The position numbers and the translations under genes are program-made. A stretch of DNA of 64,000 nucleotides, taken from an uncultured SAR116 cluster alpha proteobacterium (GTDB lineage: Bacteria; Pseudomonadota; Alphaproteobacteria; Puniceispirillales; Marisalimonadaceae). This document shows positions 1 to 64,000 of the stretch, in pieces. The DNA lies in assembly GCA_902616615.1 (NCBI GenBank), contig CACMTN010000002.1:1-64000 (forward strand), read 5' to 3'. Under the pieces are notes generated by a model. The model was not told the DNA's origin, did no database searches, and was given only the letters and a program-made list of their open reading frames with translations. Position 1 is the first letter of the stretch. Every line of letters begins with the position of its first letter.

Positions 1-1
1 A

Positions 2-733
2 GAAAATAACGTTTGGTCGTTAGGTTTTTCCCCAGAGGAACAAGTAGAAAGTGTAATTTCATGTGCTCTAATTCATGGTTATAAAAGGTTTGGAATTATT
101 GCGCCAGATAATTTATATGGAAAAATTATTACAAAACAAACGATAGATTTAATATCTGCAGATCAAAAAAGCTCATATGATTTGATTTTTCTTTCCAATA
201 AAGATCTTAATGATAAAAATAGTCTTTATACTTATTTAAGGAAATTTTTAGAATATTCAGAATTGCAAGATACACATACAAAATTTGACACAATTCTTTT
301 AGGAGGAAGGAAAGAATTTATACTTGAGATAGCACCATTATTAGCTTTTTTTAATGTAGACTCTAAATATGTAAAAATTTTAGGGACTGAAATTTTTAAC
401 AACAGAGAAATTAAAAATGAACCATCATTAGAACAATCTTGGTTTCCAATAATATCAAGTAAAAATAGTGAAAAATTTAGATTACTCTGGAAGGATGTAT
501 GGGGAGGAAATAATAATTACTTCTCTGATGCAGGTTTTGATGCAGGTTTAATTAGTATAGATTATGTAAAGGAATTAAGAAATACCCTAAATTTTTTAAA
601 TAATGTTGAGGGTCCAGTTACAGGATTAATTTTTGAAAATAATGGATACATTAAAAAACCAATTCAAGTCATGCAAATTGAAGATCTAGGAACATTAACC
701 AGTATTCAAAGATGTAGTACATCTAGGGACTAA
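2..733 (+). CDS. Penicillin-binding protein activator (LpoA-like), 3' end only
   Basis: The reading frame is open from the window edge, so only the C-terminal 243 residues are present and the true start lies upstream. The fold resembles the periplasmic type I binding-protein domain of the alphaproteobacterial penicillin-binding protein activator family: the visible start reads NVWSLGFSPEEQVES, then a strand GFGIIAPDN-like (here RFGIIAPDNLYG), then alternating strands and helices. Family members are outer-membrane lipoproteins thought to stimulate peptidoglycan synthases; the lipoprotein signal would be outside the window. The gene converges on hemW and the two coding regions overlap by 11 bp at their ends. 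Assignment to the family is by pattern recognition only. Confidence 0.7.
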   Translation, partial: ENNVWSLGFSPEEQVESVISCALIHGYKRFGIIAPDNLYGKIITKQTIDLISADQKSSYDLIFLSNKDLNDKNSLYTYLRKFLEYSELQDTHTKFDTILLGGRKEFILEIAPLLAFFNVDSKYVKILGTEIFNNREIKNEPSLEQSWFPIISSKNSEKFRLLWKDVWGGNNNYFSDAGFDAGLISIDYVKELRNTLNFLNNVEGPVTGLIFENNGYIKKPIQVMQIEDLGTLTSIQRCSTSRD

Positions 734-1895
734 TCAAAAAGTTTATAATACTATTTAATTTTATCATATGTCTCTTATTTACTTTCAATCTATCGTTAAC
801 TAATGTTATTAAATTTTTTCTTTTCAATTTCTCTAAAGAATTGTTATCAATTATAGATTTATTTCGCAGTTTGGTAATTTCCACACCATCACTTAATCTC
901 AATCCCATAGTTAATGTATCTATATCTGAAACATGATCATTTAGTTTTGTTATTTTTTCATATTTTGATCCAAACAAATTTTTTGATAACCAAGTTTTAG
1001 GATTTTTGTAATTTTGATATTCAATACGATTTTTATTTCTATTTGATGACCATAATCTACCATAAGCACCTGGACCAATGCCAATCCAATTTTCAGAATT
1101 CCAGTAGTTTAAATTATGTTTGCATTTAAAATTATTTTTGGCGTAATTGGATACTTCATATCTGGTAAAGTTAAATCCATTAAGAATTTTATTAGAGGCA
1201 TCATAAAATTCAGCAGCCAAATCGTCATCTATGATTTTAATAAGACCATTCTGGTAATCTTTAAAAAATTTTGTACCCTCTTCAATTGTTAGTTGGTATA
1301 AAGAAATATGTTGTAATTTATTTGAATTCAGAAAAGTCTCTAACTCTTTCGTCCAGTCCATTAGCTTTTGACCATGAAATGCATAAATTAAATCTACCGA
1401 TATGTTATCAAAAATATTTGAGGCAGCTTTCAAAGTTATTTCAACATCCCTAATATTGTGCAATCTACCTAAAAATTTTAAATATTCATCATTTAGAGAT
1501 TGTACCCCAATTGATAATCTGTTTATTCCTATTTGTTTAAATTTAAAAAATTTTTTATCATCATATGATGTTGGGTTTGCTTCAAGAGTTATTTCGATAT
1601 TTTCGTCAAAACCATAAATATTGCTAGATATATCAATTATATTTTCGGCTATCCTAGTTGGCATTAATGAAGGTGTGCCACCGCCAAAAAAAATTGAACT
1701 GAGGTTTTTATGTCTTACATCCTTATTAATAAGCTCCTCTTTCATAGCATACAATTGATTTTTATAAGATTTTATCCAATTATCTACATCAATTGTTTCA
1801 TTTACATGAGAATTAAAATCACAATATGGACATTTAGACTCACAATAGGGCCAATGAACATAAAGGCTTAGTGAATTTTCAAAATATTTACTCAA
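723..1895 (-). CDS. hemW: Radical SAM heme chaperone HemW
   Basis: This 390-residue protein belongs to the HemN/HemW radical SAM family. The 4Fe-4S/SAM motif is C18-x3-C22-x2-C25 followed by Asp-Phe rather than a fourth cysteine, which fits HemW (heme insertion chaperone) better than true coproporphyrinogen dehydrogenase HemN. A GGGTPSLM SAM-binding loop lies near residue 71. The start is TTG at 1895, inside a TTGA overlap with the rdgB stop, so translation is probably coupled to rdgB; no in-frame ATG lies before the cysteine motif. It is the last gene of the leftward rph-rdgB-hemW run, a common alphaproteobacterial order. Confidence 0.92.
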   Translation of the reverse strand: MSKYFENSLSLYVHWPYCESKCPYCDFNSHVNETIDVDNWIKSYKNQLYAMKEELINKDVRHKNLSSIFFGGGTPSLMPTRIAENIIDISSNIYGFDENIEITLEANPTSYDDKKFFKFKQIGINRLSIGVQSLNDEYLKFLGRLHNIRDVEITLKAASNIFDNISVDLIYAFHGQKLMDWTKELETFLNSNKLQHISLYQLTIEEGTKFFKDYQNGLIKIIDDDLAAEFYDASNKILNGFNFTRYEVSNYAKNNFKCKHNLNYWNSENWIGIGPGAYGRLWSSNRNKNRIEYQNYKNPKTWLSKNLFGSKYEKITKLNDHVSDIDTLTMGLRLSDGVEITKLRNKSIIDNNSLEKLKRKNLITLVNDRLKVNKRHMIKLNSIINFLISP

Positions 1896-2509
1896 GTTTT
1901 TAAACTAGGAAAACATATATCAATTAATTTTCTAAAAGCTAAAGCTCTGTGACTAATACTATGTTTAAATTTTGGGACCATTTCACCAAAAGTTTTGTCA
2001 TGTTCCAAGGGCTTAAAAATAGGATCGTAACCAAAACCATAATTCCCTTTTGGTGGCCACGAAAATTTTCCATAAATTTTTCCGGATACTGTTACATGAC
2101 TTCCATCAGGCCAGCATAAAGATAAAGCACAAACAAAAAAACAATTATAATTTGGTTCTTTTATTTTTTTTATAGAGTTATTAATTTTACACATTGCCAA
2201 TTTAAAGTTTTTGTTCGCTCCTGCCCATCGAGCTGAATAAATACCTGGTTGATTTTGAAGATCTGAAAAACAAATTCCGCTATCATCTGACAAACTAGGA
2301 ATTCCAACTGTTGTTGAAACATATGACGACTTTATTAATGCATTTTCTTCGAAAGATGAACCATTTTCAATTGGTTCATCTAAATCAAAGTCACCTGCAG
2401 ACAAAACATCAATTTCCAAAGGTTCTAATAAATTTCTTATTTCTTTTATTTTACCTTTGTTATGACTAGCAATAACAATTTTTTTATCTTTAAATATTTT
2501 ATTTTTCAT
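1892..2509 (-). CDS. rdgB: XTP/dITP pyrophosphatase (RdgB/HAM1 family)
   Basis: The 205-residue protein is a house-cleaning nucleotidase that hydrolyses dITP, XTP and related non-canonical purine triphosphates to monophosphates, keeping them out of DNA and RNA. Signature elements are the N-terminal SHNKGK nucleotide-binding loop (residues 15-20), LSDDSGI at 73-79 with the catalytic aspartates, and GFGYDPIF at 158-165. Length is normal for the family. It starts with ATG 4 bp after the rph stop and overlaps hemW by 4 bp, so all three genes are likely one transcript. Confidence 0.95.
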   Translation of the reverse strand: MKNKIFKDKKIVIASHNKGKIKEIRNLLEPLEIDVLSAGDFDLDEPIENGSSFEENALIKSSYVSTTVGIPSLSDDSGICFSDLQNQPGIYSARWAGANKNFKLAMCKINNSIKKIKEPNYNCFFVCALSLCWPDGSHVTVSGKIYGKFSWPPKGNYGFGYDPIFKPLEHDKTFGEMVPKFKHSISHRALAFRKLIDICFPSLKT

Positions 2510-2513
2510 AACT

Positions 2514-3239
2514 TTAATCGAGACCTAGAGCTTCTCTCTGAATTTTAAAAATAGATTTGGTTCCTATTTCAGCGAGATCTAAAAGTTTATTAAATTGTTC
2601 TTTATTGAAAGGTCTTTCTTCAGCAGTAGTTTGAATTTCTACTATTCCGTTATTTAATGTCATTACAAAATTACCATCAGTTTCAGCATTAGAATCTTCT
2701 TTATAGTCTAGGTCTACCATTTCTTGATTATCACATATACCACACGATATGGCAGCAACTTGATCAGTAATAGGATTTTCAGTTAATTTACCTGATTGAA
2801 GTAAAAAACTGATCGCTTGATAAAGAGCAACCCAGGCGCCAGTAATTGATGCTGTTCTCGTTCCTCCATCAGCTTGAATTACATCGCAATCTATTTTTAT
2901 CTGACATTCTGATAATTTCTTTAAGTCAACAACTGATCTCAGTGATCTTCCAATTAATCTTTGAATTTCTTGTGTCCGCCCTGAGGGTTTTCCTTTTGTT
3001 ACTTCCCTATCCATTCTAGAATGTGTTGATCTTGGTAGCATACCATATTCAGCTGTAATCCAACCTTTACCGGAATTTCTCAACCATAATGGCAATTTGT
3101 TATCAACGGAAGCAGTACATAAAACATGAGTGTTTCCAAACCTAGCAATGCATGACCCTTCAGCGTATGGTGAAATATTAGCTTCAAGTTCTATGTTTCT
3201 TAATTCGTTGAAATTTCTATTTGATATTCTTTTATACAT
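2514..3239 (-). CDS. rph: Ribonuclease PH
   Basis: This 241-residue phosphorolytic 3' exoribonuclease trims tRNA precursors. The RNase PH core is visible: RLIGRSLR in the middle, then [20 protein letters not shown], which carries the phosphate-binding and catalytic region. The C-terminal part is complete, with no truncation of the kind found in E. coli K-12. It is the first gene of the leftward rph-rdgB-hemW group and is divergent from grpE across 112 bp. In most Alphaproteobacteria hrcA lies in this divergent position; here it is missing. Confidence 0.95.
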
Positions 3240-3289
3240 TAAATCTTTACTTAGTTTAAGTTCACCATTGACTTTTATAATTTTTTAGT

Positions 3290-3319
3290 TCTTGTAAATC
3301 AACATAATATTTATTATTT
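3290..3319 (+). promoter_or_regulatory. Possible RpoH-type promoter for grpE (weak)
   Basis: The 10-mer TCTTGTAAAT at 3290-3299 is identical to the -35 side of the dnaK promoter at 4021-4030. At the matching downstream distance the sequence is TATTATTT, a poor match to the CCCATAT-type -10 element. The shared 10-mer supports common heat-shock control, but the -10 is not convincing. No CIRCE inverted repeat was found in the gap. Confidence 0.35.
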
Positions 3320-3351
3320 GATTATTATAAAAATATGTCTGGAGAACTAAA

Positions 3352-3996
3352 TTGTCTAAAAAAAAGTCAACGTCAAATATAGATAAAAACGATAAAAATT
3401 CTTCTAAAAAAGAAGAAGTTCAAACTGATGTTGAGTCAGAAAATGGAACATTAAATACTTCTGAAGTTGAAATTGAAGAAACTTCAATTGAAGACTTAGT
3501 TCAAAACCAGAAGAAAGAGATTAACGATCTTAAAGATCAATTATTAAGGAGCTTAGCTGAAGCTGAAAATCTTAGAAAAAGAACTATCAAGGAAGTAGCA
3601 GACGCTAAAAAGTACAGTCATATTTCATTTGTCAGAGATTTAGTCTCTTCAGTTGACAATTTGCAAAGAGCTTTAGAAGCAGTACCTACAGACAATTCAA
3701 AGCTTTCTGAACCAATAAAAAATTTAATCCTTGGTTTGGAAATCGTAGAAAAGGAAATATTAAACACTTTTGAAAAACACAACTTAAAACAGATATCTCC
3801 GTTAGGTGAAAAATTCGACTATAATCTTCATCAAGCAATGTTTGAAGTTCCTACAAATAAAAAGGATCCTGGTTATGTTGTAGAAGTATCACAAAAAGGT
3901 TACCTTTTACATGATAGATTAGTAAGACCCGCTATGGTAGGTATTTCAAAAAAGCTAGAAGATGACTCTCTGGAAAATAATAGTACAAAATCTTAA
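3352..3996 (+). CDS. grpE: Nucleotide exchange factor GrpE
   Basis: GrpE (214 residues) is the co-chaperone that releases ADP from DnaK. It has a charged, low-complexity N-terminus (about 1-45), a long coiled-coil segment (about 50-90, containing QLLRSLAEAENLRKRT), and the C-terminal beta domain with the family signature around GYLLHDRLVRPAMVGIS near the end. The start is TTG at 3352 with a good Shine-Dalgarno GGAGAA at 3341-3346. It is followed by dnaK after a 116-bp gap that carries its own promoter, so grpE and dnaK can be transcribed separately. Confidence 0.95.
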   Translation: MSKKKSTSNIDKNDKNSSKKEEVQTDVESENGTLNTSEVEIEETSIEDLVQNQKKEINDLKDQLLRSLAEAENLRKRTIKEVADAKKYSHISFVRDLVSSVDNLQRALEAVPTDNSKLSEPIKNLILGLEIVEKEILNTFEKHNLKQISPLGEKFDYNLHQAMFEVPTNKKDPGYVVEVSQKGYLLHDRLVRPAMVGISKKLEDDSLENNSTKS

Positions 3997-4016
3997 AAAT
4001 AAATTAATTTTTATTT
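3997..4016 (+). terminator. Possible weak AT-only terminator after grpE
   Basis: Directly after the grpE stop an AAATAAA arm (3997-4003), a 6-nt loop and a TTTATTT arm (4010-4016) form a 7-bp stem with no G or C. It lies just upstream of the dnaK promoter, a sensible position for separating the two transcripts. Stability would be low, and in such AT-rich DNA chance is a real alternative. Confidence 0.25.
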
Positions 4017-4021
4017 ATAAT

Positions 4022-4050
4022 CTTGTAAATTCAATAACTTAACCCATATT
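4022..4050 (+). promoter_or_regulatory. Sigma-32 (RpoH)-type heat-shock promoter of dnaK
   Basis: CTTG at 4022-4025 is followed after 17 nt by CCCATATT at 4043-4050. This matches the heat-shock sigma factor consensus (CTTGAA, a 13-16 nt spacer, then CCCCATnT) closely and stands out because C runs are rare in this AT-rich DNA. It lies about 60 bp before the dnaK start, leaving an ordinary leader with a GGGAG ribosome-binding site at 4101-4105. Confidence 0.72.
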
Positions 4051-4112
4051 AAATCTGACAATACATTTTATATATATTTTGATCTTATAATTCGTAAATA
4101 GGGAGTTTATTA

Positions 4113-6032
4113 ATGGCTAAAGTTATAGGTATTGATTTAGGTACAACTAATTCATGTGTGTCTGTCATGGATGGTAAAACACCCAAAATAATTGAAAATA
4201 GTGAAGGGGCTAGAACAACACCATCTATGGTAGGAATTACAGACGATGAAAGGTTAGTCGGACAGCCTGCGAAAAGGCAAGCAGTTACCAACCCTGAAAA
4301 CACTCTGTTTGCAATTAAAAGGTTGATAGGAAGAAGACATGATGATGAATATTCGAAAAAGTTTTCTGAATTGGTACCATACAAGATTATATCAGCGAAA
4401 AATGGTGACGCTTGGGTTCAGGCTAATAATCAAGACTATGCACCATCTGAAGTTTCAAGTTTTATCTTAAGAAAACTTAAAGAAGATGCTGAGTCATTTC
4501 TAGGTGAAAAAGTCGACAAAGCAGTTATTACTGTTCCTGCTTATTTTAATGATGCACAGAGGCAAGCTACCAAAGATGCAGGCAAAATTGCGGGATTAGA
4601 AGTTCTTAGAATTATAAATGAGCCAACTGCAGCTGCCCTCGCTTATGGTCTAGACAAAAAAGAAAGTGGAACAATTGCTGTCTATGATTTAGGTGGAGGT
4701 ACATTTGATGTTTCAATTTTAGAAGTTGGTGATGGTGTGTTTGAAGTAAAGTCTACAAACGGAGACACATTTCTAGGGGGAGAAGATTTTGACCAAAGAA
4801 TTATAGACTATATTGCAGATCAATTTAAAAAAGAGAATGGAATTGACCTTAGGTCAGACAAATTAGCGCTACAAAGAATGAAAGAGGCAGCTGAAAAAGC
4901 TAAAATTGAGCTTTCCAGTTCAGTTCAAACTGATATTAACCTGCCATTTGTAACAGCAGATGCTAGTGGTCCAAAGCATCTTAATGTCAAATTAACCAGA
5001 TCACAATTTGAAGGTATTGTAGATGATCTCATAACTAAAAGCATAGAGCCATGTAAAGCCGCATTAAAAGATGCTGGAGTTAGTGCTAGTGATATTGATG
5101 AAGTCATTCTTGTTGGTGGAATGACGCGAATGCCTAAAATTATAGAAGCAGTAACTTCATTTTTCAAAACAGAGCCACATAGAGGAGTAAATCCAGATGA
5201 AGTTGTAGCCTCAGGTGCAGCTATTCAAGGCGGAGTTTTGATGGGTGACGTCAAAGATGTGCTTCTATTAGATGTTACACCATTGTCTCTAGGAATTGAG
5301 ACTTTAGGCGGAGTTTTCACAAGACTAATTGACAGAAATACAACTATTCCATCAAAAAAATCTCAAATATTTTCAACTGCAGAAGATAACCAATCTGCCG
5401 TTACTATCAGAGTTTCTCAAGGTGAAAGAGAGTTGGCCTCAGATAATAAGTCCTTAGGTGAATTTAATCTGGAGGGAATTGCACCCGCTCCTAGAGGAGT
5501 ACCTCAAATAGAAGTTACATTTGATATTGATGCTAACGGAATAGTTAATGTAAGTGCTCAAGATAAAGCAACTGGAAAAGCTCATAATATTACTATTCAA
5601 GCTTCAGGTGGACTTGATGATAATGAAATTGAAAGAATGGTAAAAGAAGCAGAAGATAATGCTGAAGCTGATAAAGAAAAGAGAGAGGCAATCGATACTA
5701 GAAACCAAGCAGAATCTATGATACATGGTGCCGAAAAATCATTATCCGATCTAGGTGATAAAGCTGAGGAAACTGCAAAAAAAGATGTAGAACAAGCTAT
5801 TTCTGAACTTAAAACTGCTCTTGAAGGTGATGATGTTTCCATCATAAAGGAAAAAACTACAAATTTATCATCTGTGATGATGAAGATGGGTGAGGCTGCT
5901 TACAAAGCTAATGAAGCTAACAACCCCGAAAATGCTGAGGCAGCTGAAAATTCAGGTGAAAAAAAAGAAGATGTTGTAGATGCAGATTTTGAAGAAGTCA
6001 AAGATAATGATGAAAAAAAAGATGCTTCTTAA
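4113..6032 (+). CDS. dnaK: Molecular chaperone DnaK (Hsp70)
   Basis: DnaK (639 residues) is the ATP-driven Hsp70 chaperone working with DnaJ and GrpE. The nucleotide-binding domain opens with [13 protein letters not shown] (about 5-17), followed by [12 protein letters not shown] and [10 protein letters not shown]. The linker and substrate domain begin around [18 protein letters not shown]. The helical lid and an acidic tail rich in E, D and K follow, ending normally. The start is ATG with GGGAG at 4101-4105. The gene is followed by dnaJ after 30 bp, forming the standard dnaKJ operon, probably under the RpoH-type promoter upstream. Confidence 0.98.
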
Positions 6033-6062
6033 ATGTGTATTAGATATATCTAAGTTGTAATT

Positions 6063-7160
6063 ATGGCACGCGACTATTACGATATACTTGGTTTATCTAA
6101 ATCTGCATCAGACAGTGAGATAAAATCTTCTTATCGTAAATTAGCCATGAAGTATCATCCTGACAGAAATCCCGGTGATAAAAAGGCAGAAGAAAAATTT
6201 AAAGAAATATCAGAATCATATGAAGTCTTGAAGGATCCTCAAAAAAAAGCTGCTTATGATCAGTATGGACACGCTGCTTTTTCTCAAGGTGGAGGACAAA
6301 GTTCTGGTGGATTTTCAGGTTTTGGAACTGGTGGATTTTCAGATATTTTTGAAGATATGTTTGGTATGGGGAGTGACACAAGACGAAGATCTGCGTCTAC
6401 CGGCTCTGATTTAAGATATGATTTATCAATTTCTTTGGAACAAGCATATTCTGGTGATCAAGTCGAAATATCATTAACAGTTCCTTCAAAATGTGAATCA
6501 TGTAATGGATCTGGAGCAAATAAGGGTTCAAAACCAAAACAGTGTATACAGTGTGGTGGTTATGGAAAAGTAAGGGCGCAACAAGGTTTTTTTACAATAG
6601 AAAGAACTTGTGCAGCTTGTTCCGGAGTTGGAGAAACTATTGGTGATCCGTGTAGGGCTTGTAAAGGTCAAGGGCGTGTTAACAAAAATAAAAAATTGTC
6701 AGTAAATGTACCGGCTGGTGTCGATAATGGAACACGTATTCGTCTTTCTGGAGAAGGTGAGGCTGGTTCCAGAGGATCAATTGCTGGTGACCTATATATA
6801 TTTATTGATATTAAAGATCATTCTTTTTTCCAAAGAGATGGAAAAGATACTTTCATTGAGGTGCCGGTTAATTTTATCGATGCAGTTTTAGGGAACGCTA
6901 TTCAGGTTCCTTGCATTGATGGATCAAAGGCAAAAATGAATTTAAGTGCAGGTACACAAAGCGGAACACGATTAAGAATGAAGGGAAAAGGCATGCCTGG
7001 ATTGCGTGGTGGAACAAGGGGTGATCAATATGTTCAAATAAATGTTGAAACACCAATTGGTCTTTCAAGAAAACAGGAAGAATTATTTCATAAAATTAAA
7101 GATTTAGGTTTAGAAAAAATTAGCCCCAAAACAAGTAGGTTTAAAAAATTAATTCAGTAA
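6063..7160 (+). CDS. dnaJ: Chaperone DnaJ (Hsp40)
   Basis: Type I DnaJ of 365 residues, which delivers substrates to DnaK and stimulates its ATPase. The J domain carries the H32-P33-D34 triad. A Gly/Phe-rich linker spans about 73-105. The zinc domain has four CxxCxGxG-type repeats, with cysteine pairs at 144/147, 161/164, 183/186 and 197/200; the second repeat reads CIQCGGYG. Two C-terminal substrate-binding beta domains follow. It lies 30 bp after dnaK in the same operon. Confidence 0.97.
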   Translation: MARDYYDILGLSKSASDSEIKSSYRKLAMKYHPDRNPGDKKAEEKFKEISESYEVLKDPQKKAAYDQYGHAAFSQGGGQSSGGFSGFGTGGFSDIFEDMFGMGSDTRRRSASTGSDLRYDLSISLEQAYSGDQVEISLTVPSKCESCNGSGANKGSKPKQCIQCGGYGKVRAQQGFFTIERTCAACSGVGETIGDPCRACKGQGRVNKNKKLSVNVPAGVDNGTRIRLSGEGEAGSRGSIAGDLYIFIDIKDHSFFQRDGKDTFIEVPVNFIDAVLGNAIQVPCIDGSKAKMNLSAGTQSGTRLRMKGKGMPGLRGGTRGDQYVQINVETPIGLSRKQEELFHKIKDLGLEKISPKTSRFKKLIQ

Positions 7161-7207
7161 CATAAATTTAGTGTATACTTAATTACAAAACTTTAAAAGA
7201 GATTATA

Positions 7208-8020
7208 ATGAATAAAATATCTGTTTCCATTCCTGGCTGTAATGGGAGAATGGGCAAAACTCTTCTTAAACTTATACTGGAAAGCTCTAAATATGAAATA
7301 GCATCGGCTACATGTTTGCCAAATGAAGACGAAGTAGGTTTTGATATTGGTATATTTGCTGGTAAAGATAAAATGAATAGAGAAATCACAGCAGAACCCA
7401 TGTTATTGTTTCAAAATTCAGATGTCCTTATTGATTTTACAGTTCCAGAAGCAACAATGTTTCATGCTAAACAATGTTATGACAATAGTATGTCAATAGT
7501 GATTGGTACTACTGGATTAAGTAAAACTCAAGAAAAAGAATTGCTGTCTTTTTCAAAAAAAATACCCGTTGTTTATTCTGCAAATTTTTCAATAGGTGTA
7601 ACTTTACTGTCCAAACTTGTATCAAATGCTACTAAAACATTAGGGCTCGATTGGGATATTGAAGTCTTAGAGATGCACCATAAACAAAAAGTAGACTCTC
7701 CTTCAGGTACTGCATTACTACTTGGAAAATCAGCAGCAGACGCAAGGCACCAAGAATTGTCAAATGTTAAATCTTCATTACGTGACGGATTAGTTGGAAA
7801 AAGAAAAGCGGATGAAATAGGCTTTGCAGTATTAAGAGGTGGTGATGTTGTGGGAGAGCATTCAGTATTTTTTTGTAACTCAGGAGAAAGAATAGAGTTG
7901 GCTCACAAAGCAACTGACAGATCAATTTTTGCTTATGGTGCTTTGCGAGCATCTTATTGGGCAGCAACTGCAAATCCAGGCTTGTATTCTCTGGCAGATG
8001 TATTGGAAAACGGTGGATAG
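7208..8020 (+). CDS. dapB: 4-hydroxy-tetrahydrodipicolinate reductase
   Basis: DapB (270 residues) catalyses the NAD(P)H-dependent reduction step of the diaminopimelate/lysine pathway, supplying lysine and the peptidoglycan cross-linking residue. The Rossmann loop is GCNGRMG at 10-16, IGTTGL lies at 99-104, and the catalytic H157-H158 with K161 is followed by DSPSGTAL. Length is typical. It follows dnaJ after 47 bp on the same strand, the usual alphaproteobacterial position, and may have its own weak promoter in that gap (a TATACT hexamer at 7174-7179). Confidence 0.96.
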   Translation: MNKISVSIPGCNGRMGKTLLKLILESSKYEIASATCLPNEDEVGFDIGIFAGKDKMNREITAEPMLLFQNSDVLIDFTVPEATMFHAKQCYDNSMSIVIGTTGLSKTQEKELLSFSKKIPVVYSANFSIGVTLLSKLVSNATKTLGLDWDIEVLEMHHKQKVDSPSGTALLLGKSAADARHQELSNVKSSLRDGLVGKRKADEIGFAVLRGGDVVGEHSVFFCNSGERIELAHKATDRSIFAYGALRASYWAATANPGLYSLADVLENGG

Positions 8021-8026
8021 ATTTAA

Positions 8027-8551
8027 TTAGTTTAATATTTGGTTTATTTCTTTAAAACAAGCATTAATATTAATTTTTCCGTTTAATATAGTTGGTCTTG
8101 TTTCTATATAACTTACTAGATAAACACCATTTTTTTTAAGAAAAAACACATCTATAAAACACTCTTTAAGATGATATTGGTAATTTTTTAATCTTCCTTC
8201 TTGTTTGATAAAGTTACTTTTCCCAAGTGATTTAATAATTTCTTCTTCGTTCCAATTTACAAACCTGTCTAAGTTAAAGTTATTAACATTTGGAACTTTA
8301 ATTTTTGTTTGTAAAGTTAGCTTTTGAACTTTTTCCTTTTTTTTAGGTAAATTTATTGGAGCCATTTCTTTATTATCTTTAGGTTTTTGATCATCAATTT
8401 CAGACTTCTTACCTTGCTTATTAGATAATTCTAAATTTGAAATTCTTTTAGTATTCTCAAGAAAAATGTTTTGGTGTTCAAAGGTGTGGCATGAGTTTAT
8501 AAAAAAAACTATACAAAAACAGAAGATAATTTTATTAAAATTAGTATTCAT
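8027..8551 (-). CDS. Small lipoprotein of unknown function
   Basis: A 174-residue protein with a short positively charged N-terminus, a hydrophobic segment and a lipobox-like FINSC (cysteine at residue 21), so it is probably an outer- or inner-membrane lipoprotein. Residues about 45-100 are a Lys/Glu-rich low-complexity linker. The C-terminal region (about 110-170) contains SLGKSNFIKQEGRLKNYQY followed by a CFIDVFF strand. This resembles small alphaproteobacterial lipoproteins with an OmlA/SmpA-like two-layer domain, but I cannot name a family. It converges on dapB (6-bp gap) and is divergent from the downstream kinase. Confidence 0.65.
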   Translation of the reverse strand: MNTNFNKIIFCFCIVFFINSCHTFEHQNIFLENTKRISNLELSNKQGKKSEIDDQKPKDNKEMAPINLPKKKEKVQKLTLQTKIKVPNVNNFNLDRFVNWNEEEIIKSLGKSNFIKQEGRLKNYQYHLKECFIDVFFLKKNGVYLVSYIETRPTILNGKININACFKEINQILN

Positions 8552-8612
8552 AAATGATATTCATAAATATTGTTTGTTAGGAAGTCTAATTAAAAATTTT
8601 TTTGAGGAAAAG

Positions 8613-9587
8613 ATGAAAGATTCTAAAGTCGAAATTTGTTTTATTGGAAATGCAATAATAGACATTTTATCTAAGATAAGCAATGAAACACTAAATAAGC
8701 TTAAAATACCTAAGGGCTCAATGCAGCTAGTAGATGAGGAAACTTCTGAAAAAATTATAAAATATATTAAAGATCCATCAATTATTTCTGGTGGAAGCGC
8801 AGCTAATACTGCTGTAGGATTTAAATCATTTGGAGGAACATGTTCTTTTATAGGACAAATTGGTAACGATAAATTTGGTGATCTGTTTTCAGAGGATCTC
8901 AACAATTCTGGTATCTTTTTTAAATCTAAAAATTTTCTGAGCACAGACAAAACCTCAAAAAGTATTATTTTAGTAACTCCTGATGCTGAGAGAAGCATGA
9001 ATACATTTTTAGGAGCCAGTGTTAGATTTAATATCAGTACTTTTGACGAAAGGTTTATTATTGATAGTAGCATGATTTATATTGAAGGATATTTATTCGA
9101 TCAACCTGAGGCTAAAGATGCAATATATCACTGCTGTAATTTAGCAAAATCTCAGGATAAAAAAGTTGCTTTAAGTTTATCAGATTTATTTTGTGTTGAT
9201 AGACACAGAACAGATTTTCTTAAATTAATTGACAAGTATGTTGACATTATTTTTGCAAATGAGGAAGAAATTAAAAGTTTGTATCAATCAGAATTGAAAG
9301 AATGCATAAATAACATAAAGAAAAATGTTGATTTTGGTGCTATTACCCTCGGTTCAAAAGGTTCCGTTGTGTTTGAAAATAAACTTGAATATTTTGTCGA
9401 TCCAATAGGCGTAGAAGAATTAGTTGACACAACAGGTGCAGGTGATCTATTTGCTTCTGGTTTCCTGTTTGGTTTTACAAATAAATATTCAATTCAAAAG
9501 TGTGGATATTTAGGAAATAAAGCAGCTTCAGAAATTATAAAACATATTGGGGCACGTCCAAAAATTTCTCTCAAATCAATATTGTAA
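8613..9587 (+). CDS. PfkB-family carbohydrate/adenosine kinase
   Basis: A ribokinase-fold sugar or nucleoside kinase of 324 residues. The N-terminal IGNAIIDILS and the GGSAANTA motif (60-67) bind substrate, and DTTGAGD at 272-278 provides the anion hole and catalytic Asp278. The N-terminal pattern is like alphaproteobacterial proteins annotated as adenosine kinase, but substrate cannot be settled from sequence. I chose ATG 8613 because it has GAGGA at 8604-8608 and matches where relatives begin; a longer in-frame start at 8466 would run antisense through the lipoprotein gene. It converges on the malic enzyme gene. Confidence 0.88.
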   Translation: MKDSKVEICFIGNAIIDILSKISNETLNKLKIPKGSMQLVDEETSEKIIKYIKDPSIISGGSAANTAVGFKSFGGTCSFIGQIGNDKFGDLFSEDLNNSGIFFKSKNFLSTDKTSKSIILVTPDAERSMNTFLGASVRFNISTFDERFIIDSSMIYIEGYLFDQPEAKDAIYHCCNLAKSQDKKVALSLSDLFCVDRHRTDFLKLIDKYVDIIFANEEEIKSLYQSELKECINNIKKNVDFGAITLGSKGSVVFENKLEYFVDPIGVEELVDTTGAGDLFASGFLFGFTNKYSIQKCGYLGNKAASEIIKHIGARPKISLKSIL

Positions 9588-9618
9588 TAATTCATTTATT
9601 TTGAAAATAATGAATTAT
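9587..9618. terminator. AT-rich hairpin between convergent genes (candidate bidirectional terminator)
   Basis: An inverted repeat has arms at 9587-9602 and 9604-9618 that pair over 15 bp with one bulged T, almost entirely A/T. It covers the last base of the kinase stop codon and the last codons and stop of the malic enzyme gene. Position between convergent stops and symmetry suggest bidirectional termination. The loop would have to open from a single base, and no separate U-tract is present. Confidence 0.4.
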
Positions 9619-11884
9619 ATGCAGCTATTGATGCAGAGTTAATAATATCTGAAACAGATGAACCCATTTGAACAATTTGAAATGGTTTTTCTCCGCCTAT
9701 CATAAGAGGGCCTAAGATTGATCCTCCACCGAGTTTTTGTAATAATTTAAAAGATATATTTGCAGCTAAAAGGCTTGGCATTATTAAAACGTTAGCTGGA
9801 CCTGATAGTCTACAAAACGGATAATTTTCTTTGATTAGATCATAATCTAAAGCAACCTCTGGTGTCATTTCACCATCAAACTCAAAATCAACTTGTTTGT
9901 TGTCAAGTATATTAACTGCTTCCTTTAAATCTTTAGAACTAGGTCTAGATAAACTTCCGAAATTAGAAAATGATAATAAAGCTACACGAGGCTTGTAGCC
10001 AAGGTCCTTAACTGTATTAGCAATACCTGTTGCTATATTAGCCAATTGCTCAGCATTTGGTGTGTCATGTATATTTACATCTCCGATAAAAACAGTTCTT
10101 TCTTTTGATACCATCATAGACATAGATAAAAAACTTTGATCATTTTTTGTCGAAATTACTTTAATAATATCGTTAAAGCATCTACCAAATGGTCTAGTAA
10201 CTCCAGTAACCATAGCATCTGCATCTTCGGCAGACACCATGGAGGCAGCAAATACATTCCTGTCTTGGTTAATTAATCTTTGACAATCTCTTCTTAAATG
10301 ACCATCTCTATGAAGTAACTTATATAAGTTATCAATGTATTCTTGATTTTTTTTACTTAAACTAGCATTATGAATAATTAACTCATTAAGTCCTTCTAAA
10401 TTTACTTTTTCCATAGTTTCTTTAACACGATTTTCTCTACCAATTAATATTGGTATTCCAAATCCAGAATTATAAAATGATAAGGCTGCTCTTATTGTTT
10501 TCTCTTCCTCTCCTTCTGCAAAAACAACCCGTTGTTTTTTCCCTTTTATTCTAGCTTTAATAGGCTCTAGAATAGAAGCTATAGGATTAGTTCTGCCTTC
10601 TAATTCTCTTTTATAAGACTCTAAATTTTTAATAGGCTTTTTTGCTACGCCACTATTCATTGCTGCTTTGGCAACTGCTGAAGAAACTGAAGAAATCAAT
10701 CTTGGATCAAAAGGAGCTGGTATTATGTAATCATGGCCATAATGAAGTTGAACACCGTGGTAAGCTGCATTTACTTCATCTGGTACATCCTTTCTAGCTA
10801 ATTCAGCGATAGCATTAGCAGCTGCAATTTTCATTTCCTCATTAATTGTAGTTGCTCTTACATCCAAGGCACCTCTAAAAATATATGGAAATCCTAGCAC
10901 ATTATTAACCTGGTTTGGGTAATCTGATCTACCGGTAGCTATAATAGCATCAGATCTTACGCTTTTAACATCTTCAGGCATAATTTCAGGAATGGGATTA
11001 GCCATTGCAAATATGATTGGTTTTTCAGCCATGCTTTTAACCATTTCTTTTGTTACTGACCCAGGAACTGATAAACCTAAAAAAACATCTGCATTTTTTA
11101 GAGCATCTTTTAGAGTTCTTAATTTGGTATTGACGGTATGACCAGATTTCCATTGATTCATATTACTTTGTCTTCCTTGATATAACACACCATCTCTATC
11201 AACTAAAATAATATTATCATTTTGTGCTCCCATTGCTTTTAAAAGTTCAACACAAGCTATAGAAGCAGCACCAGCACCATTGCTTACAAACTTAGTATCC
11301 TCTATTTTTCTATTAGTCAGATGAAGAGCATTTATTATCCCTGCTGCAGTTACAATTGCTGTACCATGTTGATCATCATGAAAAACTGGAATATTCATTT
11401 TTTCTCTTAATCTTTGTTCAATTATGAAACAATCAGGAGCTTTTATATCTTCTAAATTAATTCCTCCAAAGCTAGGTTCGAGTAAAGAAACAGCATCAAT
11501 AAATTTATCCGTATCTTCTGTATCTAACTCTAGGTCAATTCCATCAACATCAGCAAATTTTTTGAATAATACAGACTTGCCTTCCATAACCGGTTTTGAA
11601 GCGGCAGCACCAATGTTTCCTAGCCCCAATACTGCAGTACCATTTGAAATAACTGCAACAATATTTCCTTTTGATGTATAATCATAAATAGTGTCAGGTT
11701 TTTTTTCAATTTCAAGACATGGCGTAGCAACGCCTGGTGAATATGCTAATGATAAATCGTTAGAACTAATAAGAGGGGTTGTTGGTGTTATTTCTAATTT
11801 TCCAGGGCGACCTTTTTTGTGATACTCTAGTGCTTCTTTTTCCAGGTTAGATTTTTTGTCAGCATCGTTATTGGTAGTAGACAT
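9596..11884 (-). CDS. maeB: NADP-dependent malic enzyme with phosphotransacetylase-like C-terminus
   Basis: A 762-residue MaeB-type protein converting malate to pyruvate and CO2 with reduction of NADP. Residues about 1-420 form the malic enzyme part, including the conserved PVFHDDQHGTAIV segment and a Rossmann NAD(P) domain. A linker GRTNPIASILEP leads into a phosphotransacetylase-like domain (about 435-762), the usual MaeB fusion, which is normally regulatory (acetyl-CoA sensing) rather than catalytic. Start is ATG at 11884, preceded by GAGG. It is divergent from mutS across 140 bp. Confidence 0.95.
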   Translation of the reverse strand: MSTTNNDADKKSNLEKEALEYHKKGRPGKLEITPTTPLISSNDLSLAYSPGVATPCLEIEKKPDTIYDYTSKGNIVAVISNGTAVLGLGNIGAAASKPVMEGKSVLFKKFADVDGIDLELDTEDTDKFIDAVSLLEPSFGGINLEDIKAPDCFIIEQRLREKMNIPVFHDDQHGTAIVTAAGIINALHLTNRKIEDTKFVSNGAGAASIACVELLKAMGAQNDNIILVDRDGVLYQGRQSNMNQWKSGHTVNTKLRTLKDALKNADVFLGLSVPGSVTKEMVKSMAEKPIIFAMANPIPEIMPEDVKSVRSDAIIATGRSDYPNQVNNVLGFPYIFRGALDVRATTINEEMKIAAANAIAELARKDVPDEVNAAYHGVQLHYGHDYIIPAPFDPRLISSVSSAVAKAAMNSGVAKKPIKNLESYKRELEGRTNPIASILEPIKARIKGKKQRVVFAEGEEEKTIRAALSFYNSGFGIPILIGRENRVKETMEKVNLEGLNELIIHNASLSKKNQEYIDNLYKLLHRDGHLRRDCQRLINQDRNVFAASMVSAEDADAMVTGVTRPFGRCFNDIIKVISTKNDQSFLSMSMMVSKERTVFIGDVNIHDTPNAEQLANIATGIANTVKDLGYKPRVALLSFSNFGSLSRPSSKDLKEAVNILDNKQVDFEFDGEMTPEVALDYDLIKENYPFCRLSGPANVLIMPSLLAANISFKLLQKLGGGSILGPLMIGGEKPFQIVQMGSSVSDIINSASIAAYNSLFSK

Positions 11885-12024
11885 TTTTTCCTCAAAAACT
11901 TAAAATTATAAACTCTAGATTATAACTTAAATTTTGGAAAAGATCTTAATAAATTGTATTTTATTAAAAATATTTCAATTATAAATAAGATTAAATTAAG
12001 TTTTTTAAGGAAAATTATTTTATT

Positions 12025-14667
12025 GTGAAAAATGCATATACTCCAATGATGGAGCAATATTTAAATATAAAGAATAAATATAAAGATACCTTGTTATTTT
12101 ACAGGATGGGAGATTTTTATGAGTTATTTTTTGAAGATGCAATTGTAGCTTCAGAAGCATTAGACATAGCTTTAACTAAAAGAGGAAAATCTAATGGTAA
12201 AGATATACCCATGTGTGGTGTTCCTTTTCATTCAGCTGACAACTATTTACCAAAATTAATTAAAAAAGGTTTTAATGTTGCGGTATGTGAGCAAACAGAA
12301 ACTGCTGTGGAGGCTAAACTTAACCTTAAAAAAGGACCCTTAAAAAGAGAAGTTGTAAGAATAATATCACCAGGCACTTTAACTGAAGATAATTTGCTAC
12401 AGAAAAAAAATAATAATTATCTGGGAGCTATATCAATATTTAATGGTTCAATTTCTATTGCATGGGTAGATGTATCGACAGGATATTTTAAATCAAGACT
12501 TATTGGAAAAGAAAATAATTCAAATCAAAAACAGTTATTAACCAATTTTATGTTACGGAAAGATTTTTCAGAAATATTAATTTCTAATGATATGGATATG
12601 GATTATATAATTGATGAATGGCACCCTATAATAAAGAAACAATCTTCTAGTTTATTTCACTACCAATCTTGTCTTGATCAGATTTGTTCATATTATTCAA
12701 TTGTTTCATTAGAGGGTATTGGCTCTTTTAGTAAAGGAGAAATAATTGCTGCTGGAGTTTTATTATCTTACTTAAAATTAACTCAATGTGGAAAAACCCC
12801 GTTTCTTTCAATGATTAAATCTGAAAACATTAATGATTTTTTAGAGATTGATTATTTTACTCAGAAATCACTTGAAATTCTTAAAAATTTGTCAGGGAAT
12901 AATGAAGGAAGTTTAATTTCTTGCATAGATGAAACAAGAACTGCTAGTGGTGCAAGGTTGCTAAAGCAGAGAATAGTTGAGCCATTTTATGATATCAATC
13001 TCATACAGGACAGATATGATGTAATTAATTGGATTTTAGGAAATAATATTAATATAAATTATTATCAAGATAGTTTAAATGGAATTCCAGATCTTGAGAG
13101 ATCATTGACAAGAATTTCATTATCAAGAGGTAGTCCTAGAGACCTACAATTAATTTCTAAAGGACTTCTTAACATAAAAGCAATTTCCAAAAATTTGGTA
13201 TTAAATCGGCAAAATAACCTAAGACCTAAGTTGCTAGATTCAATTTTAGGTAGTTTAAAGATTGATTATAGAACTTTCTTGAATATTACAAAAGCTCTAA
13301 AACCAGATGTGCCTTTAATTACTAAAGAAGGTGGATTTATAAAAGATGGCTTTAACGCAGAACTAGATTTCTTGAGAAATCTAAGAAATAATGAATTAAA
13401 TCAAATAATGAAACTTCAAAAAAAGTATTCAGAACTTACAAAAATTAATTCATTGAAAATTAAACACAATAGAATGCTTGGCTATCACATAGAAGTCAGA
13501 TCAATTCATGATAGTTCAATGAGAAACATTGATTTGTTTATTCATAGGCAAACTACGGCTCAGGCATCGAGATTTACAACAAATGAGCTTGTTGAAATTG
13601 AAACACAATTAATCAATTCATTTGAAAAATCAATTAAAATAGAACTAGAAATTTTCAATGATTTTGCTAATCAAATATTACAAAAAGGCAAAGAAATTCT
13701 AAATATTGTACATTCTATTTCTGAATTAGATATTTCTTTTATGGTTGCTCATCAGTCAGTATCTAGAAATTATATTTGCCCTAATATTTCAAATGATAAA
13801 ATCTTAGAAATTACAGGTGGTAGACATCCTGTTGTAGAACACCAGATGAAATTCTCAGAAAATTCTTTTATTTCAAATGACTGTAAATTAAATAATGAAG
13901 ACTTAATATGGTTAATAACTGGTCCTAATATGGCAGGAAAATCTACATATCTCAGACAAAATGCATTAATAGCTATAATGGCACAAGCAGGTTTATTTGT
14001 ACCTGCAAAAAAAGCAAAAATAGGCTTGTTTGACAAAATATTTTCTAGAGTAGGGGCGTCTGACGACTTGGCAAAAGGACAATCTACTTTTATGATTGAA
14101 ATGATAGAGACCTCACTAATTTTAAATACATCTACTGAAAAGTCCTTAGTAATTTTAGACGAAATTGGAAGAGGTACATCTACTTTTGACGGTTTAGCAA
14201 TTGCTTGGTCAGTTTTAGAGTATTTACATGAGAAAATTAAACCAATAACATTATTTGCAACTCATTATCATGAATTAACAGCTCTGAAAAATAATCTAAA
14301 AAATCTATCATGTCATAAAATGTCTGTCAAAGAATGGAATAATTCAATAATTTTTATGCATAAAATTTTAGATGGAGAAGCAGATAAATCTTATGGAATT
14401 CATGTTGCAAAATTGGCAGGCATTCCTTCCATAGTAACAGATAGCGCAGCTAAAATTTTATCTGATCTTCAAAGTAAAAGTCAAACAAAGAAAAATTATA
14501 ATAAAGAAACAGTTACAGTTAAATCAAATGAAATTGAGAATTTTTTAGAAGAGTTTGATAAAATAGATGTTGATGAGATAAGTCCACGTCAGTCTCTAGA
14601 CCTTTTATATAAACTCAAATCAAAAAGACAGAGACAGATCAATGGTAAAAGTAAATTTAAAAAATAA
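12025..14667 (+). CDS. mutS: DNA mismatch repair protein MutS
   Basis: MutS (880 residues) recognises base mismatches and small loops. The mismatch-binding Phe31-Tyr-Glu33 lies in GDFYELF, connector, lever and clamp domains follow, and the ATPase has Walker A GPNMAGKST and Walker B around VILDEIGRGTSTFDG. The start is taken as GTG 12025, because residues before TPMMEQY are normal in relatives; AAGGA lies at 12006-12010, somewhat far upstream. The gene overlaps glnD by 26 bp. It heads the mutS-glnD-murJ-trpS run typical of Alphaproteobacteria. Confidence 0.96.
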   Translation: MKNAYTPMMEQYLNIKNKYKDTLLFYRMGDFYELFFEDAIVASEALDIALTKRGKSNGKDIPMCGVPFHSADNYLPKLIKKGFNVAVCEQTETAVEAKLNLKKGPLKREVVRIISPGTLTEDNLLQKKNNNYLGAISIFNGSISIAWVDVSTGYFKSRLIGKENNSNQKQLLTNFMLRKDFSEILISNDMDMDYIIDEWHPIIKKQSSSLFHYQSCLDQICSYYSIVSLEGIGSFSKGEIIAAGVLLSYLKLTQCGKTPFLSMIKSENINDFLEIDYFTQKSLEILKNLSGNNEGSLISCIDETRTASGARLLKQRIVEPFYDINLIQDRYDVINWILGNNININYYQDSLNGIPDLERSLTRISLSRGSPRDLQLISKGLLNIKAISKNLVLNRQNNLRPKLLDSILGSLKIDYRTFLNITKALKPDVPLITKEGGFIKDGFNAELDFLRNLRNNELNQIMKLQKKYSELTKINSLKIKHNRMLGYHIEVRSIHDSSMRNIDLFIHRQTTAQASRFTTNELVEIETQLINSFEKSIKIELEIFNDFANQILQKGKEILNIVHSISELDISFMVAHQSVSRNYICPNISNDKILEITGGRHPVVEHQMKFSENSFISNDCKLNNEDLIWLITGPNMAGKSTYLRQNALIAIMAQAGLFVPAKKAKIGLFDKIFSRVGASDDLAKGQSTFMIEMIETSLILNTSTEKSLVILDEIGRGTSTFDGLAIAWSVLEYLHEKIKPITLFATHYHELTALKNNLKNLSCHKMSVKEWNNSIIFMHKILDGEADKSYGIHVAKLAGIPSIVTDSAAKILSDLQSKSQTKKNYNKETVTVKSNEIENFLEEFDKIDVDEISPRQSLDLLYKLKSKRQRQINGKSKFKK

Positions 14668-17503
14668 ATTCCCATTTCTTAATAAATCTAAAGTAATTAA
14701 CTCTAATAACAGTAATTTTGCATCAGAAGAAAATATCGATACTAGCGCTACCTGGTTTCAAAGTATGGAACCGGTTACTTATGCTAAAAATAATGGAAAA
14801 AAATTATATAAATTAAAAAAAATAAAAATTAACTGTAGAGATACAAAAAATTTCAAAGAATTACTTTTAACAAATCTAAAGAGACAATTATATCAATGTA
14901 AACAAAAAATAAGAAAGGAGTTTTTAAGAACATCAGACGGTTCTCTTAATGTTGGTCTAAATGTAATTTTAGTTGATAGTATGTTAAGAGAAATTATCAA
15001 CAATACCCATCAACATGTTTTTGGAAACATAAATTATAAATTATCGATTATAGCCGTTGGCGGATATGGTAGAGGTGAGCTTGCGCCTCACTCTGACTTA
15101 GATTTATTATTTCTTATTCCAGATAATTTAAATAAAGCTGACACTAGAAATGTAGAAGAACTTATTCAATTAATTCTGCACATTCTATGGGACTTAAGTT
15201 ACACAATTGGACATTCTACAAGAACTATTTTTGATTGCATCAAAAAAAGTAAATTAGACCTCACAATATCGACAAGTTTATTAGAGAAAAGATTCATAGT
15301 AGGTAATGAACATAACTTTGATTTATTAAATATTAAATTTAATTCTTTCATTACGAGTAGCAAAACCTTAAATTTTGTAGAAGCAAAATTAAAAGAGTCT
15401 GATTTAAGACATAAAAAATTTGGAGGATCTCGTTATGTTGTGGAACCTAATGTTAAAGATGGTAAGGGTGGATTAAGAGACCTTCATACTTTAATTTGGA
15501 TTTTAAAATTTGCATATAAGGCCGACTCAATATCGAAGTTAATTAAAATGGGAGCTTTATCTAAAAATGAAGCTTTAGCTTTTGCTGAAGCACAACGTTT
15601 TTTGTTTTCTGTAAGATGCCATCTTCATTATAGAGCTGAAAGAGAAGATGACAGACTAGCAATGGATGCGCAGCTAGAAATTGCTAAAAGTATGAATTTT
15701 AAAAATACTATTACACATAAAGATGTTGAAAGATTTATGAAAAGATATTTCCTCGCTACAAAAACAGTTGGAAATCTGACAAGAATTTTTTGTGCAGCTA
15801 TTGAATCAGAGTTCAACAAACCTTTGAGATTAAATTTTTTAAGCTTAAAAAAAAGTGAAGATGTAGATCCTTTTAGTATTGAATTAGGCCGATTATATGT
15901 ACAAAGTAAAAATATACTGACCGAAAATCCTGTAAATATAATAAAACTTTTTTATATTTCACACAAAAAAAATATAGATATTCACCCTAGTACATTGAGA
16001 CTAGTAACAAGTTTGACAAAGTTAATCAATTCTGAAGTTAGGCATGACGTTAACGCTAACCAAATGTTTTTAGATATTTTAACAAGTAAAAGAGATTCAA
16101 CCAGAACACTAAGGATGATGAATGAATCTAATATATTAGGGAAATTCATTCCTGAATTTCAAAAAATTGTTTGTTTGATGCAATTTGACATGTACCATTC
16201 TTATACGGTAGATGAACATACAATTTTTACAATTTCTAATCTTCACTCTTTAAAAAATGGAAAATTTATAGATTTTGCTCCACTCGCCAGTAAAGTAATA
16301 CAAGAAATAAGCTCCTATAGATGTCTTTTTGTTGCAATGTTACTTCATGACATAGCAAAAGGAAAGAAAGGAGACCACTCAATAAATGGTTCCGTAGTTG
16401 CATCAACTATTTGTCCTAGGCTAGGGTTAAGTAACGATGAAACTGAAATTGTTAAATGGTTAGTACTTAATCATTTACTATTAAGTAAGACAGCTTTTAG
16501 ATACGAATTAGGAGATCCAAAAACAATCAAAGATTTTGCAGAAAAAGTAAAAACTATTGAAAAATTGAAATTATTATTAGTCCTTACTGTTGCGGATATT
16601 AAGGGTGTTGGACCTGAAATATGGAACGACTGGAAAGGCTCTCTTATCTCTGACTTATATGTAAAAAGCTTAAATATTCTTCAAAAAAGAATATCCACTC
16701 AAAATGTATATGAATATGTTGAAACTACTAAGGAATTATTTAAAACTGGTTTATCAAAAAATGGAATTAGTAAAACAGTAATAGAACAATATACCAAGAA
16801 CTATTATAAAAATTATTGGGAAATATTCAGTTTACAAACTCTCATTAATCATTTTTATATTTTTAACAAAATGATAGATGACAAAAAAAAGTTTAAAATA
16901 CATCTATCTAAAGAAAATGATTTACAAGCAACTGAGCTAATAGTTATTGCGCCTGATCATCATGGTCTATTCTCTCGTATATCAGGTCTAGTAGCTGCAT
17001 CAGGCTATGATGTTGTAAGCGCAAAAATAATAACAAGATCAGATGGATATGCTTTAGATACATTTTTTATTCAAAACAAAGAAAAAAAACCAATTTCAGA
17101 AGACTATCTAAGAAAAAAGTTAATTAAGACAATTTCTTTAGGTTTAGAAGGAAATTTTGACATAGATAAAGCATTAAATATAAAATGGGAGGAAATTCCC
17201 GCACGTTTTAGAGCCGTAAAAGCTCCTACAAGAATAATAGTTGATAATAAAACAAGCGAAAACTTTACTATTTTAGATATTAAATGCAAAAATGCACCAG
17301 GAGTTTTATATAAAATTACAAAAACATTAACAAGTTTAGGTGTACAAATTAACACTGCAAATGTTTCTTCTTATGGTGACAGAGTAGTAGATATTTTCTA
17401 TATAAAAAATGCTTTTGGCTCAAAAGTTGATGATACCATAACAACAGATAAAATTAAGAAGTCAATATTGAAAATACTAGAAGAAATAAATTTTACTCAA
17501 TAA
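14642..17503 (+). CDS. glnD: Bifunctional PII uridylyltransferase/uridylyl-removing enzyme
   Basis: GlnD (953 residues) adds or removes UMP on the PII protein in response to glutamine and so couples nitrogen status to assimilation. The nucleotidyltransferase motif GGYGRGELAPHSDLD (140-154) has metal-binding aspartates. The HD hydrolase domain has H569-D570. Two C-terminal ACT domains (from about 765 and about 875) carry the glutamine-sensing part. All domains are present and intact, so nitrogen sensing through PII is implied although no glnB is in the window. It overlaps the end of mutS by 26 bp. Confidence 0.95.
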   Translation: MVKVNLKNKFPFLNKSKVINSNNSNFASEENIDTSATWFQSMEPVTYAKNNGKKLYKLKKIKINCRDTKNFKELLLTNLKRQLYQCKQKIRKEFLRTSDGSLNVGLNVILVDSMLREIINNTHQHVFGNINYKLSIIAVGGYGRGELAPHSDLDLLFLIPDNLNKADTRNVEELIQLILHILWDLSYTIGHSTRTIFDCIKKSKLDLTISTSLLEKRFIVGNEHNFDLLNIKFNSFITSSKTLNFVEAKLKESDLRHKKFGGSRYVVEPNVKDGKGGLRDLHTLIWILKFAYKADSISKLIKMGALSKNEALAFAEAQRFLFSVRCHLHYRAEREDDRLAMDAQLEIAKSMNFKNTITHKDVERFMKRYFLATKTVGNLTRIFCAAIESEFNKPLRLNFLSLKKSEDVDPFSIELGRLYVQSKNILTENPVNIIKLFYISHKKNIDIHPSTLRLVTSLTKLINSEVRHDVNANQMFLDILTSKRDSTRTLRMMNESNILGKFIPEFQKIVCLMQFDMYHSYTVDEHTIFTISNLHSLKNGKFIDFAPLASKVIQEISSYRCLFVAMLLHDIAKGKKGDHSINGSVVASTICPRLGLSNDETEIVKWLVLNHLLLSKTAFRYELGDPKTIKDFAEKVKTIEKLKLLLVLTVADIKGVGPEIWNDWKGSLISDLYVKSLNILQKRISTQNVYEYVETTKELFKTGLSKNGISKTVIEQYTKNYYKNYWEIFSLQTLINHFYIFNKMIDDKKKFKIHLSKENDLQATELIVIAPDHHGLFSRISGLVAASGYDVVSAKIITRSDGYALDTFFIQNKEKKPISEDYLRKKLIKTISLGLEGNFDIDKALNIKWEEIPARFRAVKAPTRIIVDNKTSENFTILDIKCKNAPGVLYKITKTLTSLGVQINTANVSSYGDRVVDIFYIKNAFGSKVDDTITTDKIKKSILKILEEINFTQ

Positions 17504-17514
17504 AAATAAAGCAC

Positions 17515-19149
17515 ATGAAAAATCCAAAGAAAAACAAAACATCTTTTTTTATAAGAGGATTTACACAAACAGCCTTTCTTACGGTAATTAGCCGTATATC
17601 TGGCTTTCTACGAGATATTTTTATAGCAGGTTTTTTAGGTGCTGGTATTTTTTCAGATATATTTTTAATAGCTTTTAAATTACCAAATTTGTTTAGAAGA
17701 ATAACTGCTGAGGGAGCACTTACCTCTGCATTTTTACCAATTTATTCTAAATTAAAATCACAAAATAGCGAAATCTTAGCTTTTATTTATTTTAAAGAAG
17801 TTTTTTACAGAGTTTTCATCTCATTGTTTATCTTAATGATAATATTTCAAATTATTATGCCATTTATAATTAATTTTTTAGCCCCCGGATTTTTGAATAA
17901 TGAAGATGTCATAAAAGAAATAACAGCACTTTCAAGAATAACAATAATTTTTATGCCATTAATTTCAATCGTAGCAATGCTTGGTATTGCAACAAATGTT
18001 TCTGGAAAATTTTGGATATTAGCATCTACTCCAATAATTTTGAATTCAAGTATAATTCTGGGATGTTTTTTTATAAATGATTTTTGGACTATCAAATCCT
18101 TACCACTTGCAATTGCTCTTGTTATTGGAGGATTAATTCAAATCATATTTATTTTAATAATGATAAAAAAATTTAATATATTGAATTTAAAAACTTTAAA
18201 AAGAAATAACAATAGTAGGAACGCTAATAACCAAGTTAAATTTCAATTAAATCAAACATTAAAAAAATTTTTACCCGCGGCATTTGGTGGTGGCATTTTG
18301 CAAATAAATTTATTAGTTGATACCATTTTAGCCAGCCTACTTGGATTTGGATCTATTTCTTATCTTTATTTTGCAGATAGAATTGCACAGTTACCTCTAG
18401 GAATAATTGGAATTGCTCTAGGGTCAACTCTTTTAACTTCACTCTCAAAATCTAATGCCATTAAAGATGAAAACCAATTCGCTAAAGAATTAATTATTTC
18501 ATTAAAGATAGGCTTATTTTTTTCAATTCCAGCCGCATTTGTATTTATTAACTTTAGTGATTTACTAATTAAAGTATTATTCGAGAGAGGTGAGTTTACT
18601 TTTAAAGAAACAATTCAAACTTCTCAAGCATTACTAGCATATGCTTTTGGAGTTCCAGCTTTCATAATGATTAAAGCGTGTCAACCAGCATTTTTGGCTG
18701 AAGGAAATACAAAAACTCCAATGTATATTGGCTTTGCTTTACTAATTTTAAATATAATTTTATCTTTTATTTTAATGATTTTTTTAAAACATGCCGGCAT
18801 TGCTTTGGCCACTTCTATAGTATCTTGGATAGGTACGATAATTTACATAACACTCTTAATAAAAAATGGAAAGATAGCAAAGCCTAATTTTTCATTTGAA
18901 GAAGGAGATACAAATTTATTTTCAGTAATTTTTTATGGTATAAAAATCATCCTGATTTCTTGTCTGATGGTATTAAGTATGAAATTAGTACAACACATAT
19001 TAGAAATAAATAATTTAAAAGAAACTTTTGTATTAATAACTTTATGTATATTTGGTTTTTTTATGTATATTTTGACAACAAAAATATTTAAATATATTCC
19101 TCAAGAATTAGACCATTTTATATCCTTAAAATTTAAGAGAGTAAAATAA
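17515..19149 (+). CDS. murJ: Lipid II flippase MurJ
   Basis: A polytopic membrane protein of 544 residues of the MurJ/MviN family (MOP superfamily), which moves lipid II across the inner membrane for peptidoglycan synthesis. The N-terminus shows the family pattern [10 protein letters not shown] with a following [18 protein letters not shown] segment containing conserved arginines, and about 14 hydrophobic segments follow. It begins 11 bp after glnD and ends 4 bp before trpS, so co-transcription is likely. Confidence 0.95.
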
Positions 19150-19153
19150 TATA

Positions 19154-20188
19154 ATGAACAACTCACGATTTAACCAAAGTAATAAAAGAATATTTTCAGG
19201 AATACAACCAACAGGAAATTTACATTTAGGAAATTATTTAGGTGCTATAAAAAATTGGGTAAATCTTCAGAGAGACATGCTTTCAATATTTTCAATAGTA
19301 GATTTACATGCTATTACAGTTCCTCAAGAGCCTTCTAAACTTAAATCTTCGACTCATGAAGTAACAGCGGCAATAATAGCATCAGGAATTGATCCTAAAA
19401 ACGCTATTGTATTTAACCAATCTTCAGTAAAAGAACATGCAGAATTAGCCTGGATTTTTAATTGTGTATGCAGAATAGGATGGCTAAATAGAATGACTCA
19501 ATTTAAAGAAAAAGCTGGGAAGAATAAAGAAAAAGCTACTGTTGGTCTGTATGGATACCCAGTTTTGATGGCTGCAGATATTTTGTTATATAAAGCTACG
19601 CACGTTCCTGTCGGAGACGATCAAAAGCAACATATTGAATTAGCAAGAGATATAGCATCTTCTTTTAATAGTATGTTTGCTCGGGACGGTCAAAAAGACT
19701 TTTTTTCTTTGCCAGAGCCACAGATTTTAGGACAGGCTACACGAGTAATGAGTCTTAGAGATGGAACAAACAAAATGAGTAAATCTGATGCTTCTGATGC
19801 ATCTAGAATAAACTTGACTGACACTAAAGAAGAAATCTCAAATAAAATTAAAAAAGCTAAAACTGATCCTCATCCACTACCTGAAACTATAGAAGAACTC
19901 AGCACAAGACCTGAGGCCTTAAATTTAATAAATATTTATTCATCCTTATCCAATCAATCAATTAATCAAACTCTAAGTCAATTTTGTGGACAGGGTTTTT
20001 CTTCTTTTAAACCCAAGCTAATCGAGTTAGCCATAGAAACTTTAAACCCAATTTCATTTGAAATGAGAAAGTTATTAAATGATCGTAAAGAAATTGATAA
20101 AATATTAAGAAATGGAGCAGAGAATGCTAGAAAAATTGCAGTACCTGTATTAAAACAAGTAAAGGAATTAGTTGGTTTTGTAATTTAG
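19154..20188 (+). CDS. trpS: Tryptophan--tRNA ligase
   Basis: A class I aminoacyl-tRNA synthetase of 344 residues that charges tRNA-Trp. The HIGH-type motif is HLGN (24-27) in [11 protein letters not shown], the KMSKS loop is at 207-211, and the tryptophan pocket segment [13 protein letters not shown] is near 134-146. Length is standard for bacterial TrpRS. It begins 4 bp after murJ; nfuA follows after 55 bp. Confidence 0.97.
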
Positions 20189-20243
20189 AAAGTCAATTTA
20201 TATAACTAAAAAATAATACTTATATAATAACAGGAGATTAACT

Positions 20244-20804
20244 ATGTTTATTCAAACTGAAGATACACCAAACCCAGAAACATTAAAATTTATTACTGGC
20301 AATATTATTCTAAAAACAGGTACTGCAGACTTTTCAAATGAATCTGCAACAAAGGATTCTCCTCTAGCCGCAAGATTATTTCAAATAGAGGGTGTTAGCA
20401 GAGTATTTATAGGTTCAGATTTTATTTCTGTTACCAAAGAAGTCAATTTAGATTGGAATAATTTAAAACCATCGATTTTAACTGGAATTATGGAACATTT
20501 TTCTTCAGGACTTCCTGCGGTTAATAAAAATGAAGATGAAAATGTTAATTCCAGTAATATTGAAGATTCAGAAACAATAAAACAAATTAAAGATTTATTA
20601 GAAACACGTGTTAGGCCAGCTGTTGCTATGGATGGTGGGGATATTACTTTTTGTTCATTTGAATCGGGTGTTGTTACATTGCAAATGAAAGGTGCATGTG
20701 CTGGCTGTCCATCTAGTACGGCTACTTTGAAAATGGGAATTGAAAATATGCTTAGGCATTATATTCCTGAAGTAACCGAAGTCAGAGCTGCAGAAACGTA
20801 TTAA
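20244..20804 (+). CDS. NfuA/NifU-type iron-sulfur scaffold or carrier
   Basis: A 186-residue protein with an N-terminal Nfu_N domain (about 1-90, starting MFIQTEDTPNPETLKF) and a C-terminal NifU-like domain with the cluster-binding C152-x2-C155 in GACAGCPSST. This architecture is that of Nfu proteins, which receive Fe-S clusters and pass them to targets such as lipoate synthase or aconitase. AGGAG lies about 7 bp before the ATG. It follows trpS, a frequent alphaproteobacterial arrangement. Confidence 0.92.
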   Translation: MFIQTEDTPNPETLKFITGNIILKTGTADFSNESATKDSPLAARLFQIEGVSRVFIGSDFISVTKEVNLDWNNLKPSILTGIMEHFSSGLPAVNKNEDENVNSSNIEDSETIKQIKDLLETRVRPAVAMDGGDITFCSFESGVVTLQMKGACAGCPSSTATLKMGIENMLRHYIPEVTEVRAAETY

Positions 20805-20845
20805 AATATTAAACTTTAGTAATTTTTATAATTAAAAATCACATT

Positions 20846-21817
20846 ATGAGTTTGCATCGTTACACTGATTTCTTATTATTAATAATAATCTTAATATTTT
20901 TATTGATTGGATTTTTGGGTCCAACTTTTTGGAAAATACCACAGCCTATATTTAACTATAATGTTTTAAAAAATAATTTTGGGAATGTGGAAGTCAGCAT
21001 AAATAGATTAAACAAATTTGTTAATAATAATTATTTATCTTCAGATCAATTTAATAATAAAATTAAAGTGCTTGAATGGTCTCAGGTTATTTTAAATAAT
21101 GTGAAAAATAACCTTCCAATTCCAAGAATGTATTTTCCTTACATTCCAAAAAATATTAGTCAATTTGAAATAAATCAAAAAAAGACTGTTTTTATTGCTA
21201 TATTATTACCTATTGCTTTAAAAGGTAACGAATTAGTATTAGAAGAAAGAAAACTTATGAACAACGCATTTTTAACAAATAATATTTATCAAATAGAGCA
21301 CTTTTCAAAAAAATATAAAGTTAAAAATTTTAAGAAAATTAATTTCAGTAATTTAAATAGACTACAGATAAATAATATAAGATTAGAATTGTCAAATAAA
21401 ATTAACAGCATACCAATTTCAATGATCTTGGCTCAATCTATAGTTGAAAGCGGATGGGGTTCTTCTCGGTTTGCCCAAGAAGGAAATGCACTTTTTGGTC
21501 AATGGACATGGAAAAACAATGACGGAATTAAACCAAAAGATAATTTAGACGCAAACTTTTCAGTAAAAAACTTTAAAAATTTATTAGATTCTGTTAACTC
21601 ATATATTTTAAACTTAAATACCCATCCAGCTTATGAAGAGTTAAGAAATTTTAGAAAATCTCAACATAAAATGTCCAAAACTATTACAGGAAATGATATG
21701 GCAAATTTTCTAGAAAATTATGCAGAAATAGGTTTTAAATATGTAACTAAAATAAAAGATATGATTAAGACGAATAAACTAGGTCAATATAATAATACTA
21801 AACTAATACCATTTTAA
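20846..21817 (+). CDS. Bax-like membrane-anchored glucosaminidase
   Basis: A 323-residue protein with one N-terminal membrane segment (about 9-29) and a periplasmic glucosaminidase domain. The segment around 115-138 (VFIAILLPIALKGNELVLEE) is like the Bax family, and the catalytic-type glutamate is E201 in VESGWGSSRFA, followed by LFGQW and a SVNSYILNLNTHPAYEELR region. It probably cleaves N-acetylglucosaminyl bonds in peptidoglycan. It converges on a polysaccharide deacetylase gene with a 4-bp overlap of the stop codons. Confidence 0.85.
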   Translation: MSLHRYTDFLLLIIILIFLLIGFLGPTFWKIPQPIFNYNVLKNNFGNVEVSINRLNKFVNNNYLSSDQFNNKIKVLEWSQVILNNVKNNLPIPRMYFPYIPKNISQFEINQKKTVFIAILLPIALKGNELVLEERKLMNNAFLTNNIYQIEHFSKKYKVKNFKKINFSNLNRLQINNIRLELSNKINSIPISMILAQSIVESGWGSSRFAQEGNALFGQWTWKNNDGIKPKDNLDANFSVKNFKNLLDSVNSYILNLNTHPAYEELRNFRKSQHKMSKTITGNDMANFLENYAEIGFKYVTKIKDMIKTNKLGQYNNTKLIPF

Positions 21818-22839
21818 TTAATAATAAATTGTCTACCAAGCCAACGCCATCTATTATCATTACCAGCCATAGTACAATTGATTCTGCCTCTACCTTTTAA
21901 AAAAGGCCCATCCAACCTAATTTCGATCCTATTTTTACCTAATCTTTTAGTGTCAGTTTTTAAATTGTTATTTGCAAAACATCTTATTGCATTTTTAGGT
22001 TCAATTTTATTAGATAATGTAAATCCATAATTTGGAGGATTTCTGTAAATCACAGGATCTTTAGGAGAAAGGTCAGAAATTGGAATGGGCATCGCATTAA
22101 TAGCCAATAAAAATCTACTCATGTCACCATATTTTTCGTTCATTGCAAATCTTGGCAGTTCATACATACCTAAACTTTTATGTGCAACTCCTGAATGTTG
22201 ACCAAAAGCCGCAACAAATTCATGTGATTTTACTTGTTCTAAAACTTCTAAGTTATATTCTCCATAAGGATAAGCAAAAATTTTAGGTGCACTTCCTATT
22301 TCAGCAATAAATCGTTTATTTGATAGTGAAAGTTCTTTAATTATTTCTTCTTTACTTAATTTATACATATGTGGGTGTGATTTTGTTTGGCTACCAATAG
22401 TAACCCCATTGTCTCTTAATATTCTAATTTCCTCCCAACTCATGTACCCAGGTGTTTTATTATCTATTACATCAGTTGATACAAACAAAGTAAAAGGCAG
22501 GTTGTGCTTTTTGAATATTGGCCAAGCATAATTAAATACTGATGAATATGCATCATCAATAGTGATAACAACAGACCTATCTTTTACTAGTTTTATATTA
22601 TTGATTGCATTAAGAGCTTCTTCAATGCTTATTATATTATATATAGGTTTTAATAATTCGTTAATATGTTTTGTGAACTGTTCTTTTTTAATATTAGTCG
22701 ATGGATATCTACTATCGCCAAATCTGTGGTACATAATAAAAGAAGCATAATTTACATATGAGACTTCTCTTGTTCCATCAGTTTGAGACAAAGAAATAGA
22801 AGGCATGATAAAAAGTAAAAAAGTAAGTAACAATTTCAT
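21814..22839 (-). CDS. Secreted polysaccharide deacetylase (CE4 family)
   Basis: A 341-residue exported protein. I place the start at ATG 22839 because it gives a classical signal peptide (residues 1-18, MKLLLTFLLFIMPSISLS) and has GAGG at the right distance; a TTG at 22857 is less likely. The NodB-type deacetylase domain shows D95-D96 in ITIDDAYSS, the metal-binding histidines in SHPHM (155 and 157), and FAYPYGEYN. Residues about 240-341 form an extra beta-rich domain. It probably deacetylates an N-acetylated glycan; the substrate is unknown. Confidence 0.85.
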   Translation of the reverse strand: MKLLLTFLLFIMPSISLSQTDGTREVSYVNYASFIMYHRFGDSRYPSTNIKKEQFTKHINELLKPIYNIISIEEALNAINNIKLVKDRSVVITIDDAYSSVFNYAWPIFKKHNLPFTLFVSTDVIDNKTPGYMSWEEIRILRDNGVTIGSQTKSHPHMYKLSKEEIIKELSLSNKRFIAEIGSAPKIFAYPYGEYNLEVLEQVKSHEFVAAFGQHSGVAHKSLGMYELPRFAMNEKYGDMSRFLLAINAMPIPISDLSPKDPVIYRNPPNYGFTLSNKIEPKNAIRCFANNNLKTDTKRLGKNRIEIRLDGPFLKGRGRINCTMAGNDNRWRWLGRQFIIN

Positions 22840-22942
22840 TAAAACCTCAAAAGTCAAATAAATTAATTCTATTGTTAATAACTTTATTATATACTATGTG
22901 TAGATATTACTACCTTTTTCTTATTGTTGATTAAAGATTTTC

Positions 22943-23659
22943 ATGATTATTTCCATAGAAACTAGTATATCAGATTTATCACTTTCTTTATTAAGTAAAA
23001 ACAATATTATTAATTATATCTCTGTTTCTTTTAATAATGAATTGTCTGAAATAATTATTCCTACAATAAAAAATTTTTTATTAAATAATTCAATAACTTT
23101 TAAAGACATCTCATTTTTAGTTATAGGATGTGGTCCAGGAAGCTTTACTGGAATTCGATCAGTAATTTCAACAGCTTTAGGGATAACAATATCTAATAGT
23201 CATATTAAAAGGATTGGTATTAATTCTCTTGCAGGCTTAGCAATGTCTGCATTATCTGAAGCCAAAATTTTGAAACTTAAATATATAATCAGTTCCATTG
23301 ATGGTAAAAAGGATGATCTTTTTTTGCAGACATTTAAGATCAACGATATAAAAAATGAATTATTACCGTTTGCTGCCATAAACGACATCAAAACTATAAA
23401 AATAGATAATTTATATAACTATTTTGTGATTAACAATCTAATTTCAAATGAAGTTTTATTTGTTGGCCATCAATCTGATGTAGCAAAAAAAATGATAGAA
23501 AACTTAAACGTTTCTTCAAATTTAATACAATATCCAGATTCTTTGGGGGTTGGAAAACTTGCTTCATGTATGATATTTAATGAAATCAGCACAAAAGAAA
23601 CTACTTTTGCTTTTGACAAGTTCAAACCTATTTATGTTCGATCTGCTCAAATTAATTAA
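22943..23659 (+). CDS. tsaB: tRNA threonylcarbamoyladenosine biosynthesis protein TsaB
   Basis: TsaB (238 residues) is the partner of TsaD in making t6A37 of ANN-decoding tRNAs. The ASKHA-type fold is shown by the N-terminal ISIETS strand and the signature GPGSFTGIRSV (66-76). The second half is diverged, as is normal. It ends 1 bp before rimI, the common tsaB-rimI pairing. Confidence 0.92.
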   Translation: MIISIETSISDLSLSLLSKNNIINYISVSFNNELSEIIIPTIKNFLLNNSITFKDISFLVIGCGPGSFTGIRSVISTALGITISNSHIKRIGINSLAGLAMSALSEAKILKLKYIISSIDGKKDDLFLQTFKINDIKNELLPFAAINDIKTIKIDNLYNYFVINNLISNEVLFVGHQSDVAKKMIENLNVSSNLIQYPDSLGVGKLASCMIFNEISTKETTFAFDKFKPIYVRSAQIN

Positions 23660-23660
23660 A

Positions 23661-24092
23661 ATGGTGAAAATAAAGCCAGTAAAAAAAGGGGACTTATCAA
23701 AATTAACAGAAATTTATAAAAATGTTTTTGATTATTCTGCATCAATAAAATATTTTGAAAATCACTCTAAAGTAGATACAATTAAAATTTGGAAAATCTC
23801 AACTCTAAAAATTATTGGATTTGTAGTTTTTTATCACGTAAAAGATGAAATTGAAATTATAGAAATTGGTATCATAAAATCATGCCAAAGAAAGAATTAT
23901 GGATCCTTAATAATCAATAAAATAAAAAATCTTAATGATATAAGAAAAATCTTTCTTGAAGTATCTGTTGAAAACACCCAAGCCATAGACTTTTATTTAA
24001 AAAATGGCTTTAAAAAAATTGGAATAAGAAAAGCCTATTACAAAGGAAATAAGCAAAGAATAGACGCATTAAGATTATTATTCGAGTTTTAA
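23661..24092 (+). CDS. rimI: GNAT acetyltransferase, RimI-like
   Basis: A single-domain GNAT protein of 143 residues. The acetyl-CoA loop is CQRKNYGSLIINKI (RxxGxG-like, with N for the second-to-last position), and the C-terminal EVSVENTQAIDFYLKNGFKKIGIRKAYY pattern is that of RimI, which acetylates the N-terminal alanine of ribosomal protein S18. I use ATG 23661, 1 bp after the tsaB stop; an earlier in-frame ATG at 23580 would run inside tsaB. Position after tsaB supports RimI. Confidence 0.85.
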   Translation: MVKIKPVKKGDLSKLTEIYKNVFDYSASIKYFENHSKVDTIKIWKISTLKIIGFVVFYHVKDEIEIIEIGIIKSCQRKNYGSLIINKIKNLNDIRKIFLEVSVENTQAIDFYLKNGFKKIGIRKAYYKGNKQRIDALRLLFEF

Positions 24093-24147
24093 TAAAACTG
24101 AAATACTTAAACTTTATTTTGCAAAACTAATTTTAAGTAAGTGTGTA

Positions 24148-25038
24148 ATGTTTATCGATAAAGTAAAAGAAAAATTTGTAAATAGAGATCTTAAATTAAG
24201 CAAATTTAATTTAATTTTTAAAAGAAAAATGTATTCATTAGGGACTCTTAAAACTAAGAAGAGTTTTTCTAAAATTGATGTCAATAATTTCGTTATTAAG
24301 CTTGCTGAAACAAAATCAGAAATAAAAAAAGCTCAAGCACTTAGGTATTCTGTTTTTTACAAAGAAAAAAAAGCTACGCCAACAATTTCAGAAAAATTGT
24401 TCAGATTAGACTATGATACAGTCGACAAATTTGCTGACCATGTCATTGTAATAGACAAGAATAGTAAAGGTAATAAAAATAAAATTGTAGGAACTTATAG
24501 GCTTATTCGAGGTGATATAGCTTCTAAATTTGGAGGTTTTTATACTTCTTCAGAATTTGATTTATCTAAGATATTGAAAATATATAAACACTATCACATA
24601 CTTGAATTAGGAAGGTCATGTGTTCACCAAGATTATAGAAATGGAACCATAATGAACCTTCTGTGGAAAGCGATCGCTGAATATGTAAAATTATATGATA
24701 TAAAAATCTTATTAGGATGCGCAAGTTTTCACGGGACTAATGTAATGAAATACACCAACGAATTGTCTTATTTAAGAAAAAATTTTTTATTACCAGATGA
24801 ATTGTCAGTTAAAAGTTTAGATCCAAAAATATGTACTATTTCAACTGAAATTAATTCAAACATCAATGATTTGAGAATTTTTTTTAAACTACCACCGCTT
24901 TTAAAGGGATATCTTAGAATAGGTGGAAAGGTCAGTCATGATTGTTTTGTTGACTATAAATTCAATACAATAGATTTGTGTGTGGTTGTAAAAACAAACA
25001 ACATAGACGAAAAATATAAGAATAAATATTTAAATTAA
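24148..25038 (+). CDS. OlsB-like GNAT acyltransferase (putative ornithine N-acyltransferase)
   Basis: A 296-residue protein of the COG3176 (old name: putative hemolysin) group. Recognisable segments are AQALRYSVFYKE at about 59-70, VGTYRLIRG, and ELGRSCVHQDYR followed by LLGCASFHGTN. In characterised members (OlsB) the enzyme N-acylates ornithine with 3-hydroxyacyl-ACP, making lyso-ornithine lipid. An OlsA/PlsC-like gene begins 11 bp downstream, which strengthens the assignment, but family members of other function exist. The Fur-family gene often found between rimI and this gene is absent. Confidence 0.72.
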   Translation: MFIDKVKEKFVNRDLKLSKFNLIFKRKMYSLGTLKTKKSFSKIDVNNFVIKLAETKSEIKKAQALRYSVFYKEKKATPTISEKLFRLDYDTVDKFADHVIVIDKNSKGNKNKIVGTYRLIRGDIASKFGGFYTSSEFDLSKILKIYKHYHILELGRSCVHQDYRNGTIMNLLWKAIAEYVKLYDIKILLGCASFHGTNVMKYTNELSYLRKNFLLPDELSVKSLDPKICTISTEINSNINDLRIFFKLPPLLKGYLRIGGKVSHDCFVDYKFNTIDLCVVVKTNNIDEKYKNKYLN

Positions 25039-25049
25039 AAAAGTAAAAA

Positions 25050-25874
25050 ATGATTGTTAAAGAAAATTTTTATTTAAGCCCTATTTATAACTTATCATTA
25101 ATTGACAATTTAATTTTCTTTTTAAAACTTTTACTTTTTACAGTTACTGCTGCCTTTTTAATTTTTCTATCTGTGTTATTTGGTAAAATAATTCCTTTAT
25201 TAGAAAAATGGTTACCAGTTTTTTTTCACAAGATGTTATTGTGGCTTTTGTCAATAGAGGTTGAAATAGTTTATGAATCTAATCGATCACGGAAAGGTAA
25301 CTTATTCATTAGTAACCATTTATCCTATCTAGATATTCCTATTTTGGGATCTAAATTTCCTTTAAGATTTGTAGCAAAATCTGAAATTAAAAGTTGGTCA
25401 TTATTTGGTTTTTTGGCGAAGAAAGGTAGATCGATTTTTATTAAGAGAAATAAAATAGACAGCTATAATCAAAAAAATAAAATATTAGATTTACTATCTT
25501 CTGGTGAGAAGGTTTTTATTTTTCCAGAAGGAACTACTTCTGATGGAAATAGAGTCTTAGAATTTAAATCAAGTTCATTTTCATCAGTAGAAAATCAAAA
25601 TTTTTCAATTCAGCCTATAGTTATTGTTTATACAGCTTTAAATGGCATTCCTATAAACAGATGGCTAAGACCTATGATAGCCTGGTATGGAGATATGGAT
25701 CTTAAGCCGCATTTGTTTCAATTAATTAGGTTAATGTCCATCAAAGCTAAACTAATTTATTTAGAACCAGTCAATACTCAAAGTTTTGAAAATAGAAAAG
25801 ATTTAAGTAAGTATTTAGAAAATAGAATAAGAAAAATTTATTCTAGCGCTTTATCAAAAAAAATTGCAAAATAA
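25050..25874 (+). CDS. 1-acylglycerol-3-phosphate O-acyltransferase family (PlsC/OlsA-like)
   Basis: A 274-residue membrane-associated acyltransferase. An N-terminal hydrophobic region (about 20-65) precedes the HX4D catalytic motif in SNHLSYLDIP and the FPEGTTSDG substrate motif. It could be the lyso-ornithine lipid O-acyltransferase OlsA, as the preceding gene is OlsB-like, or an ordinary lysophosphatidate acyltransferase. The window shows no other plsC, so the second role cannot be excluded. Confidence 0.8.
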   Translation: MIVKENFYLSPIYNLSLIDNLIFFLKLLLFTVTAAFLIFLSVLFGKIIPLLEKWLPVFFHKMLLWLLSIEVEIVYESNRSRKGNLFISNHLSYLDIPILGSKFPLRFVAKSEIKSWSLFGFLAKKGRSIFIKRNKIDSYNQKNKILDLLSSGEKVFIFPEGTTSDGNRVLEFKSSSFSSVENQNFSIQPIVIVYTALNGIPINRWLRPMIAWYGDMDLKPHLFQLIRLMSIKAKLIYLEPVNTQSFENRKDLSKYLENRIRKIYSSALSKKIAK

Positions 25875-25919
25875 TTTTATAACTGGCAGTAGGTGTCGTC
25901 AATTAAATATGAAGAGTCA

Positions 25920-27272
25920 ATGAAAAAGCTATTTATTAAAACTCACGGATGTCAGATGAATTTTTATGACTCTGATAGGATAAAAGATTTATTAAAACCT
26001 CATGGTTATCAATTAGATGACAATGAAGATGACGCTGATCTTATAGTTTTGAATACATGCCATATACGTGAAAAAGCTGTTGAAAAAACTTACTCTGAGT
26101 TGGGTCGTATAAGAAATAAAATCAATTCCAGAAAAGATAAAACTGGCAAAAGATCTATACTAGCTGTTGCTGGTTGTGTTGCGCAAGCTGAAGGTAAAGA
26201 AATAATGAAACGTTCTCCGTGGGTTGATATAGTTGTTGGGCCTCAATCATATCAAAATCTTCCAGAACTAATTACCAAAGTTGATCCAGTTAACAAAAAT
26301 AAAAATATCAATATTGACTTCCCTACTATTCCAAAATTTGACCAGTTAAATGCCAACATTGAACAAAGAGGTCCGTCCGCATTTTTAACAATTCAAGAAG
26401 GATGTGATAAATTTTGTACATTTTGTGTTGTTCCTTACACAAGAGGAGCTGAATATTCGAGACCTTTGAAGTCAATTATAGATGAAGCAAATAAATTGAT
26501 AGATATTGGTGTTAAAGAAATTACTCTATTAGGACAAAATGTGAATGCTTGGAGTTCTAAAGGTTTAGACAACCAAGATTGGGGTCTTGGTAGATTAATA
26601 GACGAACTATCTAAAATAAATGATCTTAAATTTATTAGATATACCACATCTCATCCTTTGGATATGGATATTGAATTAATTAAATCCCATAGGGATAATA
26701 GAAAATTAATGCCCTATCTCCATCTACCTGTTCAATCAGGTTCAGATAATGTGCTTAAAATGATGAACAGAAAACACACAGCAAATGAATATTTAAAAAT
26801 TATTGAAAAAGTCAGAAATTACAATCCAGAGATTGCATTATCAGGAGATTTTATCGTTGGTTTTCCTGGAGAAACAGAAAAAGATCATATGTCAACATTA
26901 AGTCTAATCAAACAGGTCAATTACTCGCAAGCTTATTCATTCAAATACTCCAAAAGACCTGGAACCCCAGGAAGTGCTTTCTTTAATCATGTAAATGAGG
27001 ATATAAAGAACTCAAGATTGTATGAAGTTCAAGAGTTATTAAGATCTCAACAATTATCCTTCAATAAAAAAACTATTAACTCTATAATCAAAGTATTAGT
27101 CCTCAAAAAAGGAAAGAAAAAACATCAATATATTGGAAGATCACCATTTAATCAGTCTGTTTACTTTAGTTCTAAGAATGAAAAGTTAATAGGTTCACTT
27201 GTAGACTTAAATATTACCGAAGCATTTCAAAACAGTTTAACAGGCGATGTTTTATCTGGTTTTAAATCTTAA
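25920..27272 (+). CDS. miaB: tRNA-2-methylthio-N6-dimethylallyladenosine synthase MiaB
   Basis: A radical SAM methylthiotransferase that modifies i6A37 in tRNA. With the ATG at 25920 (450 residues, first residues MKKLFIKTHGCQMN), the auxiliary cluster cysteines are C11, C47 and C85 and the radical SAM motif is C162-x3-C166-x2-C169. A C-terminal TRAM domain follows. A GTG at 25893 would add nine residues and cannot be excluded; relatives support either. It overlaps the annotated start of phoH by 26 bp. Confidence 0.94.
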   Translation: MKKLFIKTHGCQMNFYDSDRIKDLLKPHGYQLDDNEDDADLIVLNTCHIREKAVEKTYSELGRIRNKINSRKDKTGKRSILAVAGCVAQAEGKEIMKRSPWVDIVVGPQSYQNLPELITKVDPVNKNKNINIDFPTIPKFDQLNANIEQRGPSAFLTIQEGCDKFCTFCVVPYTRGAEYSRPLKSIIDEANKLIDIGVKEITLLGQNVNAWSSKGLDNQDWGLGRLIDELSKINDLKFIRYTTSHPLDMDIELIKSHRDNRKLMPYLHLPVQSGSDNVLKMMNRKHTANEYLKIIEKVRNYNPEIALSGDFIVGFPGETEKDHMSTLSLIKQVNYSQAYSFKYSKRPGTPGSAFFNHVNEDIKNSRLYEVQELLRSQQLSFNKKTINSIIKVLVLKKGKKKHQYIGRSPFNQSVYFSSKNEKLIGSLVDLNITEAFQNSLTGDVLSGFKS

Positions 27273-28284
27273 AATTGAAAGCTTAGATATATTGAATTTT
27301 AAAACAAAAAAAGATGAAATTTTACTTGAACTTCCTAGCAATTCATTAATAGCAGTTTTAGTGGGACACCATAGCATTAACCTTGTAAAATTAGAAAAGT
27401 TGATAGATGTAAATATAAACCTATTTGGCAATCAATTTAATATTTCAGGGAATGCAGAAAATATAAATAAAGCAAAATTAATTATCTCAAATGTTTACCA
27501 TAAATTATCTATTAAAGAATCAAATATTTCTGAGTTTAATTTTTCTAATTTTGAAACTGAGCTAAGAATGATACAGGGTTTGCCTTCTAATCGTAAATCA
27601 AATCAAAAATTTGATCAAAACGAAAATATAAAGTTTGAAACCTGGAAAAAAACTATTATTCCTAAAAGTATTGGTCAAAAAAAATATTTTGAAGCTTTAA
27701 ATAATTTTGAATTAGTTTTTGGTCTTGGACCTGCAGGAACTGGAAAGTCGTACCTAGCTGTTGCAAAGGGTATTGATATGTTAAAAAAAGGCCTTATTGA
27801 AAAAATTATCTTAACTAGACCAGCTGTTGAGGCAGGTGAAAGGCTTGGTTTTTTGCCAGGTGATATGAAAGAAAAGATTGATCCTTATCTTAGACCTATT
27901 TATGATGCATTATATGAAATGATGCCGGCAGATAGAGTTGAAAAAAAAATTCAATCTGGGGAAATAGAAATTGCACCTCTGGCATTTATGAGAGGCAGAA
28001 CGTTTACAAACTCCTTTGTCATAGTAGATGAAGCACAAAACACTTCGTCAATTCAAATGAAAATGGTTTTAACTCGAATTGGAGAGGGGTCTAGAATGGT
28101 AATTAATGGTGATTTAAGTCAAGTTGATTTAACAAAGGGTCAAATTTCTGGATTAAAAGAATCAAAAAAAATTCTTAGTAAAATTAAAAATATTAAGATA
28201 ATATGTTTAGATGCCAATGATGTTATAAGGCACCCTATTGTTGCAGAAATTATAAAAGCTTATGATAACTTCAAAAAAAACTAA
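27247..28284 (+). CDS. PhoH-family ATPase (PhoH-like)
   Basis: A 345-residue cytoplasmic P-loop protein of the PhoH/YbeZ family. The N-terminal part (about 15-110) is the KH-like region, the Walker A is GPAGTGKS near residue 160, and the Walker B segment is FVIVDEAQNTS. Family members act with YbeY in rRNA processing and ribosome quality control, and ybeY is the next gene here. The start at 27247 lies inside miaB; a TTG at 27292 would avoid the overlap. Gene order miaB-phoH-ybeY-corC-lnt is conserved in Proteobacteria. Confidence 0.93.
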   Translation: MFYLVLNLKIESLDILNFKTKKDEILLELPSNSLIAVLVGHHSINLVKLEKLIDVNINLFGNQFNISGNAENINKAKLIISNVYHKLSIKESNISEFNFSNFETELRMIQGLPSNRKSNQKFDQNENIKFETWKKTIIPKSIGQKKYFEALNNFELVFGLGPAGTGKSYLAVAKGIDMLKKGLIEKIILTRPAVEAGERLGFLPGDMKEKIDPYLRPIYDALYEMMPADRVEKKIQSGEIEIAPLAFMRGRTFTNSFVIVDEAQNTSSIQMKMVLTRIGEGSRMVINGDLSQVDLTKGQISGLKESKKILSKIKNIKIICLDANDVIRHPIVAEIIKAYDNFKKN

Positions 28285-28301
28285 ATTTAAAAAAAATATT
28301 C

Positions 28302-28814
28302 ATGGACGTAGCTGATTTAGATTACAGAATATGGAAAAATGGAAGATTTGTTATTGAATCTGTAATAACAGTGTCATTATGGGACAAAATACTAATAAAC
28401 GATTTTCATGGAAAATTAGATAAAGTTTTAATTGAAATTCAAAAGCTAACTGATTTAATTTCTTATAATTCAAAAAATTTAATATCAATTTCTTTTTCAG
28501 GAGATAAAAAAGTCATGGAATTAAATAATAGTTTTAGGAAAAAATATTCAGCAACAAATGTACTGTCTTTTCCATCTAATCATAAATATAATAATACATT
28601 ATTTTTGGGCGATATAATTTTTTCATTTCAAACTATATTTATGGAGGCAAAAAGAGATAATAAAAGTATAGAAAATCATCTAACACATTTATTTATTCAT
28701 GCAGTTTTGCATCTAATAGGTTATGATCATAAAACAGATGAACAAGCAAAAAAGATGGAGGATTTAGAGATTCAAATATTAGGAAACCTTAAAATAGAAA
28801 ATCCATATAAATAA
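28302..28814 (+). CDS. ybeY: rRNA maturation endoribonuclease YbeY
   Basis: YbeY (170 residues) is a metal-dependent RNase involved in 16S rRNA 3'-end maturation and ribosome quality control. The zinc site is H133-x3-H137-x5-H143 in the usual HAVLHLIGYDH. FLGDIIFS around 101-108 is the conserved strand of the fold. It lies between phoH and corC with short gaps. Confidence 0.95.
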   Translation: MDVADLDYRIWKNGRFVIESVITVSLWDKILINDFHGKLDKVLIEIQKLTDLISYNSKNLISISFSGDKKVMELNNSFRKKYSATNVLSFPSNHKYNNTLFLGDIIFSFQTIFMEAKRDNKSIENHLTHLFIHAVLHLIGYDHKTDEQAKKMEDLEIQILGNLKIENPYK

Positions 28815-28849
28815 TTTGATCATATTTAATAGACAAGAAAAAATAAAAA

Positions 28850-29716
28850 ATGAAAATTAGTTTTCCAAGATTTTTTAAGACAACAAAAAAAAATATAGAT
28901 AAAAATCTTGATAAAGAGTTAGAACAATTTGTTGCCAAGAGAATAAATGCTGATGATTCTAATGGCAAAAAATTAAGTCATGAAAATGAATTGTTAAAAA
29001 ATCTTGCTGGATTAAGAGGTATCACAGCCTCAGACGTTATGGTTCCTAGAATTGATATTGTATCAGTAGCAATGTCAGATGATTTTGATAAAATAGTTAA
29101 ACAACTAATCAAGACTAATCATAGTAGGGTTCCAGTAAGAAATGAAAGTTTAGACGATATAGTAGGTATACTTCACATAAAAGATGTTCTGGCAAACTTG
29201 TTTATGAAAGAAAAACAAAAGATTTCCAACCTATTAAAAAAACCAATCTTTGTATCACCGTCTATAAGCCTATTAGATTTACTTTATGAAATGCGAGTGA
29301 AAAGACGTCATTTAGCACTTGTTGTTGATGAATATGGAGGAATTGATGGTCTAGTAACAATAGAAGACCTAGTTGAAGAACTTGTTGGAGAAATTGAAGA
29401 TGAACATGACTTAACCTCGGAATGTAGATTAGAAAAAATTAAAGATGGATCAATAATCGTTGAAGCCAGGATAACTATTGACATGCTTGAAGGTTTTTTA
29501 TCATCAATAAGAAAAGAAGATTTAAATGAAGAAATTGAAACTTTAGGAGGTTTTATTATAAGTATAGCTGGAAGAGTACCTGTGAAAGGTGAAGTAATTA
29601 CGTACTCTCCTTCGAGATTAAAGTTTGAAATATTAGAAGCAGATCCTAGAAAAGTCATTTTAGTCAAAATTATAGGCCTTACAAATACTAAATCCTTGAA
29701 CCAATTAAAATTGTAA
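28850..29716 (+). CDS. CorC/HlyC-family CBS-domain protein
   Basis: A 288-residue soluble protein with a short charged N-terminus, a pair of CBS domains (about 65-185, starting ITASDVMVPRIDIVSV) and a C-terminal CorC/HlyC transporter-associated domain (about 205-280). The membrane DUF21 domain is absent, so this is the CorC form, associated with magnesium/cobalt efflux in enterics. The conserved position between ybeY and lnt is its best support; the true role is unproven. Confidence 0.88.
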   Translation: MKISFPRFFKTTKKNIDKNLDKELEQFVAKRINADDSNGKKLSHENELLKNLAGLRGITASDVMVPRIDIVSVAMSDDFDKIVKQLIKTNHSRVPVRNESLDDIVGILHIKDVLANLFMKEKQKISNLLKKPIFVSPSISLLDLLYEMRVKRRHLALVVDEYGGIDGLVTIEDLVEELVGEIEDEHDLTSECRLEKIKDGSIIVEARITIDMLEGFLSSIRKEDLNEEIETLGGFIISIAGRVPVKGEVITYSPSRLKFEILEADPRKVILVKIIGLTNTKSLNQLKL

Positions 29717-29724
29717 ATTTTTAC

Positions 29725-31263
29725 ATGAACAAATTTCACAATTTATCAATATTAAATTACTTTTTATTTTATATTTGTGGGGCTTTAGCTACATTTGCAA
29801 TTACGCCCTTTTCAATTCTTCCACTAATTTTTAGCCTTGGATTTGGTATCTATTTAATAAATCTCATACCCTCATTACTAAAGGTTTTTGTTGCAGCTTG
29901 GTTTTTGGGATTAGGCTGGTTTTCATTTGGTTTATACTGGATTGGATCAGCTTTTATTGTAGCTGACACTTATCATATCTTTTTAATGCCTATTTCCGTT
30001 ATACTCTTGCCAAGTATATTATCGCTTTTTTGGGGTTTAGCTTTTGTATTTGCAAAATTAATCAATAGAAGAATAAAATTTTCTATTATATATATAATAA
30101 TTTTCCTATCATTATTTGAGTATTTAAGAGCTAAAATATTCACAGGTTTTCCTTGGTTGATGCCCTCAATGGTTTTTTCAGCAAACGAGTATTTAATTCA
30201 GATATTTGCATTCGTTGGTAGCTTTTCAACAAATATAATTGTTTTAACAATAAGTTCCCTGCCTTTTATTTTATTCTCAGAATTAAAAGGAAAGTATACC
30301 TTATCAATTCTTTTATTAATGCCAATAGTAATTCTTTTTTCTTGTGGAATTTTTAGGTACAGTAATAAGAATATTCTAAAAAATAACAATCAATTAATTA
30401 CTCTTGTTCAACCTAATATTGAACAAGATAAAAAGTGGAAGTTAAAATATAGAGATCAACATTTAAAGAAGCTTTTAAAGTTGTCTAATAAGAATAGTGA
30501 TGATTTTAAAGATAAAAATAGGATAATAATTTGGCCTGAAACTAGTTTTGTAGGAACAATACCTTCTGAAATGAAATTATTATCAAGTATAAGTAAAAAA
30601 ATAACAACAAATCAAAATATAACATTAATTTTAGGCCTTCTTAGAACTGACAAAAAGAAAGTTTTTAATTCACTAGTTTTTTTGAATTCCCAAAGTGAAG
30701 TATCATACAATTATGATAAAATAAAATTAGTTCCATTTGGCGAATATATTCCGTTTAGAAAACATTTAAGTGTTTTAAGTAATATTTTGCCCCCAAATGA
30801 TTTCACTAGTGGTGAACCAAGTCCAAAACCATTTATAAGAGATTTTGGTAACATTATTACTCTAATTTGCTATGAAATTTTATTTTCAGACGAAATATTT
30901 AGCAGAATATCTAAAAATACAAATTTAATTATAAATATTACAAATGATGCCTGGTTTGGTAACACAATTGGCCCTCACCAGCATTTAGCTTTAGCAAGAA
31001 TTAAAGCTGTAGAATTTGGTTTGCCATTAGCAAGAGTTGCAAATACAGGTATTTCTGCTTTTGTATCACCTTATGGTGAAATAATTAGTAAAATACCTTT
31101 AAATAATGATGGAGTTAAAACAGTCAATTTAATTCCTGCGTTGGATTATACTTTATATAAAAGATTTGGAGAATATATTTTTATTGTTTCAATTTTTATT
31201 TTGTTAATTATAAACAGAATATATAAATTTAATTACAAGAAAGAAGTGACTAATGAAAAATGA
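29725..31263 (+). CDS. lnt: Apolipoprotein N-acyltransferase
   Basis: Lnt (512 residues) adds the third acyl chain to lipoproteins in the inner membrane. N-terminal membrane helices (about 1-210) precede a nitrilase-fold domain with the catalytic triad E272 in WPETSF, K332 in the [12 protein letters not shown] segment, and C382 in ICYEILF. A final membrane helix lies near 485-505. It overlaps metK by 11 bp. Presence of Lnt fits the lipoprotein encoded at 8027-8551. Confidence 0.95.
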
Positions 31264-32428
31264 TTATCTATTTACCTCAGAGTCTGTATCTGAAGGGCAT
31301 CCTGACAAAATTTGTGATAGAATATCTGATGCGGTTGTAGATTACATGTTAGCAAAGTACTCCGAAGCAAGGGTTGCTTGTGAGACTATGGTGTCAACTA
31401 ATAGGACAATAATTGCTGGGGAATATAGACTTCCAGTAGGAATAAATATTACTAATGATGAAGTTGAAAAACTAGTAAGAGAAACTGTTTATGACATAGG
31501 GTATGAACAAGATGGATATCACTGGGAAAAGATGCATTTTGAATGTCATCTTCATTCTCAATCATCAAATATTGCTGTTGGAGTAGATAAATCAGGAAAC
31601 AAAGATGAAGGTGCGGGGGACCAAGGTTTAATGTTTGGTTATGCTTGCAATGAAACAGACGCTTTAATGCCTGCTCCAATTTACTATGCACATAAAATAT
31701 TAAAAGAATTGTCAGAAATAAGACGTAAAGATAAAAATTCTATTTTATTGCCAGATAGTAAGTCCCAAATAACGCTAGAATATAAAGATGGGATACCAAT
31801 AAAAGCAAGTTCAGTTGTTGTTTCCACTCAACATAAACAAAATTGTTCACAAGAAGAAATACGTGAACTTGTAAGAAAAACTGTTAATAAAGTTTTGCCA
31901 GATGGTTGGATGTGTTCAGAAGAAGACTTTTACGTTAATCCAACAGGCATATTTGAAATAGGTGGTCCAGATGGAGATGCAGGACTGACAGGAAGAAAAA
32001 TAATTGTAGATACTTATGGAGGTGTATCACCACATGGTGGCGGAGCTTTCTCTGGAAAAGATCCAACAAAAGTGGATAGATCAGCAGCTTATCTAACTAG
32101 ATATTTAGCTAAAAATGTAGTTGCTGCTGGTTTAGCATCTAAGTGTACCATACAAATTGCTTATGCAATTGGTGTTTCTAAACCTCTTTCAATATACGTC
32201 AACACTGAAGGGACTGGAAATATAGATGATAACAAAATTGAGAAAATTCTTGTAAATTTAGTAGATATGTCCCCAAGGGGAATAAGAGAACATTTAAAAT
32301 TGAACAAACCAATTTATGTACCAACATCTGCTTATGGACACTTCGGAAGAATTCCAGATGAGGGGATTGATGGATCTTTTTCATGGGAAAAGAATGATCT
32401 CGTAGATGCTATTTTAAAAGAAGTTTAA
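31253..32428 (+). CDS. metK: S-adenosylmethionine synthetase
   Basis: MetK (391 residues) makes SAM from methionine and ATP. The N-terminal [17 protein letters not shown] is the methionine/ATP-binding signature, and the [19 protein letters not shown] segment with the P-loop-like glycine stretch is present near 260-280. The start ATG lies inside the lnt reading frame (11-bp overlap), so there is no room for a leader riboswitch. In many relatives an XRE-type regulator gene lies between lnt and metK; none is here. trmB follows after 5 bp. Confidence 0.97.
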
Positions 32429-32433
32429 TTAAA

Positions 32434-33108
32434 TTGAATGAAAATGAAACCAGAAATTCGTATATATTCTATGGTAGAAGAAAAGGTAGAAGTTTATCCA
32501 AATCTTGTCAATTGGCGTTAATAGAGGGAGTAAAATATCTAATTAAAAAAGAAGAATTATCCAATATTGTCAATACTGAAAAGCGTATAATTCTGGAAAT
32601 TGGCTTTGGAGACGGTAAAAATTTAATTAATTCTGCAAGAATAAACACTAATGCTTTATATATCGGAGCAGATCCATTTTTAAATACAACAGCCAGATGT
32701 TTACATAAATTATTAAAATATAATCTAAATAATGTTGTCATATGGCCAGATGATGTAAGAAAAATACTAAAATATTTTCCTAGAAAAAGCATTTCTGAAA
32801 TTAAAATATTGTTTCCAGATCCCTGGCCCAAAAAAAAGCATCAAAATCGAAGGTTAATACAAGATGAATTTTTGAAAACAATAGGTTCTATCATGAAAAA
32901 TGAAGGCACTATTACGATTGCTACTGATGAAGATAGGCTAAAAAGGTGGATATTAGAAAAATTTCAAAAATATAAAAATTTTGAATGGGAAGCGAAATGC
33001 TCTAAAGATTGGCAATCAAGGCCTATTGATTGTTATGAAACAAAATATGAATTTAAATCAATAATTCAGAAAAGAAACCCAAGTTGGTTTGTTTTTAAAA
33101 AAAAATAA
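32434..33108 (+). CDS. trmB: tRNA (guanosine(46)-N7)-methyltransferase TrmB
   Basis: TrmB (224 residues) is a SAM-dependent enzyme methylating G46 of tRNA. Visible motifs are FYGRRKGRSL near the N-terminus, LEIGFGDGKN for SAM binding, and LFPDPWPKKKHQNRRL, the family signature. The start is TTG 32434; ATG 32438 is in another frame and cannot be used. It lies 5 bp after metK, so the SAM maker and a SAM user are co-transcribed. Confidence 0.94.
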   Translation: MNENETRNSYIFYGRRKGRSLSKSCQLALIEGVKYLIKKEELSNIVNTEKRIILEIGFGDGKNLINSARINTNALYIGADPFLNTTARCLHKLLKYNLNNVVIWPDDVRKILKYFPRKSISEIKILFPDPWPKKKHQNRRLIQDEFLKTIGSIMKNEGTITIATDEDRLKRWILEKFQKYKNFEWEAKCSKDWQSRPIDCYETKYEFKSIIQKRNPSWFVFKKK

Positions 33109-33180
33109 ATTTACTACTAAATATGTTTTATAACCAAAGCTATTGATTTTTTTAAGAAAATCATTAATATCCTTAAATTA

Positions 33181-33208
33181 AGTGAGCCCTTGGACTCGCT
33201 TTTTTTTA
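33181..33208 (+). terminator. Intrinsic terminator between trmB and rimP (possible rimP leader attenuator)
   Basis: AGTGAG (33181-33186) pairs with CTCGCT (33195-33200) with one G-U pair around an 8-nt loop, followed by a run of T through 33207. This is the most GC-rich stem of the neighbourhood. It can end the miaB-trmB transcript. Similar terminators in the rimP leader of other Proteobacteria have been proposed as attenuators of the rimP-nusA-infB operon; it lies 21 bp before the rimP start. Confidence 0.6.
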
Positions 33209-33228
33209 TTTATGAAATTTGATATTTA

Positions 33229-33702
33229 ATGATTGATGAACAAATAAAATCTTTATTATTTTTAAGATTAGAAAAGATAGGATATCATATTATCCGAGTA
33301 AAATTAACTAACCTTAATGGAAAAAAAACATTGCAGATTATGGCAGAGCGAATTAAAGATAAAAAAATGGACATTGAGGATTGTGTTTTTTTAAGTAAGC
33401 ATATTTCGACAATCCTTGAAGTTAACGATCCTATAAGTTCTAGTTATATACTAGAAGTATCTTCTGGTGGATTGGCAAGACCATTGACGATATTAGATGA
33501 TTACAAATTTTTTAAAAATAACAAAGCCAAAATAGTACTAAAAGAAAAATTTTTAGGTAAAAAAACTTTTAAAGGTTTTCTTGGAGGAGTTGATAAAAAT
33601 GGTAAGATTTTACTTGAAACTTCCGAGCACGAATTAAAATTCAATTTTCTAGAAATTGAAAAGGCCAATATTGACCCAAATTGGTCGATTGAAAATAATT
33701 AA
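33229..33702 (+). CDS. rimP: Ribosome maturation factor RimP
   Basis: RimP (157 residues) assists 30S subunit assembly. It has the N-terminal alpha/beta domain with DCVFLSKHISTILE and the YILEVSSGGLARPL motif (family: LEVSSPGLxRPL, with G in place of P here), then the C-terminal SH3-like domain. It is the first gene of rimP-nusA-infB-rbfA-truB-rpsO-pnp. Confidence 0.94.
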   Translation: MIDEQIKSLLFLRLEKIGYHIIRVKLTNLNGKKTLQIMAERIKDKKMDIEDCVFLSKHISTILEVNDPISSSYILEVSSGGLARPLTILDDYKFFKNNKAKIVLKEKFLGKKTFKGFLGGVDKNGKILLETSEHELKFNFLEIEKANIDPNWSIENN

Positions 33703-33739
33703 ATTAAATTAAATAATTTATTTTATGTAAGGAAATGAC

Positions 33740-35260
33740 ATGGAAATAAAATCCATACCTAGATTAGAGTTGTTACAAGTAGCTGAGACTGTATCAAGAG
33801 AAAAGTCGATAGACAAAGAAGAAGTAATTCTTGCTATGGAAGAAGCTATTGAAAAAGCGGCTAGATCAAAATATGGTCTCGAAAGAGACATAAGAGCTAT
33901 TATAGATAGAAAAAATGGATCAATAAACATAGCTCAATTTGTTGAAGTAGTTGATGTAGTAGAAAATGAGTCCGTACAAATGACACTTCAAGAGTCTCAA
34001 AGAAGAAACCTAAATCTTGAGATTGGAGAATTTTACAAGCAAGCTTTGCCCCCTATAGACTTTGGGAGAATTGCTGCTCAGACCGCTAAACAAGTAATCT
34101 CTCAAAAAGTAAGAGAAGCAGAACGCCAAAGACAATTTCAAGAATATAAAGATCGTGTAGGTGAAATTGTAGTAGGAACTATCAAAAGGGTAGATAATCA
34201 GTCAGTTATTATCGATTTAGGTAGAGCTGAAGCTGTTATAAAAAAAGACCAAATGATACCTCGAGAACAATTAAGACCGGGAGACAGATTAAGATGTTTT
34301 ATCATAGAGGTAAGTGAACAAGTCAAGGGACCACAAATATTTCTTTCAAGAGCATCAAATGAATTTTTGGCTGCTTTATTTACCCAAGAAGTTCCTGAAA
34401 TTTATGACGGTATAATTGAAATAAAAGGTGTTGCAAGAGAACCAGGCAGTAGAGCTAAAATTTCAGCTTTTTCAAACGATCCAAGCATTGATCCAGTTGG
34501 GGCTTGTGTTGGAATGAGAGGATCAAGAGTACAGGCTGTTGTAAGTGAGTTGCAAGGAGAAAAAATAGAGATTATACCTTGGACGGAAGATCCTGTTACT
34601 TTTGTAATTAATGCTCTAGCCCCTGCTGTTCCTTCAAAGGTAGTAATGGATGAAGATGCTATAAGGATGGAAGTTGTTGTACCAGATGATCAATTATCCT
34701 TAGCAATTGGAAGAAGAGGACAAAATGTCAGACTAGCGTCACAATTAACAGGTTGGTTTGTTGATATTTTAACAGAGGCTGAAGAGTCAGAAAAAAGACA
34801 AGAAGAATTTTCTCAAAGGAGTAAAATTTTTATTGAAGCTTTAGATATAGATGATGTTATAGCTCATCTGATGGTGAGCGAAGGTTTTGTAACTATCTCT
34901 GATATTGCAGAAGCAAGTATTGATGAGTTAGTATCAATTGAGGGTTTTGATGAGGATATTTCTGTGGAATTGAGTAATAGAGCTAGAAATTATGTAAAAT
35001 TAGAAACTGAAAGGATTGATAAATCTCTAAAAAAATTAAAAGTCAAAGATGATTTATACAATTTTGAAGAACTTAGTAAATCAAGTATTTTAACTTTGGC
35101 TGAGAATAACATTAAATCTTTAGACGAACTAGCTGAATTGGACAGTGAGGAACTTTTTAATTTATTAGGTAGCGAAATCTTTATAAATGAAGATGATGCA
35201 GGTTCAGTAATAATGAAAGCTAGGCAACATTGGTTTACAGAAGAAAAAGTTAATGATTAA
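33740..35260 (+). CDS. nusA: Transcription termination/antitermination protein NusA
   Basis: NusA (506 residues) binds RNA polymerase and modulates pausing, termination and antitermination. The N-terminal RNAP-binding domain (about 1-130) is followed by an S1 domain (about 135-200, VGTIKRVDNQSVIIDLG), two KH domains (about 205-345, with VGACVGMRGSRVQAV and LAIGRRGQNVRLASQ), and two C-terminal acidic helix-hairpin repeats (about 365-500). The ATG has AAGGA just upstream. No ylxR/rnpM gene separates it from infB, unlike in many Alphaproteobacteria. Confidence 0.96.
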   Translation: MEIKSIPRLELLQVAETVSREKSIDKEEVILAMEEAIEKAARSKYGLERDIRAIIDRKNGSINIAQFVEVVDVVENESVQMTLQESQRRNLNLEIGEFYKQALPPIDFGRIAAQTAKQVISQKVREAERQRQFQEYKDRVGEIVVGTIKRVDNQSVIIDLGRAEAVIKKDQMIPREQLRPGDRLRCFIIEVSEQVKGPQIFLSRASNEFLAALFTQEVPEIYDGIIEIKGVAREPGSRAKISAFSNDPSIDPVGACVGMRGSRVQAVVSELQGEKIEIIPWTEDPVTFVINALAPAVPSKVVMDEDAIRMEVVVPDDQLSLAIGRRGQNVRLASQLTGWFVDILTEAEESEKRQEEFSQRSKIFIEALDIDDVIAHLMVSEGFVTISDIAEASIDELVSIEGFDEDISVELSNRARNYVKLETERIDKSLKKLKVKDDLYNFEELSKSSILTLAENNIKSLDELAELDSEELFNLLGSEIFINEDDAGSVIMKARQHWFTEEKVND

Positions 35261-35284
35261 TTTATAGTTAAGGGAATTTTTGTT

Positions 35285-37852
35285 ATGAAAGAAAAATTAA
35301 ACGGAGAAAGAAAAAAGCTAAGTCTTTCTTCAGGTGGAAAATTAACATTAAAAAGCTCATTTACTTCAAACAAACCAGCTAGTAGCATCACTGCTAATTC
35401 AAGAATTAGTAGAGGTACAGTACAAGTTGAAGTTAAAAGAACAAAAAGGTTGTCTAACAGATTAAACTTGACTGATAATTTTTCTCCAGAAAACTCTTCA
35501 GGTTTAAGTGCCAAAGAAATCCAAACACGTAGTAAAAAGTTGCAAGAGGGTCTTGCTAAAACTGCAGCAGAAGCAGAAATAATTGTCTCAGAAAAAATAG
35601 AAAAAGCAAAATTAGAAGAGGCTCGTATTGCCGCCACTGCATTAGAAGCCACAGAAGCAGCATCTTCTTTAGCTCCTAAAGATAAAATTTTGGCTAGAAG
35701 GAAGGCAGAGACAGAAGAAATACTTGAGATAAAAAGAATAGAAGAAGAGCAGGTAAAACTTCAAATCAATGCAAAAAAAGCAGAAGAAGCAGCTCTGCAA
35801 GCAGAAAAAGACAGACAAAAATTAGTAGATGCAGAATTAATGCATAATACTGGTAAATCATGGACGGCAAATAAAATTCAAGAAAAAGAAGCATTTAGGG
35901 AGAATGCAAAAAAAAGTTCATTAAATCGAGGTTTCCAAGAAAAAAGACAAGGAAAAATGACCATTGCACGTGCTTTGGACTCAGAAAATGTTAGAGTTAG
36001 ATCATTGGCGTCCATAAAACGAAGGCGAGAAAAGGCTAGAATGCAGGCTGATCAATCACCAGCAGTTAAACAGTTTAGAGATGTGATTATTCCTGACACA
36101 ATAACTGTGTCTGAATTAGCAAACAGAATGACTGAAAAAACAGCAGATGTAGTAAGAGAACTAATGAAAAATGGTATAATGGCTACAGCGACTGAAATAA
36201 TTGACTCTGAGACAGCTGAACTTATAACTACTGAATTTGGACATAAGCCAAAAAGAATTTCAGAATCTGACATTGAATTAGACCTTATAGTAGAAGAAAG
36301 CGATCCCAAAAATCTTGCTCCTCGTCCACCAATTGTTACAATTATGGGACATGTTGATCATGGAAAGACATCTTTACTTGATGCTTTAAGAGAAAGTAAG
36401 GTTGCTGATGGTGAAGCTGGAGGTATAACACAACATATTGGGGCATACCAAATTACAACTAAAACAAAATCTAAAATATCTTTTATTGACACACCTGGGC
36501 ATGAAGCTTTTTCAGAAATGAGAGCTAGAGGAGCAAACGTTACAGATATTGTTATTTTGGTTGTTGCTGCTGATGATGGAATTAAGCCACAAACTGTTGA
36601 AGCTATTAAGCATGCAAAAGCAGCTGATTGTCCTATAATTGTTGCAGTTAATAAATGCGACAAGCCAGAATCCAATCCACAAAAAGTTAGGACAGAGTTA
36701 CTCCAACATGATTTAATACCAGAAGAAATGGGCGGTGATGTGCAATGTATTGATGTTTCAGCTAAAAATAAATTAGGATTAAATGACTTGATTGAAGCTC
36801 TGGAATTACAAGCAGACTTAATGGAGTTAAAAAGTGATCCTACTATAAGTGCAAATGGTGTTGTTGTTGAGTCTAAAGTTGAACGAGGTAAAGGTTCAGT
36901 GATAACATTATTAGTTAAAGAGGGCACTTTGAACGTTGGAGATATTATTGTAGTAGGTACAGAATCAGGTAAGGTTAGAGCTTTATTAAATGATAATGGT
37001 AACAGAGTTAAAACAGCTGGTCCGTCTATGCCTGTTGAAGTGTTAGGTTTGTCGGGCACTCCAGATGCAGGGGATTTGGCTCATGTTGTTGAATCTGAAT
37101 CTAGAGCAAGAGAAATAGCTGACTACAGATTAAGAAAATCTAAGCAAAAAGAAGCTAAAATTACTGCTAGGGGTTCAGTTGAACAAATGTTAGCTAATAT
37201 TCAAGCTGGTGAATCATCAGAGTTACCCGTAATTATCAAAACAGATGTACATGGATCTTTAGAAGCAATTAAGGCAGCACTTGATAAAATTGGAAATTCA
37301 CTAGTTAAAATAAGAGTTTTGTCAGGTTCAGTTGGAGCAATTAGTGAGTCAGATATTACATTAGCATCAGCCTCATCCGCGTTAGTTTTTGCATTTAATG
37401 TTAGAGCCATACCTCAAGCAAGAGAATTATCGAGAAGAGACAATGTTGAAATAAGATATCACTCTATCATTTATGAATTAATCGAGGATGCAAAACTAGC
37501 ACTAACAGGTTTATTAGATCCGGATCTACAAGAAACTTTTATAGGATATGCAGAGATTAAAAAGATATTTTCTGTGTCTAAAATTGGCAAAATTGCTGGA
37601 TGTATTGTAACTGAGGGTATTGTCAAAAAAGGGTGTAGTTTTCGTTTGCTTAGAGACAGTACAGTTGTCCATCAGGGAATGTTAAAAACTTTAAGAAGAT
37701 TTAAAGATGAGGTTAAAGAAGTTCGTGAAGGTATCGAATGTGGTATGGGTTTTGAAAATTACAATGATATCCAAGAGGGTGATTTAATGGAATGTTTCGA
37801 AATTAAAGAAGTTGCGAGAAGTTTAGACTCAGTTGATAAAAAAGTTGGATAA
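35285..37852 (+). CDS. infB: Translation initiation factor IF-2
   Basis: IF-2 (855 residues) is the GTPase that brings initiator tRNA to the 30S subunit. The N-terminus (SLSSGGKLTLKS) is of the alphaproteobacterial type, then a long Ala/Glu/Lys-rich coiled region runs to about 230. The GTPase domain begins with G1 at 355-362 (GHVDHGKT), followed by DTPGHEAF and NKCDKPE. Domains II, III and IV complete the protein. Gap to nusA is 24 bp and to rbfA 11 bp. Confidence 0.97.
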   Translation: MKEKLNGERKKLSLSSGGKLTLKSSFTSNKPASSITANSRISRGTVQVEVKRTKRLSNRLNLTDNFSPENSSGLSAKEIQTRSKKLQEGLAKTAAEAEIIVSEKIEKAKLEEARIAATALEATEAASSLAPKDKILARRKAETEEILEIKRIEEEQVKLQINAKKAEEAALQAEKDRQKLVDAELMHNTGKSWTANKIQEKEAFRENAKKSSLNRGFQEKRQGKMTIARALDSENVRVRSLASIKRRREKARMQADQSPAVKQFRDVIIPDTITVSELANRMTEKTADVVRELMKNGIMATATEIIDSETAELITTEFGHKPKRISESDIELDLIVEESDPKNLAPRPPIVTIMGHVDHGKTSLLDALRESKVADGEAGGITQHIGAYQITTKTKSKISFIDTPGHEAFSEMRARGANVTDIVILVVAADDGIKPQTVEAIKHAKAADCPIIVAVNKCDKPESNPQKVRTELLQHDLIPEEMGGDVQCIDVSAKNKLGLNDLIEALELQADLMELKSDPTISANGVVVESKVERGKGSVITLLVKEGTLNVGDIIVVGTESGKVRALLNDNGNRVKTAGPSMPVEVLGLSGTPDAGDLAHVVESESRAREIADYRLRKSKQKEAKITARGSVEQMLANIQAGESSELPVIIKTDVHGSLEAIKAALDKIGNSLVKIRVLSGSVGAISESDITLASASSALVFAFNVRAIPQARELSRRDNVEIRYHSIIYELIEDAKLALTGLLDPDLQETFIGYAEIKKIFSVSKIGKIAGCIVTEGIVKKGCSFRLLRDSTVVHQGMLKTLRRFKDEVKEVREGIECGMGFENYNDIQEGDLMECFEIKEVARSLDSVDKKVG

Positions 37853-37863
37853 ATTTTTATAAA

Positions 37864-38262
37864 ATGAAAAATAACTTTGTATTTAATACCAAAATTAACA
37901 CTAAAAACAGTTTCAATAGATCTCAAAGACAGCTTAAAGTTGGCGAAGAACTAAGACACTTAATTTCAAATGCACTGCTCCGTCAAGATTTTTACGATGA
38001 ACATATCCAAAACAATAACATTACTATTACTGAGGTTAATGTAAGCCCAGATTTAAAAAATGCCAAAATATATGTAATGCCTTTAGGAGGCGAGAAAAAG
38101 CTTGATGTATTAAACAGTCTTAACAAAGTATCTGGCCGTATAAAAAAAATAGTTTCAAACAACTTAAACTTAAGACAAACACCAAAACTTATTTTTAAAA
38201 TTGACGAAACATTTGAAAATGCAAAAAAAATTTATAAAATTCTTGAAAAAATAAAAAAATAA
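37864..38262 (+). CDS. rbfA: Ribosome-binding factor A
   Basis: RbfA (132 residues) is a small KH-type protein helping 16S rRNA 5'-end maturation and cold adaptation. Family features are the RQLKVGEELRHLIS N-terminal helix and ITITEVNVSPDLKNAKIYVMPLG, then the C-terminal TPKLIFKIDE strand. An additional basic stretch of about 20 residues precedes the core. It sits between infB and truB as expected. Confidence 0.93.
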   Translation: MKNNFVFNTKINTKNSFNRSQRQLKVGEELRHLISNALLRQDFYDEHIQNNNITITEVNVSPDLKNAKIYVMPLGGEKKLDVLNSLNKVSGRIKKIVSNNLNLRQTPKLIFKIDETFENAKKIYKILEKIKK

Positions 38263-38278
38263 ATTGATATAAAATTTA

Positions 38279-39217
38279 ATGCTCAAATCAAACCTTAATA
38301 ATTTAAATGGTTGGATACTACTAGATAAGCAAAAAGGTATAACTTCTCGTCAAGCTGTTACTAGAATCTCCAAAATCTTAGGCGTAAATAAAATTGGTCA
38401 TGGTGGAACATTAGACCCAATGGCAACAGGAGTTTTGCCTATAGCAATTGGTGAGGCAACTAAATTAATTTCTATTATTCAAAATAAAAATAAGAAATAT
38501 TCTTTTACGATTAAGTGGGGTGAATCTACAGACACTGATGACATAGAAGGAAAGATTGTGAAAAAAACAGATATTAGACCGAATAAAAAAGACGTATACA
38601 AAGTTTTAAGTGAATTTGTGGGTACAATTAATCAGATACCACCAATTTTCTCAGCAGTAAAAGTTAATGGCGAACGATCCTATAACTTAGCAAGAAAAAA
38701 TATATCGATAAATCATAAGCCAAGACCGATAAATATTTATAAATTAACTTTAAACAAAATCATAAATATTGATCACGCAGAGTTTGAAGTAATTTGTGGA
38801 AAAGGTACGTATATAAGATCCTTAGCTAGAGATATTGCAGAAAAGTTAAATACAAGTGGACACGTTACAAAATTGAGAAGGCATTTTGTTGGAAATTTTA
38901 AGGAAAAAGATACGATTTTTATAGATTTTTTTCAAGAAATAATACATAGTCCATCGGTTTTAAATAAAATCAAACCGATTGAAAAAGTGCTAGACGACAT
39001 CCCGGCGCTTTTTTTAACAGAAACAGAAGCAAGGAAGCTTAGACAAGGACAAAAAATCAAGTTAAGTTCTTTAAAATTTAATAATGATTTCATTATAGAA
39101 CATCCAAATTATCAAAAATTTGATAGAGTTTATACCTTAAGCGAAAATAAACTTGTTGGACTTATTGAGATCAATGCTGGTTTGGTGAAGCCTAAGCGTA
39201 TCATTAACTATAATTAA
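38279..39217 (+). CDS. truB: tRNA pseudouridine(55) synthase TruB
   Basis: TruB (312 residues) converts U55 of the tRNA T-arm to pseudouridine. The catalytic Asp46 is in [17 protein letters not shown], and the [19 protein letters not shown] segment is the next conserved strand. The C-terminal region with [10 protein letters not shown] corresponds to the PUA-like part. Length is normal. It precedes rpsO by 14 bp. Confidence 0.96.
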
Positions 39218-39231
39218 GAAAGGTAGAGAAG

Positions 39232-39501
39232 ATGTCGATTAATAAAAATAAAACTGTTGAAATTATCAAAGACTTTGGAAGTAATGAGACAGATTCTGGG
39301 TCTGCAGACGTTCAAGTTGCAATATTGACAGAAAGAATAAAAAATTTAACAGAGCATTTAAAATTCCATAAAAAAGACTTTGGTTCGCGACGTGGCCTTT
39401 TAAGTATGGTTGGTCAAAGAAGAAATCTATTGAAATACATTAAAAACAAAAATGAGGACAGATATAGTAAGCTTATTAAAAAATTAGGTTTAAGAAGATA
39501 A
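39232..39501 (+). CDS. rpsO: 30S ribosomal protein S15
   Basis: S15 (89 residues) is a primary 16S rRNA-binding protein. The sequence shows [14 protein letters not shown], the [19 protein letters not shown] core and KKLGLRR at the end. The spacing to truB (14 bp) and pnp (56 bp) is standard. No obvious pseudoknot operator can be assigned by eye. Confidence 0.98.
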
Positions 39502-39557
39502 TCAAAGTTTAATGAAAGAATTTAAAGATTAGACGTTTATAAGTAAAAGGAAATATT

Positions 39558-41690
39558 ATGTTTGAAGTATACAGAAAAGAAATTACCTGGGGTGGTAAAA
39601 CATTGACTTTTGAAACAGGTAAAATTGCTCGTCAAGCTGATGGCGCTGTTATGGTTACATATGGTGGTACCACTGTTTTGTGTACAGCCGTGGGTGCATC
39701 ATCAGCAAAACCAGGCATAGATTTTTTTCCGTTGACCGTAAATTATCAAGAAAAAAGTTTTGCAGCTGGCAGAATTCCTGGCGGTTTTTTCAAAAGAGAA
39801 GGTAGGCCTTCTGAAAAAGAAACACTTGTCTCAAGACTGATTGATAGACCAATTAGACCGTTATTTCACAAAAATTTTAAGAATGAAACACAAATAATCG
39901 CAACTGTTCTTGCACACGACATGGAAAATGATCCTGACATTGTTGCTATTATTGGCGCATCAGCTGCTCTGACGATTTCAGGCCTTCCATTTATGGGACC
40001 CATTGGTGCCTGCAAAATTGGATGGGAAAATAATAATTATATTTTGAATCCAACTATTGATCAAATGAAAAAGTCAAAACTTGATCTAGTTGTTGCGGGT
40101 ACGAGTGAAGGCGTTTTGATGGTTGAATCAGAGGCTTCAGAACTTTCTGAAGAAATAATGTTGGGTGCTGTAGATTATGGACACAAAGCGATGGAAGATG
40201 TGATAAAAGCAATTATTGAATTGGCTGAAGTTGCTGCAAAAGAGCCTAGACCTATACCAGATGAGCCATCTGAAAAAGCTGAATATAAAAAACTAATTAA
40301 GCCGTTTAGAAAAAAATTCGAAAAAGCTTACAAAGAAGTAGACAAATCTAACAGATCAAAACTATTATCTGAAATAAGAGATAATATTTTATCAGAATTT
40401 GATGAAACATCCGATTATACTCTAATATCATCTTTAACTAAAGATTTAGAGGCTGATATTGTAAGAAGTAGTATCTTAAAAACTCAAAAAAGAATAGACG
40501 GTAGAGACACTAAGACAGTTAGGCCAATAATTGCTGAAGTTGGCACATTGCCAAGATCTCATGGTTCAGCACTATTCACCAGAGGTGAAACGCAAACTTT
40601 AGTAGTTGCAACCTTAGGAACAGGTCAGGATGAGCAGATTATTGATGCTTTGGAAGGTGAGTATAGGTCAAGATTCATGTTGCATTATAATTTTCCACCT
40701 TTTTCAGTCGGAGAAGCAGGAAGAGTTGGTTCTCCTGGTAGACGAGAAATTGGACACGGAAAATTGGCATGGAGAGCTATAAATCCGTTGTTACCCTCTG
40801 AAGATGATTTTCCTTATACAGTAAGAGTTGTTTCTGAAGTAACAGAATCAAATGGATCATCTTCTATGGCTACTGTTTGTGGAACTTCTTTGGCATTAAT
40901 GGATGCAGGTGTTCCAATCAAAAAACCAGTTGCAGGTATAGCAATGGGTTTAATTAAAGAGAAAAAAGAGTTTTCAGTGCTTTCAGATATTTTGGGTGAT
41001 GAAGATCATTTAGGGGATATGGATTTCAAAGTTGCTGGGACTGTTGAAGGTATAACAAGTCTTCAAATGGATATTAAAATTACCTCAATTACAAAGGAGA
41101 TTATGGAAATTGCCTTAGAGCAGGCAAAAGAAGGAAGGACTCATATATTAAAAGAAATGAGTAAAGCAATTACTTCTTCAAGAGAAGTTCTGGCAGATAC
41201 AGCTCCTAAAATAACAACTTTGAAGATAAAGTTAGAAAAAATTCGAGATGTTATTGGTCCTGGTGGGAAAGTGATAAGAGAAATTTGTGAAACTACAGGT
41301 GCTAAAGTTGATATTGACGATGATGGCACTGTAAAAATTGCTGCTTCTGATAATGAATCCTCAGAATCAGCATTAAAGAAAATTAATGATATAGTAGCTG
41401 AAGCTGAATTGGGAGTAATTTACACTGGAAAAGTTGTAAAAACTGTTGATTTTGGAGCATTCGTGAATTTTCTTGGCACTAAAGATGGTTTAGTTCACAT
41501 ATCTGAATTACAAAATGGTAGAACTGAAAAAACTACTGACATATGTAAAGAAGGAGATATAGTTAAAGTAAAAGTTATTGGTTTTGACGATAGAGGAAAA
41601 GTAAAATTATCAATGAAAAGAGTAGATCAAGAAACTGGCTCTGATATTGAAAATTCTAATCAAGAAAATGAATTAAGAAGAGGTAATTAA
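39558..41690 (+). CDS. pnp: Polyribonucleotide nucleotidyltransferase (PNPase)
   Basis: PNPase (710 residues) degrades mRNA by phosphorolysis from the 3' end. Two RNase PH domains (about 1-220 and 310-540), a KH domain with [15 protein letters not shown] (about 560-600) and an S1 domain beginning [17 protein letters not shown] (about 620-690) are all present. The ATG has AAAGGA upstream. Its stop overlaps the start of the next gene by one base (TAATG), suggesting translational coupling to the enoyl-CoA hydratase. Confidence 0.97.
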
Positions 41691-42481
41691 TGAGTGACAT
41701 AATACCAAAAACAGAATGGATAAAAAAATGGACTGATAATGGTGTAGGGTGGATACAGTTAAGTCATGAAAACAAACTTAATCCTTTGTCAGCAGCTTTT
41801 ATTTTAGCTATTAAAGATGCAGCACAAAAATTTGACAATGATCCTTCGATTGGTTGTATTGTTCTAATTGGTTCTGATAAAGCATTTGCCGCTGGAGCGG
41901 ATTTAAAAGAAATGGTCAAACTCAATTATGCTTCTGTATCTGAAAGTAGATATATCGAAAACGGTTGGCTTGATATACCTAAAATACAAACTCCAATGAT
42001 TGCTGGAGTAAAAGGTTACGCATTAGGTGGAGGTTGTGAACTTGCTATGATGTGTGATTTTATAATAGCTAAAGATGATGCAAAATTTGGACAACCTGAA
42101 ATTAATATAGGAGCAATACCAGGTGCTGGTGGTACTCAGAGGCTTACAAGGTCAATTGGTAAATCTAAAGCAATGTATTATGTACTAACTGGAGATATGA
42201 TCTCTTCTGAAGAAGCTGAAAATTGTGGTCTAGTTGCTAAAGTATTTAAAGGTGAAGAATTTGATCTTTCCCTAAAAAAAATAGCTATTAAAATTGCTAA
42301 TCAATCAAAACCATTGGCAAAACTTGCTAAACAAGCTGTAAATGTAGCCTACGAAACAACTTTAGAAGAAGGTGTAAGATCAGAAAGAGCTTTATTCTAC
42401 TCAACTTTTGCTCTTGATGACCATGTTGAGGGAATGGAAGCCTTCTCTGAAAAGCGAAAGCCAGCTTGGAAAAATAAATGA
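41690..42481 (+). CDS. Enoyl-CoA hydratase/isomerase (crotonase family)
   Basis: A 263-residue crotonase-fold enzyme, probably hydrating enoyl-CoA in beta-oxidation. The oxyanion-hole segments are AFAAGADLKEM and YALGGGCELAMMCD, and the catalytic glutamates fall in GGGCE and PEINIGAIPGAGGTQRL, the pattern of short-chain hydratases. It is a stand-alone enzyme, not fused to a dehydrogenase. It is coupled to pnp through TAATG and converges on fabI with a 7-bp gap. Confidence 0.93.
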   Translation: MSDIIPKTEWIKKWTDNGVGWIQLSHENKLNPLSAAFILAIKDAAQKFDNDPSIGCIVLIGSDKAFAAGADLKEMVKLNYASVSESRYIENGWLDIPKIQTPMIAGVKGYALGGGCELAMMCDFIIAKDDAKFGQPEINIGAIPGAGGTQRLTRSIGKSKAMYYVLTGDMISSEEAENCGLVAKVFKGEEFDLSLKKIAIKIANQSKPLAKLAKQAVNVAYETTLEEGVRSERALFYSTFALDDHVEGMEAFSEKRKPAWKNK

Positions 42482-42488
42482 TTTAAAA

Positions 42489-43292
42489 CTATACTAAGTC
42501 TTCTTGCTTAGGTATGGCAACACTGTGTAATCCACCATCTACATGATGAACATTTCCTGTTACCCCAGATGAAAGTTCTGAAGTTAAGTATAAAGCCGCA
42601 TTGCCTACTTCATTTAATTGAGGATTAAATTTAAGTGGGGCAACATTTTCAGAATACCTAAATACGTGTCGAGCACCCGAAATAGCTGCTCCTGCAAGAG
42701 TTTTTACTGGACCAGCTGACAAGGCGTTTACCCTAATTTTATTTTTGCCTAGATCCATCGCTAGATATTTAATTGAAGCCTCTAACGCTGATTTTGCTAC
42801 TCCCATTACATTATAATTTGGTGTAGTTCTTTCGGCACCAAGATAAGATAAAGTGAGTAAACTTCCTCCTTTCGCAGACATAAGAGGTAAGGTCGACTTT
42901 GCAATTCTTGTAAAACTAAATGCAGATATATCTAAGGAATTTAAGAAGTTTTCTCTGCTGCAATTAACATATTTTCCTTTCAGCTCTTCTTTATCAGAAT
43001 AGGCAAGAGCATGAACAACAAAGTCAATATTGTCCCATATTTTTGAAATATTTTTAAACATGTTTTCTATAGAATTTAAATCACTCGAAGGTTTAGATAC
43101 ATCGCACTCAAAAGCTTTGTCTGATTTTATAGAGACCATTAATGGTGTTAGTCTTTTGTTAAAACTTTCATTTTGAAATGAAAAAGCTAATTCAGCACCA
43201 TGGTCAGCTAATATTTTTGCAATACCCCAAGCTATTGAACGTTCATTTGCAACACCCATTATAAGTCCTTTTTTCCCTTTCATTATAGACAT
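42489..43292 (-). CDS. fabI: Enoyl-[acyl-carrier-protein] reductase (NADH) FabI
   Basis: FabI (267 residues) catalyses the last reduction of fatty acid elongation. It is an SDR-fold protein with GVANERSIAWGIAK as the nucleotide-binding region (FabI-specific GxxxxxSxxxG) and the catalytic Tyr-x6-Lys in YNVMGVAKSALEAS. The SD-to-ATG arrangement is standard and it starts 11 bp after the fabB stop. It is the last gene of the fabA-fabB-fabI group. Confidence 0.95.
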   Translation of the reverse strand: MSIMKGKKGLIMGVANERSIAWGIAKILADHGAELAFSFQNESFNKRLTPLMVSIKSDKAFECDVSKPSSDLNSIENMFKNISKIWDNIDFVVHALAYSDKEELKGKYVNCSRENFLNSLDISAFSFTRIAKSTLPLMSAKGGSLLTLSYLGAERTTPNYNVMGVAKSALEASIKYLAMDLGKNKIRVNALSAGPVKTLAGAAISGARHVFRYSENVAPLKFNPQLNEVGNAALYLTSELSSGVTGNVHHVDGGLHSVAIPKQEDLV

Positions 43293-43303
43293 TACAAGTT
43301 CTC

Positions 43304-44533
43304 TTAATTATATTTACAAAATGCAAGGCAGGCATTTGTTCCACCAAAGCCAAAAGAATTTGATAATGCCAGATTTATTTCGATATCTTTTATTGTTTTT
43401 CTTGGTATTTCAATATTTCCAATTTCTGGATCATCACTATTTATATTTGCCGAACCAGATATAAAATTGTTATTCATCATAATTAATGTATAAATAGCTT
43501 CGTGAACACCAGTTGCTCCTAAGGAATGACCTGTTATAGATTTCGTGCTTGTCAGTTTCGGAAGGTAATCTTTATCTTTAAACACTTCTCTAATAGCGTG
43601 AAGCTCTTGCATGTCTCCAACAGGTGTGCTTGTGCCATGAGCATTTATATAATCAACTCTTTGAGTTATACCTCTAAGAGTTTCATTCATGCATCTTATT
43701 GCACCTTCACCACTTGGCGCAACCATATCATAACCATCTGAATTAGCACAATGTCCAATTATTTCACCATATATTTTGGCGCCTCTAGCTTTTGCATGTT
43801 CAAGTTCTTCCAGAACAAGCATCCCACCCCCACCAGCAATTACAAACCCATCTCGGTTTATATCATAAGGTCTCGAGGCTAACTCAGGTGTTTCATTAAA
43901 TTTACTAGACATAGCTCCCATCGCGTCAAAAAGAACAGAAAGTGTCCAGTCTAATTCTTCACCGCCTCCAGCAAAAATTATATCCTGATTACCATATCTA
44001 ATTTGATCTGCACCAATTCCTATGCAATGAGCAGAAGTTGAACAAGCAGAGGTTATAGAAAAATTAATACCTTTAATTTTAAAAAAAGTTGCAATACATG
44101 CTGATACTGTTGAACTCATACATCTTGGAACCATAAAAGGACCAACTCTTTTTGGTCCTTTTTCCCTTGCAATATCAAATGATTGAAGCATATTAGCAGT
44201 ACTAGGACCACCTGATCCAGCGATTAGACCAGTTTTTGGGTTAGAAACTTCTTTATCTGTTAGCCCAGCATCTTTTATTGCTTGTTGCATTGATAGTACA
44301 GAATAAGCTGCGCCAGCACCCATAAATCTTAGTTGTTTTTTATCAATATATTCATCTAAGTTAATTTTTACTGTTCCATGAACCTGACTTCTAAAACCCA
44401 TTTCTTTATAAACATCGGCCTTAACAATTCCAGATTTTTGATTAATTAGTGATTTTTTCACTTCTTCGACATCATTTCCAATCGAACTAACAATACCCAT
44501 TCCAGTTATAACAACTCTTTTTGTGTTAATCAT
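43304..44533 (-). CDS. fabB: 3-oxoacyl-ACP synthase I (FabB)
   Basis: A 409-residue condensing enzyme needed to elongate unsaturated acyl-ACP. The catalytic triad is Cys164 in [10 protein letters not shown], His299 in [11 protein letters not shown] and His336 in [12 protein letters not shown], with Lys331 nearby. It lies downstream of fabA (25-bp gap), and the FabA/FabB pair is the classical anaerobic route to unsaturated fatty acids. Confidence 0.95.
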
Positions 44534-44558
44534 TTTTTAACCTATATAACTAATTTAA

Positions 44559-45065
44559 CTAATCTTGAAAAAGCCCAACTCTTATGTCGGATGCTTCAAA
44601 AACTATTTTCTTATCACAGATAACTTTTCCATCAGCAATTCCAAGAATTAGTTTCCTCATAATAATGCGTTTAAAATCAAGTAAATATTCTACTTTTTTA
44701 GCTATGGGCAATATTTGGCCTGAAAATTTCACTTCTCCAACTGATATAGCCCTTCCTTTTCCTCTCCCACCCATGTTTCCAAGAGAAAAACCTAAAAGTT
44801 GCCATAACGCGTCCATTCCTAAGCATCCTGGCATAACAGGATCGTTTTCAAAGTGACAAGGAAAAAACCATTTATCAGGCGTGATTTTAAACTGAGCATG
44901 TGCAGTGCCTTTATTATATGCGCCTCCAGTTTCTTTAATGCTAGTCACTTCGTCAAACATCAGCATAGGAGGTAAAGGTAATTTAGGAAAATCAACTCCT
45001 GCTAGTTTACCTTTTGCGCAATCAATCAATTCTTCATAATTAAATGAATCTTTAAATAGAGCCAA
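44559..45065 (-). CDS. fabA: 3-hydroxydecanoyl-ACP dehydratase/isomerase FabA
   Basis: FabA (168 residues) dehydrates 3-hydroxydecanoyl-ACP and isomerises the product, starting unsaturated fatty acid synthesis. Catalytic His71 is in PCHFENDPVMPGC and Asp85 in GMDALWQLLG, matching positions 70 and 84 in E. coli. The start is TTG at 45065 with GAAGG nine bases upstream (complement of 45075-45079); the ATG at 45081 is in another frame. A TATAAT hexamer on the minus strand (45105-45110) may be the -10 of the operon. The irr gene frequent upstream in relatives is missing. Confidence 0.94.
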   Translation of the reverse strand: MALFKDSFNYEELIDCAKGKLAGVDFPKLPLPPMLMFDEVTSIKETGGAYNKGTAHAQFKITPDKWFFPCHFENDPVMPGCLGMDALWQLLGFSLGNMGGRGKGRAISVGEVKFSGQILPIAKKVEYLLDFKRIIMRKLILGIADGKVICDKKIVFEASDIRVGLFQD

Positions 45066-45130
45066 TATACAATACCTTCATAACAATTAAATTATCCTAC
45101 AATAATTATAAAAAACAATAAATAAAACAA

Positions 45131-45679
45131 TTATAGCAAATTAATTTCTATAGATCCCCAAATAGCATCTCTTTTTATCCAACCTATAAACACTTTTTTT
45201 TTTATGATCTCAACTTTACACCAATTTACATTACATTTTTTTATATTAATTAGTAAATTAGGCAGAAGTTTGGCTAAAGAATTACCAGAACTTGATGGTA
45301 TCTTTTTTAAAAAAGTCGTTTCTGTAATTAACCCAGTTCTAGATGAAGAGAGTAACTGCGTATGTATCCATCCAGAGATATTATTAAATGTTACAACTTT
45401 CCTCCAATTATTATATTCGGCAATTATTTTCAAGGGATGTCCCTTTTGTTTAAATTCGAATTTTACAGGAAACTCCTTGCCAGGCCCTGATCTCATATAA
45501 GTCAGTGAATTTTTTAATGATACTATTCTTGGTATTTTTAAACCGCTTCCATTTATTGAAATTTTTGGTTTTTCTGTTTTAGAAATAGCGTTTGTTACAG
45601 ATATTGAGAAAGTTATCATCAAAAATATTGGAATTGAAAAAAACATTTTATATTTACAAATGTATTTGTAAAACTTCAT
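45131..45679 (-). CDS. Exported bacterial SH3-domain protein
   Basis: A 182-residue protein with an N-terminal signal or membrane anchor (about 12-32) and two SH3-like repeats. The first (about 55-110) reads LTYMRSGPGKEFPVKFEF and ends near SGWIHTQLLS; the second (about 120-175) has GWIKRDAIWGS. Such proteins are periplasmic and may bind peptidoglycan, but the role is unknown. I prefer ATG 45679, 5 bp after the moeB stop; ATG 45706 would overlap moeB and has no ribosome-binding site. Confidence 0.75.
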   Translation of the reverse strand: MKFYKYICKYKMFFSIPIFLMITFSISVTNAISKTEKPKISINGSGLKIPRIVSLKNSLTYMRSGPGKEFPVKFEFKQKGHPLKIIAEYNNWRKVVTFNNISGWIHTQLLSSSRTGLITETTFLKKIPSSSGNSLAKLLPNLLINIKKCNVNWCKVEIIKKKVFIGWIKRDAIWGSIEINLL

Positions 45680-45684
45680 ACCGC

Positions 45685-46434
45685 TTATTTTGAGCAGACT
45701 GGACATTGATAATTTTTAACTAATTTAATTTTATCTAGATTTTGAGTTAACCCATCATACAAAAATAGATATCCTGCAGTTGATGAATAATTTTTAATAG
45801 CTACTTCTTTAATTGCTTCGTTAACTTGCATGCTTCCAATTAGACCGGTAACAGGTCCGATTATCCCAGCTTCCCTACAATTTGTTGTTGGAGCTTTTTC
45901 ATAAGTTTTTGGAAAAACACATTCATAACAGGGATAATGTTTACTGACCCCACTTTTCCAAATTGATAATTGTCCTTCAAATTGTACTGCGGAACCTGAA
46001 ATTAAAATTTTTTTATTTTTGTGAGATAAATAATTCAATGTATACTTTGTTTTAGGATTATCAGAACAATCAAAAATTAAGTCAAAATGTTTAATATCTA
46101 TATTCTCATCAAAAATTTTTTTCCTTGAAATCAATGTAATATTTGGATTTATTTTTTTACACTCTAACACTAAATTTTCTGCTTTGCTATTGCCAAGACA
46201 ATTGTTTTTGTGAGCGATTTGCCGATTTAGGTTACTAACTTCAATTATGTCTTGATCATAAATTTCTATGTGTCCAAAGCCTGCAGCAGATGTGTAGAGT
46301 GCCACTGGACAACCCAAACCACCAGCGCCAACAATCAAACATTTAGTATTGAGTAATTTCTCCTGGCCTTCCTCGTCAAAGTTTGGAATTATTACTTGTC
46401 TTGCGTATCTACTTAAATCTTTGTCATTAAGCAT
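45685..46434 (-). CDS. HesA/MoeB/ThiF-family adenylyltransferase
   Basis: A 249-residue E1-like enzyme that would adenylate the C-terminus of a ThiS- or MoaD-like sulfur carrier. The ATP-binding loop is GAGGLGCPVALY near residue 37, followed by NLNRQIAH and the DCSDNPKTKY segment. Zinc-type cysteine pairs are at CYEC and, at the very end, CPVC. There is no C-terminal rhodanese domain. MoeB or ThiF cannot be separated from sequence; no moaD or thiS is nearby. It overlaps coaBC by 8 bp. Confidence 0.88.
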   Translation of the reverse strand: MLNDKDLSRYARQVIIPNFDEEGQEKLLNTKCLIVGAGGLGCPVALYTSAAGFGHIEIYDQDIIEVSNLNRQIAHKNNCLGNSKAENLVLECKKINPNITLISRKKIFDENIDIKHFDLIFDCSDNPKTKYTLNYLSHKNKKILISGSAVQFEGQLSIWKSGVSKHYPCYECVFPKTYEKAPTTNCREAGIIGPVTGLIGSMQVNEAIKEVAIKNYSSTAGYLFLYDGLTQNLDKIKLVKNYQCPVCSK

Positions 46435-47872
46435 TTAAGTCACTTCGATTATAATTAATTAAAAGATCACTGATTTTATTAGCTAAGTGAAAAGCTACTG
46501 ATTTTTTACTTTGTCTTTTCCATTCTTTACAATTATTTTTATCTATAACAAATACTTTATTAAAATCTTCTCCAAAAACTTTATTATTACTCACATCATT
46601 TGCAATAATCAGATCAATATTTTTAGATACTAATTTGGAATAAGCATATTTTTTAATATTATTTGTTTCTGCAGAAAACCCAATTACAAGCTTTGGCCTA
46701 AGACTGCTTTTAGCAACTGTCTCTAAAATATCAGGGTTTTTTTGAGTCTCAAATAACAAATTATCTTTTGTTTTTTTAATTTTATTATTTGTATTAATTT
46801 TTTTATTTGAAGATGTTTTCGGTATTAATTTCCAATCAGCGACCGCAGCGCTGCAAATTAAAATATCTGTAGGCAAATGATGATTAATATTATCTAACAT
46901 TTCTTGAGCAGATTTAACCTGTATTAAATTTTTACAATTTGGAAAAGGTATATTTACAGGACCAGTAATTAGAGTAACTTTAGCTCCTCTTTTTGTTAAC
47001 TCAGTAGCTAATTCAAAACCTTGTTTCCCAGAGGATTTGTTGCTTATAAATCTTATTGGGTCAATCTCTTCTATTGTTGGTCCTGCAGTGATTAAAATTG
47101 ATACATCTTTAAATTGATTAGCTAGACGTTTATTTCTATTTAAATACGATAAAACAGTTTCAATTATTAATTTAGGTTCTGGAAATCTTCCTGTGCCATT
47201 TTCCCCACATGCCATATCACCAGTATCTGGCTCAATAAATTGTATCCCCCGTTCTGATAATTTTTTATAATTTTCACGAGTAGCCAAGTTGTTCCACATA
47301 ACAGGGTTCATTGAAGGTGCAAAAATTATCTTAGAGGAAGATGCTAGTAAAATTGTACTTGCTAAATCGTCGGCCAGACCATTAGCAAATTTTCCCATAA
47401 TATTAGCTGTTGCAGGAGCTACTAATATTATATCTGGCTTTCTAGCCAACTTGATATGGTTCATTTTTGTTTCGTCTTCAACAGAAAATAAATCAGTATA
47501 ACATTTTTTTTCATTTAAACTTGTTACTAATAGAGGAGTTATAAATTTTTGGGCTGACTTTGTCAAAACCACATCAAGCTCAATATCAGTTTTTTTTATT
47601 AATCTAATAATTTCAAGAGATTTGTAAGACGCTATGCCACCACAAATAATTAATAATATTTTTATTTTAAAGTTATATTGTTTTTTTATGGGTAAAAATT
47701 TTTCAATTTCAATCTCTAGATTTGAGCATAACTCTATAATAAAATTATGTTTGCTAGTTGGTATCTTATTGAGCTTTTTCCAATTTGAAATGGCGGAGGG
47801 TTTAATTTTTAACTTTTCAGCCACAACACCTGTTCCACCAAGTAAAGATATTAGTTGAGAGATTTTATTCAT
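46427..47872 (-). CDS. coaBC: CoaBC (phosphopantothenoylcysteine synthetase/decarboxylase) with N-terminal helix-turn-helix domain
   Basis: This 481-residue protein carries both steps from 4'-phosphopantothenate to phosphopantetheine in CoA synthesis. The decarboxylase part has His139, Asn189 (PSMNPVMW) and Cys222 (MACGENGTGR), each exactly 64 positions after E. coli His75, Asn125 and Cys158. The synthetase part starts near ILITAGPTIEEIDPIRFISN (about 259). Residues 4-60 are an extra domain resembling a Cro/YdaS-type helix-turn-helix (LLGGTGVVAEKLKIKPSAIS, then NWKKLNKIP). No ATG, GTG or TTG lies in frame between that domain and the enzyme core, so it is a true fusion unless the annotated start is wrong. 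Confidence 0.93.
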   Translation of the reverse strand: MNKISQLISLLGGTGVVAEKLKIKPSAISNWKKLNKIPTSKHNFIIELCSNLEIEIEKFLPIKKQYNFKIKILLIICGGIASYKSLEIIRLIKKTDIELDVVLTKSAQKFITPLLVTSLNEKKCYTDLFSVEDETKMNHIKLARKPDIILVAPATANIMGKFANGLADDLASTILLASSSKIIFAPSMNPVMWNNLATRENYKKLSERGIQFIEPDTGDMACGENGTGRFPEPKLIIETVLSYLNRNKRLANQFKDVSILITAGPTIEEIDPIRFISNKSSGKQGFELATELTKRGAKVTLITGPVNIPFPNCKNLIQVKSAQEMLDNINHHLPTDILICSAAVADWKLIPKTSSNKKINTNNKIKKTKDNLLFETQKNPDILETVAKSSLRPKLVIGFSAETNNIKKYAYSKLVSKNIDLIIANDVSNNKVFGEDFNKVFVIDKNNCKEWKRQSKKSVAFHLANKISDLLINYNRSDLNA

Positions 47873-47898
47873 AAGTTAAGGCCTATAACAAAAAAATT

Positions 47899-47904
47899 AT
47901 TATA
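47899..47904 (-). promoter_or_regulatory. Possible -10 hexamer for coaBC
   Basis: The minus strand reads TATAAT here, 27 bases before the coaBC ATG, and it lies just after the hairpin at 47920-47945 that could end the ubiEB transcript. No convincing -35 hexamer was found at 16-18 bases, and TATAAT is not rare in this base composition. Confidence 0.25.
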
Positions 47905-47919
47905 GATGAATTATATGAA

Positions 47920-47945
47920 AAATAAATGAAATTTTTCATTTATTT
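47920..47945 (-). terminator. AT-rich perfect hairpin after ubiB (candidate terminator)
   Basis: Arms 47920-47930 and 47935-47945 are perfect inverted repeats of 11 bp around a 4-base loop; each arm holds a single G or C. On the minus strand the hairpin spans the ubiB stop codon and is followed by a short T-rich stretch. It may end or attenuate the ubiEB transcript before coaBC. Confidence 0.4.
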
Positions 47946-49384
47946 GAAAAAAATTCATCAATTTTATTAACAATTTCAGGAATTTTCAATAATGCAATCT
48001 TGTTTTTATGAAACCATTCTTCCAGTACTTCAAATGGATCGTGTGTTTCATTAATCCATTTGTCTATTAAGGGTCTGGACAACTCCCACATATTAATATT
48101 TGGATTTATTTGTCTAGTTGTGCCTTCTGCCATTAACATTGTTTTTTGTAATAAAGTAAATTGTGGTTGAACTTCAATATTGAATTTCTTAGACAAACTC
48201 AGTATTTGCCCTAGTAATTTAGCCAAAGAAACTTCACCAATTGGCTTATTTAAGATAGGTGTAGAAATAGCTCTTATTGCTTGAGATAAATGATCATGCG
48301 AAATATCCTTACTTAGCATATTTGCCTCATGGTGTATCTCAACTACTTTTTTATAATTTTTATTTAGAAGATATGTAAGCAATAAAGCTAAAAATTGCCT
48401 ATCTTTATTTGATAGTCTACCCATAATACCAAAATCAATAGGAACGAGATTCCCTTTTTGATCTATTAGAATATTTCCAGGATGCATATCACCGTGAAAA
48501 AAACCATCACGAAAAACTTGGAGGAAAAAAACTTCAGTACCAATTTCAGTTATACTTTTGATATCATGTTTAGAGGCAAGTAGCGACTTTAAATCATCAA
48601 TCCTGATACCTTCTATAAATTCAAGAACGAGCATATTTTTGGTTGTAAATTCCCAAAAAATTTTTGGCACTTTATAATTAGGATGAAATTTAAAATTCTC
48701 TGCAAGTTCATCTGCCGCAGATGCTTCCAATGTTAAATCAAGTTCGTTTAAGGAAACTTCAGATAATACCTCAACATTTTTTGAAAGTTTAAGTCTTTTG
48801 ATACTTGGAATACAAAATTCAAAGAACTTTGTAATCCAGTAAAAAAAAGTAAAGTCTCTAAATAATTGATCATGAATATTTGGTTTTAAAATTTTTATTG
48901 CTACTTTTTTACCAGTTTTAAGGACACCAGTGTGTACCTGAGCAACAGAAGCGCTTGCAATTGGTTCTTCATCAAAAGAAGATAAATTTTCTTTAAGAAG
49001 ATTTACATTCTCATTATTAATTATTTTTTTAGCTATGGCATATGGCATAGGTTTTAAATTATCTTGTAAAGACTTAAGTTTATCACATGTTTGCTTTCCT
49101 AGAAGATCAGGTCTTGTTGATAATGCTTGACCAAATTTTATATATCCTGGTCCTAAATTAACTAAACAATTAAGTAGTTTATTTCCAATTTCTTTTTCGT
49201 TTTTGTTACCTAATAAAAAATTTAAAAATTTTAAAATTAATTTTATTTGTTTATTAAAATATTTATTTTTGATCAAAAGGGATAAAATGCCTGTCCTAAT
49301 TATTTTGATGAATATTATAATACTTTTAATTAAGAAGATTGGTGTTTTCCATGCAGGATATTCTAACTTCTCTTGTATGTACAT
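47936..49384 (-). CDS. ubiB: UbiB-family atypical kinase (ubiquinone biosynthesis)
   Basis: UbiB (482 residues) is an ADCK/ABC1-type protein needed for ubiquinone synthesis. KxGQ is present as KFGQ at 83-86, the A-rich loop is ASASVAQVHTG (143-153), the ATP lysine is in VAIKILKP (about 164), HGDMHPGN is at 297-304 and DFG at 317-319. It lacks the two C-terminal membrane helices of E. coli UbiB, and the protein ends about 60 residues shorter. A hydrophobic N-terminal stretch (about 14-40) could serve as membrane contact. The start codon directly abuts the ubiE stop. Confidence 0.93.
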   Translation of the reverse strand: MYIQEKLEYPAWKTPIFLIKSIIIFIKIIRTGILSLLIKNKYFNKQIKLILKFLNFLLGNKNEKEIGNKLLNCLVNLGPGYIKFGQALSTRPDLLGKQTCDKLKSLQDNLKPMPYAIAKKIINNENVNLLKENLSSFDEEPIASASVAQVHTGVLKTGKKVAIKILKPNIHDQLFRDFTFFYWITKFFEFCIPSIKRLKLSKNVEVLSEVSLNELDLTLEASAADELAENFKFHPNYKVPKIFWEFTTKNMLVLEFIEGIRIDDLKSLLASKHDIKSITEIGTEVFFLQVFRDGFFHGDMHPGNILIDQKGNLVPIDFGIMGRLSNKDRQFLALLLTYLLNKNYKKVVEIHHEANMLSKDISHDHLSQAIRAISTPILNKPIGEVSLAKLLGQILSLSKKFNIEVQPQFTLLQKTMLMAEGTTRQINPNINMWELSRPLIDKWINETHDPFEVLEEWFHKNKIALLKIPEIVNKIDEFFSNK

Positions 49385-50125
49385 TTAGAATTTCCAACCA
49401 CTATGAAGAGCAACTATTCCATTAGATAAATTTCTGTACCTCACCCTTGAAAATCCAATTACTGATAGCATTTGGCTAATTTCGGCTTGAGTTGGAAATT
49501 TTCTTATAGATTCAACAAGATATTCATATGCTTCTTTATCACCAGTAACTTTATATCCAATTACTGGCATGATTTTGAAGGACCACAAATCATAAAATTT
49601 TTTTAGAAATTCATTTTCCATATGGCTAAATTCTAGACAAATAAATCTTCCACCAGGTTTTAAAATACGATAAATTTCTTTTAATGATTTATTTTTATCA
49701 GTAATATTTCTCAAGCCAAAACTCATAGTTACTCTATCAAAAGAATTGTCTAATACTGGAATTTTTTCTGCACTTGCAATTGTCCAATAAAGTTTATTTA
49801 TATTTCTGTATTTTTGTTTACCAATTTGAATCATTTCTTCATTTATATCATAAACATGAGCTGAATTGCCGCCAGCATTTAAAAACATATAGGCAATATC
49901 TCCTGTTCCTCCAGCAATGTCAGCTAAAGTTTGATTTGTTTGAGGCGCTAACCAATTAATTAAATTTTTTTTCCAACTTCTATGAATACCTAAGCTAGTT
50001 ATGTCATTCATAAGATCGTATTTGCTAGCAACTGAATCGAAGATATTATTCACCAGTTTTTGCTTTTCGGTTTTTTTTACAAATTTATAACCAAAGTCCA
50101 CAATTTTTTCATTTTTATTTACCAT
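49385..50125 (-). CDS. ubiE: Demethylubiquinone/demethylmenaquinone C-methyltransferase UbiE
   Basis: UbiE (246 residues) is the SAM-dependent C-methyltransferase of quinone synthesis. SAM motif I is DIAGGTGDIAYMF (69-81) and the family signatures YDLMNDITSLGIHRSWK (36-52) and RVTMSFGLRNITDK are present. It is the first gene of the leftward ubiE-ubiB group and is divergent from mutM over 84 bp. Confidence 0.96.
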   Translation of the reverse strand: MVNKNEKIVDFGYKFVKKTEKQKLVNNIFDSVASKYDLMNDITSLGIHRSWKKNLINWLAPQTNQTLADIAGGTGDIAYMFLNAGGNSAHVYDINEEMIQIGKQKYRNINKLYWTIASAEKIPVLDNSFDRVTMSFGLRNITDKNKSLKEIYRILKPGGRFICLEFSHMENEFLKKFYDLWSFKIMPVIGYKVTGDKEAYEYLVESIRKFPTQAEISQMLSVIGFSRVRYRNLSNGIVALHSGWKF

Positions 50126-50209
50126 TATTTACCTAGACAATATATTAAATATTAATTTAAATTAATATACTTTTTAAATTTATTTAAAGATAGACTAAAA
50201 AGGACAAAA

Positions 50210-51043
50210 ATGCCCGAATTACCTGAAGTTGAAACTGTATGTTTAGCTTTATCTAAAATTATAAACTATTCAAAAGTTAGAAAAATAAAAGTTTTTAGAA
50301 AAGATTTGAGATGGGAAATAAGAAAAAAATTTATAACTGATTTGCAAGAAGACGTGCTAATAAAGCCCTATCGAAGGGGTAAATATATTTTAATATCAAC
50401 TTTAAAACAAAAAATATTACTAATACATTTAGGTATGAGTGGACAAGTAAAAATTAGTTCTAACAAATATAATAGAGCAAAGCACGATCATTTAATAATA
50501 AATATAGAAAGCAAATACAACAAGATTTATTCGCTTATATATAATGATCCAAGACGTTTCGGATTTATAGACTTATTTAAGTTAAAAGAAGTTGAACATC
50601 ATTTTCTGTTAAAAAAATTGGGAGTAGATCCTCTAGGGAATGAATTCAATGTAGATTATCTGAAAAAAAAAATTAGTAATAGATCAAAATGTATAAAAAG
50701 TATATTAATGGATCAAACTATAATAGCTGGTTTAGGTAATATATATGCTAGTGAGATTTTATATAAAGCAAAAATAAACCCTTTAAGAAGCGCAGATAGT
50801 TTAAATTTAAAACATCTTAAATCTATTATAACTTCTACAAAATTTACATTAAAACAATCAATTAGTATGGGTGGAACTTCGATAAAAGATCATTTGCAAC
50901 CAGATGGAAAACTTGGTTATTTTGTTCAAAAACTTCAAGTTTATGGAAAAAAAAATCAAAATTGTAATAATTGTAATAATTTAATATCAATGATTTTTAT
51001 AAATAACCGATCAACTTACTTTTGTAGTAATTGTCAAAAGTAA
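50210..51043 (+). CDS. mutM: Formamidopyrimidine-DNA glycosylase
   Basis: MutM/Fpg (277 residues) removes 8-oxoguanine and other oxidised bases. The N-terminal PELPEVETV provides the catalytic Pro2 and Glu3 after methionine removal. A helix-two-turn-helix with a Lys-rich loop follows, and a C-terminal zinc finger of two CxxC pairs (CNNC and CSNC) ends the protein. AAGGA precedes the ATG. The position between ubiE and rpsT is typical for Alphaproteobacteria. Confidence 0.96.
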   Translation: MPELPEVETVCLALSKIINYSKVRKIKVFRKDLRWEIRKKFITDLQEDVLIKPYRRGKYILISTLKQKILLIHLGMSGQVKISSNKYNRAKHDHLIINIESKYNKIYSLIYNDPRRFGFIDLFKLKEVEHHFLLKKLGVDPLGNEFNVDYLKKKISNRSKCIKSILMDQTIIAGLGNIYASEILYKAKINPLRSADSLNLKHLKSIITSTKFTLKQSISMGGTSIKDHLQPDGKLGYFVQKLQVYGKKNQNCNNCNNLISMIFINNRSTYFCSNCQK

Positions 51044-51075
51044 AGCTTGTACTGAACAAATACGATTTTAAAAGC

Positions 51076-51104
51076 TTGACATTGTGCAAAGAAAAACATA
51101 ATTG
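51076..51104 (+). promoter_or_regulatory. Sigma-70-type promoter for rpsT
   Basis: A perfect -35 hexamer TTGACA is at 51076-51081. Candidate -10 sequences are CATAAT at 51097-51102 (15-base spacer) or TAATTG at 51099-51104 (17-base spacer). The region precedes rpsT by about 27 bp. The -35 is unusual for such AT-rich DNA and makes this one of the more credible promoters in the window. Confidence 0.5.
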
Positions 51105-51130
51105 ATATTAAAACTTTTATAGGTGAAAAT

Positions 51131-51394
51131 ATGGCAAATCATGCTTCTGCAAAAAAAAGAATTAGAAGAAATGCTAGAATGGAAATTATTAATAAAATAA
51201 GAAAAAATAGAGTTAGATCTTTTATAAAAAAAGTTGAATTAGCAATTGAAAAAGCAGATAAGGAAAAAGCTAAAGAAGCTTTTGTTCAGGCTCAACCCGA
51301 AATGCACAGATCTGTTACAAAAGGTATTTTTAAGAAAAACACTATTGCAAGAAAATTATCTAGACTTTCTTCAAGAATAAAAAAAATAGCATAA
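51131..51394 (+). CDS. rpsT: 30S ribosomal protein S20
   Basis: S20 (87 residues) is a small, very basic helical protein that binds 16S rRNA. The sequence begins MANHASAKKRIRRNARM and has long Lys/Arg-rich helices, as in the family. It is monocistronic, as judged by a promoter upstream and a strong terminator downstream. Confidence 0.97.
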   Translation: MANHASAKKRIRRNARMEIINKIRKNRVRSFIKKVELAIEKADKEKAKEAFVQAQPEMHRSVTKGIFKKNTIARKLSRLSSRIKKIA

Positions 51395-51419
51395 GCTTAC
51401 TGTTTGCAAAATTCGATAA

Positions 51420-51447
51420 AAAAGAGGTTAGGGCCTCTTTTTTTTTG
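51420..51447 (+). terminator. Intrinsic terminator of rpsT
   Basis: AAAGAGG (51421-51427) pairs with CCTCTTT (51434-51440) around a 6-nt loop, followed by an uninterrupted run of T to 51446. This is the clearest rho-independent terminator in the window, 26 bp after the rpsT stop. Confidence 0.85.
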
Positions 51448-51879
51448 GGAAAAATAATCAATTCAACGATTCGCAATATCAAAAAAATTAAATTTAGAAA
51501 AAAGTTTAAATTATTCCTTAGATGATTTTATATTTTTAAATAAAAAGTTTTTTTAAAATTTAAATTATTATTAGAGAGAATCATAATAAATTCAATGCAA
51601 TATGATCAAATATTAGAAATTAATATTAAGAATGGTTTTTTTTACCAATTATATTTATTTAATTGTGTTAACTAATTTTAAAAAAAAATAAAATTTTAGT
51701 ATGCTGTTTTATTTATGTTTTTTATTAAATAATAAAAATCAATATGTTTTTTTATTTTATTAGAATTTGAATTCTTGCTAATGATCCAGAGCCATATATA
51801 AAATAGTTCATTAAAATATATAGTGAATTTATTAAAAATCTCATTGTAACTTTTTCCAACTAATTAGGGTTTTGGTCAA
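51448..51879. other. Long AT-rich gene-free stretch before dnaA (candidate oriC or dnaA regulatory region)
   Basis: Between the rpsT terminator and dnaA there are about 430 bp with no plausible gene, far longer than other gaps in the window. It is extremely AT-rich with long A and T runs and includes an imperfect dyad around 51758-51783 (GAATTTGAATTC core). No clear TTATnCACA DnaA box was found; the best partial match is TGTGTTAAC at 51664-51672. It could be a replication origin, but many Alphaproteobacteria have oriC near hemE instead. Confidence 0.4.
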
Positions 51880-53319
51880 ATGAATGAAATGGAAGTTGAA
51901 ATAGAAAATGGTAACGACCATAAAGCAGTTGACCCAATTGATATTTTAAATGTTCAAAAACATAAATGGGAACAAATCCAAGTCTCAATTTCTAAAAACA
52001 TCAAAGAAATTTTTTGGAAAGCATGGATAAAGCCTCTGAAATTTCAAAAATTTGAAAATAAAATTTTATATCTTTCAACAGAATCAAAGATAATATCTAA
52101 TAGAGCTGAAACACATTATTATGAGACTATTTTTCTCGAAGCATCAAACTTTTTTAAACCTCTAAAAAGAGTAAAATTTTCTACAATCTCTCTACATAAA
52201 AAAGAAAAAATTTTTAGTAGTAATGATGAGCTAGATTACAAAGAAACTAAACCAAAAGAATATAATAATCTCTCATTTGTTGATAGTGTGTCTATGAACT
52301 TAAATTCTAAATTTACTTTTAAAAATTTTATTGTGGGTGAATCTAATCGAATGCCATATGCAGCTTCTAAAAGAATATGTGAAAAAAATTCTTTAATTTA
52401 CAATCCTCTTTATATTCATGGTGATGTAGGTATGGGAAAAACACATTTGTTAAACGCTATTGCGATAGAACTAAAGAAAAACTTTCCCAATTTGAAAATT
52501 GTTCTAATGTCTGCTGAAAGATTCATGTATCAATTTATAAAAGCAATAAGGTTAAAAGATACTATAAAATTTAAGGATCAATTTCGATCTATTGATATTT
52601 TAATAATTGATGATATTCAATTTATAGGTGGAAAGGAGTCCACCCAGGAAGAGTTTTTCTACACATTTAATGATTTGATTAATCAAGGTAAACAAATAAT
52701 CATTTCATCAAATAAATCTCCAGTTGATTTATTATCTTTAGATCAAAAGCTCAAATCAAGATTAGCAGGTGGATTAGTTGTAGATTTTTTACCAACAAGT
52801 TATGAATTAAGACTAGAAATATTAACTCAAAAAGTTGATCTATTAAATCTTAATATACCTACAGACGTTCTTAAGTTTTTAGCAGGCAAAATTGTCAATA
52901 ATATTAGAGAATTAGAAGGTGCGTTAAATCGTATTTGGGCAAATTATGAATTAACAGGTAAAACAATTAATATAGAAAATTCTAAAGTGTTATTATCTGA
53001 CATTCTTTCAGTGCATGAAAAAATAATATCAATTAATTATATTCAAAAACAAGTTTCATATTACTATAATATGGATTTGAATGATATGTCTTCATCTAGA
53101 AGATCTATAAGTATTGCTAGACCTAGACAAATTGCTATGTATCTTTGTAAATACTTAACAAGTTTTTCTTATCCTGAAATTGGGAAATCGTTTGGAGGAA
53201 AAGACCATACAACTGTCATCCATGCAGTGAAAAAAATTGAAACATTACTGAATGATGATCAAAAACTAAAAAAACAAATTTTTGAATTAAAACAAGCCAT
53301 CTTTTCAATTAAAAGTTAA
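51880..53319 (+). CDS. dnaA: Chromosomal replication initiator protein DnaA
   Basis: DnaA (479 residues) is the AAA+ initiator that opens oriC. Domain I (about 25-100) precedes a variable linker. The AAA+ domain has Walker A GDVGMGKT (181-188), Walker B ILIIDDIQF, and sensor motifs. The C-terminal DNA-binding domain bears the signature GGKDHTTVIHAVKKI. The N-terminus is about 20 residues longer than usual; a second ATG three codons on is also possible. Confidence 0.97.
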   Translation: MNEMEVEIENGNDHKAVDPIDILNVQKHKWEQIQVSISKNIKEIFWKAWIKPLKFQKFENKILYLSTESKIISNRAETHYYETIFLEASNFFKPLKRVKFSTISLHKKEKIFSSNDELDYKETKPKEYNNLSFVDSVSMNLNSKFTFKNFIVGESNRMPYAASKRICEKNSLIYNPLYIHGDVGMGKTHLLNAIAIELKKNFPNLKIVLMSAERFMYQFIKAIRLKDTIKFKDQFRSIDILIIDDIQFIGGKESTQEEFFYTFNDLINQGKQIIISSNKSPVDLLSLDQKLKSRLAGGLVVDFLPTSYELRLEILTQKVDLLNLNIPTDVLKFLAGKIVNNIRELEGALNRIWANYELTGKTINIENSKVLLSDILSVHEKIISINYIQKQVSYYYNMDLNDMSSSRRSISIARPRQIAMYLCKYLTSFSYPEIGKSFGGKDHTTVIHAVKKIETLLNDDQKLKKQIFELKQAIFSIKS

Positions 53320-53354
53320 CATATTAAGCCATAAAATTTCTTAGTCGTAATTGC

Positions 53355-53384
53355 TTGCTGAAATAAGTTTAAACATGTTATAAT
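53355..53384 (+). promoter_or_regulatory. Sigma-70-type promoter for dnaN
   Basis: TTGCTG at 53355-53360 and a perfect TATAAT at 53379-53384 are separated by 18 bp in the 109-bp dnaA-dnaN gap. It would start transcription about 38 bp before the dnaN ATG, whose ribosome-binding site (GAGG) is near 53418. Confidence 0.5.
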
Positions 53385-53428
53385 TAATCAGTAAACATTA
53401 TTTTCTTATAAGTAATTGAGGCTATATT

Positions 53429-54538
53429 ATGGATTTTACTATAGATAGGAACACCCTCTTGAAGCCACTTGGTCATATTTACTCTGTGGTAGAAAGAAGA
53501 AACACCATACCTATTTTATCTAATGTACTATTAGAAACCAATTCATCTAAAGTATCATTTACTGCCACAGATATGGATATAGATATTATAGAAGAAACAG
53601 GCTGTATAGTGGCAAAACAAGGAAAAGTAACACTAGCAGCTCATACATTACACGACATAGTAAGAAAACTTCCTGATGGATCAGAAATAAGAATTGAACA
53701 TAAAAATTTAAATGTGGAATTATCTTCAGGAAAATCTAAATTTATCCTACCAACCTTGCCAGTTGATGATTATCCAATTATGTCAAATATCGAAAAAGGT
53801 CATGAATTTACCCTTCAATCAATAGATCTAGCCAACTTAATTGATAATACAAAATTTGCAATCTCATTAGAGGAAACACGCTATTATTTAAATGGCATTT
53901 TTTTGCACGTTCCTGATTCAAACAAAAAAAAACTTAGAGCTGTTGCAACTGATGGTCACAGATTGGCTCAAGCTGAAATACCTATACCGGGTGGTGCAGA
54001 AAACATGCCGGGAATAATTTTGCCTCGAAAAGCTGTCGGTGAAATCAGAAAATTGACTGACGTGACAGAAGGTGAAATAAAAATCACGATTTCAAGTAAT
54101 AAGGCTCAGTTTGTTTTTCCAAACTCAATATTAACTACAAAATTAATTGATGGTTCTTTTCCAGATTACCAAAGGGTTATTCCAAAAGAAAATTTAAATA
54201 AACTCGTTGTTCAAAATTCAGAATTTTCCAAGGCAATCGACAGAGTATCAACAGTTTCAATGGAAAAATCAAGGGCAGTAAAAATTTCATTAAGAAATAA
54301 TATGTTATCATTAAATGTAAATAGTCATGATTTAGGAGACGCTTCAGAAGATCTGGAAATAGATTACAACAATGATGATTTAGATATTGGATTTAATTCA
54401 AAATACTTATTAGATATAGCTTCACAGATACAAGGTAAAGAAATTGAAATTTTATTGTCAGACTCTGCTTCGCCAGCATTAATTACAGACCCAGAACAAG
54501 ATGGTGTCATTTTTGTTTTAATGCCTATGAGAGTTTGA
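53429..54538 (+). CDS. dnaN: DNA polymerase III beta subunit (sliding clamp)
   Basis: DnaN (369 residues) forms the ring that tethers DNA polymerase III. The three-domain clamp pattern is visible: the N-terminus with NTIPILSNVLLE, the middle domain with TDGHRLAQAEI, and the C-terminal PALITDPEQDGVIFVLMPMRV, including the hydrophobic protein-binding pocket and the conserved end. It sits between dnaA and recF. Confidence 0.98.
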   Translation: MDFTIDRNTLLKPLGHIYSVVERRNTIPILSNVLLETNSSKVSFTATDMDIDIIEETGCIVAKQGKVTLAAHTLHDIVRKLPDGSEIRIEHKNLNVELSSGKSKFILPTLPVDDYPIMSNIEKGHEFTLQSIDLANLIDNTKFAISLEETRYYLNGIFLHVPDSNKKKLRAVATDGHRLAQAEIPIPGGAENMPGIILPRKAVGEIRKLTDVTEGEIKITISSNKAQFVFPNSILTTKLIDGSFPDYQRVIPKENLNKLVVQNSEFSKAIDRVSTVSMEKSRAVKISLRNNMLSLNVNSHDLGDASEDLEIDYNNDDLDIGFNSKYLLDIASQIQGKEIEILLSDSASPALITDPEQDGVIFVLMPMRV

Positions 54539-54575
54539 TTTTCTATCAGATTTAATTTAAAAATCTAGGAGAAAA

Positions 54576-55799
54576 ATGAACAATAATATTTTTAATTTTA
54601 AAGAGAATATTCTCAATATAGAACACACTAAAAGTTTTTATATTGAAAAATTAACAATAAAAAACTTTAGAAATCACTTAAATTTAAATTTTTATTTAAA
54701 AAACTCTTCAATACTAATTTATGGTGGAAATGGTTCTGGCAAAACTAATATATTGGAAGCAATTTCTTTGTTAAATCAAGGTAAAGGCCTAAGAAAAGCA
54801 AATATAGAAAATTTTTTAAATCAAGAAGAAAATAATAATATTATCGATAAAATTTGGGGTATAAATGCTGATTATGTTGGTCCTAAAGGAAAAATCAATA
54901 TTGGTACTGGCTTAAAAAAAACCATATCCAAAAATTCAAGAATTGCTAAAATTAACTCAGATCTTACTCCTTTGAGCTCTTTAGGAAAAATTTTAAATAT
55001 ATCATGGATCACGCCACAAATGTGTCTTTTGATCTTAACTAGCATGAGTGAGAAACGGCGTTTTATTGATAGATTAACTTTATCAATAGATAATTTACAT
55101 TTAAATAGAGTATATAAATATGAAAAACTATTAAGACAGAGAAAAAAACTTTTAATGCAACCAAATAATGATAAGACTTGGTTAGATACTATAGAAACCC
55201 AAATTGGTGAATTGTCTATTGCCATAATTGCAAGAAGACTAGATTTGATAGAAGAGCTTGAAAATTTAAATAATGTAGAATTTAAAAATAATTCTTTGAT
55301 CAAACATTTTCCTTCTGTAGAACTTACAATTTCTGGAACGATAGAAACATTACTTTCTAAAAAATCAGCCGCAGAAGTTGAAGATTATATCAAATTAGAA
55401 CTAAAAAAATCACGATATGATTTTGAACTATCAGTTCCTGGTCCAAATAATTCTTCAATTGAAATATTTAATAGAAATAACAATAAAAACTTAGATATTT
55501 CTTCAACAGGTGAGCAAAAACTTTTATTAATTTCAATTATTTTATCACATGCTAGATTGTTAAATCATAAATTTAACATGGCCCCAATTTTGTTATTAGA
55601 TGATATAGTTGAGCATTTAGACGATAAGCATAGAAAAGCATTATTTATTGAGATATCAAGACATCGCGCGCAAACTTGGTTTACAAGCACAAGTAAAGAT
55701 GCATTTTTAGAATATCCAAGTTTTATTGATAAAATAAATCTTAAAAAAATTAAGGAAAATTTTGATGGTAATTATCACTTTAGGTACGGGGATATTTAA
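54576..55799 (+). CDS. recF: DNA replication and repair protein RecF
   Basis: RecF (407 residues) is an ABC-type ATPase that helps load RecA at gaps. Walker A is GGNGSGKT at 50-57, the signature region is STGEQKLLLI, and Walker B is LLLDDIVEHLD. The N-terminus carries about 20 residues before the normal YIEKLTIKNFRNH start, with no alternative ATG there. AGGAG precedes the start. Its stop directly abuts the gyrB ATG. Confidence 0.95.
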   Translation: MNNNIFNFKENILNIEHTKSFYIEKLTIKNFRNHLNLNFYLKNSSILIYGGNGSGKTNILEAISLLNQGKGLRKANIENFLNQEENNNIIDKIWGINADYVGPKGKINIGTGLKKTISKNSRIAKINSDLTPLSSLGKILNISWITPQMCLLILTSMSEKRRFIDRLTLSIDNLHLNRVYKYEKLLRQRKKLLMQPNNDKTWLDTIETQIGELSIAIIARRLDLIEELENLNNVEFKNNSLIKHFPSVELTISGTIETLLSKKSAAEVEDYIKLELKKSRYDFELSVPGPNNSSIEIFNRNNNKNLDISSTGEQKLLLISIILSHARLLNHKFNMAPILLLDDIVEHLDDKHRKALFIEISRHRAQTWFTSTSKDAFLEYPSFIDKINLKKIKENFDGNYHFRYGDI

Positions 55800-58235
<2,436 letters not shown>

Positions 58236-58237
58236 GG

Positions 58238-59470
58238 TTAGTTTAATACATTATCCTTTCTCATAATGTGGTTTGAAATTTGTTGAGATGTAAATGCACT
58301 AAGGGTCCATCCAAGGTGTCCATGACCAGTGTTGTAAAATACCCCAGGCAATTTTCCACTACCAACTTTTGGTACCATGCTAGGTGTCATTGGCCTTAAT
58401 CCTGCCCATGGAATTGCATGTTCGGTTGATACTTTAGGAAAAAGCTCATTACACCACCTAATTAGAGGATTTATTCTATCAGCTCTAATATCTTTATTGT
58501 ACCCGTTAAATTCTGCAGTTCCTGCAACTCTAAATCTGTCTTTTCCTAATCTACTTGATACAATTTTAGCCTTATCATCTAGTAAAGAGACATAAGGAGC
58601 GTTTCTAACACTATCTTTATCGTTAAGTAATACTGTGATGGAATAACCCTTTACAGGATATATATTTACATTGTCACCTAAATCGTTTGCTATAAATTTA
58701 CTATTCACGCCAGCACAAACTACAATTCCATCATAATTTTGTTTATGAATTTTATTTGATCTATTAAAGGTAATAATTGGTTGTTTTTTGTCGTGATTAA
58801 CTCTAACAATTTCTGTTTCATAAAAGAATTTTACACCCTTTTTTTCACAAGCCTTAGCTAATAATTTTGTGAACTTATGAATATCCCCAGACATATCACT
58901 TTTAGTGTAAAATCCTCCAATAAAGTTTTTAAGATTTAAAGTTGGTTCTATTGATAACATTTCATCTTTTGAAACTTCCCTTCTATCTAACCCTGCTTCT
59001 AAAAGCCATTTATTTACTTCTCTACCATGTTTTAATGAGTCATGACATTCACATAAATGCATAATACCTTTCTCTTCAAGGTCCAGTTTAATATTTTCCT
59101 TTTCCAAAATTCTTTTGAATTCGTCTCTGCTATCTATAGCCATTTTTGCTGTTAAAATTGTATTTTTTTTGTGATCTGGAATATTACTTATAAAATCTAA
59201 TATCCAGCCAATTTTATGGAAATTTAACTTTGGACTGAATAGCAATGGCGCATCTTTTTTTAACATCCATTGGATACCTTTTCCAATTGTTGACCAACTA
59301 TTCCAAACTTCAGCATTACAGGCTGATAATTGACCACCATTTGCAAAACTAGTTTCCATTGCAGCATATCGGTTTTTGTCAAAAACGGAAACAATATACC
59401 CTTTTTCTAAAAGTTGGTAAGCAGTGGTTATGCCAGTTATACCTGCTCCAATTATTGCTATATTTTTCAT
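58238..59470 (-). CDS. DadA-like FAD-dependent D-amino-acid dehydrogenase
   Basis: A 410-residue flavoprotein of the DadA/glycine oxidase (DAO) family. The dinucleotide loop is GAGITG (8-13), followed by ETSFANGGQLSACNAEVW, the DadA-type signature. FAD contacts near the C-terminus include NTGHGHLGWTLS. DadA-type enzymes oxidise D-amino acids to 2-oxo acids and ammonia, feeding the respiratory chain. Control by a glycine riboswitch upstream suggests that glycine or a close analogue such as sarcosine may be the substrate or inducer here. The ATG has GGAG at minus-strand positions 59477-59480. Confidence 0.88.
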   Translation of the reverse strand: MKNIAIIGAGITGITTAYQLLEKGYIVSVFDKNRYAAMETSFANGGQLSACNAEVWNSWSTIGKGIQWMLKKDAPLLFSPKLNFHKIGWILDFISNIPDHKKNTILTAKMAIDSRDEFKRILEKENIKLDLEEKGIMHLCECHDSLKHGREVNKWLLEAGLDRREVSKDEMLSIEPTLNLKNFIGGFYTKSDMSGDIHKFTKLLAKACEKKGVKFFYETEIVRVNHDKKQPIITFNRSNKIHKQNYDGIVVCAGVNSKFIANDLGDNVNIYPVKGYSITVLLNDKDSVRNAPYVSLLDDKAKIVSSRLGKDRFRVAGTAEFNGYNKDIRADRINPLIRWCNELFPKVSTEHAIPWAGLRPMTPSMVPKVGSGKLPGVFYNTGHGHLGWTLSAFTSQQISNHIMRKDNVLN

Positions 59471-59477
59471 AATAAAC

Positions 59478-59525
59478 TCCGTGACAAAGTTATTTTAAAT
59501 TAAAGATCACCCCATCTGTCACGGA
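59478..59525 (-). promoter_or_regulatory. Inverted repeat pairing the riboswitch 3' end with the dadA ribosome-binding site
   Basis: The 9-mer at 59478-59486 and the 9-mer at 59517-59525 are perfect inverted repeats separated by 30 bases. In the minus-strand RNA the upstream copy is UCCGUGACA, which overlaps the 3' side of the P1 stem of glycine aptamer 2; the downstream copy is UGUCACGGA, which contains part of the GGAG ribosome-binding site. Pairing of the two would hide the ribosome-binding site, and formation of P1 by the bound aptamer would prevent it. Confidence 0.65.
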
Positions 59526-59670
59526 ACCTGAAAGACTGACCAAAATTGGCTTACCCCTTCGGTGGATGATAAAATCATCACTCTCCAGATTATCAACTTT
59601 TTGTGTTTCGGGTGCCTGAGAGTTTCCGGGGCGGTTGCTCCTTCGGCGGTTATAAATAACTCTCTCACAC
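59512..59670 (-). promoter_or_regulatory. Tandem glycine riboswitch upstream of the dadA-like gene
   Basis: Two glycine aptamers (gcvT element) lie head to tail on the minus strand. Aptamer 1 (59670 to about 59603) has GUGU/ACAC as outer stem, GCCGAAGGAGCAA and AAACUCUCAGGCA. Aptamer 2 (59590 to about 59512) has AUCUG/CAGAU as P1, a P2 hairpin GAUGA-UUUA-UCAUC, CACCGAAGGGG, and CUUUCAGG. The linker is about 12 nt. These are the conserved core positions of the family. The element ends 42 bases before the dadA-like start and has no strong poly-U terminator, so control is more likely at translation. Confidence 0.92.
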
Positions 59671-59732
59671 AAAAAGACAATGATATGATTAGATTAACAA
59701 TGTTTAAAAATAAAAACAATAGAATAAAATCT

Positions 59733-60617
59733 TTAAATTTTAATCTGAAACTTAGAGACCATAAAAACTCCAAGACAAGAAACTAGCAAACCCAAAAAGT
59801 CAAAAAAAGTAAGTGTTTCTTCTATTATTAAAAAAGCAAGTAAAGCTGAAATAGGTGGAACCAAAAAAAATAAAGTAGATGTTTCATTTGCTTTATTATT
59901 TGCTAGTAACCACATCAGTATTAAAAAAGCACCTAATGAAATAGCAAAAACTTGCCATGACATAGCTAAAATAAAATCATCTGAAAAATTTATAAAAAAT
60001 TCTTCAAAACAAAGTGCTAATATAAGATGAAAAATTGAGGCGCTTAATGCTTGTAAAAAATTATTTCCAGATAGAGATAAATCAGACCCTATTTTTTTTT
60101 GCCAAATAATACCTAGCGAAGATGAAACAAGCCCAACTATTCCAGCAAAAAATGCAATTGGGGTCAAACCATCAATGAGATCAGAGACTATAATTATAAT
60201 TGCACCACTAAATCCTAAGAGAATTCCTAGCCATTGAAATTTAGTCAGAGTTTCATTCAAATAAATTTTTGCTAAAATTGATGTTAGAATAGGTTGTAAT
60301 GAGACTATTAACGCAATAAGAGTAGCTGATATACCTTTAGACAAAGAAAAAAAAACCCCACCTAAATATAAGCCATGAAATAATAACCCGCTTATGGATG
60401 CATTTTTAAAAGATTTGATAGAAATATATGTATGTTTTGAATAAAAAATAAAAAATAGAAAAAAAAAGAAGGCAACTACCGCAAATCTTATTGATAGAGA
60501 AAGAAAAGGTGGAGCATTATCAACAATTATTTTACTTGTAATAAATGCTGAAGACCATAATATTACAAAAATTATTGGTATTATATTAAAAATATGAACA
60601 ACTTTCTTATTTAACAA
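59733..60617 (-). CDS. EamA/DMT-family transporter
   Basis: A 294-residue integral membrane protein with about ten hydrophobic segments and the two EamA repeats; VSLQPILTSILAKIYLNE in the first half and FFLVPPISALLAFLIIEE in the second are the repeated family pattern. Most members export amino acids or metabolites, and the substrate is unknown. The start at 60617 is TTG without a clear ribosome-binding site, so the start is uncertain. It lies directly upstream of the glycine riboswitch on the same strand. Confidence 0.85.
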   Translation of the reverse strand: MLNKKVVHIFNIIPIIFVILWSSAFITSKIIVDNAPPFLSLSIRFAVVAFFFFLFFIFYSKHTYISIKSFKNASISGLLFHGLYLGGVFFSLSKGISATLIALIVSLQPILTSILAKIYLNETLTKFQWLGILLGFSGAIIIIVSDLIDGLTPIAFFAGIVGLVSSSLGIIWQKKIGSDLSLSGNNFLQALSASIFHLILALCFEEFFINFSDDFILAMSWQVFAISLGAFLILMWLLANNKANETSTLFFLVPPISALLAFLIIEETLTFFDFLGLLVSCLGVFMVSKFQIKI

Positions 60618-60631
60618 ACTATCATAATAAA

Positions 60632-61027
60632 TTATCTTGGTTCTTCAATTGGTCCTTTTTCATCTAACCACTTGCTGAAACCTCCAACTAGATGTGAGGT
60701 ATTTAAAAGTCCAATTTCTTTTGCTGAAAGTGTAGCAAGTGCAGAACGCCAGTCAGACGCACAATAAAAAATAAAATGATAATTATCGTTAAAAAATTTC
60801 TTATGATATGGGCTTTTAGGGTCTATCCAAAACTCTAACATACATCTTGGAACATGTTTTGCTCCAAATATACGTCCTGTTTTTTGGATTTCTCTTATAT
60901 CCCTTACGTCAATGAATAAGTTAGTTTTGTTGTTATGCATTTTAATAGCATCACTTACCTCTAAACTATTTATTTGTTTTTTTGCATTTTCTACAAGTTT
61001 TATTACTGAGGTTTTTAATTTAATCAT
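60632..61027 (-). CDS. Rhodanese-like sulfurtransferase domain protein
   Basis: A single rhodanese domain of 131 residues. The substrate loop is FYCASDWRSALA with catalytic-type Cys89; FIDVRDIREI near 38-47 is the first conserved strand, and HLVGGFSKW the last. No signal peptide. It could transfer sulfane sulfur, but no sulfur pathway gene lies next to it. It is followed after 14 bp by the EamA gene on the same strand. Confidence 0.88.
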   Translation of the reverse strand: MIKLKTSVIKLVENAKKQINSLEVSDAIKMHNNKTNLFIDVRDIREIQKTGRIFGAKHVPRCMLEFWIDPKSPYHKKFFNDNYHFIFYCASDWRSALATLSAKEIGLLNTSHLVGGFSKWLDEKGPIEEPR

Positions 61028-61068
61028 TTTATACTTTCTTTAAATTTATATAAAATAACTGATCAAAT

Positions 61069-61998
61069 TTATTTTAGTCTATCAAAAATTAAATCAGCTG
61101 CTTTATATCCAGAAATAAATGCGGATTCAACATTAGGGCCTTCCAAAAAATCTCCTGCAATTGCAACTGGATATTTAAAATCAATCTGTGTTCCTGAGCA
61201 TTTATTTGCTACTTTAGCATATCTCCAAATATGTAAACTATGAAACTTTATTTTTGACTTTAAAAAAAACTGTTTTATGGATAACATTATTTTTTCTTTT
61301 AAAAAATCTTTATCTTCATTGTAATTTAAATTTGAGAATTCTTCATTCGTATGAGCTGTCCAAACATTTAGGTCACTACCAGAGGCCATCCAACTCAATA
61401 TTCCTGGTTTTTTATAAAAATCATAGAAAATTTTTAGATCAGATGGAATTTCGTCAAAAGTAAACATTAGAGCTATACATGCATGATATGATCCAGTTTT
61501 GAGTGTTGTCTGTAGCGAAGGAAATTGCTTTAATAACTCATAATTTTGAGGTGCTGGAAGTGTTGAAATTACACCATCGTAACTCATCCATTTTTTTATT
61601 TTGTCATCAAGAACATTAATTCTATTATTATCTGGCTCAATTTCAGTAATTTTCACTTTTTGTTTGATGTGCAATTCTTTTGATAAATTTAGCAAAAAAT
61701 CTCTCATAGTTTCATTGCCCCTATATCGTTTAGGGTCAAAATTTCCAAATTCTTTTATATACTTACCTTCAATTCCTGAACTAATTATTTTTTTAAATGT
61801 ATGTGTTTTGGCAGTAAAAAATTGGGCTCCATGAAAAAAACTTGAATTAGACTCGTCATTTATTTTTCTAGTACTCATTCTTCCACCAATAAAATTTCCT
61901 TTATCTACAATAATCGAGTTTATACCATAAGATTTTAACTTTAATGATGATGAAATTCCTGCTATTCCTGAACCAATTATTAATATTTTTTTTGACAT
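61069..61998 (-). CDS. FAD-dependent amine oxidoreductase-like protein (renalase-like, COG3380 type)
   Basis: A 309-residue flavoprotein. The N-terminal dinucleotide motif is IIGSGIAGISS (G9, G11, G14), followed by FIGGRMSTRK, which is typical of the renalase-like NAD/FAD oxidoreductase group. The C-terminal GDFLEGPNVESAFISGYKAA is the FAD-binding end. Substrate unknown. It is divergent from the HAD hydrolase gene over 47 bp. Confidence 0.85.
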   Translation of the reverse strand: MSKKILIIGSGIAGISSSLKLKSYGINSIIVDKGNFIGGRMSTRKINDESNSSFFHGAQFFTAKTHTFKKIISSGIEGKYIKEFGNFDPKRYRGNETMRDFLLNLSKELHIKQKVKITEIEPDNNRINVLDDKIKKWMSYDGVISTLPAPQNYELLKQFPSLQTTLKTGSYHACIALMFTFDEIPSDLKIFYDFYKKPGILSWMASGSDLNVWTAHTNEEFSNLNYNEDKDFLKEKIMLSIKQFFLKSKIKFHSLHIWRYAKVANKCSGTQIDFKYPVAIAGDFLEGPNVESAFISGYKAADLIFDRLK

Positions 61999-62045
61999 TT
62001 TTACCCTTTCAAAATCAAATATAATTTAAAGGATAATAAAAAAAT

Positions 62046-63041
62046 ATGGAAAATTTTTATGTAAAATCTGAGTTTATATTAGAAAAATTTCAGTTTGATC
62101 AAAAATTTATAATTCCACCAGTTAAAAAAATGAATGTTGATTCAGTAATCAGTATCTATGAAGGAATGAGAGACTTTTTCCCACAATATCAAGAAAATAA
62201 GCAAGAAATAATTTTAGCTCCAAGATTAGAAAATATTCTAGATAATTTTGATGCTTTATTATTGGACGCGTTTGGTGTTTTAAATATTGGCTCTTCATTA
62301 ACTCCTGGAATCATTCAAACACTTGAAAAAGCCAGAGAAAAAAATATTACTCTTCTTGTTGTAACAAATGGCGCAAGTAATAATTCTTTTAAAAAAAGAG
62401 ATCAACTGGCTTCATTAGGACTTGAATTTTCTAATGATGAAATAATTTCAAGTAGAGAAACTGCTGAAATATTTTTATCATTTAATCAACCTGAAGGTCC
62501 TTTAGGTGTTTTAGGTAATGTTGGGAACAATTTCAATGTACCCAATCTTAGTTGTTTTGAACTTGAACAAGACCCTGATATGTTTGATGAAATGAATTCA
62601 TTTATATTACTTGGAACACTCCAATGGGATACTGTATGGCAAGAAATATTGTTCAATTCTCTAAAAGTAAATCCAAGACCTTTATTTGTAGCAAACCCAG
62701 ATTTAGTAGCTCCACATGAAAAAAAATTTAGTATTGAGCCCGCATATTATGTATCGCATCTAATAAAAAATGGTATTCATTTACCTTTTTGGTTAGGAAA
62801 ACCTTTCTCAACAATTTTTGAGCTGGCTATCAATAGATTAAATGAATTATCAGGAAGATATATTCCCTTGTCAAGAATAGGTATGGTTGGTGATACTTTA
62901 CATACAGATATTTTAGGTGCCAATAGTTTTGGGTTGAAATCTATTTTAATGACAAAACATGGATTATTAAAAAATACAAATGTAGGAAGTGTAATTAGAC
63001 AAACTAATATTTCTCCAGATTATATAGTTGAAAGCCCATAA
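62046..63041 (+). CDS. HAD superfamily class IIA hydrolase
   Basis: A 331-residue HAD phosphatase-like protein with a family IIA cap. Motif I is D74-A-F-G-V-L, with Phe in place of the usual second aspartate, similar to the DxWGVL form known in one NagD-related subgroup. Motif II is VVTNGASNNS, motif III the lysine in WLGKPF, and motif IV GDTLHTDILGA. It carries about 60 extra N-terminal residues. Substrate is not predictable. It is followed by an ABC ATPase gene after 3 bp. Confidence 0.85.
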   Translation: MENFYVKSEFILEKFQFDQKFIIPPVKKMNVDSVISIYEGMRDFFPQYQENKQEIILAPRLENILDNFDALLLDAFGVLNIGSSLTPGIIQTLEKAREKNITLLVVTNGASNNSFKKRDQLASLGLEFSNDEIISSRETAEIFLSFNQPEGPLGVLGNVGNNFNVPNLSCFELEQDPDMFDEMNSFILLGTLQWDTVWQEILFNSLKVNPRPLFVANPDLVAPHEKKFSIEPAYYVSHLIKNGIHLPFWLGKPFSTIFELAINRLNELSGRYIPLSRIGMVGDTLHTDILGANSFGLKSILMTKHGLLKNTNVGSVIRQTNISPDYIVESP

Positions 63042-63044
63042 GAT

Positions 63045-63842
63045 ATGAATAAAGATAAAATAAATGATTTAATATTAAAGGACGTATGTTTCTCATATTA
63101 TGAGAAAGATAATAAAAAAATTATTTTGGATAATTTTAACTGTAAAATTAAAAAAGGTAAATTTACAAGTATTATTGGTCCCTCAGGTACTGGGAAAACA
63201 AGCTTGTTAAGGTTAATAGCTGGGTTAGTTGAACCCGAAAGTGGAGAAATTAAATTCGATAATAAGATTTTAAATAATGTAATTAATCAGATAACACTAA
63301 TCCAACAAAATCCTTCATTAATGCCTTGGTTAAATGTTTTTGACAACATTACATTTTCAAATTTGAATAACAAAAAAACTAGTAAAGATTATATAGAAAA
63401 ACTTATTAAAGATATTGGTTTAAAAGAGTTTTCTTCATACTTTCCTCATCAACTATCAGGAGGATTGTTACAAAGGGTTGTAATTGCTAGGGCATTAATT
63501 TTTAATCCTAATTTATTATTATTAGATGAACCATTCGCAGCATTAGATAATCTTAGCCGAGAAATCATTGCAGGTGAGCTTGTTTCGATAATAAAAAATG
63601 CATCTCTTACTGTAATTATGGTAACACATTCTATTGAAGAAGCAGCTTTATTAAGTGATGAGGTTTTGATAACAGGTATTTCCCCTATAAAAATAATTAA
63701 AAAATTCACACCTCCTAGAAGAACTAATAATCAATCTTGGCAAAAATTAGGATTAAGAAAATCATTACAAGATAAATCTTTTAATGACTATTTAAAATTA
63801 ATTAGAGATACTTCATATACAGCCCTCGATAAGGAAATATAA
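63045..63842 (+). CDS. ABC transporter ATP-binding protein (NitT/TauT-like)
   Basis: A 265-residue ATPase subunit. Walker A is GPSGTGKT (45-52), the Q-loop is IQQNPSLMPW, the signature LSGG is at 137-140 (LLQR instead of the usual QQR), Walker B LLLLDE is at 157-162, and the H-loop is VTHS. Similarity is to nitrate/sulfonate/taurine importers, but no permease or binding protein is next to it in the window. It starts 3 bp after the HAD gene and ends 2 bp before the SDR gene. Confidence 0.85.
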   Translation: MNKDKINDLILKDVCFSYYEKDNKKIILDNFNCKIKKGKFTSIIGPSGTGKTSLLRLIAGLVEPESGEIKFDNKILNNVINQITLIQQNPSLMPWLNVFDNITFSNLNNKKTSKDYIEKLIKDIGLKEFSSYFPHQLSGGLLQRVVIARALIFNPNLLLLDEPFAALDNLSREIIAGELVSIIKNASLTVIMVTHSIEEAALLSDEVLITGISPIKIIKKFTPPRRTNNQSWQKLGLRKSLQDKSFNDYLKLIRDTSYTALDKEI

Positions 63843-63844
63843 AT

Positions 63845-64000
63845 TTGGAAAATAAAACAATACTAGTAACAGCGTCAGCAAAAAGGTTAGGTAAGTCAAT
63901 AGCAACTGATTTAGTAGAAAGGGGTTGGAAAGTAGCAATTCACTATAATCAGTCAAAAATATTAGCTGACGAAACAGCTCATTATTTACTTAAAATTGGA
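63845..64000 (+). CDS. Short-chain dehydrogenase/reductase, 5' end only
   Basis: The window ends inside this gene; 52 codons are visible. Starting at TTG 63845, the protein opens with an ILVTASAKRLGKSIATDL Rossmann loop (TAxxxRxG; Ala replaces the first Gly of the usual TGxxxGxG) and then AIHYNQS, which is the pattern of pteridine reductase-like (FolM-type) SDRs with an NADP-preferring Arg/Lys. Its function cannot be settled from this fragment. It lies 2 bp after the ABC ATPase gene. Confidence 0.7.
   Translation, partial: MENKTILVTASAKRLGKSIATDLVERGWKVAIHYNQSKILADETAHYLLKIG

Follow-up and report, generated by a model that had tools for sequence, protein, structure and literature searches.

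A tandem glycine riboswitch precedes a putative glycine-oxidising flavoenzyme gene in the SAR116 clade

Glycine riboswitches (Rfam family RF00504) are known from several genomic settings. In ocean metagenomes they precede gcvT, glcB, serC and unassigned genes (PMC2211319), and in SAR11 they are found on gcvT and glcB (PMC2704228). Twelve glycine-metabolism genes are counted in PMC3766115, which names them in its supplement. In Pseudomonadota the reported targets are gcv genes, while glycine oxidase occurs only under TPP riboswitches (PMC12452182). These statements, like the following one, refer to the accessible portions of the papers: the pairing of a glycine riboswitch with a gene of family NF009074, the subject of this report, is named neither in these four nor in PMC2258182. 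It may already be contained in the supplementary gene tables of PMC3766115 or PMC2211319. In the literature searched, which excludes most subscription papers, no paper joins a glycine riboswitch with an amino acid dehydrogenase, dadA or SAR116. The combination with glycine oxidase led only to thiO under TPP (accessible part of PMC12452182), that with D-amino acid, in the text portions available, only to reference titles, and that with FAD-dependent oxidoreductase only to an unrelated mention. The riboswitch class is known, and NF009074 is a recurrent and apparently unreported target.

Two of the described systems are among the closest. Riboswitches on gcvT or gcvTHP share with our locus the RNA class, the tandem arrangement and glycine disposal as target, but they control glycine cleavage and not a single flavoenzyme. 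The glcB riboswitch of SAR11 also belongs to a marine alphaproteobacterium and ties glycine to glyoxylate use (accessible parts of PMC2211319 and PMC2704228); it acts on malate synthase, whereas the riboswitch described here controls a putative glyoxylate-forming step.

The window, a stretch of 64,000 nucleotides, belongs to the SAR116 clade; its nearest named relatives are SAR116 cluster genomes with up to 92% identity. From the letters of this DNA, an earlier note had claimed two complete glycine aptamers on the minus strand within 59512–59670 and had suggested a search with the RF00504 model. This search bears out the claim: both aptamers score above the gathering score of 32 bits (Table 1), and the computed span, 59506–59679, is close to the earlier one. 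The search of the window listed aptamer 1 only, probably because the two overlap by 5 nt; in the search of one genome, aptamer 2 has an E-value of 2.1e-10. No other RF00504 matches occur in the whole source assembly (1.73 Mb, 75% complete). By score the RNA is a glycine riboswitch of family RF00504, and glycine binding is predicted. The variant glycine-GGAnGA riboswitch (RF03166) belongs to the same Rfam clan and its tandem model aligns across both aptamers, but it was rejected, as the window RNA reaches only 68.3 bits against a gathering score of 110. A gene for an EamA-family exporter (59733–60617, same strand) ends just upstream of the riboswitch. In four relatives (L068, L070, L076 and L078) the upstream open reading frame is not EamA but a homologue of one common to them and L053.

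The aptamer pair ends about 35 nt before the start of a gene for a 410-residue protein, which is convergent to gyrB and follows dnaA, dnaN and recF in the window. That this gene is DadA-like and of the DAO family, as the earlier note had it, agrees with a match to Pfam DAO (PF01266, 210.8 bits) and with a score above the cut-off of NF009074/PRK12409 (Table 1). The target is neither gcv nor glcB, also as claimed: the genome's own malate synthase G gene lies on another contig (C22) with no riboswitch nearby, a further difference from SAR11.

Table 1. Positions of the riboswitch, its predicted expression platform and the controlled gene in the window.
Feature	Position	Strand	Remarks
Glycine aptamer 1	59594..59679	-	RF00504 62.3 bits, E 1.6e-10, model 1-94 complete
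Glycine aptamer 2	59506..59598	-	RF00504 53.5 bits, model 1-94 complete
P1 of aptamer 2, 5' strand ATCTG	59586..59590	-	Read from sequence
P1 of aptamer 2, 3' strand CAGAT	59514..59518	-	Overlaps anti-Shine-Dalgarno arm
Anti-Shine-Dalgarno arm TTCCGTGACAGA	59515..59526	-	12/12 pairs with 59477-59488
Arm TTTGTCACGGAG with Shine-Dalgarno GGAG (59477-59480)	59477..59488	-	Pairs with TTCCGTGACAGA
Gene for NF009074/PRK12409 flavoenzyme, annotated D-amino acid dehydrogenase	58238..59470	-	410 aa; 626 bits, cut-off 494

The recurrence of this pairing was analysed in 61 genomes of the order (the window's own, 36 of its genus and 24 others), which were searched for RF00504, gcvT, NF009074, gcvP and malate synthase G. 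RF00504 was found in 50 genomes. When the genes following such elements were listed, as the earlier note had proposed, all 50 riboswitches directly preceded, on the same strand and by coordinates, either an NF009074 gene (40 genomes) or gcvT (10 genomes, the arrangement described previously), and none was located elsewhere. NF009074 occurs in 41 genomes, in 40 of them above the cut-off; the copy in G003 was counted although it is incomplete, lies at the end of a contig and scores below it. The only carrier without a riboswitch is G060. Among the 11 genomes with gcvT above the cut-off, G039 alone has no riboswitch before it.

Full-length gcvP is present in 11 of the 61 genomes. Eight more show weak PF02347 matches (19.7–29.5 bits, about 66–129 residues), which we judged not to be GcvP, although four of them (G053, G031, G030 and G017) pass the Pfam cut-off of 26. 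NF009074 and gcvP are found together in one genome (G039), NF009074 only in 40, gcvP only in 10 and neither in 10; for the members of the order outside the genus, the respective numbers are one, four, 10 and nine. The corresponding Fisher value of 1.9e-5 is not a fair probability, since the set consists of related and in many cases incomplete genomes. No full-length gcvP was detected in the 37 genomes of the genus, including two which are 99–100% complete (G014 and G031), and the window's own assembly, 75% complete, has no gcvP match. Since 10 of the 61 genomes have neither gene, neither outlet is indispensable. A tree of 37 riboswitch sequences, drawn with regard to a move from gcvT to NF009074, failed to settle 16 of its 34 inner branches; trimming had shortened five of its rows.

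In a sample of 337 genomes from the class, eight carry NF009074, all but one (G219) with a riboswitch. Five of the eight also have gcvP (background 243 of 337), and replacement of glycine cleavage is therefore not general in the class; mutual exclusion as a general rule was rejected. In four of these five genomes, the ones outside the order (G205, G270, G307 and G352), NF009074 and gcvT each stand behind a riboswitch, and in such alphaproteobacteria the two glycine outlets would coexist, each under its own glycine riboswitch. A swap of the riboswitch target within one genus is also seen outside the order: in G319, which lacks gcvP, the riboswitch stands before NF009074, whereas in G382, which has gcvP but not NF009074, it stands before gcvT. 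Of 32 loci that come from alpha- and betaproteobacteria outside the order, 30 have a riboswitch above the gathering score upstream of the gene, and none was detected in L103 and L107; this set (L080–L111) forms the lower end of the 80 top-ranked among 288 relatives and is thus biased towards close ones. The gene is also found in 62 plasmid records, and a riboswitch precedes it in all 20 plasmid loci fetched, five of which had been picked for malate synthase.

Two of these genomes contain further items. G219, which has neither a riboswitch in its genome nor a gcvP match at the threshold used, carries a diverged family member (C4:29083-30234, L119; 490.9 bits) with one in-frame TAA reported. G205 has a third tandem glycine riboswitch (L149:2786-2990, corresponding to C1:361285-361489), followed by open reading frames which by eye resemble a phytanoyl-CoA-type dioxygenase and then an L-serine dehydratase.

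Enzymes of the class to which the NF009074 protein belongs commonly convert glycine or sarcosine to glyoxylate and D-alanine to pyruvate, and malate synthase G consumes glyoxylate. Among 60 listed plasmid records, at least 16 have the malate synthase G gene immediately after NF009074 in the same orientation, at a spacing of 43–215 bp of matched sequence, which recalls glcB as riboswitch target in SAR11. The number is a lower bound because the malate synthase matches listed are 60 of 134, and 10 of the 16 records are from Aminobacter and partly near copies; the pair also occurs in Mesorhizobium, Sinorhizobium, Phyllobacterium and Microvirga. Six further listed records contain both genes but apart. 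In seven fetched loci (L130, L135 and L140–L144) the riboswitch precedes the pair, with malate synthase in two pieces in L143. On pSymA of Sinorhizobium meliloti R14 (L132:5731-6630), the riboswitch and the dehydrogenase gene are followed by fragments of malate synthase G only. In the 80 genome loci L032–L111, with flanks of up to 3 kb, there is by contrast no malate synthase match beside NF009074. Malate synthase G itself is present in 50 of the 61 genomes of the order, the window's own included.

A small protein annotated as heme-binding (L130:8173-8604) follows the dehydrogenase or the malate synthase gene in L130, L135, L137 and L141–L144, as found by tblastn. The malate synthase G contig of the window's own genome contains a DMSP-demethylase-like gene (L127:999-2117; NF009133, 383 bits, cut-off 410) adjoining a metF-like open reading frame.

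We propose that the product of the controlled gene is a glycine dehydrogenase or oxidase; both its substrate and its electron acceptor are what we infer. Direct oxidation of glycine to glyoxylate was one reading which the earlier note had offered from gene order, next to a role in disposing of sarcosine or D-amino acids. The comparative results favour it, because the pair recurs in alpha- and betaproteobacteria, alternates with gcvT in the order and precedes malate synthase G on some plasmids. The protein scores 309 bits with its nearest other family, DadA (PRK00711, cut-off 383), and 134 bits with glycine oxidase ThiO (TIGR02352, cut-off 250.8), so that family scores place it nearer to the D-amino acid dehydrogenase than to ThiO with neither cut-off passed. 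The low ThiO score makes it less probable that the protein is ThiO, not that it oxidises glycine. Likenesses to ThiO are the DAO fold family and the names of the closest solved chains by sequence, which are called glycine oxidase (7cyx, 73 bits). Also common to both is the arginine of the WAGLRP motif (R359), which is invariant in 32 aligned family members and aligns with an arginine that, in glycine oxidase, binds the carboxylate. Where glycine oxidase has a second arginine (GHFRNG), the NF009074 protein has histidine (GHGHLG). Judged from the alignment, this comparison does not discriminate between substrates. In their control, thiO with its TPP riboswitches (accessible part of PMC12452182) and DadA both differ from the gene described here.

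The first alternative is that the enzyme is indeed a dehydrogenase for D-alanine or D-serine and that glycine induces it because glycine at high levels upsets peptidoglycan and the pools of D-alanine. This would agree with the NCBIfam family name, with the greater proximity to PRK00711 than to ThiO and with an alanine racemase near one plasmid copy. It leaves unexplained, however, why gcvT alternates with the gene under the same riboswitch and why malate synthase is the next gene, and Escherichia coli, which has a classical DadA, gave no RF00504 match in a control search. We regard this alternative as unlikely: while the name implies D-amino acid dehydrogenase activity, the genomic context argues for glycine instead as the probable substrate. 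Also improbable is that the enzyme oxidises sarcosine or a different N-substituted glycine, which would yield glyoxylate plus an amine, with glycine as a mere signal of the pathway. Glycine oxidases act on sarcosine too, and some plasmid copies are near N,N-dimethylformamidase genes, but a glycine sensor would be odd for a route that bypasses glycine, and the fact that the gene alternates with gcvT suggests glycine itself. In the window's own genome, no riboswitch stands beside the DAO paralogue.

We identified two helices which compete for the same nucleotides at the end of aptamer 2. The anti-Shine-Dalgarno arm overlaps the 3' strand of the P1 stem of this aptamer, and the two helices are therefore mutually exclusive. 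The hairpin TTCCGTGACAGA/TTTGTCACGGAG has a calculated energy of -15.7 kcal/mol, and three of 200 shuffled sequences fold equally well. P1 is kept as ATCTG/CAGAT in all 47 SAR116 loci with enough sequence (of 48). In the anti-Shine-Dalgarno helix, all 12 pairs can form in 29 of 49 SAR116 loci (23 distinct arm pairs), but in only 0.02% of shuffled tails; the mean number of pairs is 10.9 in the loci and 7.6 in the shuffled tails. Changes from G-C to A-T on both sides of the helix occur among these loci, and at one position G-C, G-U and A-U pairs are all seen. No terminator-like site was found in 59440–59900, and control of transcription by a terminator was rejected on this ground. Taken together, the competing helices and the absence of a terminator there fit a translational ON switch.

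A simple energy model supports such a switch only in part. Calculated without ligand, the state with a paired ribosome-binding site is the more stable one by 7.5–12.5 kcal/mol. When P1 of aptamer 2 is forced in the folding model, which includes neither tandem tertiary contacts nor ligand, 10 of the 16 loci show a higher predicted accessibility of the Shine-Dalgarno sequence, one the same and five a lower one. The window locus is among the five, where a weak local hairpin (-3 to -4 kcal/mol) forms and causes the drop. An OFF switch, or aptamers that no longer respond, with a gene order merely left over from an ancestor, would agree with the window's ribosome-binding site not being freed in this model, but is very improbable given that both aptamers score well in most members of the genus, that the competing helix is kept through two-sided changes and that the pairing recurs in distant taxa.

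We consider it probable that a glycine-responsive translational ON switch drives an FAD enzyme which converts glycine to glyoxylate and which, in the genus of the window, replaces glycine cleavage. In the absence of glycine, the end of aptamer 2 would pair with the ribosome-binding site. With glycine bound, P1 of aptamer 2 would take over part of the arm, and the ribosome-binding site could be freed. The enzyme would then oxidise glycine to glyoxylate and ammonia, and malate synthase G would convert the glyoxylate to malate. In this genus, the glycine-oxidising route would stand in for the glycine cleavage system.

The gene product is probably a glycine-oxidising enzyme under a wrong name. For the family as a whole, we lean, with less assurance, towards the view that NF009074/PRK12409 is a misnamed glycine dehydrogenase, that a riboswitch-controlled route from glycine via glyoxylate to malate extends across alpha- and betaproteobacteria and plasmids, and that in SAR116, an abundant ocean clade, this route replaces glycine cleavage and directs glycine carbon to malate instead of one-carbon units. 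If this is true, the name of the enzyme family in the curated library would need correcting, and the glycine riboswitch would gain a recurring target besides gcv, transporters, serine genes and glcB. It would also explain how a marine clade in which no glycine cleavage system was detected handles glycine. The arrangement would parallel the glcB riboswitch of SAR11, as each would lead the carbon of glycine towards malate, the switch of the window by controlling the formation of glyoxylate and that of SAR11 by controlling its use.
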